Shown piece after piece: positions 1 to 41,581 of a DNA stretch of 41,581 nt (its first letter is position 1; the number at the start of each line of letters is the position of its first letter). The DNA comes from Pseudobdellovibrionaceae bacterium (GTDB taxonomy: Bacteria > Bdellovibrionota > Bdellovibrionia > Bdellovibrionales > UBA1609): positions 1 to 41,581 of the forward strand of contig CANEZP010000022.1 in assembly GCA_947444305.1 (NCBI GenBank), read 5' to 3'. The position numbers and the translations under genes are program-made. The notes beneath the pieces were generated by a model. That model had not been told where the DNA came from, did no database searches, and worked only from the letters and a program-made list of their open reading frames with translations.

Positions 1-3
1 GTT

Positions 4-813
4 GTGAAAAGAAAAAAATCGCGCGCTAAAAATAGCCCTAAGCCCGAGCGTTTGGAAAAATTCGAAAACTATTTCGATTCTGTTTACTCTGAGCGGTGGT
101 CCAAACTTCGGGAAGCCTTGCTGGGCGAGCCCGTGCGCGAGATTCTCGCCAATCCGTTCGGCAACGGACTGCAAGACTATCGTCTCGACGCCGCTTCGCT
201 TTTGCCGGCGAAGCAAATGGACGCACGCGCCGGTGAACGCATCGCGGATTTTTGCGCCAGCCCCGGCGGTAAATCCCTCGCGATGATTTTTCATTCGAAA
301 GGCGAAGCGCATTTCAGCTGCAACGATTTATCGCCCGGGCGTATTCAAAGATTGAAAGCCGTTTTTCACGATTGCTTACCGCCGGAAATCTTTCGCCGCG
401 TGGACATCACGAAAAGCGACGCCGGCCGCTGGGGCATTCACCGTAAAGAAGAGTTCGATAAAATTTTAGTCGACGCGCCTTGCTCGGGCGAACGGCATCT
501 TCTGCAATCACCGCAAGAGCTCGGCCGATGGTCTATGAAAGGCGTTAAGGGTTTGGTCGTGCGGCAACACGCGCTGCTTTGCTCGGCGCTCGATTGTCTG
601 AAGCACGGCGGGCGCTTGGTGTATTCAACCTGCTCCGTCAACCCGATGGAAAATGACGGCGTGATTGATCGCCTCAAAGAGAGTCGTCCCGGATTGTTTC
701 GCGTCGTCGATATTAACGAAAGCATGGGCGAAGCAACGGCAAACGGTTGGATCGTCTTGCCGGACGTAGCCCCGGGCGGGCCGATCTACCTCAGCGTTCT
801 TGAAAAACTTTAG
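4..813 (+). CDS. RsmB/NSUN4-like rRNA (cytosine-5)-methyltransferase
   Basis: This gene probably encodes an S-adenosylmethionine-dependent RNA m5C methyltransferase of the NOL1/NOP2/Sun (RsmB/RsmF) family acting on rRNA in the cytoplasm. The SAM-binding motif I reads DFCASPGGKS (about residues 83-92). The two family cysteines are present in DAPCSG (C160) and STCS (C210). The DAASLLPA lead-in to motif I and the RHLL after DAPCSGE resemble NSUN4-type enzymes more than E. coli RsmB. At 269 residues it has only the catalytic core and a basic N-terminus (KRKKSRAK), without the NusB-like domain of RsmB or the PUA-like tail of RsmF. The GTG start lies three bases into the window, so no ribosome site or upstream start can be checked. 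Its TAG stop overlaps the stop of the opposing Omp85 gene. The family is secure; the target base is unknown. Confidence 0.88.
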   Translation: MKRKKSRAKNSPKPERLEKFENYFDSVYSERWSKLREALLGEPVREILANPFGNGLQDYRLDAASLLPAKQMDARAGERIADFCASPGGKSLAMIFHSKGEAHFSCNDLSPGRIQRLKAVFHDCLPPEIFRRVDITKSDAGRWGIHRKEEFDKILVDAPCSGERHLLQSPQELGRWSMKGVKGLVVRQHALLCSALDCLKHGGRLVYSTCSVNPMENDGVIDRLKESRPGLFRVVDINESMGEATANGWIVLPDVAPGGPIYLSVLEKL

Positions 814-3692
814 AAAGTACCGATCGACAAGTGAAAGCGGAATATTTTTTCGAAGGGTTTTTGATCACGCTCGGGCCGAAGTTTAAAAGCTAAGTCGAGC
901 GCTAGCGGTCCGACCGGTGTGTTGTAACGATAACCGACGCCGGCCGCGTCGCGGTAGGTGCGTTCGAAATCGAAGCCGCTGATGCGAACGCCGGCGCCGT
1001 CGTAAAACACCACGCCCCCGTGCACGTCGACGATGGGAAAACGAATTTCCGAACGGAACAAATAATATTGCGAGTTGGAATCGATCAATCTTTCGTTCCG
1101 GCGCGTGACCGCGAACTGGCGGCCGTTCTTATCGATCTGATCTTTCGGAATCCGTTCGTTCACGCTGGCCGAATCGAAACCGCGAACGGTGTAGATTCCG
1201 CCGAAGATAAAGGCGTAACTGGTCGGTACGCCGCTCCCGGGCTCATCACTCAGATTTCTTAAGTAACCACCGCGGACGGAGTTGGCCCAGACGATCTTCG
1301 TATCGGCCACACGTTTGTAATGCGTAAAGCTAGCCTCCGCCCTGAAAAACTCTACGCCGTTGGAGCTACCTAAACCAGGATTTGAATAATCAAGACTTAG
1401 ACGGGTGAGTGAGCCGCGCGTGGGCAAAAATCGGTTATCGCTGTAATCGATGTCGAGCGTAGGGCCCACGGTGGCGATTTGCAGCTCCGTACAGGCAACC
1501 TTCTGGGGATTCGGGCTTTCGTTATTTCCCAAACAACGCCCACGCCGTTCGCGCTCGCGACTTAATTCCAAACTCCAGGCTTTCCAGGTCAGCCGCGTGT
1601 GGCGGGTCAAATCACGCTCGGCTAAAAGATCAATCCGGTTAATCGTCGTGATCGGCGTAACTTCGTTAAGCTTTTGGTACTGAAAGACGCGCTCGGAACG
1701 AGTCAGGTTCACGCGGCCGCGCGTACGCGTGTCGAAAAGAAAAGGCTCGAGGTAACCGGCGGTGACTTCGCTCTCGAGAAAGTTAATCTGCGCGATGTTC
1801 TGCTTAACCTCGACGCGCCCGCTGATCGCGCGGCCGGTGCCCCACAAGTTATTGTAGGAAAGCCCGGTGAAACCGCGCAGGGTAAGATTACGTTCGTCGT
1901 TGATACCGCCCCCGAAGCGGAAGACTCCGGGGTCTCGCTCGGTGACCGAGATCACCAAGGTGCGCTCGGCGACGGTGGTATTTTCTTCCAGCGTGCGGAT
2001 GCCCGCGCGCGAGAAAAGTCCCATCTTGTTCAAACGCACGGTCGCGTCGTCGATTTTATCGGGCGTGAGGATGTCGCCCACTTTCAAATTGGCTTCTTTT
2101 AAGATGACCCGCGTTTTCGTAAACGAGTTGCCCTCGACCGCGATGGAATTGATTCGAATGCGTGGTCCTTCGTAAACCCGGTAGAGCACCCGGGCTTGCG
2201 TACCCTTTTCGTTGTACTGAATGACGTCGTCGGTTTCGTTCAGCAGACGCATCTCGAGAAAACCTTGCGTGCGGTAAAAGCTCTTCAGGCGGACCAACGA
2301 AGCTTCGAAGTCGTTCAATTTTAAAGGCGTGTTGGTTTCGAGCTGAGTAACCTTCGCCAACTCAAAGCTCGAAAAGAAGCGATTGCCTTCGAAGTCGATC
2401 GAGCGAATTTGTGTCTGGGAACCTTCTTCAAGCAGCAAAAAGATAGTGGCGGCGTCTTTCTTGTCGCTGTATTCCACCCGCGATGATAGCGCACGCGCAC
2501 GCAGAAATCCTTGGTTGCGCAGTTCGGTCACTAAGTTCTTAAAGCCGTTTTCGAGATCGGACCGGTTGTAGTACCCTTTGCCGACGAGGGTGGAGCTGTT
2601 ATGGCGAATGAAGTCTTCGTAATATTTTGAGCGCCGTGAAATGCGGCCCGACACTTCGATCTTGTTGATCTTTACCCGCCGGTTTTCGTTGATCGTGTAA
2701 TAGACGCGCTTCAAAAACGTGTTCGCCGGATTCATGACCTTCGTGTCGATCTGAATGTTCGGAAAACCTTTCGCCAGGTACGCCCGGCGTAATCGTTCGG
2801 CGCCTTCGCCGGCGGGATCCACGTTCTTACGCTCGCGGTTAGACATATCGAGCGCGCGGTTCAAATCGGTGAGCGTAAGTTTGCCGCCGGTCGGCGGGGC
2901 GGGGTCTTTGGTATCGAACGTGGGGCCGTTGAAGTAAAACTCCCACCGGTAAGGGTCGCGTACTTCGATCTGAATGTAAGCTTCCGTTTTCGCATCGTTG
3001 TACTTTGCTTCCGGCGCTTGGACGTCGGTGGCGAGGTAACGATTGTCGGTGAGAAAAGCGTCGATATCGGTTACGAGCTTCTGCCCGCGCTCGGTAGTCA
3101 ACGGACGGTTGAGCACTCGCCGGAAGCGCCTGTTCAGCTTTCCGCGTAGATCCGCGTTCGGCGTTTCGAAGTAGAGACCTTTGATCCGGCAGACGGCGCC
3201 TTCTTGGATGTCGATGTTCAAAAGGATGTTCTGGTTCTCGGTCTTATTGAACGACAGTTCGACCACGGCGTTAAAGTAGCCTCGCTCGCCGTAGAGATTT
3301 TTTATCTTTTCGGCGGCCGCGACGGCTTTTTTGCGGTCGAAGCGGTCACCGTTTTTGATCTCCATGGCTTCACGCAAGTCACTTGGTTCAAGCTCAGAGA
3401 CGCCGTTAAACACCACGTCTTCGATCAAACGCAATGGTTTGCCGGTGATCTCAATTTGGCCGCCGGCTTTGCGTTCGACGAATATGTTTTCGAAAGTGCC
3501 CTGGTTCATCAAGACGCGAATCGCTTCGTCGAGCAAAGCGTACTCGGGGGTGCCGGTCACGAACAGCGCGGGTAAATCTTTGCGGAGGCGGGCCTCGTCG
3601 GCGGGAGTAATGTTACGGAAAGTGACGGCCGCGGCGGGGAGCGCGAAAAAAACCAGGGCGAAGAGTAATAAAATTCTTGAACGCCCGATCAC
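810..3692 (-). CDS. tamA: Omp85-family outer-membrane assembly protein (TamA/BamA-like)
   Basis: This is an outer-membrane beta-barrel assembly protein. It has an N-terminal signal peptide (hydrophobic run ending PAAAV near residue 23), then several POTRA-like repeats across about residues 25-560 (for example the segments containing VVFNGVSELEPSDL, INKIEVSGRISRRS, IRSIDFEGNRFFS and INSIAVEGNSFTK), and a C-terminal Omp85 barrel rich in alternating strands that ends with FRFHLSIGTF, a typical terminal aromatic strand. At 960 residues it is longer than E. coli TamA or BamA, mostly through extra POTRA repeats. The GTG start overlaps the TGA stop of tamB (GTGA), so the two are translationally coupled. 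Adjacency to tamB favours TamA, but in many diderms without a separate TamA the tamB neighbour is BamA, so the choice is inferred. The stop overlaps that of the methyltransferase tail to tail. Confidence 0.88.
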   Translation of the reverse strand: MIGRSRILLLFALVFFALPAAAVTFRNITPADEARLRKDLPALFVTGTPEYALLDEAIRVLMNQGTFENIFVERKAGGQIEITGKPLRLIEDVVFNGVSELEPSDLREAMEIKNGDRFDRKKAVAAAEKIKNLYGERGYFNAVVELSFNKTENQNILLNIDIQEGAVCRIKGLYFETPNADLRGKLNRRFRRVLNRPLTTERGQKLVTDIDAFLTDNRYLATDVQAPEAKYNDAKTEAYIQIEVRDPYRWEFYFNGPTFDTKDPAPPTGGKLTLTDLNRALDMSNRERKNVDPAGEGAERLRRAYLAKGFPNIQIDTKVMNPANTFLKRVYYTINENRRVKINKIEVSGRISRRSKYYEDFIRHNSSTLVGKGYYNRSDLENGFKNLVTELRNQGFLRARALSSRVEYSDKKDAATIFLLLEEGSQTQIRSIDFEGNRFFSSFELAKVTQLETNTPLKLNDFEASLVRLKSFYRTQGFLEMRLLNETDDVIQYNEKGTQARVLYRVYEGPRIRINSIAVEGNSFTKTRVILKEANLKVGDILTPDKIDDATVRLNKMGLFSRAGIRTLEENTTVAERTLVISVTERDPGVFRFGGGINDERNLTLRGFTGLSYNNLWGTGRAISGRVEVKQNIAQINFLESEVTAGYLEPFLFDTRTRGRVNLTRSERVFQYQKLNEVTPITTINRIDLLAERDLTRHTRLTWKAWSLELSRERERRGRCLGNNESPNPQKVACTELQIATVGPTLDIDYSDNRFLPTRGSLTRLSLDYSNPGLGSSNGVEFFRAEASFTHYKRVADTKIVWANSVRGGYLRNLSDEPGSGVPTSYAFIFGGIYTVRGFDSASVNERIPKDQIDKNGRQFAVTRRNERLIDSNSQYYLFRSEIRFPIVDVHGGVVFYDGAGVRISGFDFERTYRDAAGVGYRYNTPVGPLALDLAFKLRPERDQKPFEKIFRFHLSIGTF

Positions 3693-6600
3693 TTAAATTG
3701 CACCTTATATTCCAGATCCAAGCCGAAGACGTTCTGCACTTCGGTGGTTTCGATATTTCGTTCTTTGCCGTCCCACGATCCGATGACCGAGACGTTTTTG
3801 TTCATCTTATACTCAAGCCGAACGTTGTTGGTAGGATTCGCTTGCAGCGTGCTGCTCGCCGAGGCGCCGAACTTCGGCGTCCATTGCTTCGAGAGCGTGA
3901 CTTTAGGTCTCGAAGCGTTATCCGGCGTGGGTTGCGAGGAGGAGACTTTTAGGTCTACGCCGAGTGAATCCTTCAAGCGGCGACCGCCGGCCTTTTGCAG
4001 GATCGCCGCGCCGACCGCGGAAGACGTGTTGCTAGCCTGTTGTTCGCTGGTGCTGGTGTCGAGCCCCGTTCCCGTCACGCCGAGCGCGAGCAGCGAAACG
4101 ATTTCGCGCTGACTTAGCGGCGGTTGCGAACTCAGCGCGATTTGCGGCGGCTTCGCACGGCCCTGCACCAGAAGGGCGACGTCGTATTGATGTTCGGTGT
4201 TCCGTTGTTGCTCGTCTTGAACGTTTTCGGTCACGCGGGTCGTCGCGGTCAGGTAGAGCTTCGGGTTATCGGGCGGCATCTTGTCGTACTCGACGTAGCC
4301 GCTGGTGATTTCGAACGGCGTATCGCGAAAGAAAACTTTGCCGCCGACCTGGGGGGTGAGCGTGCCGTCCAAGATTAAACGCTCCGGCACGCCGGAAGCT
4401 TTGACCTGACCGCTGACCTGCGCTTGCACCAGCGAATTGTTTACGAGCACCGGGTTTTTGAGATTCACGTCGACCAAAAAAGTAAAAGGATGGAACAATT
4501 CCTGATTCAGAAATTTCGGCAGGTACGCGCTCGCTTTAACACTTTGCTCGCTCGAGACGGGATCGCCGAACTCATAAATGATTTCGCCGCCGCCGACTTG
4601 GTAATTGATGTCCAACACGTAGGGAAATTGCGGGCCGCGGATCGCGACCGTGCCCGAACCGCGCGTACGGAAACCTTCGGGCACGTTCAGCTTCACGTCC
4701 GAAAAAGTACCTTTGATATCGACCGGGCGATTTTCGCCGGCGAAGGTGATCTTACCGTCGGCGGCGAGTTTACCGCCCGCAAGATCGGCCCGCACGGTGT
4801 TGAGCAAAATTTGATTGTCGTTGAAAAGGACATCGGCGCGAACGTTCGAGAAAGGGTGGTAGAACTCGGTGAACTTCGCGTAGCCACGCTCAATGTAAGC
4901 CGAACCGCTGACGGTCGGCTTCATCATCGTTCCGCCGAAGTCCATCGATAGGGAAGCGTAACCGCGAAGATCCGCGATGAAGGGCGTGAACAGGCCGAGC
5001 AACGACAAATCGACCTTGCCGTTGACGGAAGCGTTCAGCGCATCTTTGCGTAAGTTCACTAAATCTAATTTCAAGTAACTGTCGCCCGACGAGATGGCGA
5101 AATTGTCGGAGTTGAAAACGCCGCCGCGTACGTTCATCAGCATCGGTTTCTCGGCGGCCATTTGCTTGCCGCCTTTTCGAATCATGAACTCGTCGACCTT
5201 CACCTGACCGCTCGAATTCCAAAAACCGCCGGTCGGGGCTTGCAGCGCGATTTCGCCGCTAACTAAGGTGTTGAAATCAAGCTGGCGGGCAGACTTCGAA
5301 ACCAACGAGAAAGCGGTAGTAAAATCCCACTTTTTCGCTTTGAGGTTGAACGCGAACGGGGCCTGTTCGTCGTAGGGGAGGACGAAGTCGGTCAATAACG
5401 TCGTGCCTAGGAATTGCCCCGAGCCTTCCATGCGATCGCTTAGGAAGTTCAATTTATAAACCGAATCCTCGGCCGGTTGGTCGCCTAAAACGACGCGCGA
5501 GAGACGGCCGTTCAGTTCAATGCGCGGCTTCGGCAATTGTCCCTTGATCAGGACGGTCATATCGCTAAGACCTTGGATATCTAAGCCGAGCGCCAATACG
5601 TTTTCGGATTGCTCGAGCCGGAGAGCGCGCGCGACGACCACGGTATCGATCATACCTTCGGGGGTGATCTGGCCTTTCAATTCGGCGGCGCCGGAAGATT
5701 TCGTTAAGTGGATCCGCTCACTTTGTACCAAGCCGTCGACCGAGCGGACGTTAAAAACCAATTCGTCGAAAGTTTCCTTCGCGATCTCTCCGCGAAAAAA
5801 GCTCGACTGCATCGTGTAGCTCATTTTGCGGAAGGCGAAGGGTCCCGACGCCTCGATCTTACCGGTGCCCGTTCCGTTGGTCGCGAAGGGCAGTTGAACT
5901 TTACGCTGGAACATCGATTGAATATCACGCAAGTCGATAAAGGGAATGTCGGCCTTTACCGCGAGGGTCGCCGCCCGCAGATCGATCAGCATATTCCCGT
6001 TGAAGCGGCTGACTTGATATTGACCCTGAACGTTATCGAAACGAAGTTGGCCGGCTTTGTAGCCGACCTTCGCGCCTAGTGCGCCGAGCGGGTAATCTTC
6101 CAGCCAAAAATCTTTGGCGTCGACGTTCATCGCGATGGTTGCATAACTACCGTTGCCGGTCGTCGACCCGATGATATTGGCCTGACCTTCAAACTTAAGA
6201 TTAGCTAAGTTTTTAACGTCGGCAAAATCGACATTGTCGCCGTTGTAATTGATCTTGAAACCGGTTTCGTAATTGATGACCCCGTTACTCGAACCCTTTG
6301 AGTTTTTGCCGACTTGCAAATCGGCTTTGTACTCGACCTCTTGCGCGTTGATCTTCACTTGGCCTTGGGACCGCAGGTCTAAAACTTCGATGATCGTGCT
6401 TTTCTTCGGCGCGCCCGAGTGAACCCATGCGCGCGGCGATTTTATTTTGGCATCGCACTTCACTTCGAGCGGTTCTTTGAGTGTGCCTTCGCAAGTAGCA
6501 TCGCCGCTCACCGCCAAGAAGACGGGGACTTCTTTTTTAAAGCCAAGATTTTTTAAAAATTGGCCGAGCTCGGCGTTCGTCACCGATAGATTCGTGCTGA

Positions 6601-7669
6601 AGGCCGGTTTAGGCTCAAGCTGGAGTTTCAGCTTCTCGAGCCGTGCTTTGCCCGATGAGTTTTGCAACTCGAGTAAGTCGGACGTGACGGTCTTTAAATC
6701 GGAACTGAGGTGCCCCTTGATTCCGCCGACGACGTATTTAGAAATCATGACGTCTTGGGTGTTGAGATCGACGTTGAACAAGTAACCTTTATCTTTTCTC
6801 AACTCGATGCCGAGGTCGAATTCGGTATTGCCGGACAACGCCGGTAATTTCGGCGCGAGGAAAAAAATCTTTTCCCAAGTGTTGAGGTCGGCCAATTCGA
6901 ATTTCGCGCGGGCGTCGAACGCACCGTTGTCGAACCGGCCTACCGAAAAATCACCGTTGAAACGGCCCGAGGCGACCACGTAGCTGTCGTCGGCTTTCAG
7001 TTTAAACGCCGACACTTGCGCTTCCTGCGCTTCGAATAAGGCCCTGAGTTCAAGCTGTACATTCAGCGGGGCAACGGGCCCGCTGGGCTTTACGAGTACG
7101 CGCGGGGCCTGCATTTCTACGAACAAAGATTGATACCTGTTCTCGACCGCAAGATTTAGATCCGCGACGCGAAAGACGACGTTTTGCGGATCGAGCCGGC
7201 CTTGGATCTGCACGCGCTCTAAGATAATCTCATCGATCGGGAGTTTGTAGATCTGCTCAAAATCAAGTTTGAAGCTGCGCGGCCCTTTGCTCTCGAAAAG
7301 ATCCGGTTTCAAAAAAACATTGAGTTCGGAGTCGCGAATAAAAACCTGGCTTAAACGCACTTCGCCGCGCAATAGGGGAAGGATCGCCAGTCGCGCGCCG
7401 GCTTCTTTCAACCGGGCGGGGGCGATGTACCGGTTGAGCGGCGCCTGCGCCAATAAGCGCACGTCCTCGAGCACGATACCGAGCGGTATCAAATGGAAGT
7501 TCAATTTGCGCGCGAAGATGCGCACCGGGGAATGGGTATCGCTCAAACGCTCAACTTCGACGAGCAGGAACGATTCGATTTTGGGCAGATGATAATTGTA
7601 ACTGAAACCCAGCAGGAAGCTAAAGCCGGCGAGCAACGATAAGCGTAAGGCCAGCTTCCGTTTGATCAT
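3689..7669 (-). CDS. tamB: Translocation and assembly module protein TamB (AsmA/DUF490 family)
   Basis: This is a very large periplasm-spanning protein of the TamB family, which works with an Omp85 partner and bridges the two membranes, probably as a lipid or outer-membrane-protein transport groove. It has a single N-terminal membrane anchor (about residues 5-23, LRLSLLAGFSFLLGFSY) and then more than 1,200 residues of repetitive beta-strand sequence. The C-terminal DUF490 region includes GGKVFFRDTPFEITSGYVEYD and LSQREIVSLLALGVTG, both hallmark TamB stretches. I chose the ATG at 7669 because it overlaps the TGA of the upstream TPR gene as ATGA; an in-frame ATG eight codons earlier (7693) would lie inside that gene. 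The 3' end overlaps the Omp85 start. Its length (1,326 aa) is close to E. coli TamB (about 1,259). The assignment is strong. Confidence 0.92.
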   Translation of the reverse strand: MIKRKLALRLSLLAGFSFLLGFSYNYHLPKIESFLLVEVERLSDTHSPVRIFARKLNFHLIPLGIVLEDVRLLAQAPLNRYIAPARLKEAGARLAILPLLRGEVRLSQVFIRDSELNVFLKPDLFESKGPRSFKLDFEQIYKLPIDEIILERVQIQGRLDPQNVVFRVADLNLAVENRYQSLFVEMQAPRVLVKPSGPVAPLNVQLELRALFEAQEAQVSAFKLKADDSYVVASGRFNGDFSVGRFDNGAFDARAKFELADLNTWEKIFFLAPKLPALSGNTEFDLGIELRKDKGYLFNVDLNTQDVMISKYVVGGIKGHLSSDLKTVTSDLLELQNSSGKARLEKLKLQLEPKPAFSTNLSVTNAELGQFLKNLGFKKEVPVFLAVSGDATCEGTLKEPLEVKCDAKIKSPRAWVHSGAPKKSTIIEVLDLRSQGQVKINAQEVEYKADLQVGKNSKGSSNGVINYETGFKINYNGDNVDFADVKNLANLKFEGQANIIGSTTGNGSYATIAMNVDAKDFWLEDYPLGALGAKVGYKAGQLRFDNVQGQYQVSRFNGNMLIDLRAATLAVKADIPFIDLRDIQSMFQRKVQLPFATNGTGTGKIEASGPFAFRKMSYTMQSSFFRGEIAKETFDELVFNVRSVDGLVQSERIHLTKSSGAAELKGQITPEGMIDTVVVARALRLEQSENVLALGLDIQGLSDMTVLIKGQLPKPRIELNGRLSRVVLGDQPAEDSVYKLNFLSDRMEGSGQFLGTTLLTDFVLPYDEQAPFAFNLKAKKWDFTTAFSLVSKSARQLDFNTLVSGEIALQAPTGGFWNSSGQVKVDEFMIRKGGKQMAAEKPMLMNVRGGVFNSDNFAISSGDSYLKLDLVNLRKDALNASVNGKVDLSLLGLFTPFIADLRGYASLSMDFGGTMMKPTVSGSAYIERGYAKFTEFYHPFSNVRADVLFNDNQILLNTVRADLAGGKLAADGKITFAGENRPVDIKGTFSDVKLNVPEGFRTRGSGTVAIRGPQFPYVLDINYQVGGGEIIYEFGDPVSSEQSVKASAYLPKFLNQELFHPFTFLVDVNLKNPVLVNNSLVQAQVSGQVKASGVPERLILDGTLTPQVGGKVFFRDTPFEITSGYVEYDKMPPDNPKLYLTATTRVTENVQDEQQRNTEHQYDVALLVQGRAKPPQIALSSQPPLSQREIVSLLALGVTGTGLDTSTSEQQASNTSSAVGAAILQKAGGRRLKDSLGVDLKVSSSQPTPDNASRPKVTLSKQWTPKFGASASSTLQANPTNNVRLEYKMNKNVSVIGSWDGKERNIETTEVQNVFGLDLEYKVQFK

Positions 7670-8721
7670 TCCCAGCTTACTCCCGCGGTCCATTCCAAGA
7701 TCAGCGCGTGCGCCGACCGGTAATTAGAACGCACGCGGACGATCGATTGCATAATCTCTAGCGCCGTCGAATGCTGGCCGAGCTCGTGCAAACATTGCGC
7801 GCGTAAATACGAAACCGCGAAAGTGCTTTCCGGATCTTCGATGTATTTCACTTCTAAAACGTTCAACCATTCGAGAGCTTCCACAAAGTGGCGGGCGCCG
7901 GTCAAGAATTCAGCCTTCAGCCAATCGTTGGAAGCGTTCGGGGGCGACCAGGCGAGAATGTCGGCGGCGCGGGCGGGGTCTTCGATGAACCAAAAAGCGA
8001 TGGCGAGGTCCGTCGCGATGTTGCGGTTCTGAAGGATCAGCTTTTCACCCTCGGTCATGAAGGTCCTTAACATTTCATCGTCGGCGCCGCTCGGGGCGGT
8101 GCGGGTGCGATCGAATCTCTCGTCACCGAGCTGGGCGATGTGCGTGCTCAAGACGTTGCGTGCCCACTCTTCGTCGTATTCAAGTTTGATTTTTTGCAGG
8201 TCGGGATCGTCGGGGTAAAGTTCGACCATCCGTTGCAACACGCGACCGGCTTGTTCGGCCATGCGCTGGTTTTTAAGGAACTCGAACTTGTCGATCATGT
8301 TGGACTTAAACTGCTTTTGCTCTTTGACCTTCGCTTCGAGAAGTTCGTTGCGGATACCGGGAAAACGTTTGTCCCACTTGTCCCAATCACGGCTCGCGAA
8401 CAGATCTTCGAAGGCGCCTTGTTTTTTCAAACCCTTAAGTACCGACTCGATCACGGCGCTTTTCGGTTGAATGAGGGCCGCGGCGGCTAAATTAATGAGC
8501 ATGTCGTAGGGAATGCGTTCTTTCGCGTCGAGGGCTTCTTTTACCGCCGCCATCAAAGTGGCGTGGCGGTGAGTATTGAAAAGATATGCGAAGAAGGGGC
8601 GTTTCTCGTCCCACTCGAGGTGCGGGCTGGTCAACGCCGCGATGATTTTGGTCACGGTCGCCTGCGGGGAAAGCTTCCGCTTTAGAAGGCTGCGTAATTC
8701 GAGTTCGTTGATCGATTCCAA
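7666..8721 (-). CDS. TPR-like protein of unknown function, upstream of tamB
   Basis: I do not recognise a named family. The product is a soluble, mainly helical protein with degenerate tetratricopeptide-like helices, for example around AEQAGRVLQRMVELYPDDPD and near the C-terminus (SYLRAQCLHELGQHSTALEIMQ). There is no signal peptide or membrane span, so it is probably cytoplasmic. The frame is open from a TTG at 8781, but the first 20 codons there are proline/glycine-rich, unlike the rest, and contain a CCTCC-AGCG-GGAGG hairpin. A TTG at 8721 preceded by GGCGGGA looks a better start, though this is uncertain. Its TGA overlaps the tamB ATG as ATGA, so it is probably co-translated with tamB and the Omp85 gene. 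A role in that system is inference from position only. Confidence 0.72.
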   Translation of the reverse strand: MESINELELRSLLKRKLSPQATVTKIIAALTSPHLEWDEKRPFFAYLFNTHRHATLMAAVKEALDAKERIPYDMLINLAAAALIQPKSAVIESVLKGLKKQGAFEDLFASRDWDKWDKRFPGIRNELLEAKVKEQKQFKSNMIDKFEFLKNQRMAEQAGRVLQRMVELYPDDPDLQKIKLEYDEEWARNVLSTHIAQLGDERFDRTRTAPSGADDEMLRTFMTEGEKLILQNRNIATDLAIAFWFIEDPARAADILAWSPPNASNDWLKAEFLTGARHFVEALEWLNVLEVKYIEDPESTFAVSYLRAQCLHELGQHSTALEIMQSIVRVRSNYRSAHALILEWTAGVSWE

Positions 8722-8815
8722 ATGATTATATCCCGCCGCATTAAGACGCAAACCTCCAGCGGGAGGACAGCGGTCTTCCAATTTTCTATCTTTATATTGT
8801 GATACATTATTTAGC

Positions 8816-8831
8816 CAGGCCGCGAGGCCTG
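8816..8831. other. Short hairpin between efp and the TPR gene
   Basis: CAGGCC and GGCCTG form a 6-bp stem around a GCGA loop (TCGC on the minus strand). It sits 33 bases after the efp stop in the direction of minus-strand transcription. No long T-run follows, so it is at best a weak terminator or a processing site. Confidence 0.35.
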
Positions 8832-8863
8832 ACCTGATGCGCCAACGCCGCGGAAAGCGTCAC

Positions 8864-9430
8864 TTATTTGTAGCTGATGCGCTCGACGTAAGCCCCGTCC
8901 TCGGTGCTGATTTTTAGAACATCACCTTCACCGATGTGGAGCGGGACCTGGGCGACGTAGCCGGTCTCCATCGTAGCGGCTTTGTAGGTGTTGGTTACCG
9001 TATTGCCCTTGTGGCCGGGATCCGTTTGCACAACTTTGAGCGCGACCGATTTCGGCATTTCGACGCCGACGGCGCGGTCGTTGAAGAAGCAAACGCTGAC
9101 GACCAAATTTTCCGTCAAATAATTGGCGGAGTCGCCGAGCAGTTCAGCGCTGAGCGAGACCTGTTCGTAAGAAGTTTGATCCATGAAATTGAAGCCGCCC
9201 TCGTCTTTGTAGAGGAAGCCCATGTCTTTGTAGGCGACGTCGGGAACACCGAATTTTTCACCCGACTTGAACGTACGCTCAAGGTTTGCGCCGGTGATGA
9301 GCTGCTTTAGTTTCGTGCGCGTGAACTGATTGCCTTTACCCGGCTTCACGTGCTGGAAATCGACCACGTTGTAGGGTTGGCCATCGATCAAAACTTTTAA
9401 GCCTTTTTTGAATTCGCTTAGATCAATCAT
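8864..9430 (-). CDS. efp: Translation elongation factor P
   Basis: EF-P binds ribosomes stalled at polyproline and stimulates peptide-bond formation. The 188-residue length and three-domain layout match the family: an N-terminal KOW-like domain (about 1-65), a central OB domain (66-128) and a C-terminal OB domain (129-188). The tip loop reads KPGKGNQF, so K32 corresponds to the lysine that EpmA/EpmB beta-lysylate in E. coli. This suggests the lysine-type modification route rather than the arginine-rhamnose type, but no epm gene is in the window. The start is an ATG with an AAGGA ribosome site eight bases upstream, partly buried in a leader hairpin (see the regulatory entry). It lies between two TPR genes on the same strand; the gap to the next gene downstream is about 80-140 bases. 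Confidence 0.97.
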   Translation of the reverse strand: MIDLSEFKKGLKVLIDGQPYNVVDFQHVKPGKGNQFTRTKLKQLITGANLERTFKSGEKFGVPDVAYKDMGFLYKDEGGFNFMDQTSYEQVSLSAELLGDSANYLTENLVVSVCFFNDRAVGVEMPKSVALKVVQTDPGHKGNTVTNTYKAATMETGYVAQVPLHIGEGDVLKISTEDGAYVERISYK

Positions 9431-9437
9431 TACGGTC

Positions 9438-9459
9438 CTTGAGTTTAGTGAAACTCAAG
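9438..9459 (-). promoter_or_regulatory. efp leader hairpin covering the ribosome-binding site
   Basis: A perfect 9-bp stem (CTTGAGTTT / AAACTCAAG) with a 4-base loop ends seven bases before the efp start codon. On the transcript the 3' arm runs into CTCAAGGACC, so the presumed Shine-Dalgarno AAGGA is partly paired. This could tune efp translation. It is not followed by a T-run, so it is not a terminator for the upstream TPR gene. Confidence 0.5.
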
Positions 9460-9490
9460 ATTTAATAGAATCTGCGGACGATGTAAATCT

Positions 9491-10273
9491 CTAAGAATGA
9501 CGTTGCACGCGCGCTAAGAGGTGGCGCAGGAGATCGATCTTGCCGTCGAGCTCTTCTTTCGCCCGGCTGGGGAGCTCAACGTCCGAAAGGTCTTCGGGTT
9601 GGTAGGCACGCTGGTTGACCAGTTTTAAGCGTTTGATGATCTCGGGGTGGGCGCCGAAGGACCGTTCAGATTCCTGCAACGCCGCCGACGCTTTCTCGAT
9701 GTCATTGCGTACGATAAAGGCATCGACCAGGGACAGGATTCGCTCGAGCTCCGAGCCCTGCCGCTCGCCCACGGGCCTTAGCGGAGCGGGATCTTCGGTG
9801 CGCAAATAGTCGATCTGCGGGATTTGTTTCATCTCGAACAAGTCGTCTTCGTACTCGTCGGCCGTGAGCGATTCAAGTTTGCGCACGGCCTTCATCGCCT
9901 TCTCGTTGTTGGGCGCTAAGAACAGCACCATCTTAAAAGAGCGAAGGGCTTCCTTCGGCTTTTGCGCTTTCAAATAGCATTCGGCCAGGAGCGAATGCGC
10001 GAGGATATTGTCGGGGGAGAGGTCCACCGCTTTTTCGAGTTCTTCGAGTGCTCCGTTCGCGTTCTCGCGATCTAGAAAAACTTTTGCTAATGCTATGCGT
10101 CCGCCGCCGAAATTGGGATTGTACTGCACCCCGCGCACGGCGATACGAAAAGCCTCTTCCAGTAATCCCATTTTGCGGTACGCTTCGGTAAGCGGCGCGA
10201 ACACTTGGGACTTCGGATCTTTCTGTAAGAGCAGTTGATACTTTTCGATGAGGTCGGCTTCAATTTCGTGCAT
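9491..10273 (-). CDS. Tetratricopeptide repeat protein
   Basis: This is a 260-residue cytoplasmic TPR protein. About four consecutive TPR units can be read in residues 10-145, with canonical small-residue spacing (QVFAPLTEAYRKMGLLEEAF; GALEELEKAVDLSPDN; AHSLLAECYLKAQKPKEALRSFKMVLFLAPNNEKA). The C-terminal half is charged and less regular. There is no signal peptide. TPR proteins serve as protein-interaction scaffolds, and the partner cannot be read from sequence. The ATG start is at 10273 and the gene is divergent from ruvC. It is 60 bases upstream of efp on the same strand, so the two could share a transcript. I cannot assign a specific function. Confidence 0.85.
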   Translation of the reverse strand: MHEIEADLIEKYQLLLQKDPKSQVFAPLTEAYRKMGLLEEAFRIAVRGVQYNPNFGGGRIALAKVFLDRENANGALEELEKAVDLSPDNILAHSLLAECYLKAQKPKEALRSFKMVLFLAPNNEKAMKAVRKLESLTADEYEDDLFEMKQIPQIDYLRTEDPAPLRPVGERQGSELERILSLVDAFIVRNDIEKASAALQESERSFGAHPEIIKRLKLVNQRAYQPEDLSDVELPSRAKEELDGKIDLLRHLLARVQRHS

Positions 10274-10367
10274 TGCCTATAAGTTTCGCATTTTAATTTG
10301 GACGTAGCAATAGGTTGTGGGTTTTGCCTTAGGTAAAAATGCAGGTAAATATGCAGGTAACTATACG

Positions 10368-10886
10368 GTGGATTTGATATTAGGTTTAGATCCGGGAACC
10401 AGAAACGCGGGCTTCGGCATCGTCTCGGTCGATGGCGATCGCATCCGCTACGTCGATTGCGGTGTCATCAAGTTGCGCGAAGACCACGCCCTCGGCCCAC
10501 GTCTGCACGTTTTGAACGAGGGGCTGCAATCTATTTTTAGCCGCCATCGCATACACACAACGGTTGTGGAAAAAGTCTTTTTCGGCAAAAATGCCGACAG
10601 CGCATTCAAGCTCGGGCACGCCCGGGGAGTTTGCCTGATGGCGGCCGCGGCCGCCGGTGCCGGCATTGAAGAGTACGCGGCAAAGTACGTCAAAAAATGC
10701 GTCACGGGCACGGGTGCCGCTTCGAAAGAACACGTGCAGATGATCGTGCTCGCGGCACTCAACATGAAACCGCAAGTGATGGCGGCCGATGCTTCGGATG
10801 CGTTAGCCCTGGCGATCACGCACGCACGGCTCCGCGATATTAATGCCAGGGTGAAGCGCGCTCTGGAAAAGGAGAATGAACTTTGA
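10368..10886 (+). CDS. ruvC: Crossover junction endodeoxyribonuclease RuvC
   Basis: RuvC resolves Holliday junctions by symmetrical nicking, guided by RuvAB. The four catalytic acidic residues are all visible: D8 in LGLDPGTRNAG, the E of VVEKVFF, and two aspartates in DASDALALAITH. KNADSAFKLGHARGV is the family's second signature. I chose the GTG at 10368 because it gives VDLILGLDPG, matching the usual N-terminus. An in-frame GTG at 10317 would add 17 residues containing a tiny repeat (GKNAGKYAGNYT) with no family counterpart. The resulting 172 residues match E. coli RuvC (173). The stop overlaps the ruvA start as TTGA, so the ruvCAB genes form one operon, divergent from the TPR gene. Confidence 0.95.
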   Translation: MDLILGLDPGTRNAGFGIVSVDGDRIRYVDCGVIKLREDHALGPRLHVLNEGLQSIFSRHRIHTTVVEKVFFGKNADSAFKLGHARGVCLMAAAAAGAGIEEYAAKYVKKCVTGTGAASKEHVQMIVLAALNMKPQVMAADASDALALAITHARLRDINARVKRALEKENEL

Positions 10887-11452
10887 TCGGTTATTTACAA
10901 GGTCGGCCGCTACGTTTCGGGACCGACCATTTGATTTTACTTGTCCAGGGCGTCGGTTACGAAGTGCACTGTTCGACCCAAAGTTTGCAAGATCTCGAAG
11001 GCAAAACCTTCGTTGAAGTTTGGGTGCACACGCACGTGCGCGAAGATGCGTTTACGCTTTTCGGATTTTCGTCGGAGGACGAGCGCGCTTTGTTCCAATC
11101 CTTAACCAAAGTAAACGGCGTCGGCCCGAAAAGCGCGTTGAACATTCTTTCCGGCGCGCCGACTAAGCAGATCGTGCAGTGGATCGAAGATTCGAACACC
11201 GGCGCGCTTTCAAAACTGCCGAAGATCGGCAAGAAGACGGCCGAGCAAATTGTTTTGACGTTACAAGGCAAATTCGTGCGCGCCGAAGCGGGTTCCGCGT
11301 CCTCGCGCTTTACGGCCCGCCCGCAAATCGTCTCGGCGCTCGTGAACTTGGGCTTCCGGCTTGGCGACGTCGAAAAGGTGGTCGATCAAATGCCCGCCGA
11401 CACCGACCTCGAAGGCGGCTTGCGCAGCGCCCTCTCGGCTTTGACCCAGTGA
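10883..11452 (+). CDS. ruvA: Holliday junction branch migration protein RuvA
   Basis: RuvA binds four-way DNA junctions as a tetramer and loads the RuvB motor. The N-terminal OB fold begins MIGYLQGRPL and contains GVGYEV. The helix-hairpin-helix pair is clear: FQSLTKVNGVGPKSALNIL and LSKLPKIGKKTAEQIVLTL. The C-terminal RuvB-contacting domain follows a variable linker (residues about 138-189, with the conserved ALVNLGF). The length of 189 is usual. The start is TTG inside the ruvC stop (TTGA), an unusual start codon seen at two other coupled junctions in this window. ruvB follows 13 bases after the stop. Confidence 0.96.
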   Translation: MIGYLQGRPLRFGTDHLILLVQGVGYEVHCSTQSLQDLEGKTFVEVWVHTHVREDAFTLFGFSSEDERALFQSLTKVNGVGPKSALNILSGAPTKQIVQWIEDSNTGALSKLPKIGKKTAEQIVLTLQGKFVRAEAGSASSRFTARPQIVSALVNLGFRLGDVEKVVDQMPADTDLEGGLRSALSALTQ

Positions 11453-11465
11453 TTGGAATTTGAAT

Positions 11466-12464
11466 ATGGATATCGAGCGCTACATCGACGGCGATAAAAA
11501 AGAAGACGACGGCAATCTCGAAGTAACGCTTCGCCCGCAGGCGTTCGAGGACTTTCCGGGCCAAGACAAAGTGAAGCAAAAGCTTAAAGTGTTCACGTCC
11601 GCCGCGAAAAAACGCGAGCAACCGATGGATCACGCGCTGCTTTGCGGTCCTCCCGGTTTGGGCAAGACGACGCTGGCGCATATTTTAGCGAATACGCTCG
11701 GCGCCGATTTCAAATCGACCTCGGGTCCGGCGCTTCACCGCAAAGGTGACCTCGCGGCCATCCTGACTTCATTGAAGCCCGGTTCCGTTTTCTTCATCGA
11801 CGAGATTCATCGCTTGAACCGGGACGTCGAAGAATACCTTTACAGCGCGATGGAGGATTTTTACATCGACATCGTGACCGGGGATGGACTCGGCGCGCGC
11901 TCGATGCGCTTCGCACTCGCGCCGTTCACGTTAGTCGGTGCGACGACGCGTGCGGGTTTGCTTAAAGCACCTTTTCGCGATCGTTTCGGCATCGTTGAAC
12001 GTTTGAGTTTTTATGACCGCGAATCGCTAGTCACGATCCTAACTCGATCGGCTGAATTGCTGGCCATCCGCCTTGACGCTTCGGGCGCGGATCAAATCGC
12101 GAGGCGTTCGCGCGGCACACCGCGGGTTGCGAATCGTTTGTTGAAGCGGGTTCGCGATTACGCCGACGTGCACGGCGACGGGCACATTGACGCCAAGCTT
12201 GCCGAATACGCGCTTAACGAACTCGAGGTCGATCAATTAGGTTTAGATCCGATGGATCGGCGGATCTTGCAATTGATCCAAGATAAGTACGGCGGCGGGC
12301 CGGTCGGGATCGATACTTTATCGGCCGCCCTTTCCGAAGAAGCCGACACGCTTGAGGAAGTTTACGAACCGTTTCTTCTGCAGGAGGGGCTGATTCAAAA
12401 AACTCCACGCGGGCGAACGATCACCGAACTGAGCCGGCAGCATCTTAAGAAGATCGAGTCTTAG
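11466..12464 (+). CDS. ruvB: Holliday junction branch migration helicase RuvB
   Basis: RuvB is the AAA+ hexameric motor that drives branch migration with RuvA. Walker A is GPPGLGKTT, Walker B FFIDEIHRL, sensor 1 GATTRAGLL, and the arginine finger lies in APFRDRFGI. The C-terminal winged helix (about 255-332) includes DKYGGGPVGIDTLSAALSEE and ends with the family's RGRTITELSRQHL. The start is taken as the ATG at 11466 with GGA seven to nine bases upstream; an alternative TTG two codons earlier is in frame. The length of 332 matches the family. It completes ruvCAB. No terminator follows directly; the nearest hairpin with a T-run is about 220 bases downstream. Confidence 0.96.
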   Translation: MDIERYIDGDKKEDDGNLEVTLRPQAFEDFPGQDKVKQKLKVFTSAAKKREQPMDHALLCGPPGLGKTTLAHILANTLGADFKSTSGPALHRKGDLAAILTSLKPGSVFFIDEIHRLNRDVEEYLYSAMEDFYIDIVTGDGLGARSMRFALAPFTLVGATTRAGLLKAPFRDRFGIVERLSFYDRESLVTILTRSAELLAIRLDASGADQIARRSRGTPRVANRLLKRVRDYADVHGDGHIDAKLAEYALNELEVDQLGLDPMDRRILQLIQDKYGGGPVGIDTLSAALSEEADTLEEVYEPFLLQEGLIQKTPRGRTITELSRQHLKKIES

Positions 12465-12807
12465 AATTCTCATTTCGAAACGCCCGAACGTTCACAGAAC
12501 AAAATTTTTCGGCGTGGTTATATTTGAACTGAAAGATATAAGTACGCGAATTCTCTGGATATACAAATTCAGTAGGGTTGCCCGTCGTTCACAAATTACG
12601 TTTATTCCGGTTGCGGGATGACGATGGGCGTCGTATTCTGAATTCACCAAATAACTAAATAAACACCCCAAATACAAATGCCCAGTTTCGCCGGTCTAAC
12701 CCACCGGCGAAACATTTTTCAGCGCCTTATCGTGAGACGAAGCGTTCACAGAATTAGGGCCCGCCGCGCAAGATTGCTAACATTATAAGTAGGGGAGCAT
12801 TCACCAA
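12465..12807. other. AT-rich intergenic region with repeated TTCAC motifs
   Basis: This 343-base gap between ruvB and the TIGR02147 gene holds no open frame that looks coding and no tRNA that I can fold. It contains five same-direction copies of TTCAC[A/C][A/G]A[A/T], at 12491, 12588, 12643, 12745 and 12800, the last running into the start codon at 12808. It also contains one intrinsic terminator (12685-12719). The composition is noticeably more AT-rich than the flanking genes. Confidence 0.6.
12685..12719 (+). terminator. Rho-independent terminator
   Basis: A perfect 11-bp stem (GTTTCGCCGGT / ACCGGCGAAAC) encloses a 7-base loop and is followed by ATTTTT on the plus strand. It is the only candidate terminator for ruvCAB, although 220 bases separate it from ruvB. 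It may instead attenuate or insulate the downstream TIGR02147 transcript. Confidence 0.8.
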
Positions 12808-13668
12808 ATGTCGGAAGCTAAGGTTCTCGGTGCGCGCACTTCACCGGACATTTTCAACTACCACGAGTATCGTGCGTTCCTGCGCGATCAGCTCCAGTAT
12901 TTGAAAGCTTCGCAAAACATTTCTCTTCGTCAGATCGGAAAACTAAGCGGCGTGAGCGATAGCTATATCTCCATGGTCGTCTCGGGCCATCGCCGTTTGA
13001 GCGAAGAACAACTTAAAAAGTTGGTGCCGGCACTGCAGCTCGAACGTTCGGAAGCCTCGTACCTTTCGTGGTTGATCTCCGTCGTCGACGCCGAATCTCC
13101 CGAAGCCCAGCTCGAAGCACTTAAAAAGATTCAACGCTTTCGCGGTTACCAAAATCTAAACCCGCTCGAAATTGAAACGTACAAATACCTCGAGCACTGG
13201 TACCACATCGCGATTCGCGAATTAGCCCAGGTCACCGGCTTCAATCCCGATCCGAAATGGGTGCAGGCGGCGTTAAGATATAAAGTTGCGTTGCCGGAAA
13301 TTAAAGAAGCGTTGAACTTCTTGGTCGAACATAAATTCTTAGAACGGGATGCCTCGGGCAAGCTTTCCAAGCCCGATAAACTCGTCCAGTGCAAAACCGG
13401 CGTGCTTAAAGCCGCGCTCACTAAATTCCACACCGAGATGCTCACGCTCGCGGCGCAATCCATTTCCGAGATCGAAAGCGAAGAGCGTAACATTAGTGCC
13501 TTCACCACGGCCATCCCCAGCGAAAAAGTGCCGGAGGCCAAGCGCATTCTTGAAGAAGCGCGGCAAAAAATAATCGAGCTCGCGCAAAATTCCGGCGAGG
13601 GCGACGTCGTTTATCATTTTGGGTTTTTAGCTTTTCCGTTGAGTCATAAATCTGGGGGCAAGTCTTGA
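12808..13668 (+). CDS. TIGR02147 family (DUF4423) helix-turn-helix protein
   Basis: This is a putative transcription regulator of the TIGR02147 family, best known from Bdellovibrio-like bacteria and Fibrobacter, with no defined ligand. The N-terminal signature FNYHEYRAFLRDQLQYLK is followed by a Cro-like helix-turn-helix (ISLRQIGKLSGVSDSYISMVVSGHRRLSE, about residues 41-70). The C-terminal half carries the family's acidic/aromatic domain (YLEHWYHIAIRELAQ and LNFLVEHKFLERD), resembling a second winged helix. The ATG start is preceded by AGGGGAG. Its TGA overlaps the TTG start of the lipoprotein gene, so regulator and lipoprotein are coupled, a layout I recall as common for this family. The upstream gap holds five repeated motifs that may be operators, the last overlapping the start codon. 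Confidence 0.85.
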   Translation: MSEAKVLGARTSPDIFNYHEYRAFLRDQLQYLKASQNISLRQIGKLSGVSDSYISMVVSGHRRLSEEQLKKLVPALQLERSEASYLSWLISVVDAESPEAQLEALKKIQRFRGYQNLNPLEIETYKYLEHWYHIAIRELAQVTGFNPDPKWVQAALRYKVALPEIKEALNFLVEHKFLERDASGKLSKPDKLVQCKTGVLKAALTKFHTEMLTLAAQSISEIESEERNISAFTTAIPSEKVPEAKRILEEARQKIIELAQNSGEGDVVYHFGFLAFPLSHKSGGKS

Positions 13669-14312
13669 AAGCAGTACGTACAATAATGATGAGCACGGTC
13701 ACCGCCGCGGTTCTTGTTTCCTTTCAGAATTGTAGTCCGGTCTCGAACGGCAGCCGCGGCCCCGCGGGCATCGAGATGCAGCAGCAGACGGGCGGCACCA
13801 CCACCGATAACCCCAAGCCTACGGTGCAGGTCTCGATCATGCCCCATTCGGTCGCGGCGGTCGGCGAACTCACGATCTGCGTTGAAGACGTAAGATTCAA
13901 ACGCGAATCGGTGCAAACCTTAGGCGGCCACTCATTCCGCACGAACTCGGTCGGTGACAACGATTTACGCAAAGCCGGTAAGGACCTGGCGAGAAAACTG
14001 CGCGGGCGTGACATCACGATCGTGAAAGAAGGAACTTTCATCGACGCGTTCAGCCTTCCGCGCGGAGATTACAATGTCGTCGAGCTTATCTTGGATGACG
14101 AATGCGAAGCCGATAAAAGTCTAACGGTCCGCACCGCCCACGGCGCGCTCAGCACCAAAGAACGGGTGACATTACGCTTCGACGGCAACGGTCGCGCCGC
14201 CGGCACCGAGGCGTTGCAGCTTAATATGCATTCGATTTTGGAAGCGTTAACGAACATCCAAACGGGCGGCGAGATCCGTCGCACGCTCGAAGCCGCACGC
14301 GGAAATTTCTAG
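13665..14312 (+). CDS. Putative lipoprotein coupled to a TIGR02147 regulator
   Basis: The function is unknown. The N-terminus (MKAVRTIMMSTVTAAVLVSFQNCS) is a short signal sequence ending in an FQNC lipobox; the asparagine at -1 departs from the usual G/A/S but seems to recur in Bdellovibrio-type lipoproteins. Mature residues look beta-rich (VQVSIMPHSVAAVGELTICVEDVRFK, then a stretch that resembles a DUF4382-like fold with DYNVVELILDD). That resemblance is weak. The TTG start overlaps the TGA of the regulator and has a GGGGGCAAG ribosome site inside that gene; ATGs eight and nine codons later are alternatives but would shorten the signal sequence. Its TAG stop shares CTAG with the opposing gene. 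Being co-translated suggests it is regulated with, or senses for, the TIGR02147 protein (inference). Confidence 0.75.
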   Translation: MKAVRTIMMSTVTAAVLVSFQNCSPVSNGSRGPAGIEMQQQTGGTTTDNPKPTVQVSIMPHSVAAVGELTICVEDVRFKRESVQTLGGHSFRTNSVGDNDLRKAGKDLARKLRGRDITIVKEGTFIDAFSLPRGDYNVVELILDDECEADKSLTVRTAHGALSTKERVTLRFDGNGRAAGTEALQLNMHSILEALTNIQTGGEIRRTLEAARGNF

Positions 14313-14569
14313 TAATACGGACCGGAGCAGTCGTACGAGGTTTTCGAAAAGTACGCCTGCGATCCCGCTTCGGAACAATGTTTATAATAGAAGGCCCAAG
14401 GTTTGCCGCCGCGGCGGTCGGGCATATTCTTACGAAAAGTGAAATTGTCGGCGGCGTAGGCTGCGGCCGGTGCTGAACTGTCGCCGTCCGTGTACGGCAT
14501 TTTGTATCCGCCCGAAGAGGCGCACGCGGTTGTGCAAACGAGAACTGCGAAGACGATCCATGACTTCAT
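14309..14569 (-). CDS. Small putative lipoprotein (86 aa)
   Basis: This short secreted protein has a signal sequence, MKSWIVFAVLVCTTAC, with a standard lipobox (TTAC, cysteine at residue 16). The mature part is about 70 residues, rich in tyrosine, serine and glycine, with two more cysteines (near KHC and YDC) that could pair in the periplasm. No family is recognised. It is convergent with the preceding lipoprotein, the two stop codons sharing the palindrome CTAG, and divergent from lpxC. The clean lipobox supports a real gene despite the size; the function is unknown. Confidence 0.68.
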   Translation of the reverse strand: MKSWIVFAVLVCTTACASSGGYKMPYTDGDSSAPAAAYAADNFTFRKNMPDRRGGKPWAFYYKHCSEAGSQAYFSKTSYDCSGPYY

Positions 14570-14735
14570 TTCTCAATGGTAGCACGCGGCGGCCGTGATG
14601 AACCACAGCATCCTTTTTACAACACTTGTTGCGGAAAAACCGCCGGTCACCCACACTCGACGAAGGGCTGAAGATAGAAGTTTCAAGACGTTACGACGGC
14701 TTGCTTAGTTCTTCGTCGGGGATTTTAACGGCGGC

Positions 14736-14759
14736 ATAGGACTTGTATATATAGGACTT
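14736..14759 (+). promoter_or_regulatory. Possible lpxC promoter region with direct repeat
   Basis: ATAGGACTT occurs twice (14736-14744 and 14751-14759) around TGTATATATA, an AT-rich stretch that could serve as a -10 element. This ends 17 bases before the lpxC GTG. The repeat spacing of 15 bases is suggestive but unproven; no clear -35 is visible. Confidence 0.3.
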
Positions 14760-14776
14760 ACCGCGGGGGTGTTTGA

Positions 14777-15688
14777 GTGTTTTTGCAGAGAACGATTCGT
14801 CAGAGAGTTTCGGTTGAAGGCATCGGTCTGCATACCGGCAAGCCCGCGAAGTTAACCTTTTGTCCCGCGCCCGAAGGCACCGGCATCTACTTCGTTCGCC
14901 GCGATCTACCCGGTGCTCCCGCAATTTCTACCGCCGCCAATTGCGTAACCGCAACGACCATGGCAACCACCCTCGGTGGTGAAGCCTTTTCGGTATCGAC
15001 GGTCGAGCACTGCTTATCCACGGTCGCGGCCCTTCGCATCGACAATTTGTTCATCGAACTCGACGGTCCGGAAATTCCGATCGGCGACGGTAGCGCGATG
15101 CCGTTCCTCGAAGCGATCCTCTCTGCCGGATTGGCCGAGCAGAATGAACCCCGAAAGTACGCGTACATCACTCAGCCGATTTTCATGGGTGACCAGGACA
15201 AGCATGCTTACGTCAGTCCGTATAACGGTCTTCGCATTACGGCCACCATCGAATTTCCGCATCCAAAGATCGGCCACCAAACTTTCGACATCGACATCAC
15301 CGAACAATCCTTCACGCGTGAAATTGCCCGCGCCCGCACTTTCGGCTTCATGAAAGACGTTGAGGTCATGCGCGCGCGCGGTCTAGCCTTGGGCGGATCT
15401 TTGGAAAACGCCGTCGTTCTCGACCACGCCGAGATTTTAAATCCGGAAGGCGTACGGTGGGAAAACGAGTTCGTGCGTCACAAAGTTTTAGATGCCCTGG
15501 GCGATCTCGTGACGCTCGGGATGCCCGTTATGGGTCACCTGGTGCTCCATAAAGCCGGGCATGACCTGATGAACCGTTTGGTTCGCAAAATCGTCGACTC
15601 ACCTGATCGGTACCGACACATTGAGCTGGGTGCCGATATTCCGGGGACCCACATGGACTCGTTGACCCCAACTATTCTGGCGCGATAA
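14777..15688 (+). CDS. lpxC: UDP-3-O-acyl-N-acetylglucosamine deacetylase LpxC
   Basis: LpxC is the zinc enzyme for the committed step of lipid A synthesis, removing acetate from UDP-3-O-acyl-GlcNAc. The signature STVEH gives the catalytic E77 and zinc ligand H78. The other zinc ligands lie in HKVLDALGDL (H and D), and HKAGHDLMNRLV carries the conserved active-site histidine. The N-terminus RTIRQRVSVEGIGLHTGKP and the motif PEIPIGDGSAMPF are typical. The length of 303 matches the family (E. coli 305). The start is GTG with GCGGGGG upstream. It is transcribed away from the small lipoprotein, and alanine dehydrogenase follows 94 bases downstream. Its presence shows that the organism makes lipid A. 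Confidence 0.96.
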   Translation: MFLQRTIRQRVSVEGIGLHTGKPAKLTFCPAPEGTGIYFVRRDLPGAPAISTAANCVTATTMATTLGGEAFSVSTVEHCLSTVAALRIDNLFIELDGPEIPIGDGSAMPFLEAILSAGLAEQNEPRKYAYITQPIFMGDQDKHAYVSPYNGLRITATIEFPHPKIGHQTFDIDITEQSFTREIARARTFGFMKDVEVMRARGLALGGSLENAVVLDHAEILNPEGVRWENEFVRHKVLDALGDLVTLGMPVMGHLVLHKAGHDLMNRLVRKIVDSPDRYRHIELGADIPGTHMDSLTPTILAR

Positions 15689-15782
15689 CTTTTCCCTCAA
15701 GCGGGCGATCACGATTGGTCGCTTGCAACAAATCGAAGAGTGACGTTCACTAGTCACTCACAATATTCGGTGGGGGATAATC

Positions 15783-16892
15783 ATGATCATCGGTGTTCCA
15801 AAAGAAATTAAGATCAGCGAAAACCGCGTCGGTTTGACCGAGTCGGGCGTAAAGCAATTGGTCAAAGAAGGCCACACGCTTTTTGTTGAGAACGATGCCG
15901 GCGTCGGCAGCGGCATCACTAATGCCGACTATGAGCGCGCGGGCGCAAAAATCCTCGCGACCAAGAAAGAGATCTACGCGAAAGCGGACATGATCGTGAA
16001 GGTTAAAGAACCGTTGCCGGATGAATATGACCTCCTCCGCGAAAACCAAATCTTATACACGTACCTGCACCTCGCGGCCGAGCCCAAACTGACGCGTGTT
16101 CTCGTCGAGCGTAAAGTCAAAGCCGTCGCTTACGAAACCATCCAGTTCGCGGACGGTTCTTTGCCGTTGCTGACCCCGATGTCGGAAGTCGCGGGCCGCA
16201 TGGCGACGCAAGTCGGTGCTTACTATCTACAAAAAGATCACGGCGGCAAAGGCATTCTACTCGGCGGCGTCACGGGCGTTGCGCGCGGTAAAGTTGCGGT
16301 CGTCGGCGGTGGTATCGTCGGCGTGAACGCGGCGAAGATGGCCGTCGGTCTCGGCGCCGAAGTCACGATCTTGGACGTAAACCGTGCTCGTTTAGAGTAC
16401 CTCGATCATATTTTCCAGGGCCGTATCTCGACGTTGTACTCCAACATGGGCAACATCGAAAAAACGGTTGCCGAGTGCGACTTGCTCGTCGGCGCGGTTC
16501 TAATCACCGGCCACAAGGCTCCGACTTTGGTTTCGAAAGCCATGGTCACGTCGATGGGCCCTGGTGCGGTCGTCGTCGACGTTGCCGTCGATCAAGGCGG
16601 TTGCATCGAAACTTGCCGTCCGACTTCGCACACCACGCCCACGTACGAAGTGGACGGGGTAATTCATTATTGCGTACCGAACATGCCGGGCGTCGTGGCC
16701 CGCACTTCGACTTACGCTTTGACCAGCGCGACGATTCGTTACGCATCGATGCTGGCCGCGATGGGCGTCGAGGACGCGATCGCGCGTGATCCGGCGCTTT
16801 ACAAAGGCTTGAACGTTTACGGCGGTCACGTCGTGTACGAACCGGTCGCGAAGGATTTGGGCATGGAGTACAAACCTTATCGTCCCATGTAG
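15783..16892 (+). CDS. ald: Alanine dehydrogenase
   Basis: This enzyme interconverts L-alanine with pyruvate, ammonia and NADH. It feeds carbon and nitrogen metabolism and can supply alanine for peptidoglycan. The N-terminal [19 protein letters not shown] is the family signature. The catalytic K75 is in VKVKEP and H96 in YLHLA. The NAD Rossmann loop is [17 protein letters not shown], with the ribose-binding D in ILDVNRARL. The length of 369 is usual for the hexameric enzyme. A strong ribosome site (GGTGGGGGATAATC) precedes the ATG. It stands alone with its own terminator 43 bases after the stop. Confidence is very high. Confidence 0.97.
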
Positions 16893-16934
16893 TCCGCGCG
16901 CGGCCGTCGTGGCTGCGTGTATATTCGGAAGCTG

Positions 16935-16969
16935 AAAAAAACACCCGCGCAAGCGGGTGTTTTTTTTTT
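16935..16969. terminator. Bidirectional Rho-independent terminator
   Basis: The stem ACACCCGC / GCGGGTGT closes a GCAA tetraloop, with a run of A before and a run of nine T after it, so it can work in both directions. It terminates ald on the plus strand and could stop minus-strand transcription coming through the repeat array from comEC. Confidence 0.92.
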
Positions 16970-17043
16970 GGGTGAAGGACTGTAGGTACAGAGTGTCCAG
17001 TAGGCGGACGGGTTGTGTGGGAAGGTTGTTTGGGGTGAATGTG

Positions 17044-17260
17044 AACTCTGTACAGACAGAGTGCCCGACTTATTAACTCTGTACAGACAGAGTGCCCGAC
17101 TTATTAACTCTGTACAGACAGAGTGCCCGACTTATTAACTCTGTACAGACAGAGCGCCCGACTTATTAACTCTGTACAGGCAGAGCATCCGACCTATCAA
17201 CTCCGTACAAACAGAGCATCCAACTAACCAACTCTGTACAAACAAAGTCCATCCCCATCC
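17044..17260. repeat. 31-bp tandem repeat array, seven copies
   Basis: Seven copies with an exact 31-base period begin at 17044, 17075, 17106, 17137, 17168, 17199 and 17230. Copies 1-3 are identical, copy 4 has one change, and copies 5-7 diverge progressively towards comEC. Each unit starts AACTCTGTACAGACAGAG, which holds a stem (CTCTGT / ACAGAG, loop ACAG) and the palindrome TCTGTACAGA; the rest of the unit is TGCCCGACTTATT. A degenerate trace may exist at about 16980-17000. The period is not a multiple of three and no gene covers it. It lies between the convergent ald and comEC genes. Confidence 0.93.
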
Positions 17261-17269
17261 GCACCCAAC

Positions 17270-18037
17270 CTACAGCCTCACCCGGATCGTGCCCCAATCC
17301 TCCGTCCGCAAGAGCGGAATTCCACGCTTCCATAGATCCGCGCGCACGCGGGCGTGCGGGTGGCCGTAGCGTTTGAACCGCGCGCTCGCGATCGCGAAAC
17401 GCAATCGCTGCGCCTTTCGCAAAAGATCGAGGCCGGTCGAAGTGGCGCTGCCGTGGTGTCCGAGCACTAAAATCCGGGCCGCGGCCACGTCCGGCAAGCG
17501 TTCGACCCAAGTCCGCTCTTGGTCGCGGCTCGAGTCGCCCGGAAATAAAATCCGGCGCCACGAAACCACGCGGCTTGAGGCATTCGCGTTTTTACCGACG
17601 GCGCCGTTCCAATAATAAAACGGCCTCCGCAAAGCGCAATCGTTCATGCCGGCTAGCAACTTCTCCTTACGTTCGCTGCTCCGGCCCTGCGGCCCCAGCA
17701 GCAAACAAATGTTCGGCAGATAGTTGCGCGCCCGGCCCACGAAGTTGACGTGATCCCAATCCCAGTGACTTAAAGAAACAAAGTTACGCCGCGCCCGGCA
17801 CTCGGCCATGATTGCGGTCCACGGCGCAAATTCGCCGCCCACATCGAAATGCCAACACCCTTCTTCGGTGACCACCGTCGCCCATTGACCTTGGCCCACG
17901 TTCCAAACGATGAGTTCCGAAAAATACTCGCGCGAGAGCGACGTGCCCAATAAAAAGATCAGCAGGAAAACGCACGCGCGCGACGCCAACGAACCTCCCC
18001 CGCGAGCAGCGCAACGTGAACTAAGGGAGGAATCCAA
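17270..18037 (-). CDS. comEC: ComEC C-terminal metallo-beta-lactamase-like domain (frame-split)
   Basis: This frame encodes the DNA-uptake channel's C-terminal domain. A last membrane segment (ACVFLLIFLLGTSL, about residues 21-34) is followed by a metallo-beta-lactamase fold: IVWNVGQGQW, the metal motif SHWDWDH, and further on LVLGHHGSATS. These correspond to the DVGQGD, SHxDxDH and HHGS motifs of ComEC. The first 20 codons (MDSSLSSRCAARGGGS) look non-native and overlap the upstream frame by 79 bases. Read together the two frames make one continuous ComEC of roughly 500 residues, needing a -1 shift near 17965-18000. So this is probably half of a frameshifted or recoded gene and not an independent one. 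The acidic residues usual after DVGQG are partly replaced. Confidence 0.75.
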   Translation of the reverse strand: MDSSLSSRCAARGGGSLASRACVFLLIFLLGTSLSREYFSELIVWNVGQGQWATVVTEEGCWHFDVGGEFAPWTAIMAECRARRNFVSLSHWDWDHVNFVGRARNYLPNICLLLGPQGRSSERKEKLLAGMNDCALRRPFYYWNGAVGKNANASSRVVSWRRILFPGDSSRDQERTWVERLPDVAAARILVLGHHGSATSTGLDLLRKAQRLRFAIASARFKRYGHPHARVRADLWKRGIPLLRTEDWGTIRVRL

Positions 18038-18762
18038 AACAAATCGCGGCTCGCAAAAAACCAGGATGAGGGTGATCCTTTCGGTCCGTAACTGAGCAGC
18101 AGCAAAAATAAATCCCAGACGCGGTCAACCGGACCGGACAGAAACGGGAGCAAAATAGTGAGCAGCGAAACCGGAAATAAAATTAAACCCACGAACGGGG
18201 CGGCGAGCGTGTTCCAACAAACACCGATCAGCGAACCACCGACGAATACGAACAGTAAAATATAGGCCTTGAGCGATTGATCCAGCGCCCGCCAACGCAA
18301 GAGGCGAGGCAACGATAGCGCGAGCGAACACATCCACGACATTTGTAGCGAGCGCGACATGAGCCACCATGGATAAACGGTCACGGCCAGAGCGACGGCC
18401 ACGGCCTCGATCCACAATCCGGACCAACCATACGGACGCAAAAAGATTTCGGCCGTCCGGTGCGCGAACGCTTTTACGACGGGCGCGCCGAAACCGGTCA
18501 GCCAACAATAGAATCCGAGAACGGGAAGCCTCAACCACAACGGTGTTCGCGCAAGCAAACTCTCCAGGAACATCAAATGCGCACCGCTCACGACCATCAC
18601 GTGAATTAGTCCGGTATCGAGAAACACTTGCTTCGACTCGCCGCCGGCTAACGGAAGTCCGCAGATTAAAGACGCGATGAGGTCGTGGTGTTGTGAGTGA
18701 GGCAGCAACGTAAGACAAAAAGCCGGACCTTGCTGCAGGACATTAGTCGTTCCAGAAATCAT
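17959..18762 (-). CDS. comEC: ComEC N-terminal competence (membrane channel) domain (frame-split)
   Basis: This frame encodes the multi-span competence domain that carries single-stranded DNA across the inner membrane during natural transformation. The family signature is seen at DTGLIHVMVVSGAHLMFLE, and later TGFGAPVVKAFAHRT matches the conserved TGFSPS...R segment. Several hydrophobic spans follow, up to about residue 255. The usual N-terminal DUF4131 region is absent, so it starts at or just before the competence domain; no upstream extension in frame is obvious. The frame ends with RARAFSC inside the start of the MBL-containing frame. Together with dprA downstream on the other strand this indicates a competence locus, but the break may have inactivated it. 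Confidence 0.75.
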   Translation of the reverse strand: MISGTTNVLQQGPAFCLTLLPHSQHHDLIASLICGLPLAGGESKQVFLDTGLIHVMVVSGAHLMFLESLLARTPLWLRLPVLGFYCWLTGFGAPVVKAFAHRTAEIFLRPYGWSGLWIEAVAVALAVTVYPWWLMSRSLQMSWMCSLALSLPRLLRWRALDQSLKAYILLFVFVGGSLIGVCWNTLAAPFVGLILFPVSLLTILLPFLSGPVDRVWDLFLLLLSYGPKGSPSSWFFASRDLFWIPPLVHVALLAGEVRWRRARAFSC

Positions 18763-19137
18763 GAACAGTGGAAGTCTGCAAAGCCGCGCGGACGCTCATC
18801 TGTGTGGATCTTAAACGTGAAGGGTAGTGCCATCCGGGAACCGAATTTAAGATCGTGATTTTCACGCGTCAGAAAATTGCGATTCTGGAGTTATCCCGTG
18901 TGATCTTCGAGTCTTAACCGTGCTTAAGCGTTGTGCAAATCGCTGAAACCCTTGTCTGTACAGAAGTCTAGGCGCATGACTGGGTACTTAGTCCACATTT
19001 TGTGTGGATAATTCTTAACCTAATCTAAAAAATTCACTGTCTGCACCGATCGACCCGGCGTGAGCTGCTTGATCTTTCATCACTTATTGCAAATACGGCA
19101 CAGTGTTCTATCATTATTGAAGTGGGAGAAATTTAAA
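18763..19137. other. Divergent intergenic region with DnaA-box-like dyad and inverted repeats
   Basis: This 375-base gap lies between comEC (-) and the TPR gene (+). It contains a consensus DnaA box on the minus strand (TGTGGATAA, 19003-19011) that is half of a dyad TCCACA-TTTTG-TGTGGA (18992-19008). It also holds GATCTTAAA / TTTAAGATC inverted repeats (18807-18815 and 18846-18854), two TCTTAACC copies (18912 and 19013), and the palindrome TCTGTACAGA (18955-18964) also found in the 31-bp array. An open frame from 19060 is only an upstream extension of the next gene. No RNA gene is recognisable. Confidence 0.55.
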
Positions 19138-19632
19138 ATGAGCAGAACCTTCGTCAGAATGTTGGTCCGTTTAATGATTGGTGGACTAATTTCTTCGACC
19201 GCGAGCGCCGCCGTGCCAAAAAAGCTGAACGCTTTTTCCGAAGGTGATCGCATGGTTTATACGCGATTAGTCGAAGCCTTCCGGAAAAACGATCTCGCCG
19301 AAGTGCAAAAACAACGGCGCACGCTCGAAAAAAATTATCCACAAAGCGTTCACCTCGACAACGCTTACTATCTGACGGGCATGCTGGAATACCAAAATCA
19401 GTTCCTAGGCGAAGCGGTTCGCAGTTTCAACACCGTGACCGATCGTTTTCCCAAGAGCAACAAACGCCCGGCCGCACTTTTCGGATTGGCGATGAGCTAC
19501 AAGCGCCTCAACCTGAAACCGCAGGCCCTGACCGTTTTCAACGAAATCGCGAAACAATATCCCGGTAGCCCTGAATCGCAGCGTGCATGGATGCACTTAC
19601 AGCTAGAAAAAGGCGCTACGAAAAAACGCTAA
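19138..19632 (+). CDS. Exported TPR protein (YbgF/CpoB- or BamD-like)
   Basis: The ATG at 19138 follows a clear GTGGGAGAA ribosome site and gives a signal peptide (MSRTFVRMLVRLMIGGLISSTASAA). The in-frame TTG at 19060 would bury it behind 26 extra residues. The mature protein (about 135 aa) has TPR units of the outer-membrane-lipoprotein/CpoB type: LVEAFRKNDLAEVQKQRRTLEKNYPQS, then YYLTGMLEYQNQFLGEAVRSFNTVTDRFP and ALFGLAMSYKRLNLKPQALTVFNEIAKQYPGSPES. The last matches the YbgF C-terminal signature. It lacks a lipobox, so it is probably soluble in the periplasm. It precedes a LysM protein by 30 bases, suggesting a joint cell-wall role (inference). No tol-pal genes are present. Confidence 0.8.
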   Translation: MSRTFVRMLVRLMIGGLISSTASAAVPKKLNAFSEGDRMVYTRLVEAFRKNDLAEVQKQRRTLEKNYPQSVHLDNAYYLTGMLEYQNQFLGEAVRSFNTVTDRFPKSNKRPAALFGLAMSYKRLNLKPQALTVFNEIAKQYPGSPESQRAWMHLQLEKGATKKR

Positions 19633-19662
19633 TCACGACTCGCAAGAACAAGGACGTTCTGA

Positions 19663-21114
19663 ATGAAACAATTGATCTTGATCTCGGTTGCCGCGCTTGC
19701 GGCATCAGCGGCTAACGCCGGTAAAATGACGAAGACGGCGAAGTTTGATCCGCCGGATCTGAATTATGAATTTCAATTGCACCAGCAATTCTCGCGGAGC
19801 AAGAACCAACCCGCGTCGCAAGCGAAAGGCATTAAAGCGCAGGCCGTTCAGGCCCCGAACGGCGTGAACGAAAATTACGCATTACAAAAAGGCGAAACGC
19901 TGTGGACGCTCAGCGAGATGCTTTACGGTGACGGTCAGTACTGGCCGCGCGTTTGGGCGCAAAACAAAGCCATCGCGAATCCGCACCTCGTTCGTCCCGG
20001 GCATCAACTGCAATTCGTCATGGGCTCCGAGGACGCAACGCCGGCTTTCCGCTTTTCCGAAGAGGGTGACCAGGGCGGCGTCGAACTAGCGGCAGGGCCG
20101 GCCAATCCGATCGTGGAAATTCCGCCGCCGGAAGTTCCGCCCAAGCCGATCTTGAAAGTGCCGACCAGTTTCCCCGAATGGCAGTCGGTCTACAAAAAAC
20201 GCCCCGATAATTTTCTCGACGACAGCGGGATCGAGGCTAAGCGCCAAGTGATCCCGGATCAAATTTATCTACGGGGTTATGTCCAGGAAAAATCGGTTGA
20301 AGAAGAATCGATCGGGATGTTCCTTGAAAACGACAACGAAGCCGGGCTGCCGATCACGAATCAATACGTTTACGTGAAAGTAAAAAAAGGCCAGGGCCAG
20401 GCGGGCATGAAAATCTTGGTCGTGACCAACGGCGGAAAATTAAAACGCCTCAATCAACAGTGGGATCCCGAGGAGCGCCCCTGGCTCGTGCAAGTGACCG
20501 CCGAGATCGAGTTGCGAGAGAGCGTGCCCGCAAAATTCAGCGGCAGCGATAAAGAGAAATACGAAGCGTACCGCGCCCTCGTTCTGAAGACGACGGGTTT
20601 GAGCGCGAAGCAAAGCTTTTTGATCCCCGGGGCATTGCAAACCATTACGCTCGATAAAAAAGGGCCGAGCGGTCGTACGCAGGCGCAAGTGATCGGCTCG
20701 GAAAAGCACGGCGCCAGCGCACTGTTCGCGCCCGGCGATTTGGTTTTCTTGGATAAAGGTTCGAACGCCGGCCTCGAGGTCGGAAACTTGCTCGACGTCT
20801 TCGCCGACCGCACCATCCGCCGATCGCAAGCGGTCGTCGTTTATTCGCCCGTGACCAGCGCCACCATTAAAGTGGTGAAGGTCTCCGGCAAAGTCGCTAC
20901 CGCCGTTTTACTGACGGCCTACGACAGCGTTCAGCAAGGTGATATTGCGCGCGAGCTCACCAGCCGTAACGACGGTGGCGAGAAACTCGATGACTTCAGT
21001 CTCGATGGACCGTCCGCGGCCGATGACGATGTCGATAGCGGAGCCGCCGCGGCGGATGAGGGCGCACCGGTTGAAAATCTAGAAGACGAACTCGATTCGG
21101 CCGAAGAATTTTAG
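19663..21114 (+). CDS. Secreted LysM-domain protein
   Basis: This is a 483-residue exported protein that probably binds peptidoglycan. A signal peptide (MKQLILISVAALAASAANAG) is followed by a LysM domain at about residues 72-118 (YALQKGETLWTLSEMLYGDG, then WPRVWAQNKAIANPHLVRPGHQL). Next come a proline-rich linker (EIPPPEVPPKPILKVP), a long region of unknown fold with beta-rich repeats (LVFLDKGSNAGLEVGNLLDVF), and an acidic, low-complexity tail (about 440-483, many D/E/A). No hydrolase motif is visible, so it is more likely structural than lytic. The ATG start is 30 bases after the TPR gene; a ribosome site is weak (AAGGACG). A terminator follows at 21146. Confidence 0.87.
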   Translation: MKQLILISVAALAASAANAGKMTKTAKFDPPDLNYEFQLHQQFSRSKNQPASQAKGIKAQAVQAPNGVNENYALQKGETLWTLSEMLYGDGQYWPRVWAQNKAIANPHLVRPGHQLQFVMGSEDATPAFRFSEEGDQGGVELAAGPANPIVEIPPPEVPPKPILKVPTSFPEWQSVYKKRPDNFLDDSGIEAKRQVIPDQIYLRGYVQEKSVEEESIGMFLENDNEAGLPITNQYVYVKVKKGQGQAGMKILVVTNGGKLKRLNQQWDPEERPWLVQVTAEIELRESVPAKFSGSDKEKYEAYRALVLKTTGLSAKQSFLIPGALQTITLDKKGPSGRTQAQVIGSEKHGASALFAPGDLVFLDKGSNAGLEVGNLLDVFADRTIRRSQAVVVYSPVTSATIKVVKVSGKVATAVLLTAYDSVQQGDIARELTSRNDGGEKLDDFSLDGPSAADDDVDSGAAAADEGAPVENLEDELDSAEEF

Positions 21115-21145
21115 AAGGTCCGGATTCCAAATCTTAGAATCCTTC

Positions 21146-21176
21146 AAAGGCGGTCCACGGGCCGCCTTTTCTTTTT
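21146..21176 (+). terminator. Rho-independent terminator after the LysM gene
   Basis: The 8-bp stem AAAGGCGG / CCGCCTTT encloses an 8-base loop, with a TTCTTTTT tract following on the plus strand. It lies 32 bases after the LysM stop and 25 bases before the dprA start, so dprA probably needs read-through or its own promoter. Confidence 0.88.
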
Positions 21177-21200
21177 AGGCGTTTGCATACCTGCTCGCTC

Positions 21201-22268
21201 ATGGACGAAACACTTCTTCTATTGATGCATACTCACCGTGGTTTGAAACTTGGACCCGATGATCTTGGCGCGATCTTGGCCGGCGATCCAAGCCGGCCCT
21301 GCGATAGCCTTCGCGACGAAGCGGCTTTGAGGTATTTTCGCGATCATCCGCGTTGGCGTGACGAATCCTTCTCTATATTAGAGGAGAGTGCGAAGCACGG
21401 CGTCCGCTGGAGCCGAATCGGAGACGCCGATTACCCGCACTCGTGGCGGCACTTGTCGAAGAGTCCCGCGGTTTTCAATTACCTCGGCGATCAAGCGTGG
21501 AAGAAATCGCAAATGATCGCGGTCGTCGGTAGCCGCACGCCAATGGGTGATTCACGCATGTGGATGCAGCGGGAATTAAGTTTGTTTTTGCGCCGCCGGA
21601 ATGTCGGCGTGGTCAGCGGCGGCGCCCGCGGCATAGATCAGTGGGCACACCGCTTAAGCATGGATGAAGAGCGGCCGACGATTTGCGTTTTACCGTCGGG
21701 CATCTTGAATCCGTACCCGTTCGGCCAAGACGAATTTTTCAAACGTATCGTCGAGTCCGGTGGTTGCTTACTTAGCACGCTGCCGCTGCGTGAGGGGATG
21801 CGCAAACATAATTTTAAAGTGCGCAATCGCTGGATCGTCGGGCTTTCACCGGCGGTCTTCGTGGTCGAAGCCAATCGCCGAAGCGGTTCGGCGCTGACCG
21901 CGAGCATCGCGCAGGAGGAGGGCCGGGAAATTTGCACGCTTCCCGTTTTTCCGCACGCGACTCAAGGTCTCGGCAATTTAGATTTACTGATCGGAGGCGC
22001 GCAGATGATGCGCGATCACACCGACCTCGCGGCGTTTTGGGATCGAAACCTAAGCCCAGCTTTTTTGCAGGGATCGTATAGCAAAGGCGAAGAAAAGGGC
22101 GTTGACCAACCACAGGCTGACCGCGGCGGGCAGGTAGCCGCTACGGGCGAAACTCTCGGCCGAAACGTAGAAGACCCAGTAAGCGACCAACAACAACAAA
22201 CAAATCACGAAGCCCCCGCCGCGCGAGGCCCGTCGATTGGTGACCGTCCCGAGACCCACGCCGAGTAG
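21201..22268 (+). CDS. dprA: DNA processing protein DprA
   Basis: DprA binds incoming single-stranded DNA during transformation and loads RecA. An N-terminal helical region (1-100) is followed by the Rossmann-like core: MIAVVGSRTP, then VVSGGARGIDQWAHR, LPSGILNPYPF, FKVRNRWIVGLSPAVFVVEA and SGSALTASIAQEEGREICTLP, all classic DprA motifs. The ATG at 21201 is preferred to an in-frame TTG at 21183; neither has a strong ribosome site. The core ends near residue 282 (LAAFWDRN). The last 73 codons are glutamine/glycine-rich, have no recognisable winged-helix domain, and are antisense to the conserved end of lptF. The natural C-terminus may thus have been lost or extended. It pairs functionally with the comEC genes. 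Confidence 0.92.
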   Translation: MDETLLLLMHTHRGLKLGPDDLGAILAGDPSRPCDSLRDEAALRYFRDHPRWRDESFSILEESAKHGVRWSRIGDADYPHSWRHLSKSPAVFNYLGDQAWKKSQMIAVVGSRTPMGDSRMWMQRELSLFLRRRNVGVVSGGARGIDQWAHRLSMDEERPTICVLPSGILNPYPFGQDEFFKRIVESGGCLLSTLPLREGMRKHNFKVRNRWIVGLSPAVFVVEANRRSGSALTASIAQEEGREICTLPVFPHATQGLGNLDLLIGGAQMMRDHTDLAAFWDRNLSPAFLQGSYSKGEEKGVDQPQADRGGQVAATGETLGRNVEDPVSDQQQQTNHEAPAARGPSIGDRPETHAE

Positions 22269-23147
22269 AGCGAAGATCAAACACGCGGCCGAAAGTGACC
22301 ACCGGCGGTGATACTCAATTTCCAATTTGCGCTGCTGTTTCGGCTCCAGGTCTTTGCGTTTTAGTTCGCTGCTCAACTCATCAAGCGTAAGGGAAGGGGG
22401 CGATTTCTTTTTCTCGGAAAGTTCGTGCGGGTTGAACAAGTTGATGTCGAAAGAAGAAAAATCCACCTTCGTGTAGGTCGCAAGATGCGTGCGGTGAATA
22501 TTTCCGTGTTGTAAGCGCAGCAAAGCGCTCAGGCCTTCTTTCGAATTCTCCTGAATGATGTTGCCTTGTTTGGCGATGATCGTGACGGGCGCTTTCGGGT
22601 CGCGCTCGTCGTAAATAAAAACGTCGTTCAGCTGGCCGCTCTTGGGGTCGACTTTGTTTGAATAAACGACCAGATCAAAGAAGCCTTCCGAGAAAACGCC
22701 TTCTTTAATCGCGGCTCCTACTTTTTGCCGGCCAAGCTCGTTGATCAACAGCTCAAACTTACGATTGCCCCACGGTCCCAGGTAAAATGAAGTCTGCGCC
22801 GACATCAAAGTCGCCGCGACGGACAAAAGAATGGCGGGAACGGTGAGCTGCGCCATGCTTAAACCCAAAGATTTGAACGCCACGATTTCGGAATCGTTCG
22901 ACAGCCGCGAGTAGGTGAGCAGCACGCTGAACAGCAAACTCATCGGTAAAATTACGGGCAAAAAGCTGACGGTCAGAAAAAGCATGATCTCGCCCATCGT
23001 TTTGATACCAACCCCGTGCACGAGCACGAATTCGGTCAAACGAAGGGCTTGGAACATCAGCAAGATGCCGACGAAGATGACGACACCCATGATGAAGGCG
23101 GGCAGAGTCTCAAAGAAGATGTAACGAATCGCCTGGATGCCGCGCAT
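22050..23147 (-). CDS. lptF: LPS export permease LptF (YjgP/YjgQ family)
   Basis: This is an inner-membrane permease of the LptB2FG ABC transporter that extracts LPS for transport to the outer membrane. Three N-terminal membrane spans are visible (FIMGVVIFVGILLMFQALRL; LFLTVSFLPVILPMSLLFSVL; a third at LTVPAILLSVAATL). A beta-jellyroll periplasmic domain (about 130-270) follows, then three C-terminal spans (SAACLIFALLGVGLG; GFVICLLLLVAYWVFYV; VSLWLVNALFFAFAI). The length of 365 and EYHRRWSLSAACLIFALLGVGLG are family hallmarks. LptF versus LptG is called from overall feel only; a partner gene is not in the window. It begins 19 bases after kdsA, forming an LPS operon. Its last 73 codons overlap the dprA tail on the opposite strand. 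Confidence 0.88.
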   Translation of the reverse strand: MRGIQAIRYIFFETLPAFIMGVVIFVGILLMFQALRLTEFVLVHGVGIKTMGEIMLFLTVSFLPVILPMSLLFSVLLTYSRLSNDSEIVAFKSLGLSMAQLTVPAILLSVAATLMSAQTSFYLGPWGNRKFELLINELGRQKVGAAIKEGVFSEGFFDLVVYSNKVDPKSGQLNDVFIYDERDPKAPVTIIAKQGNIIQENSKEGLSALLRLQHGNIHRTHLATYTKVDFSSFDINLFNPHELSEKKKSPPSLTLDELSSELKRKDLEPKQQRKLEIEYHRRWSLSAACLIFALLGVGLGTVTNRRASRGGGFVICLLLLVAYWVFYVSAESFARSGYLPAAVSLWLVNALFFAFAIRSLQKSWA

Positions 23148-23166
23148 ATATTTGGATGGGCTCTGC

Positions 23167-24108
23167 TTACAGGTGGCTAGCCGAGAACGTTCCCACGTTT
23201 TCAGGTTTGCCGATGGCTTTACGAACCGCGACCGCCATTTTCAACAGCGCTTCCATATTTGAAATCTGCATTTGTGAAGCGGCGTCGCACTTAGCGCTCA
23301 TCGGATCGGGGTGAGCTTCCAGGAACAAAGCGTCACAACCGGCCGCGACCGCGCCCAGCGTCAGGTGCGGAACGAAGCGGGGTTCACCGCCGGCGGGATC
23401 AGCCGACGAGATTCCGTACAAACGAACGACGTGGGTGGCGTCAAAGCACACCGGCGCGCCGAGTGTTTGCATGACGGGGATGGAGCGCATGTCGGCCACT
23501 AGGCGGTTGTAACCGAAGCAAGCCCCGCGTTCGGTCAGCAACAAGTTCTTGTTGCCGGTCGAGCGGATTTTGGAAACCGCGCTGTCCATCGTTTCGGGCG
23601 CGAGAAATTGACCTTTTTTAACGTTGATGGCTTTACCGGTCTCACCGCAGGCGACAACCAGCGAAGTTTGTTGGCACATGTAAGCGGGGATCTGCAGAAC
23701 ATCGACGAACTCGGCCACCATCTTAACGTCTTCGACGCGGTGAACGTCGGTCAGTACGGGAATACCGAATTCTTTGCGGACCGAGGCGAGAATCTTTAAA
23801 CCTTCTTCGGCCATTGGGCCTTTCCAGTTTTTCTCGGATCCGCGATTATCTTTTTCGTAGGAAGACTTGAAGATGAGCGGAATGCCGACGCGCTGAGTGA
23901 TATCGACCAGGCGGCGGGCCGCTTCGAAGATCATCTCTTTAGAATCGATCACGCAGGGGCCGGAGATTACGGCTAAGGGCTGACCGTCACCCACAACAAC
24001 TTTGGTTTTGCCGCCTTCGACTTCGAAGCGACGTGCCGGAAGGTCTACCGTTTCCTGGCGGGTTTTACGTGCGGGATTAGTTTCGGGCGTAGAGGTAGTG
24101 TTGCTCAT
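23167..24108 (-). CDS. kdsA: 3-deoxy-8-phosphooctulonate (Kdo8P) synthase
   Basis: KdsA condenses arabinose-5-phosphate with phosphoenolpyruvate to Kdo-8-phosphate for the LPS inner core. Motifs are AVISGPCVIDS, FKSSYEKDNRGS, INVKKGQF, LLTERGACFGYNRLVADMR, CFDATHVVRLYG and LFLEAHPDP. The cysteine in SGPCVI, with H (DATH), E (FLEAH) and D (AKCDAA), matches the metal-dependent class of the enzyme, which has this cysteine where E. coli KdsA has asparagine. A 30-residue N-terminal extension and an extra C-terminal stretch bring it to 313 residues (usual about 270-280). The ATG has a good AAGGAAG ribosome site. It is cotranscribed with lptF and is divergent from the pseudo-receiver gene. Confidence 0.95.
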   Translation of the reverse strand: MSNTTSTPETNPARKTRQETVDLPARRFEVEGGKTKVVVGDGQPLAVISGPCVIDSKEMIFEAARRLVDITQRVGIPLIFKSSYEKDNRGSEKNWKGPMAEEGLKILASVRKEFGIPVLTDVHRVEDVKMVAEFVDVLQIPAYMCQQTSLVVACGETGKAINVKKGQFLAPETMDSAVSKIRSTGNKNLLLTERGACFGYNRLVADMRSIPVMQTLGAPVCFDATHVVRLYGISSADPAGGEPRFVPHLTLGAVAAGCDALFLEAHPDPMSAKCDAASQMQISNMEALLKMAVAVRKAIGKPENVGTFSASHL

Positions 24109-24216
24109 GAATCTTCCTTACCGGTCTGTATTTGGAAGATAACTTACTCCGAAAGACTTCTTCCTGTCTATGGTCGAGTTGACCTCAAGACCTCGCCCTC
24201 GGATAATAAATTCAAG

Positions 24217-24921
24217 ATGTTACGCGTCCTCATGGTCCTCGAAGATTACGGTGAACTCATGTTTCTTCAGACGGTCCTGAAGAAGATCGGCTTTGACGTC
24301 GACGCCATTCAAAATCCGCGCAATTTTCAAGACAGTTTACTCTCGATGAATCCGGACGTTTTGGTCATGACGGCCAACGGCAAGAAGGTGAAGGGCATAG
24401 AGCTCAGTCACACCGTCAAACGGATGCGTGGTCTACCGCACATCATTCTGATTCGCGGCACCCAGATCGTGCGCGACGACAACACCAACATCGACGCATG
24501 GCTCGACAGCCCGGTCGGGGCGATGCCGCTGCTCAACGCGATCGGCGACACTTGCGGGTTGAACAAAGACGTTTTGGCAGAGAAGTTCGTGAAGTTGCGC
24601 CTACAAGAAGTCGGCGAGAACGAAGCACGTGTCTTGACGGGTGACGGCGTTGAGCCGTTTGCGCTCGAGAACATGGAGCGCTCTAAGGTCGATCCGGGTA
24701 ATCACGAACCGCTCACGTCGTCGACGATCACCAGTGAGCAGCGTAACGAGCGCTACAAGAAATTCCTGACCTCAGATATTCCGGTTCAAGCCGGTTTTTC
24801 GGTGAAGCAAGTTCAAGATCAAGTCAAAGATCTGCGGCGAAATGAAAACGCCGAAGACCTCGCCGAGCTCGAGCGCCAGCGCAAAGAATTCGTCGCCCAC
24901 TTATTTAAGAAAAAAGATTAG
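24217..24921 (+). CDS. Degenerate receiver-like protein of unknown function
   Basis: The N-terminal 115 residues read as a response-regulator receiver fold: LRVLMVLEDYGELMFLQTVLKKIGFDVD, then MNPDVLVMTANGKKVKGIEL and PHIILIRGTQI. The phosphoacceptor aspartate (expected after VLV) is replaced by M/T, and the K of the KP loop is lost (WLDSPVGAMPLL), so it should not be phosphorylated. The C-terminal half (about 120-234) is charged, ends in a lysine/glutamate coiled-coil (ENAEDLAELERQRKEFVAHLFKKK), and has no known domain. It is probably cytoplasmic. Its stop codon overlaps that of the large REC-DUF4388 gene on the opposite strand; that neighbour has a normal receiver, which suggests a functional link (inference). 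The ATG has only a weak upstream site. Confidence 0.75.
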   Translation: MLRVLMVLEDYGELMFLQTVLKKIGFDVDAIQNPRNFQDSLLSMNPDVLVMTANGKKVKGIELSHTVKRMRGLPHIILIRGTQIVRDDNTNIDAWLDSPVGAMPLLNAIGDTCGLNKDVLAEKFVKLRLQEVGENEARVLTGDGVEPFALENMERSKVDPGNHEPLTSSTITSEQRNERYKKFLTSDIPVQAGFSVKQVQDQVKDLRRNENAEDLAELERQRKEFVAHLFKKKD

Positions 24922-26783
24922 GCGCCCTTGCGCTTGCCGAATAGGTTTTCGACCACGCTCGCGACTTCACGCAAAATCTCTCGGTTGGCGCTTTTGTTTT
25001 TCTCTAATTGCGCGACCAAATCTTTCAGCTCGTGCTTCGCGATGCTCATGCGCGGATCCAAGATGTGCGCCGTACGGAAAGCCTGAAGCGCTTTCGCGAA
25101 CTGACCCTTATTGCGGAAGTACACTCCACGCGCCATCATGAACGCGGGTGAGTGCCGCTCTTCCGGCGCCACTTGTTCGAGATTAAGGCCCGAGTAATTG
25201 CGTTCGGTTTTCAAGCCGGCCCAAATCCGGTACGAACGTAGATCGCGGAATTCCAGTTTGCGGTCCATCAACGATTGCAGCTTTTTGGCCGCTTCTTTTG
25301 CGTGACCGCATTGCAATTCTAAAATCGCCGCGCGAAAGACCGGCTCGTTTTCGAGCATGCTTTGCGACCGTTTGTTCTGCATCAGGATCATGTACTTCGC
25401 GCGCAAGGTGTCGTCGGATAAAGTCTTATAAGCATTCTCGATGAGCTGGAACACCTTCGTGCATTTGATCAACACGGACGGCGGGCAGTGTGCGGGTAGG
25501 GTTTGCGGATCGAAGGATGACTTTAGCTCCGCGTAAGCGCGGTTCATCTCTTGCGAGTGCGCTTTTTCGCCCACGCCTAAAATTTGGAAAAAGTTTTGAT
25601 CGGCAAAATCTTTCTGCATTTGATTAAGACGGGCTTCCAAGAAACTGAAGTCTTCGCTCTCGTCCGATTTCATGCCGAAGTAAGCTTCGCGGTAAAGCAA
25701 CTGGCGGAACAAGAACGGCAAATCTTCGGCGTCCTGAAACTGCTCGGAAGACAGTAGGTTGTTTAACGTCGCCGAGTCGGTGAGGGTCGCGTGGTAATTT
25801 CCTTGAATTTGGTAAGCGCCCCAAGCGGTCATCGCGGTTCGCATCCAATCCAAGTCAATTTTCGAGCGTATCCAATCTTCCATCAAATCATCGAAGCGGG
25901 TCAGATTGAGGGCGTAATCCGGTTTAGGAAATTTGTGCGGCGTCCACTGGAGCGACACGACCGAATTCTGTACGCACTGGGAAAGGCGTAGTGCCAATTG
26001 CTCTTCCATAATCACGTTGATTGCGTGCGGGCTTAACGACATCGAGTCGATTAATTTTTGCCCAAGCAACTTCGCCGTGGGATCGCGCAATGCCTCGAGC
26101 ACCTCATCGGGTGATACGAAACCGTAGCCGACCGCCAAACCACCGAAGTAGGTGTCTTTGTCGGGCGTGCGAACCGAGAACACGCGTCCGTCGTAAAACA
26201 TGATCGAGTTCACGTCACCGATCGCGGTGATCAAAGTAAGTTCGCCGCTCAGCCGTGTTTTTTGCAAGCTCTTGAGCAACATCGGAACGTGGAAGGCGTG
26301 CATCGTCGGTTCGTTCTCGATCAACGCGACGAGTTCTTCATCGCTCAAAGGCTTTTGCGTGTAGAGCGTCAATAGCGGGGGATCATCGTTCTCGGCGAGT
26401 TCGGTGGCGAACGCGTTATCCACGTGGCCGAGCATTTCTTCGAGGTCGAACGGTTTTGTGAGAAAAGCGACGGCCTTAGTACGCTCACTCGCATCTTTGA
26501 TGAACGCTTTGTCTTTGTAGATGCCGCTGTAGAGAATAATTTTTGGTTTGTGATTTACGCTGAGTTCGGTCAGTTCCTCGGCGAGGTCAACGCCGTTCAT
26601 CTTGGGCAGCAAACAATCGATCACGAGGCAGTGAAATTCTTGGCGCTGCGCTAAGGTCAAAGCGGCGACGCTGCTCTTTGACCACGTTGCAGAATAGCCT
26701 TTACGTTTGAAGGCCTCTTCGAGTGCCTTGCCCTGCGTAGTTTCATCATCGACTATAAGCACGTGGATTCTATTGCGTTTCAT
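24918..26783 (-). CDS. Response regulator: REC, DUF4388/PATAN, J-like and TPR domains
   Basis: This is a 621-residue cytoplasmic signalling protein. Residues 6-125 are a complete receiver: acidic D12/D13, phosphoacceptor D56 in VIDCLLPKMNG, ILYSG and FLTKPF. Residues about 165-275 look like DUF4388/PATAN (SGELTLITAIGDVNSIMFYDGRVF, then GGLAVGYGFVSPDEVLEALRD). Residues about 400-475 resemble a DnaJ J-domain (NFFQILGVGEKAHSQEMNRAYAEL, and IENAYKTLSDDTLRAKYM), but the HPD tripeptide is replaced by FDP. The C-terminus (480-600) has TPR helices (FMMARGVYFRNKGQFAKALQAFRTAHILDPRM). The stop overlaps that of the pseudo-receiver gene. Similar layouts occur in Bdellovibrio and Myxococcus relatives; the output is unknown. 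The start is an ATG. Confidence 0.85.
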   Translation of the reverse strand: MKRNRIHVLIVDDETTQGKALEEAFKRKGYSATWSKSSVAALTLAQRQEFHCLVIDCLLPKMNGVDLAEELTELSVNHKPKIILYSGIYKDKAFIKDASERTKAVAFLTKPFDLEEMLGHVDNAFATELAENDDPPLLTLYTQKPLSDEELVALIENEPTMHAFHVPMLLKSLQKTRLSGELTLITAIGDVNSIMFYDGRVFSVRTPDKDTYFGGLAVGYGFVSPDEVLEALRDPTAKLLGQKLIDSMSLSPHAINVIMEEQLALRLSQCVQNSVVSLQWTPHKFPKPDYALNLTRFDDLMEDWIRSKIDLDWMRTAMTAWGAYQIQGNYHATLTDSATLNNLLSSEQFQDAEDLPFLFRQLLYREAYFGMKSDESEDFSFLEARLNQMQKDFADQNFFQILGVGEKAHSQEMNRAYAELKSSFDPQTLPAHCPPSVLIKCTKVFQLIENAYKTLSDDTLRAKYMILMQNKRSQSMLENEPVFRAAILELQCGHAKEAAKKLQSLMDRKLEFRDLRSYRIWAGLKTERNYSGLNLEQVAPEERHSPAFMMARGVYFRNKGQFAKALQAFRTAHILDPRMSIAKHELKDLVAQLEKNKSANREILREVASVVENLFGKRKGA

Positions 26784-26907
26784 GCCTTATCTATCGGCAT
26801 TTAAGGCCGGGATATTGATCTATTTTAGGTTGCACCCGGTCGCCTTGACACGGTAATTTTAGGCCCCAGATTGAATAGGTCTGAGGGAACACTTAAAGGA
26901 GCATTTC

Positions 26908-27240
26908 ATGGGCACGACCACCACCCCGATTACCGACCAAAGTTTTGATAAAGATGTCCTACAATCGACCGTTCCGGTCCTCGTCGACTTTTGGGCAGAA
27001 TGGTGTGGACCTTGCCGCGCCCTGGGCCCGAAGCTCGAAGAAATCGCCGGCGAGATGAAGGACACGATCAAAATCGCTAAATTGAACGTCGACGAAAATC
27101 CCAACGCCCCCGCCAAATACGGCGTACGCGGTATCCCCACTTTGATCCTTTTCAAAAACGGCGTCGAAGTCGACCAAATCGTCGGCAACCACCCGAAAGA
27201 AAACATCAAAGCCCTATTAGAAAAATACTCGAAGACCTAA
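26908..27240 (+). CDS. trxA: Thioredoxin
   Basis: This is a cytoplasmic disulfide reductase. The active site WCGPCR is at about residues 31-36, preceded by VLVDFWAEW, and [12 protein letters not shown] carries the cis-proline (GIPT). The length of 110 is typical, with no signal peptide. The ATG has a strong AAAGGAG ribosome site. A TTGACA (26845-26850) could be its -35, although no good -10 sits at the usual spacing. A terminator starts 27 bases after the stop, so the gene is monocistronic. It is divergent from the REC-DUF4388 gene. Confidence 0.97.
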
Positions 27241-27266
27241 CTCTTCCTGAAACAAGAAAACCACAA

Positions 27267-27295
27267 AAAAGGCTCGGCAACCCCCGGGCCTTTTG
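27267..27295 (+). terminator. Rho-independent terminator after trxA
   Basis: An 11-bp stem AAAAGGCTCGG / CCGGGCCTTTT (one T-G wobble) closes a 6-base loop and ends in TTTT. The preceding A-run makes it potentially bidirectional. The 150 bases after it (to 27443) are A/C-rich and show no gene or other signal. Confidence 0.85.
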
Positions 27296-27443
27296 CACAT
27301 GTGCCCCTCCAAGCCAAAGTTTACAGCTCAAAGCCCTATCGCGGCAGCGCACCACTTAAGCGAGACCCTCCATAAGAAGCCCTCCGAACCGTCCTCCACC
27401 TATCCCACAAAAAAAGACAAAAAAATCCTCCCACCTTCTCAAT

Positions 27444-27469
27444 TTCCTACGCCGCGGACGGCGTAGGAA
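27444..27469. repeat. Perfect hairpin upstream of the transposase gene
   Basis: TTCCTACGCCG and CGGCGTAGGAA form an 11-bp perfect stem around CGGA. It sits 38 bases before the start codon of the RAYT-like gene. GTAGG within the stem recalls the GTAG tetranucleotide at REP elements, but that is a weak resemblance. There is no T-run, so it is not a standard terminator. Confidence 0.7.
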
Positions 27470-27506
27470 GGCCCCTGCCAGGACGCTCAGAAGTTGCGCC
27501 AAGAAG

Positions 27507-28121
27507 ATGGGGCCATCAAAGACGCAGCCTATGCCCCAAGAAAATCAAATAAATTCAGTATATAGCGGGAGCGATGGTTTGCTAGAAGCTTTCATGGCGC
27601 GAAAAGCACAACAAGAATTTAGCGGCAACGGCTTTAAAAAACCCGCCGATTGCTTTGGCGGCGCACTGCTCAAAGGAAATCCGAAGGGCGCGCGCCCGTT
27701 AGAATCTAAGCTGCCGATACACCTCACTTTGAGAGCTACGAAAAGCGTGCTCCGCCTGCCTAAGACGTATTCTACGGTGAATAAATTAATCTACGCAGTC
27801 GCGCGTAAGCACGGCGTGAAAATTTATAAGCTCGCGAACGTAGGTAATCATCTGCACCTCGCGATCAAGATCCCAAAAGTAGGGCGGTGGGCGGCGTTCA
27901 TTCGAGAGTTGACCGGCCGGATCGGTCTCGCGCTAAAGTCGCGGATGGGTGGGATTAGGCTGTGGAAGTACCGGCCGCACACCCGAATTATCCGCGGGTG
28001 GCGTAAGGCGTTTTCGACGGTGAAAGAGTACATCGAATTGAATCAGTGGGAAGCCGAAGGTTTTATCTCACGCAAAGATATAAAGACGCTGAAGGATTTG
28101 CGTTTGATCTTCGACGGCTAG
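27507..28121 (+). CDS. IS200/RAYT-like Y1 transposase (HUH family)
   Basis: This is a single-strand HUH nuclease of the REP-associated tyrosine transposase kind. LPIHLTLRA and the HUH motif NHLHLAIKI (about residues 113-121) match the Y1_Tnp fold. FSTVKEYIELNQWEAEGF holds the candidate nucleophile tyrosine (in KEYIELN), where the family usually reads Y(V/I)xLNP. The 65 residues before the domain are polar and unrecognised. The catalytic elements look complete, so it may be active or domesticated. A perfect hairpin precedes it and a 24-bp palindrome starts at its stop. A weaker pair, GGCCCC (27470) with GGGGCC (27509), could mask the start codon. No target-site duplication or second copy is visible here. 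Confidence 0.82.
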   Translation: MGPSKTQPMPQENQINSVYSGSDGLLEAFMARKAQQEFSGNGFKKPADCFGGALLKGNPKGARPLESKLPIHLTLRATKSVLRLPKTYSTVNKLIYAVARKHGVKIYKLANVGNHLHLAIKIPKVGRWAAFIRELTGRIGLALKSRMGGIRLWKYRPHTRIIRGWRKAFSTVKEYIELNQWEAEGFISRKDIKTLKDLRLIFDG

Positions 28122-28145
28122 CCGCTAGTTGCCGGCAACTAGCGG
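28122..28145. repeat. Perfect 24-bp palindrome at convergent stop codons
   Basis: CCGCTAGTTGCC is followed immediately by its reverse complement GGCAACTAGCGG. It starts one base after the transposase TAG and contains the TAG stop of the opposing exported-protein gene. A second, 10-bp palindrome (CGGCTAGCCG, 28115-28124) overlaps its left edge. No T-run follows on either side, so a REP-like or transposase-recognition role is at least as likely as termination. Confidence 0.85.
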
Positions 28146-29035
28146 GTGTCGATCTGCACGTGAACCGTAAAGCCGGGGTGGGCCGGCGTTAAAAACCGCG
28201 CTTCCCAAACGTAATCGCCGACGAGCCGCGCTGAACCTTCGAGGCGTTCGAGTTTAAGCGCGCGTTTGCCGGTGTATTCTTTTTCGTTGAGCAGCCAAAC
28301 CTTTAAGTACTCGGCGACGAGCTCCGGCGGGTGCGACCATGGCCGCGTGAACATTGAGGAGTCGGTGGTAACCAAGCTCTCGCCGTATCCGTCGGTGTAA
28401 ATCAGCTTCGAAATAAAAACGAGTTTGATCTCACGCTGGCCGGAAACTAAAGCCTCCCAAATTAAATCACGGGCCGTGCGCGCTAAACAGGCAAAGGCAA
28501 AACCGCCGGTGAGATAAGCGGTTCGAACAACCGGCGTGGGTGAAAGTCTCCCGCCGGGCGAATATTGGTACAGCGGCGCCGGCGAAAGCAGCGCAGTCGT
28601 CTCGATGCGGAAGTCGGAGCTGGCGATAATCATACGCGGGATATCTTGGAGATCAGGTTCAGCCCGCAAGGACTCCGCAATCTTATTCTCAAAATCTTCG
28701 TCGAGGGCGTGCGTAACGAAGAGCATTTTGTCGATGGGAATGCCGGCCGTAACTTTAGCTTGCAGCGGCGCCAATTCAGGATTGAGCACCGGGAAAACTC
28801 CCGGGACCGCGGCAAAGTTGCGGACTTCGATTTCGTTATCTAAAAGTTCTTGCGCCGTGGGCTGCCCAAACCAACCGGGGAACGCCGACTGTAGAAGCGC
28901 TTTTTGACCGGCGTCCAGATTTAACAAAGCTTCGCAAACGGATCGTGGATCGACCGGCTTGTTCATCGCGCCGGCAGTGAAGCAAACGGCGCTAAAAACA
29001 GACGCCACAATAAATTTTATAGCAAGATGACGCAA
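28139..29035 (-). CDS. Exported protein of unknown function
   Basis: The 298-residue product has a signal peptide (MRHLAIKFIVASVFSAVCFTAGA, cut near residue 23). The mature protein starts NKPVDPRSVCEALLNLDAGQKALLQ and has no domain that I recognise. It is beta-mixed, with hydrophobic stretches such as LVFISKLIYTDGYGE, and contains three cysteines. There is no lipobox or additional membrane span, so it is probably periplasmic or released. It lies 47 bases downstream of rodA on the same strand and could be read through from the mre operon, since no terminator separates them. The stop lies inside the 24-bp palindrome. The function is unknown. Confidence 0.72.
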   Translation of the reverse strand: MRHLAIKFIVASVFSAVCFTAGAMNKPVDPRSVCEALLNLDAGQKALLQSAFPGWFGQPTAQELLDNEIEVRNFAAVPGVFPVLNPELAPLQAKVTAGIPIDKMLFVTHALDEDFENKIAESLRAEPDLQDIPRMIIASSDFRIETTALLSPAPLYQYSPGGRLSPTPVVRTAYLTGGFAFACLARTARDLIWEALVSGQREIKLVFISKLIYTDGYGESLVTTDSSMFTRPWSHPPELVAEYLKVWLLNEKEYTGKRALKLERLEGSARLVGDYVWEARFLTPAHPGFTVHVQIDTR

Positions 29036-29082
29036 AAGCGGTTCCCTATGTGGTTTCCCGCTTTATAAGGCAAGCGTTGTGC

Positions 29083-30225
29083 CTAGAACAAGTACCGGCG
29101 ATACGCGACGCTTGAGATCAAGCCGAGCCCGGTCATGGTCGTTAGCAAACTCGAACCGCCGTAACTTAGAAGCGGTAAGGGGACGCCCACGATAGGTAAT
29201 ATTCCGATGACCATCCCCATGTTGACGAACACCGCCCAGAACAAATAGCTAAAGACGCCCACCACCATCAGCGCGCCGGCTTTATCGCGGGCGGAAATGG
29301 CGATCCGCACCGCCATCAGGTAGAGAATCACGAATAATCCCAGCGTCGTAGCGCTGCCGATGAATCCGTGTTCTTCGCTTAAGACCGAGAAGATAAAATC
29401 GGTGTGACGTTCGGGCAAAAACTCGAGCTGGCTTTGCGTGCCTTTGCGAAAACCTTTACCGAGAACCTTGCCGCTCCCGACGGCAATCTTAGACTGAATC
29501 GAGTTGTAGCCCGTGCCGCGTGGGTCCCGGCCCGGAGATAAAAAAGTGAGAACCCGATTTTTTTGGTAATCACGGAGCGCGAAATTCCAAACGATCGGCG
29601 CCGCCACGACCGCCACGATCGCGGTAAAGATCAAGATACCTTTGCGAACGCCGACGAAGATCAGCATCGAGCCCGTGATCGCGAGCAACATCATCGCCGT
29701 ACCCAAATCGGGTTGTTTAACGACGAGAACGAAGGGCACGAAGAAGAGCGCCGCGGGAAGCGCCAATTCGGCTAGTCCCATGCCTTTTGGATAAGTGCGG
29801 GTGGATAGAATTTTGGCCAGCACGATGACCATGATCCCCTTCATCGTTTCCGATGGCTGGTACCTAAAAAATCCGAGATCGATCCAGCGGGTCGCGCCGA
29901 GCGAAGTCTTACCGAACAACTCCACGAAAACGAGCGCGCCGATGTTTAGACCGTACAAGATGTAGGCGATGCGCACGAAGAATTTGTAATCGATCATCGT
30001 GACCGCGAGGAAGACGGACCAACCCACGCTTAACCACGCGAGCTGCATCCAAAACAAATCCATTTTGTCTTTTGAAAACGCACCGTGGGTGGCGCTGTAA
30101 AGATTGATCAGTCCGATCAAATTCAGGGCGAGGATAACGAAGGCAAAATTTAAATCGAGGCGCGAGAAACGGTTTCGTTCTTCAACGTTGAGACCGGCGT
30201 TCAGTAACTCTGGTCCTAATCTCAC
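29083..30225 (-). CDS. rodA: Peptidoglycan glycosyltransferase RodA (SEDS family)
   Basis: RodA polymerises lipid II glycan strands in the Rod elongation complex with PBP2. It shows about ten hydrophobic spans and SEDS motifs: KQPDLGTAMMLLAI, SGKVLGKGFRKGTQSQLEFLPERHTDFIFSVLSEEHGFIGS (with the catalytic-region aspartate in RHTDF), and the C-terminal GVPLPLLSYGGSSLLTTMTGLGLISSV. The length of 380 is normal. The start is GTG inside the mrdA stop (GTGA), after an N-terminal segment of about 20 cytoplasmic residues. It is the last core gene of the mreC-mreD-mrdA-rodA operon. Confidence 0.95.
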   Translation of the reverse strand: MRLGPELLNAGLNVEERNRFSRLDLNFAFVILALNLIGLINLYSATHGAFSKDKMDLFWMQLAWLSVGWSVFLAVTMIDYKFFVRIAYILYGLNIGALVFVELFGKTSLGATRWIDLGFFRYQPSETMKGIMVIVLAKILSTRTYPKGMGLAELALPAALFFVPFVLVVKQPDLGTAMMLLAITGSMLIFVGVRKGILIFTAIVAVVAAPIVWNFALRDYQKNRVLTFLSPGRDPRGTGYNSIQSKIAVGSGKVLGKGFRKGTQSQLEFLPERHTDFIFSVLSEEHGFIGSATTLGLFVILYLMAVRIAISARDKAGALMVVGVFSYLFWAVFVNMGMVIGILPIVGVPLPLLSYGGSSLLTTMTGLGLISSVAYRRYLF

Positions 30226-32237
30226 TCGGCCTCCTCGATCACGCCCGCGGGCACCGGTACGGGTTTCGGCGCGGCTTTTTTGCCGGCCTTAAGCGCCTTT
30301 TTCTCGAGCGCGGCTTTCGCCAGCTCGGGATGGTATTTATCGAAGTAGGCGGTCATTACGTCGTGCACGATGGGCGCACCGCCGCGCGCGCCCGAGCACG
30401 AGTGCTGCGCAAGTACGGCTACGGTAATCTCGGGATTTTCAACGGGCGCGAAGGCGACGAACCAACCGTGGTGACGCTGAGTGATCGGACGGGAGTCACA
30501 ACGATTATAAATTTCGTCGGCCGAGAACGAGCGGACTTGGGTCGTGCCGGTTTTGCCGGCCATTTCTACGCCTTCGAGCCGGGAAGCGCGCGCCGTTCCG
30601 CCTTCGCCTTCGACCACGCGGCGCATACCTTCTTTGACCGCTTTAAAAGTCGACTTGTCGATGATCACGCCGTACTCGTTCGGTTCACTCGCGTCGCGCA
30701 CAAGCTGCGGCTGGAATTCTTGAATGACGGTGGAATCTTGACCCAAGATTTTTTTGATCAAGAAAGGTTTAAAAACCTTTCCGTCTTGCCCGATGGCATT
30801 GTACGCGACCGCCATTTGCAATGCCGTCACGAGCACGAAGCCTTGGCCGATGGCGTTCGATAAGTTTTCGCCGGGTTGCCACTCTTCGCCAAGTTTCTTC
30901 ACTTTCCATTCGGAAGTCGGGATAAGGCCCGAAACTTCGTGGGTCATCGATATGCCGGTCTTCGCGCCTAAGCCCAAAACCTTCGCGTAGGGCGCGAGCC
31001 GATCGATACCGAGCTGAATGCCCATCTTATAAAAGAAAACGTTCGAGGATACTTCGATCGCCTTAACGATGTTGATCATCCCGTTATTAGTTTTGTGTGA
31101 CTCGTGATAAACGCGGCGGCCGAACTTCAAGGTGCCGGGCGCATTCACCAGGCTCGTGGGCGTTACGATCTTTTCCGAGATGGCGGCCAAGGCCACGATC
31201 GGCTTAAAGGTCGAACCCGGCGAGAAGTGATCTTGGATGACTTTGTTTCGGAGAGGTCTGAACGGATCGTTGATCAGCTGTGCCCAAATCTGCGGCGGAA
31301 TCCCGGTCGAAAAATTGTTCGGATCGTAAGACGGCGTGTTCACCCAAGCGAGAATCTCGCCGTTGCTTTTCATGACGATGACGCCGCCGATACGCGGGCC
31401 GACGGCATCTTGGCGGTTCATCGCTTTGTAGGCCGCTTCTTGCAAATCTTTATCGATCGTTAATACAAGGTTGTGACCGGGCATGGCGGGCAGGGGTTTG
31501 AAGCCGAAGTAATTTGGATTGTCGCTAGGCGCTTCGCGGCCGCGCGCGTCCACTTCGACGAAAGCGACGCCGTCCTTGCCGCGAATCGTGGTGTCCCACG
31601 TTTCTTCGAGGCCGCTCTTACCGATAATGTCCCCTTGATCGAAGGCGAACTTACCCTGGTAAAATTCATTAAACTTCGGGATTTGTTCGCGCGAAATCTC
31701 GGCGACGTAACCGAAAAGCTGCGCGCCATTTTCGGCAAGGTTGTAGTAGCGCAGGATAGATTCGTTCAAGTTTAAGCCCGGGAAGTCCCAGCGCAAAAGT
31801 TTAAGGCGGAAGAATTCTTCAAAGGTGAGGTTGTCTTTAATCTTCACCGCGCGGAACGGGCCGTCGCGGCGTTGCGTTTTACGAACGAGGTCGACGATCT
31901 GCTTGCCCGGCTGACCGATCACCTGACCGACGGCTTCCGAAGTTTCTTCTAATTTCTTGGCGTATTGGGGCGAGATCGAAGCGTCGAAACCCGGAAGGTT
32001 ATCGACCAGCACGCGGTTCTCACGGTCGAGAAAAAGGCCGCGCGGGGAGGGCAGCTTCGACTCTTTCACCCGGTTCTTTTCGGAAACCTGGCGCAGCTCC
32101 GTTCCCAGCATAATCTGCAAAAACCAAAGCCGGCCCAAGATCAGCGTGCAGCAAATTAAAATAATTCCGTAAAGAATCTTATAGCGGGGCTGATATTCGC
32201 GCGCTTCCTCTTCGGAAGTTTGTAGGAAATCACTCAT
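30222..32237 (-). CDS. mrdA: Penicillin-binding protein 2 (transpeptidase)
   Basis: PBP2 is the class B transpeptidase that crosslinks peptidoglycan during elongation, paired with RodA. One N-terminal membrane span (ILYGIILICCTLILGRLWFL, about residues 20-40) precedes a pedestal domain with GLFLDRENRVLVDN. The transpeptidase domain has the active-site serine in SPGSTFKP (SxxK, near residue 340), SSN in VSSNVFFY (SxN) and KTGTTQV (KTG). At 671 residues it is slightly longer than E. coli PBP2 (633), with a lysine/alanine-rich C-terminal tail. The ATG overlaps the mreD stop as ATGA, and the rodA start overlaps its own stop, so all are translationally coupled. Confidence 0.95.
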   Translation of the reverse strand: MSDFLQTSEEEAREYQPRYKILYGIILICCTLILGRLWFLQIMLGTELRQVSEKNRVKESKLPSPRGLFLDRENRVLVDNLPGFDASISPQYAKKLEETSEAVGQVIGQPGKQIVDLVRKTQRRDGPFRAVKIKDNLTFEEFFRLKLLRWDFPGLNLNESILRYYNLAENGAQLFGYVAEISREQIPKFNEFYQGKFAFDQGDIIGKSGLEETWDTTIRGKDGVAFVEVDARGREAPSDNPNYFGFKPLPAMPGHNLVLTIDKDLQEAAYKAMNRQDAVGPRIGGVIVMKSNGEILAWVNTPSYDPNNFSTGIPPQIWAQLINDPFRPLRNKVIQDHFSPGSTFKPIVALAAISEKIVTPTSLVNAPGTLKFGRRVYHESHKTNNGMINIVKAIEVSSNVFFYKMGIQLGIDRLAPYAKVLGLGAKTGISMTHEVSGLIPTSEWKVKKLGEEWQPGENLSNAIGQGFVLVTALQMAVAYNAIGQDGKVFKPFLIKKILGQDSTVIQEFQPQLVRDASEPNEYGVIIDKSTFKAVKEGMRRVVEGEGGTARASRLEGVEMAGKTGTTQVRSFSADEIYNRCDSRPITQRHHGWFVAFAPVENPEITVAVLAQHSCSGARGGAPIVHDVMTAYFDKYHPELAKAALEKKALKAGKKAAPKPVPVPAGVIEEAE

Positions 32238-32773
32238 CGAGGACCCACCCGGCCTTCGGAGCCGGCGTCCATCAAGGAAACGCGGTCGTAGAATTGGTAG
32301 AGCCGGTAAACGGGAAAGCTAAACAGCATCGTTAAAAGCGCCGAGATCAACCAATCGAACACTTCGGGAATGAAAAGCGGATTCTTGTCGAACCAGCGTG
32401 AACAAAGCCAAAACAAGAACGGCGCCGCGAGCGAGGCCACGCCGACCATCAACATAAAGAACGTCGGACCGCCCCAGAACACGCGCTCACGAATCAATAT
32501 TAAGCTCAACATCAGCAACAACCCGTAAATCATCATCGCTTCGAACGGAAAAACGGTGAACGAAGAAAACACAAACGTAAGCAGGTAAGTCATCAGGGTG
32601 GCTTCCCACAGCGGGCGGGTAACGCTCATATAAACTAGTATTATTAACCACAGCATCGGCGCGGGGAAGCGGCCGAGCACCAAAAACCAAAGTGAAGTTT
32701 GAAACGCCGTGAAGAGCGCCGCGGTGGCCAGCATCAAAAATAAGCTAAGCGCCCAGTACCAAGGGATTTTCAA
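32234..32773 (-). CDS. mreD: Rod shape-determining protein MreD
   Basis: MreD is a small inner-membrane protein that links MreC to the elongation complex. The 179 residues hold five or six hydrophobic spans (WALSLFLMLATAALFTAF; MLWLIILVYMSV; MIYGLLLMLSLILI; FFMLMVGVASLAAPFLFWL; LISALLTMLFSFPVYRLYQF). The sequence is poorly conserved in this family, and the call rests strongly on its place between mreC and mrdA. The start is a TTG overlapping the mreC stop (TTGA). The length is close to E. coli MreD (162). Confidence 0.9.
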   Translation of the reverse strand: MKIPWYWALSLFLMLATAALFTAFQTSLWFLVLGRFPAPMLWLIILVYMSVTRPLWEATLMTYLLTFVFSSFTVFPFEAMMIYGLLLMLSLILIRERVFWGGPTFFMLMVGVASLAAPFLFWLCSRWFDKNPLFIPEVFDWLISALLTMLFSFPVYRLYQFYDRVSLMDAGSEGRVGPR

Positions 32774-33636
32774 TCTTCGGCTCCCACATCGGCATCCGGC
32801 GCTTTAGGCGTCAGATCTTGATGGTTCGCGTTTAAGACAATGAACAGCTCTTCGAGATTCAGCGGTTCGACCGCGGGTTTAATGCCGACCTCTTGAGTCA
32901 TGCCGTAACGGCTTTTGTCGATCGAGGTTACGGTGCCGATCGGAAAACCTTTGGGGAATAAATTGAACAAACCCGAAGTGACGACCAAATCGCCCACCTT
33001 CACGTCATCGCTTCGCTTAAGATAGCGAAGCCGGCAGTTCGTTCGGCTTATACCCTCAACGAGGCCCTGCGCCCGCGACCTTTGAACGAGTGCGTCAATC
33101 ACCGCGTAACGATCGGTGAGAAGCAAAATTTGCGAGGATTCGTTTTCGACCCGGAAAGTGTAACCGACGACGCCGCCGATGGTCAGCGCGGCCATATTTT
33201 TTTGCACACCGTGGCTCAACCCGCGATTGACCGTTATGGTGTTGTGATCCGGCAAGAGATCGCGCCCGATCACGCGTGCCGCCAATAAGTTCATTTTGTT
33301 CGCCTGCTTGAAACTGAGCAGGCCGTTGAGCCGTTCATTTTCAAGTTTTAGCTCGGTAAAGGCACTCAGCTGGGCGTTTAATTCGGCGAGTTGGCTCTTT
33401 AACTCCGCGTTCAATTTCTTCACGCCGATTAAATCCAAGTAGAGCGAAGTCGTGCCGCGCACTCCCGATGAAAACGACGAGAAGCCACGCTGTAGCGCAC
33501 TTCCGGCGAAGGTGAAGGGACGGGTGAACCACAATTCTTCTTCCGACTTTCGCTGCATGTTAATAGCGATCAACGGCAAAACAACTAAGGCTACGACTAA
33601 GAAGACTTTGCGCACATCAAAGGTGAAAAAGTTCAT
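32770..33636 (-). CDS. mreC: Rod shape-determining protein MreC
   Basis: MreC is a periplasmic scaffold, anchored in the inner membrane, that activates PBP2-RodA. It shows an N-terminal span (VFLVVALVVLPLIAINM), then a coiled coil (KKLNAELKSQLAELNAQLSAFTELKLENERLNGLL, about residues 75-110) and a beta-barrel domain with family motifs VIGRDLLPDHNTITVNRG, VGYTFRVENESSQILLLTDRYAVIDA and VGDLVVTSGLFNLFPKGFPIGTV. The length is 288. It is the first gene of the operon, divergent from the PpiD-like gene with a 108-base gap for the two promoters. No mreB precedes it. Confidence 0.95.
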   Translation of the reverse strand: MNFFTFDVRKVFLVVALVVLPLIAINMQRKSEEELWFTRPFTFAGSALQRGFSSFSSGVRGTTSLYLDLIGVKKLNAELKSQLAELNAQLSAFTELKLENERLNGLLSFKQANKMNLLAARVIGRDLLPDHNTITVNRGLSHGVQKNMAALTIGGVVGYTFRVENESSQILLLTDRYAVIDALVQRSRAQGLVEGISRTNCRLRYLKRSDDVKVGDLVVTSGLFNLFPKGFPIGTVTSIDKSRYGMTQEVGIKPAVEPLNLEELFIVLNANHQDLTPKAPDADVGAED

Positions 33637-33744
33637 TGGTAAAAGGCTAGGCTATCTAAATGCCTTGATCAACAATCTCCTTGAAAAAAGAGCGAAAACT
33701 TATGACTCTAGGAAACCTCACAAGCACATACGGAGATCCTTAAC

Positions 33745-35256
33745 ATGTTCGACAAATTGCAGAAGTACATGAAGCCTAAATCCGGTAGCCAAGGCAAAAC
33801 GTTCAGCTGGCGCAACTGGGTCGCTTACGTCATCTTCGGCGCGATCATCCTCGTCTTCGCCCTTTTCGGCTTAGATAAAAACAACGGCGGGCAAAGCACG
33901 GGTGGAGTGGCCGCGGTCGTGAATCACGAATCGATTTCTCTCGCCGAGTTCCGTCAGCGCGTGGAGAGCAAAGAACAGAACATGCGAATGATGGATCAGC
34001 TGCCCGAGGCGCAACGAAAGATGTTCGCGCAAAAGGTGCGCAAAGAAGCTTTGGACGAACTCATCCTAGGTGAGTTGGTTTACCAAGCGGCCGCCGACCG
34101 CGGCGTGATCGCGGCCGACGGTGAGGTTCGTGAATACATCCGCCAAATTCCAATCCTTCAAGAGGCCGGGCAGTTTAAGGGCGATCGCTACCGTATGTTC
34201 CTGCAACAAATGGGCATCAGCGCGGGGGATTTCGAGCGTCAGGTGCGCAAACAATTAGTCACGCAAAAGCTGCAAGAGCTTTTCGTCGGTTCGGCTACGC
34301 CCAGCCGCGAAGAGTTGCGGCGCAATCGCCTACTGGCGAACCAAAAGGTAAACATCCGCTACGCCGAGCTTAAAGAGAGCGACATGGGCAAGATGCTCAC
34401 CGAAGCCGACGTCAAAACTTTCGCCGACAATAAGAAAGCCGATATCGAAAAGTACTACAACGACAACAAAGCTGAATTCACGAGCGGCGACGTGATCAAA
34501 GCACGCCATATCCTGATTCGCGAAACTGACAAGCGCAAAGACCCGGAAGCCAAAAAAATGGCCGAAGAGATCGCGCAAAAAGCGACGCCCGCGAACTTCG
34601 CCTCGCTCGCCGCGAAGAGCAGCGATGACGACCGTTCGAAGACAAAAGGCGGGGACCTGGGAGAATTCGGCCGCGGCAGTATCGGCGGCGCGTTTGATGA
34701 CGCCGCGTTCGCGTTGAAGGCCGGCGAGATTAGCAAACCCGTGAAAACGGACTTCGGTTACCACATCATCTTTGTCGAGAAGAAGTCCGAAGCAAAGACA
34801 CTCACGCTTGCCGAAGCGACGCCCACCATCGCGCGCCGATTATTGGTTCGCGGCCAAGGTGGCGAAGCGGCCGGCAGTCTGAAAAAGACGGTTGAAGCCG
34901 GCAATAAAAAAGAATTGGATACGGAGCTCGCACGTGCGGGCGTGAAGTGGCAAGACTCCGGCGAGTTCGATCTCTCGACCAGCAACGTACCTAAAATCGG
35001 TGAGAGCCCGGCTTTGATGTCGGCTTTGCTCAAGCACGGCAACAAGGGTGGTTTGGTTCAGCAAGTCGTGCCCTACAAAGAGGGGTTCCTTGTCGCCGAA
35101 ATCTTGAGCTGGAAAGAAGCTCCGGATAAAAATCCCGATGTCGAGGGTCTCGAACGTATGGTCGCCTTCCGCAAGTCCTCCGACCTGATCGAGACTTGGT
35201 CCAAGGCGGTCGAAGCCGACGCTACGATCCAGCGTAATCCGCGCGTCCTTCAGTAA
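33745..35256 (+). CDS. ppiD: Membrane-anchored peptidyl-prolyl isomerase/chaperone (PpiD/SurA-like)
   Basis: This is a periplasmic folding factor for secreted and outer-membrane proteins. A single N-terminal anchor (WVAYVIFGAIILVFALFGL, about 26-44) is followed by a SurA-N-like chaperone domain (VVNHESISLAEFRQRVESK to about residue 190). A parvulin domain spans about 248-350 (IKARHILIRETD, then GGDLGEFGRGSIGGAFDDAAFAL and FGYHIIFVEKK), and a C-terminal helical region follows. The overall design matches PpiD, although at 503 residues it is shorter than E. coli PpiD (623), with one parvulin domain. The ATG has GGAG upstream. It is divergent from mreC. The symbol is by architecture. Confidence 0.88.
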   Translation: MFDKLQKYMKPKSGSQGKTFSWRNWVAYVIFGAIILVFALFGLDKNNGGQSTGGVAAVVNHESISLAEFRQRVESKEQNMRMMDQLPEAQRKMFAQKVRKEALDELILGELVYQAAADRGVIAADGEVREYIRQIPILQEAGQFKGDRYRMFLQQMGISAGDFERQVRKQLVTQKLQELFVGSATPSREELRRNRLLANQKVNIRYAELKESDMGKMLTEADVKTFADNKKADIEKYYNDNKAEFTSGDVIKARHILIRETDKRKDPEAKKMAEEIAQKATPANFASLAAKSSDDDRSKTKGGDLGEFGRGSIGGAFDDAAFALKAGEISKPVKTDFGYHIIFVEKKSEAKTLTLAEATPTIARRLLVRGQGGEAAGSLKKTVEAGNKKELDTELARAGVKWQDSGEFDLSTSNVPKIGESPALMSALLKHGNKGGLVQQVVPYKEGFLVAEILSWKEAPDKNPDVEGLERMVAFRKSSDLIETWSKAVEADATIQRNPRVLQ

Positions 35257-35369
35257 GCGGCGAACTCTCGCTTAGACGAAGCTTGAGCTTGAGCTTGGGC
35301 TTACGTTGACGTGGCATACTCGTTGCTCAATTTTGCCGGTGAAACCTGCCGGCATGAGGGAGCGACGAG

Positions 35370-35855
35370 ATGCGATTTAAATCTAATTTTTTACCCTTTA
35401 TTGCCTTACTGCCACTCCTTTTTACCGGTTTGACCGCCTCGGCTACAAAGACGACGCAGGTGGATCAATGCTTAAAATGGCTCCGGGCATCCGTCTCGGC
35501 GCCATTTCGTCCGAATGCCCCCATCAGAAATCAGTCGATCGCCGTCCGCGGTAACGATGTCGAGGTCGCCAGCAAATGGCTGTGGCGAGAAAACGAAAAG
35601 AACAAAGCCTTTGCCGCCGGCTTTAATTTCGCCTCACCCGAGTTGGTCGATTTCATTATCTCCATCGCGGATTGGCAGAGTTTAACTAACGATGAGCTTC
35701 GTGGTTTATTAAGGGTCAAGAATGCCTTCGCGATACGAGAGTTGTTCGAGGATGACAATACTCCTTTCGCCGAATGCCTTGCCGAGACCGGTGCGACTCC
35801 TCAAGATCTCGCGCTTTGGCAAATCCACCTACCCGAACGCCTGATTCCGGACTAA
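35370..35855 (+). CDS. Small exported protein of unknown function
   Basis: This 161-residue protein has a signal peptide (FLPFIALLPLLFTGLTASA, cut near residue 25). The mature part is about 135 residues, with two cysteines (near VDQC and FAEC) and helical segments (PELVDFIISIADWQSLTNDELRGLLRVKNAFAIRELF). No family is recognised and no lipobox is present. The ribosome site GAGGGAG is strong. It precedes the Fpg-like gene by 30 bases, so the two may share a transcript. The 113-base leader after ppiD contains a GCTTGA triplet repeat (35281-35298) and a small TGCCGG/CCGGCA hairpin. Confidence 0.7.
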   Translation: MRFKSNFLPFIALLPLLFTGLTASATKTTQVDQCLKWLRASVSAPFRPNAPIRNQSIAVRGNDVEVASKWLWRENEKNKAFAAGFNFASPELVDFIISIADWQSLTNDELRGLLRVKNAFAIRELFEDDNTPFAECLAETGATPQDLALWQIHLPERLIPD

Positions 35856-35885
35856 AACGCGAACAACACTTGCCCGGAGTCCAAC

Positions 35886-36767
35886 ATGCCCGAACTCGCC
35901 GAGATTGAAACCGTCCGCCGCCGTGTCACCACCTCGATGAAAGGCAAAAAAATCGCCGAGATCGTGGTTGAAGAAGACGACCGCTTTTTATTCGCGTTCG
36001 CGAAGGTCGCGGCGGTACGAAAAGCTTTAACGGGCGCGAAGGTGACCGGAGCCGGCCGTAAGGGCAAATACTTCTGGCTCGAGTTCGACCGCAAACCTTG
36101 GCCGATTTTCCATTTAGGTATGAGCGGCAACATCGCCATCTTGCCGGCCAAAGCACGTAAACAAGGAACATATAGCCGCGGTTGGGGCGGGCCTAAAATG
36201 TGGAGCGAAGGCAAGAAAGAAAAATCGGCTGAGAAACGGCTGTGGTTTTCGCGGCTGCTCATGATCATGAACGACGGATCGGAAGTCGCTTTGACCGATC
36301 CGCGCCGGTTCGGCCGCATGTGGTTGACGGATAAAGATCCGCTTGAACACCCGCGCATTAAAAAATTGGGTTACGATCCGTTAATAGATTTCCCGAACGT
36401 CGCCGATCTTGAGAAACGCTTAAAGAAACGTAAAGCGCCGATCAAATCGGTGCTGCTTGATCAATCGCTGTTCGCTGGTATCGGGAACTGGTTGGCCGAC
36501 GAAATATTATTCCAGGCAAAGATCACTCCGCACCGGCTAGCTTCCGAGTTTGAAACCGCCGATGTTAAAGTTTTGCGGAAGAAAATCCTCGAGGTAGTCA
36601 AACAAGCGGTAAAGGTCGACGCCGACTACGACCGCTTCCCCGTGAACTGGCTTTTTCACCACCGTTGGGGCAAGAATAAAACCGCGAAAACCGCGCGGGG
36701 ACAAAAAATCATCCACGAACAAATCGGCGGCCGCACGGCCGCGTGGGTCCCTTCCGCACAAAAATAA
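35886..36767 (+). CDS. mutM: Fpg/Nei family DNA glycosylase lacking zinc-finger cysteines
   Basis: This is a base-excision repair glycosylase/AP-lyase for oxidised bases. The N-terminus MPELAEIETV keeps the catalytic P2 and E3. K in GRKGKYFWLEF matches the conserved lysine. FHLGMSGNI, LTDPRRFGRMWL, DQSLFAGIGNWLADEILF and the helix-two-turn-helix motif are intact. The C-terminal finger keeps the DNA-binding arginine (IIHEQIGGRTAAWVPSAQK), but the four zinc cysteines expected around it are absent. This points to a zincless finger like that of NEIL1 or plant FPG. An insertion near residues 95-120 (KARKQGTYSRGWGG) is unusual. The length of 293 is slightly above the usual 270. Substrate preference is not predictable from sequence; the symbol is by family. 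It is convergent with the HEXXH lipoprotein gene, 3 bases apart. Confidence 0.88.
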   Translation: MPELAEIETVRRRVTTSMKGKKIAEIVVEEDDRFLFAFAKVAAVRKALTGAKVTGAGRKGKYFWLEFDRKPWPIFHLGMSGNIAILPAKARKQGTYSRGWGGPKMWSEGKKEKSAEKRLWFSRLLMIMNDGSEVALTDPRRFGRMWLTDKDPLEHPRIKKLGYDPLIDFPNVADLEKRLKKRKAPIKSVLLDQSLFAGIGNWLADEILFQAKITPHRLASEFETADVKVLRKKILEVVKQAVKVDADYDRFPVNWLFHHRWGKNKTAKTARGQKIIHEQIGGRTAAWVPSAQK

Positions 36768-36770
36768 ATA

Positions 36771-37898
36771 TCAGTCCATCTTTACGGCGCGCCCGACGTG
36801 TTCGCACGATAAATTGCGAGTAGGCGTCTGCGAGGTCCCCGTGCTGGTGACGAGATCGAGCGCTACGGTAGCGTTGGTTTCGGAGATCCGGTTCAGGCTT
36901 AGTCGTACGCATGCCTGTTCCGTCGAGCCATCCTTAGGTGAGCCGGGAATTTCATTGGGTAATCCCGATTGTTCATCAACGCTGAACTTGCACTTTTCCA
37001 GAGTCGTTATTTTTGTGCTCTGGTCTACACTAACATTAGAAAAATTAACCACGGAAAGAACCGGGTAGGGTGACTTGTCACGATCCAAGATCTCCGGTGC
37101 GGTTGATTCTTGAAAGAACTTTTTTAAATATTCATAGTTCTTTGAAGCTCTCGCCGTGACGGAAAGGTCACGCAAGCTGGGATCGGCGAAGTCACCCAAA
37201 AATTTTTCGAATTTGTAGTTCGGCTTAGCTTGTCCGAGCACTAATAATTCGGGCGCATTCCGTGCGTCTGTACCGGCGCTAAAATCTTCCGCGCAAACCC
37301 AGCGATCTGACAGTAACGCGAGTAAGATGCTCTCGGCCACGCGGTCGGCGCGGGTGTCGTCTGCGCCGACCCAGTAGTGGGCGACTTCATGTAGAAGCTG
37401 GAGTTTAATACTTCGAATGGCACGAACGCGCGATTCACCATCGGTAGATATTTTAACGGCGGCAACCATCGCGTAGAACGGCTCAAGCATTTCAATCGCC
37501 GGCTCTTCGGGGGGCAGCCGGTAATCCAACATCAGTCTTGAACCCTTCCGGACTTCTTTGTTCTTGGTGGGGCTTTCGATCGCACGATCTATGAGCTGAG
37601 CGATGCGTTCGGGCGTCCATCCCGCGGGAAGCGATTTGAAAAGTTGGGGTGAGGCCGCACGCAGTTGAGCCGCCAGCTCTTTACGAGCCGGGGCTAACAC
37701 CGGATTTGCCATATCGATCAAAAATGTACCGCCACCAGAAATTCCACCTTGATCCGCCGCCGCAGGAGCGGGGGTGGCCGAGGCGGGCGTGGCTGGGCCC
37801 GAAGGAGCAATTTGCGGCGCGGTCGTTCCGCGATTGGGCTGGCAGGCTATGAGCACGGCGAAGCAAATGACCGGCAGCCCAAGAATCTTCAATTTCAT
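36771..37898 (-). CDS. Putative lipoprotein with HEXXH motif
   Basis: The product has a signal sequence ending in a lipobox (MKLKILGLPVICFAVLIAC, cysteine 19), then an alanine/proline-rich linker (residues about 20-50) and a globular domain. HEVAHYW at about residue 167 is an HEXXH motif, with acidic residues downstream (DDTRAD and VAESILLA), suggesting a gluzincin-like metalloprotease or a decayed one. No other protease motif is recognised. The C-terminal part (about 250-375) is beta-rich, ending in MKD-like positions (CEHVGRAVKMD), with a pair of cysteines. The gene is 35 bases downstream of the small secreted protein and convergent with the Fpg gene. Function is uncertain. Confidence 0.72.
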   Translation of the reverse strand: MKLKILGLPVICFAVLIACQPNRGTTAPQIAPSGPATPASATPAPAAADQGGISGGGTFLIDMANPVLAPARKELAAQLRAASPQLFKSLPAGWTPERIAQLIDRAIESPTKNKEVRKGSRLMLDYRLPPEEPAIEMLEPFYAMVAAVKISTDGESRVRAIRSIKLQLLHEVAHYWVGADDTRADRVAESILLALLSDRWVCAEDFSAGTDARNAPELLVLGQAKPNYKFEKFLGDFADPSLRDLSVTARASKNYEYLKKFFQESTAPEILDRDKSPYPVLSVVNFSNVSVDQSTKITTLEKCKFSVDEQSGLPNEIPGSPKDGSTEQACVRLSLNRISETNATVALDLVTSTGTSQTPTRNLSCEHVGRAVKMD

Positions 37899-37933
37899 TT
37901 TTGACCTCTACGTTATTAGCAAGATGGAGGCCT

Positions 37934-38245
37934 CTATTCGACGATGACCAATTCGACGGAGGATGGACAATTGTTTTGGCCATAGCAGGGCGAGTAGATA
38001 TCGGCCTGGAAAACGAGCTGCGTACCCTTTTCCGTTAAGGTCCAACTCTGGGTGGGGGTAAGCTGGTTTCCTTTGCGGATAAAGACTTGGATTGGCTTCA
38101 GTTGAGCCGTTGCTCCGACCAAGAAAACGCGAGTTTGGAGATTGGTGCCCGAGCGCTGGGCGGTGACGACGGTCATCTCAGCCGATGCGTGGGCGGCCAT
38201 GAATAGGCTGATTGAGAGAGCGAAGGGTTTGATAAGGTTGTTCAT
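37934..38245 (-). CDS. Small secreted protein (103 aa)
   Basis: The product has a signal peptide (MNNLIKPFALSISLFMAAHASA, cut near residue 22) and about 80 mature residues. The mature part is beta-rich with a cysteine pair (PCYGQNNC), probably a disulfide. No family is recognised. It sits upstream of the HEXXH lipoprotein on the same strand and diverges from the second TIGR02147 regulator. Such divergent or coupled placement is usual for targets of this regulator family, so it may be controlled by it (inference). The start is an ATG with GGAT upstream. Confidence 0.62.
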   Translation of the reverse strand: MNNLIKPFALSISLFMAAHASAEMTVVTAQRSGTNLQTRVFLVGATAQLKPIQVFIRKGNQLTPTQSWTLTEKGTQLVFQADIYSPCYGQNNCPSSVELVIVE

Positions 38246-38337
38246 CTGAGATCCTTGGTTTGCGCGAACATCATTGTCGGCGTAGCCAAAAGTACCAAAA
38301 CAATGCGATGCATTATAGATGAATTACATTAAATATA

Positions 38338-38367
38338 CCGTAATTAGTGAAGTTTTAGTGCCGTAAT
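38338..38367. promoter_or_regulatory. Repeat-containing divergent promoter of the second TIGR02147 gene
   Basis: CCGTAAT occurs at 38338 and 38361, and TTAGTG at 38344 and 38355, giving a nested arrangement ending 17 bases before the regulator's ATG. The surrounding 139-base gap is AT-rich (TAATTAC, TATATAC). This may be an operator for autoregulation. No Shine-Dalgarno is obvious before 38385. Confidence 0.4.
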
Positions 38368-38384
38368 GCCGCTAAGCTATTGAA

Positions 38385-39209
38385 ATGGTTAAGCCGAACG
38401 TTTTTGATTTTAAATCCTATCGGGATTACGTCCGCGAAGCCCTGGGGGGAACGCGCAAACGAACCGGACTTCGGATGCAGGCGGCCGCGGCCATGGGTTG
38501 TCAGCCGACCTACCTCTCACAAGTCCTTCAAGCGAAAACCGATTTAAGTTTGGAGCAGGGTCTGAAACTTTCGCAGTTTCTCGCGCATGCGTCGGATGAG
38601 CGACAGATGTTTTTGCTGCTGATCCAGCTCGAACGTGCGGGGACGGGCGATCTGAGGGAACATTTCACGCAAGATATCGAGACTTTGCTGCAACGTCGCA
38701 CGCTAATCAAAAACCGGTTGAAGGCTCAAAACGGTCTGACGAGCGAAGACCAATCCATTTATTACGGGAGTTGGATTTATTCGTGCGTGCACGTGTTGGT
38801 CACGATACCGGATTTATCTTCCGCGGATTCAATTGCGGCATACTTAGGCTTATCGCGTGTGCAGGTGGCCGAAGTCTTGAGTTTCCTTGAATCAAGAAAA
38901 TTGATCGTCGATGCAGGGGAGGGCAATTACCAAGCCGGCCCATTACATTTGCATCTTCCGGATGACTCGCCTCACTTACAAAAACATCACGCAAACTGGC
39001 GCTTGCGGGCAATTCAATCCTTCGATCGAAAAACCCGCTCGCAAGAAATGCATTACTCGGCGGTCGTCACGATTTCTGAAAAAGACGCGGCGTTGGTGAA
39101 AGAGAAACTCATGCGATGCCTGCAAGAAAACGTAGAGACCATTACGAATTCGCCGGCAGAAAATGTGTACTGCTACAATATTGATTGGTTTGAACTTCAG
39201 CCAAAGTAG
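38385..39209 (+). CDS. TIGR02147 family (DUF4423) helix-turn-helix protein
   Basis: This is a second member of the family seen at 12808. The N-terminal signature VFDFKSYRDYVREALGG is followed by a helix-turn-helix (LRMQAAAAMGCQPTYLSQVLQAKTDLSLEQGLKLSQFL, about residues 27-65). The second half has a winged-helix-like part (SIAAYLGLSRVQVAEVLSFLESRKLI) and a C-terminal domain (YYGSWIYSCVHVLVTIPDLSS). The length of 274 is usual. It is divergent from the small secreted protein and upstream of the subtilisin gene, either of which could be a target. The identity between the two family members in this window is low outside the signatures. The ATG start is well placed but has a poor ribosome site. Confidence 0.83.
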   Translation: MVKPNVFDFKSYRDYVREALGGTRKRTGLRMQAAAAMGCQPTYLSQVLQAKTDLSLEQGLKLSQFLAHASDERQMFLLLIQLERAGTGDLREHFTQDIETLLQRRTLIKNRLKAQNGLTSEDQSIYYGSWIYSCVHVLVTIPDLSSADSIAAYLGLSRVQVAEVLSFLESRKLIVDAGEGNYQAGPLHLHLPDDSPHLQKHHANWRLRAIQSFDRKTRSQEMHYSAVVTISEKDAALVKEKLMRCLQENVETITNSPAENVYCYNIDWFELQPK

Positions 39210-39261
39210 ACGCTTAACTCGCGGGGCCGGTCTCATAAACTAACGAAGTTTTCATTTAGAG

Positions 39262-39280
39262 GCGTCTTGATTTGAGACGC
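39262..39280. other. Hairpin between the regulator and the subtilisin gene
   Basis: GCGTCT / AGACGC pairs around a TGATTTG loop 53 bases after the TIGR02147 stop. No T-run follows, so it is not a convincing terminator; it lies in what would be the untranslated leader of the protease gene. The TTG within the loop is not credible as a start. Confidence 0.4.
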
Positions 39281-39385
39281 GCGCACAATTACGTCCAAAT
39301 CGCGTCCCATGATTGGAATTACCGAAAAGTGTCTAAGCCGTTAGGACTTTCGTCCGATAAGCTTGTAGGACACAGGGGATGTAAT

Positions 39386-41227
39386 TTGAAAAGCACGACG
39401 CCTTTACGATCATTAGTGATGCTGCTCGCCCTCGCCGGTTTAACCGCGCAGGCGCAAACTCCCCAGTACGTTCCCGGCGAAGTGATCGTTCGCTTGAAGG
39501 GCGACGCCGACTCCGCAGAGTCTTACGCCTTCCTCGGAAAAGCGACCTACAGCAAAGCCATGAACTTGAAAGAGTCATGGACCGGCATGAACATGTACAA
39601 CTTCAAGCTCTCAAAAGGGCAGAGTGTTGAACAAGCCGTTACCGAGATGAAAAAAGACCCGGCCGTTCTTTACGCCGAACCTAACTATATATTCGGTAAA
39701 TCGTCGGACACGGGAATGCATCAGACTTTCTCGGCCGCCGAAATCCAAGCCGCCTCCGTAGACAACTCCGCGCAAGCCGTTTACATGGCGACCGGCGCAC
39801 CCATTGGCGTGCAAAACGTTTGGGGAACGTCGACCGTACCGGTCACGAAACCCGTCGTCGCGGTCATCGACACCGGCCTCGACACCACGCACTTCGTAAT
39901 CGAACAATCGCACGCGCTCTGGACCAACGTGAATGAAACTCCGGGCGACGGCATCGACAATGACGGCAACGGTTACGTCGACGATGTTCATGGCTGGAAC
40001 TTCGTCGACAACAACGGCTCCATGTACGACGACGACGGCCACGGCACGCACGTCTCGGGAATTATCTTGAGCGTCGATCAAAACATCTACGCGACGCCGC
40101 TGCGTGAATCAAAAATCAGCATCATGCCTTTGAAGTTCTTGAACGGAAACGGCGTCGGTACGACTTCGAACGCGATCCGCGCCGTGTACTACGCCGTTAA
40201 TAACGGCGCCCGTATCTTGAACAATTCGTGGGGCGGTCCCACGTACAGCGCGGCTTTGCACGAAGCCGTGGCTTACACTTATTCTAAAGGCGCGATCTTC
40301 GTCGCTGCGGCCGGTAACGCGGGCACGAACAACGACGCCACGCCGATGTATCCTTCGAGCTACGACGTTCCGAACGTCATCTCGATCGCGGCGACGACCG
40401 ATTACGATTACCTGGCTTCATTTTCTAATTTCGGCGGCAGCACCGTCGATCTCGGTAGCCCGGGCGTTTACATATTAAGTTTGATTCCCAACGACGGGTT
40501 CGGCACCTCGAGCGGCACGTCGATGGCTACGCCCTTCGTCGCCGGAACCGCGGCTCAGATGAGCGTTGAGTCGCCGAACATGAACGGCTACCAAATGAAA
40601 TCAATTTTGCTCACGCAAAAAGCGAACGTTACCCAGCTGAACGGCAAAGTCGTTTCGGCCGGCCGTTTGAACACTTCGAACGCGGTCACGTACGCGAAAT
40701 CGGTCGGCGTCGATGCGTCGCAACCTGCCTACGTTTTGAGTTACCAAGCCGATCGTCAACTCGCTTCGAGCATCGCCGGTGGCGGTGGTTGCGGAACGGT
40801 AAGCAAGATGGGCGTGGGCGCCGCAGAAGGTTCGCCTTGGTCTTCCGGCGTGATCGTATTGCTCGTGCTGGCGCCGCTCGCGGTACTCGCCGTGATGAGA
40901 ATGCGTGCACCGGCTAATCGCCGCAAACACGAGCGCTTCAAAATTAACAGCGACGTACGCATCAGCGTCGGCGACCGTGAACTTGTCGGGTCCGTTAGCA
41001 CGATCTCGCTCGGTGGAGCGCAGATCAATACCGAAGCGCTGTTGCAAGACGGCGGTTTGGTCAGCCTTACGATCTCCTCGCCCGACGGCGTGGACAAAGT
41101 CGAAGTGGCCGGCCGGGTCGTTTGGTCCGACGTCAACAAAGCTTACGGTGTTGCGTTCAACCAAGCTCCGCAAAACGCACTGTCGCGCATCGCCGACTGG
41201 ACGCGCGGGCTTCAGAAAGCCGCCTGA
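39386..41227 (+). CDS. Secreted subtilisin-like (S8) protease fused to TM segment and PilZ domain
   Basis: I place the start at TTG 39386, which has AGGGG upstream and a signal peptide right after it (SLVMLLALAGLTAQA). A longer frame from 39272 would bury the signal. Residues about 30-112 are an I9-like propeptide (YVPGEVIVRLKG, then DPAVLYAEPNYIF). The S8 domain has its triad in AVIDTGLD (about 163), DGHGTHVSG (about 220) and SGTSMATPF (about 379), with calcium-loop DGIDNDGNGYVDD. A Gly-rich GGGGCG precedes a membrane segment (about 487-506, GVIVLLVLAPLAVLAVM) and arginines. A PilZ domain (about 512-605) starts RRKHERF, holds SLGGAQI and ends in AGRVVWSDVNKAYGVAF. The predicted topology puts the protease outside and PilZ in the cytoplasm. 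Confidence 0.9.
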   Translation: MKSTTPLRSLVMLLALAGLTAQAQTPQYVPGEVIVRLKGDADSAESYAFLGKATYSKAMNLKESWTGMNMYNFKLSKGQSVEQAVTEMKKDPAVLYAEPNYIFGKSSDTGMHQTFSAAEIQAASVDNSAQAVYMATGAPIGVQNVWGTSTVPVTKPVVAVIDTGLDTTHFVIEQSHALWTNVNETPGDGIDNDGNGYVDDVHGWNFVDNNGSMYDDDGHGTHVSGIILSVDQNIYATPLRESKISIMPLKFLNGNGVGTTSNAIRAVYYAVNNGARILNNSWGGPTYSAALHEAVAYTYSKGAIFVAAAGNAGTNNDATPMYPSSYDVPNVISIAATTDYDYLASFSNFGGSTVDLGSPGVYILSLIPNDGFGTSSGTSMATPFVAGTAAQMSVESPNMNGYQMKSILLTQKANVTQLNGKVVSAGRLNTSNAVTYAKSVGVDASQPAYVLSYQADRQLASSIAGGGGCGTVSKMGVGAAEGSPWSSGVIVLLVLAPLAVLAVMRMRAPANRRKHERFKINSDVRISVGDRELVGSVSTISLGGAQINTEALLQDGGLVSLTISSPDGVDKVEVAGRVVWSDVNKAYGVAFNQAPQNALSRIADWTRGLQKAA

Positions 41228-41233
41228 TATTTG

Positions 41234-41257
41234 GCAAGTCCTTAGCTAAGGACTTGC
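41234..41257. repeat. First of two perfect 24-bp palindromes after the protease gene
   Basis: GCAAGTCCTTAG is followed directly by its reverse complement CTAAGGACTTGC. It begins seven bases after the protease stop. It shares the core AAGTCCTTA/TAAGGACTT with the next palindrome. No T-run follows immediately. Confidence 0.85.
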
Positions 41258-41266
41258 TGACGTCGA

Positions 41267-41290
41267 GAAAGTCCTTAATTAAGGACTTTC
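41267..41290. repeat. Second perfect 24-bp palindrome after the protease gene
   Basis: GAAAGTCCTTAA followed by TTAAGGACTTTC forms a perfect palindrome, extending to 26 bp with the outer A/T. It lies nine bases after the first one and has the same central core apart from the middle dinucleotides. Together they could form a large cruciform or a tandem transcription terminator; the T content at the end is low. Confidence 0.85.
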
Positions 41291-41325
41291 TTGCCGATCC
41301 CTTCCAAAACCTCTAGCGTGAAGAA

Positions 41326-41581
41326 GTGCGACTTACCCATGCGCTTCTTTTTCTTATCTTCGCCGCGCTCGGCCTCGTGCTTTTTTATCCGGCACTCGTG
41401 GGCGAGTTCATCATGGATGACTGGGGCTACATCACCCAGAATTCATGGGTGACCGCCGCCGATTCACCTTGGCATTTTTGGACAACCTTCGAACAAACCG
41501 ATTACTGGCCGCTGACGTACACTTTCTATTGGCTTTGCTTTAAGGTTTTTGGCGCGGAGCCGCTCGGCTACCACTTGGTCA
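41326..41581 (+). CDS. Start of a multi-span membrane protein (glycosyltransferase-like), partial
   Basis: An open frame begins at GTG 41326, right after an in-frame TAG at 41314, and runs off the end of the window (85 codons). It has a hydrophobic N-terminal segment (HALLFLIFAALGLVLFYPAL), then FIMDDWGYITQNSW, DYWPLTYTFYWLCFKVFG and EPLGYHLV. The DD-x-Y-I-x-x-N, Y-x-P-L-T and GYHL elements recall O-mannosyltransferase/TMTC-like membrane glycosyltransferases with TPR tails, where an acidic pair sits in the first loop. The resemblance is moderate; most of the gene lies beyond the window. A ribosome site (GAAG) is weak. Confidence 0.65.
   Translation, partial: MRLTHALLFLIFAALGLVLFYPALVGEFIMDDWGYITQNSWVTAADSPWHFWTTFEQTDYWPLTYTFYWLCFKVFGAEPLGYHLV

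Follow-up and report, generated by a model that had tools for sequence, protein, structure and literature searches.

Membrane-tethered PilZ domains regulate extracytoplasmic output in Alg44 and BcsA, and in the Lap system sensing and proteolysis fall to LapD, a degenerate GGDEF-EAL receptor, and LapG, a cysteine protease. Through this pair, c-di-GMP controls periplasmic proteolysis from the inside out (PMC3032545, PMC3032553). A protein combining a subtilase with PilZ has also been on record since 2008, when a domain survey listed "Subt-PilZ", NP_969350.1 of the predator Bdellovibrio bacteriovorus, among domain combinations whose function was indeterminate (PMC2605481). It stands in the survey table as one case of unclear role, and the passages on it discuss no membrane segment, motif, conservation or function. 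B. bacteriovorus is described as having about 15 PilZ proteins, for which study was still called for (PMC3271064), and we found no functional study of Subt-PilZ in the open-access literature.

The gene described here lies in a 41,581-nucleotide contig of a related bacterium of the Pseudobdellovibrionaceae (the window). Positions 39386-41227 of its plus strand form one unbroken frame from a TTG start to a stop, with a Shine-Dalgarno-like AGGGGA immediately 5' of the TTG. The 613-aa product consists, in order, of a signal peptide (cleavage predicted by eye after AQA), a prodomain, an S8 subtilase, a GGGGCG linker, one transmembrane (TM) segment and a PilZ domain (Table 1). Judged against the curated Pfam cut-offs, S8 (163.8 bits, gathering cut-off 21.8), PilZ (60.8 bits, cut-off 22.5) and the prodomain all score above threshold, which bears out the single-frame S8-TM-PilZ fusion that a sequence-only reading had proposed. 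To judge by its listed architecture, NP_969350.1 is probably the orthologue. Bd2692 was considered for that place through a numbering guess and rejected; it is described as a secreted protease, and PilZ is never mentioned.

Table 1. Features of the fusion gene and its surroundings in the window
Feature	Position	Strand	Basis
Sec signal peptide, residues 1-23	39386..39454	+	direct sequence reading; AF2 helix 6-17
Subtilase prodomain (Fervidolysin_NPro-like), residues 20-100	39443..39685	+	Pfam PF22148, E 4.5e-11
Peptidase S8 catalytic domain, residues 155-413	39848..40624	+	Pfam PF00082, E 6.9e-48
S8 catalytic D162	39869-39871	+	59/59 orthologues
S8 catalytic H219	40040-40042	+	59/59 orthologues
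S8 oxyanion N311	40316-40318	+	59/59 orthologues
S8 catalytic S379	40520-40522	+	59/59 orthologues
Invariant G-C-G in Gly-rich linker, residues 468-470	40787..40795	+	Cys 59/59
TM helix, residues 484-507, then basic stretch	40835..40906	+	AF2 helix, hydropathy
PilZ domain, residues 511-606, cytoplasmic (predicted)	40916..41203	+	Pfam PF07238, E 1.7e-16
PilZ motif 1, R513xxxR517	40922..40936	+	both Arg 59/59
PilZ motif 2, T539-I-S541-L-G543-G544, T replacing D/N	41000..41017	+	G543, G544 59/59; S541 56/59
Perfect hairpin and a nearly identical second copy in tandem, immediately 3' of the stop codon	41231..41296	+	-37.1 kcal/mol, z -8.5
ppiD-like gene (SurA_N_3 + PpiC rotamase)	33745..35256	+	Pfam
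Elongasome cluster next to ppiD: genes for RodA-like and PBP2-like proteins and MreC	29086..33636	-	synteny families 14, 11, 10

A search with the whole protein recovered the full-length architecture in most relatives, the full-length orthologues having about 38-68% identity. That an error of frame or assembly has fused two separate genes is practically excluded. No supporting point for such an error was found; the same architecture forms a single frame in 59 aligned orthologues and in more than 100 independent genomes across the class, no stop separates the domains, and TM and linker can be aligned across orthologues. These orthologues rule out a frame error as the source of the fusion.

For a survey of 144 genomes of the class, the query was the last 146 residues of the protein. 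The fusion occurred once per genome in 110 of them (92 of the 106 with good completeness), nearly always in frames of about 600-700 aa, and its PilZ ranks among the strongest PilZ matches within the genomes that carry it. In a phylum-wide draw, the matches listed all fell in the window's own class and none in other classes. The S8-TM-PilZ fusion is an ancient, class-wide and single-copy protein of an often predatory class. The sequence-only reading did not count it as an established family, a view that gives way to this distribution and to the 2008 table entry. Two large genomes scored as lacking the fusion carry a PilZ domain within frames 655 and 638 aa long (G085:C6:36151-36411 and G107:C18:17194-17460), and are probably cases of very divergent fusions rather than losses. 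Further absences concern genomes of only 1.2-2.1 Mb; because whole-gene losses track small genomes, genome size confounds any co-occurrence of the fusion with c-di-GMP genes.

By mean pairwise identity, the S8 domain (54%) ranks first, ahead of PilZ (46%), prodomain (38%), linker (34%) and TM segment (26%). PilZ identity is thus near that of S8 and well above that of linker and TM, and PilZ is therefore under constraint. Four relatives have no PilZ: L060, a paralogue in the window's own genome (contig C9 of G000, 62% identical), L061, L062 and L092. They end in GC(G/A) or ACG, a TM segment and a short, mostly basic tail. In a tree of the S8 domain these members are scattered within the fusion family, L060 being the sister of the window gene, so the fused form is the ancestral one, with several losses of PilZ; a recent acquisition of PilZ was rejected on the same ground. 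At least four members thus lack PilZ through loss; the exact number of loss events is uncertain in a quick tree with several weak forks and with long branches for L062 and L092. Because these members have lost PilZ yet keep protease and TM, the protease can presumably work without PilZ. Loss of PilZ was also considered as a marker of c-di-GMP loss, but this is not clear-cut: two genomes with a PilZ-less member (G005, G025) still hold three GGDEF and five PilZ domains.

The catalytic triad claimed from the sequence, together with the oxyanion Asn, is invariant in the 59 aligned orthologues, and the protein is expected to be an active protease. The S8 domain is placed with high confidence in the full-length AF2 model, and a PDB structure search with the full model gave matches dominated by subtilisins. 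Among solved structures it comes closest to deseasin MCP-01 (3vv3), with Z 43.6, 44% identity and an rmsd of 1.7 over 300 residues; pro-subtilisin structures align to the model from residue 30.

Beyond the signal peptide, hydropathy shows just one strongly hydrophobic stretch, at about residues 482-510, in which Pro497 is invariant (59/59). Lysines plus arginines average 5.9 in the 15 residues that follow the TM segment versus 1.4 before it, and the inside count exceeds the outside count in all 59 orthologues. With an N-terminal signal peptide and this positive-inside flank, the protease is predicted to lie outside the inner membrane and PilZ in the cytoplasm, the topology that had been supposed from the sequence.

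Between protease and membrane, the stretch GGGGCG (residues 465-470) includes Cys469, the sole conserved Cys of the protein among the 59 aligned orthologues. Since the Cys is retained in the PilZ-less members too, it probably serves the protease or its anchoring and not PilZ. The segment resembles known sorting tails: MYXO-CTERM has an invariant Cys, a TM segment and an Arg-rich end (PMC11980579), and VesB, an exported serine protease that like the fusion carries a Gly-rich or Cys motif ahead of a TM segment and basic residues, is handled via its GlyGly-CTERM tail (PMC13393428). By this likeness, the Cys could be lipidated or the chain cleaved close to the membrane, so that the protease is set free or anchored anew, with PilZ as a cytoplasmic stub or a regulator of that cleavage. 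The invariance of the Cys and its retention with the TM-basic end as a C-terminal tripartite tail in PilZ-less members speak for such processing, as does the arrangement at L060 8025-10521, where the paralogue's gene overlaps at the 3' end with a convergent one encoding a rhomboid protease that bears a zinc ribbon at its N-terminus. Several observations make this explanation quite improbable. No NCBIfam sorting model, MYXO-CTERM included, scored above cut-off with the whole protein or the tail alone, and in 12 genomes neither rhombosortase (TIGR03902) nor myxosortase MrtX (NF040593) was found above cut-off; there were sub-threshold rhomboids, likewise present in all control genomes, and a sub-threshold CPBP homologue in the window's own genome. 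In the 59 orthologues, the Cys does not adjoin the TM segment as it does in MYXO-CTERM but is 11-41 residues away, and the basic stretch leads into a folded PilZ domain that is kept under constraint. Nor is the motif a genome-wide tag: in four genomes, no protein outside the S8 family combined the strict GGCG-phi-V pattern with a TM segment after it. A standard sorting tag of the GlyGly/MYXO-CTERM type, to which the first reading had likened GGGGCG-TM-Arg, was accordingly discarded in the strict sense.

Folded alone by AF2, the PilZ domain reaches a pLDDT of 89.9; within the full-length model its confidence is low (35-75). Foldseek matched the isolated model to PilZ structures with probability 1.00. 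PilZ domains made up the top matches, and many of these have c-di-GMP bound (4xrn, 4rt0, 2rde, 5xly); the best were MotI, a Pseudomonas PilZ (4xrn), Alg44, VCA0042, MapZ and BcsA. With BcsA, Alg44, YcgR, MapZ and MotI the fusion shares the PilZ fold, RxxxR and SxxGG. Unlike them, it has S, T or C for D/N, and its output is an exported protease rather than a synthase, motor or methyltransferase. The canonical [D/N]xSxxG is matched in its SxxG part only, owing to T539. This T, which the first reading had remarked on, is no peculiarity of the one protein: the change is family-wide, position 539 being S in 29, T in 26, C in 3 and D in 1 of the 59 orthologues. The doubt then raised over c-di-GMP binding is supported. 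Regular-expression listing of motifs in the other PilZ proteins of the genome gave a mixed picture, with D in some and T or E in others. In a fast-evolving clade (family f8, genus g33), two members, L050 and L105, have D at the motif-2 position (EDISLGG, ADMSVGG), and their sisters have S or T; L105 is a divergent member additional to the 59 aligned fusions. The PilZ fold can be taken as certain, but not the ligand; binding of c-di-GMP is plausible.

The gene neighbourhood offers a hint of function. In the window, the ppiD-like gene is 4 kb from the fusion gene with five genes between, and of the elongasome genes beside it MreC was assigned by Pfam and RodA and PBP2 were named by eye from sequence. 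At nine loci, drawn from several families and also from another order of the class, the next gene upstream of the fusion gene is ppiD-like and has the same direction, with a gap of 89-344 bases, and mreC, the PBP2 gene and rodA adjoin. Family f8 has a different, yet likewise conserved, neighbourhood. The ancestral arrangement has ppiD next to mreC/PBP2/rodA, and this old linkage hints at a role in cell-envelope growth. Downstream, the tandem hairpins have cores AAGTCCTTA-NN-TAAGGACTT, with a 20-base core found at these two sites only in the genome, and are probably a double transcription terminator. The gene directly upstream of the fusion gene (38385-39209) encodes a TIGR02147/DUF4423 regulator. 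Elsewhere in the genome, genes for a histidine kinase and a T2SSE-type ATPase lie near L060, and another S8 protease gene (contig C2, 45784-49293) is convergent with a short PilZ gene, followed by a gene for the sub-threshold, MrtX-like CPBP protein.

The linkage also bears on the main rival to nucleotide sensing, namely that PilZ has lost nucleotide binding and is a cytoplasmic docking or localisation module that places the protease, for instance at the pole or the elongasome. Besides the proximity to mreC/PBP2/rodA, this would account for the loss of D/N in 58 of the 59 orthologues, and there is more in its favour: the best PDB match of the domain by sequence profile is the Xanthomonas PilZ group annotated as "type IV fimbriae assembly protein" (E 8.6e-4), and Myxococcus PlpA is a PilZ protein reported without c-di-GMP binding (PMC8316039). 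Against it, the RxxxR arginines and the SxxGG loop persist in essentially all orthologues and would be superfluous for pure docking, and the structurally nearest domains are ligand-bound. We therefore regard nucleotide-free docking as possible but somewhat unlikely.

The reading we prefer is that of a membrane-tethered periplasmic subtilisin over whose location or activity PilZ has control from the cytoplasmic side. Regulation by c-di-GMP, or by a dinucleotide related to it, is the likeliest view, with a probability of about 50%. The Sec pathway would export the protein until the single TM segment halts transfer, and the prodomain would be removed by self-processing of the subtilisin. Outside the inner membrane, the active S8 domain would then be tethered by a flexible leash rich in Gly, with PilZ inside. 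There PilZ, whose RxxxR is intact and whose loop is modified to SxSxxGG or TxSxxGG, would most likely be a sensor of c-di-GMP or of a related cyclic dinucleotide. Since the length of the leash varies by 30 residues and disorder is predicted for it, PilZ would more likely alter the location, partners or oligomeric state of the protease than drive a rigid conformational change through the membrane.

Control by PilZ is consistent with the invariance of RxxxR and the GG pair, the constraint on the domain, its c-di-GMP-bound structural matches, the uniform positive-inside signal and the six GGDEF domains in the window's own genome. The altered motif 2 weighs against it, as do the losses of PilZ from members that retain protease and TM, and a variable, disordered linker across which allosteric coupling would be hard. 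The nearest working analogy is LapD/LapG (PMC3032545, PMC3032553): there, sensing of c-di-GMP inside steers a protease outside, as may be the case here. Lap uses two proteins, whereas PilZ and subtilisin share one chain in the fusion, in which Pfam found neither the LapD receptor nor the LapG cysteine protease domains. A bolder version, in which an S/T variant of PilZ, perhaps tuned to 3',3'-cGAMP, directly switches an envelope-acting periplasmic subtilisin in a one-chain, inside-out manner and serves as a core regulator throughout the class, is speculative and on present evidence unlikely.

Beyond the 2008 listing, this analysis adds class-wide single-copy conservation, a topology signal, intact catalytic residues, the PilZ fold and the family-wide change in motif 2. 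The loss of D/N across the family, combined with full retention of RxxxR, provides a natural test of the purpose of the second PilZ motif, and the fusion is amenable to tests with purified domains and point mutants. Among the PilZ proteins of B. bacteriovorus, it is single-copy, class-wide and has an obvious predicted catalytic output. If PilZ does control the protease, and a second messenger is coupled to proteolysis in one polypeptide as we infer, the effect of c-di-GMP, or of a sister molecule, on proteolysis would cross the membrane by a simpler route than in LapD/LapG.
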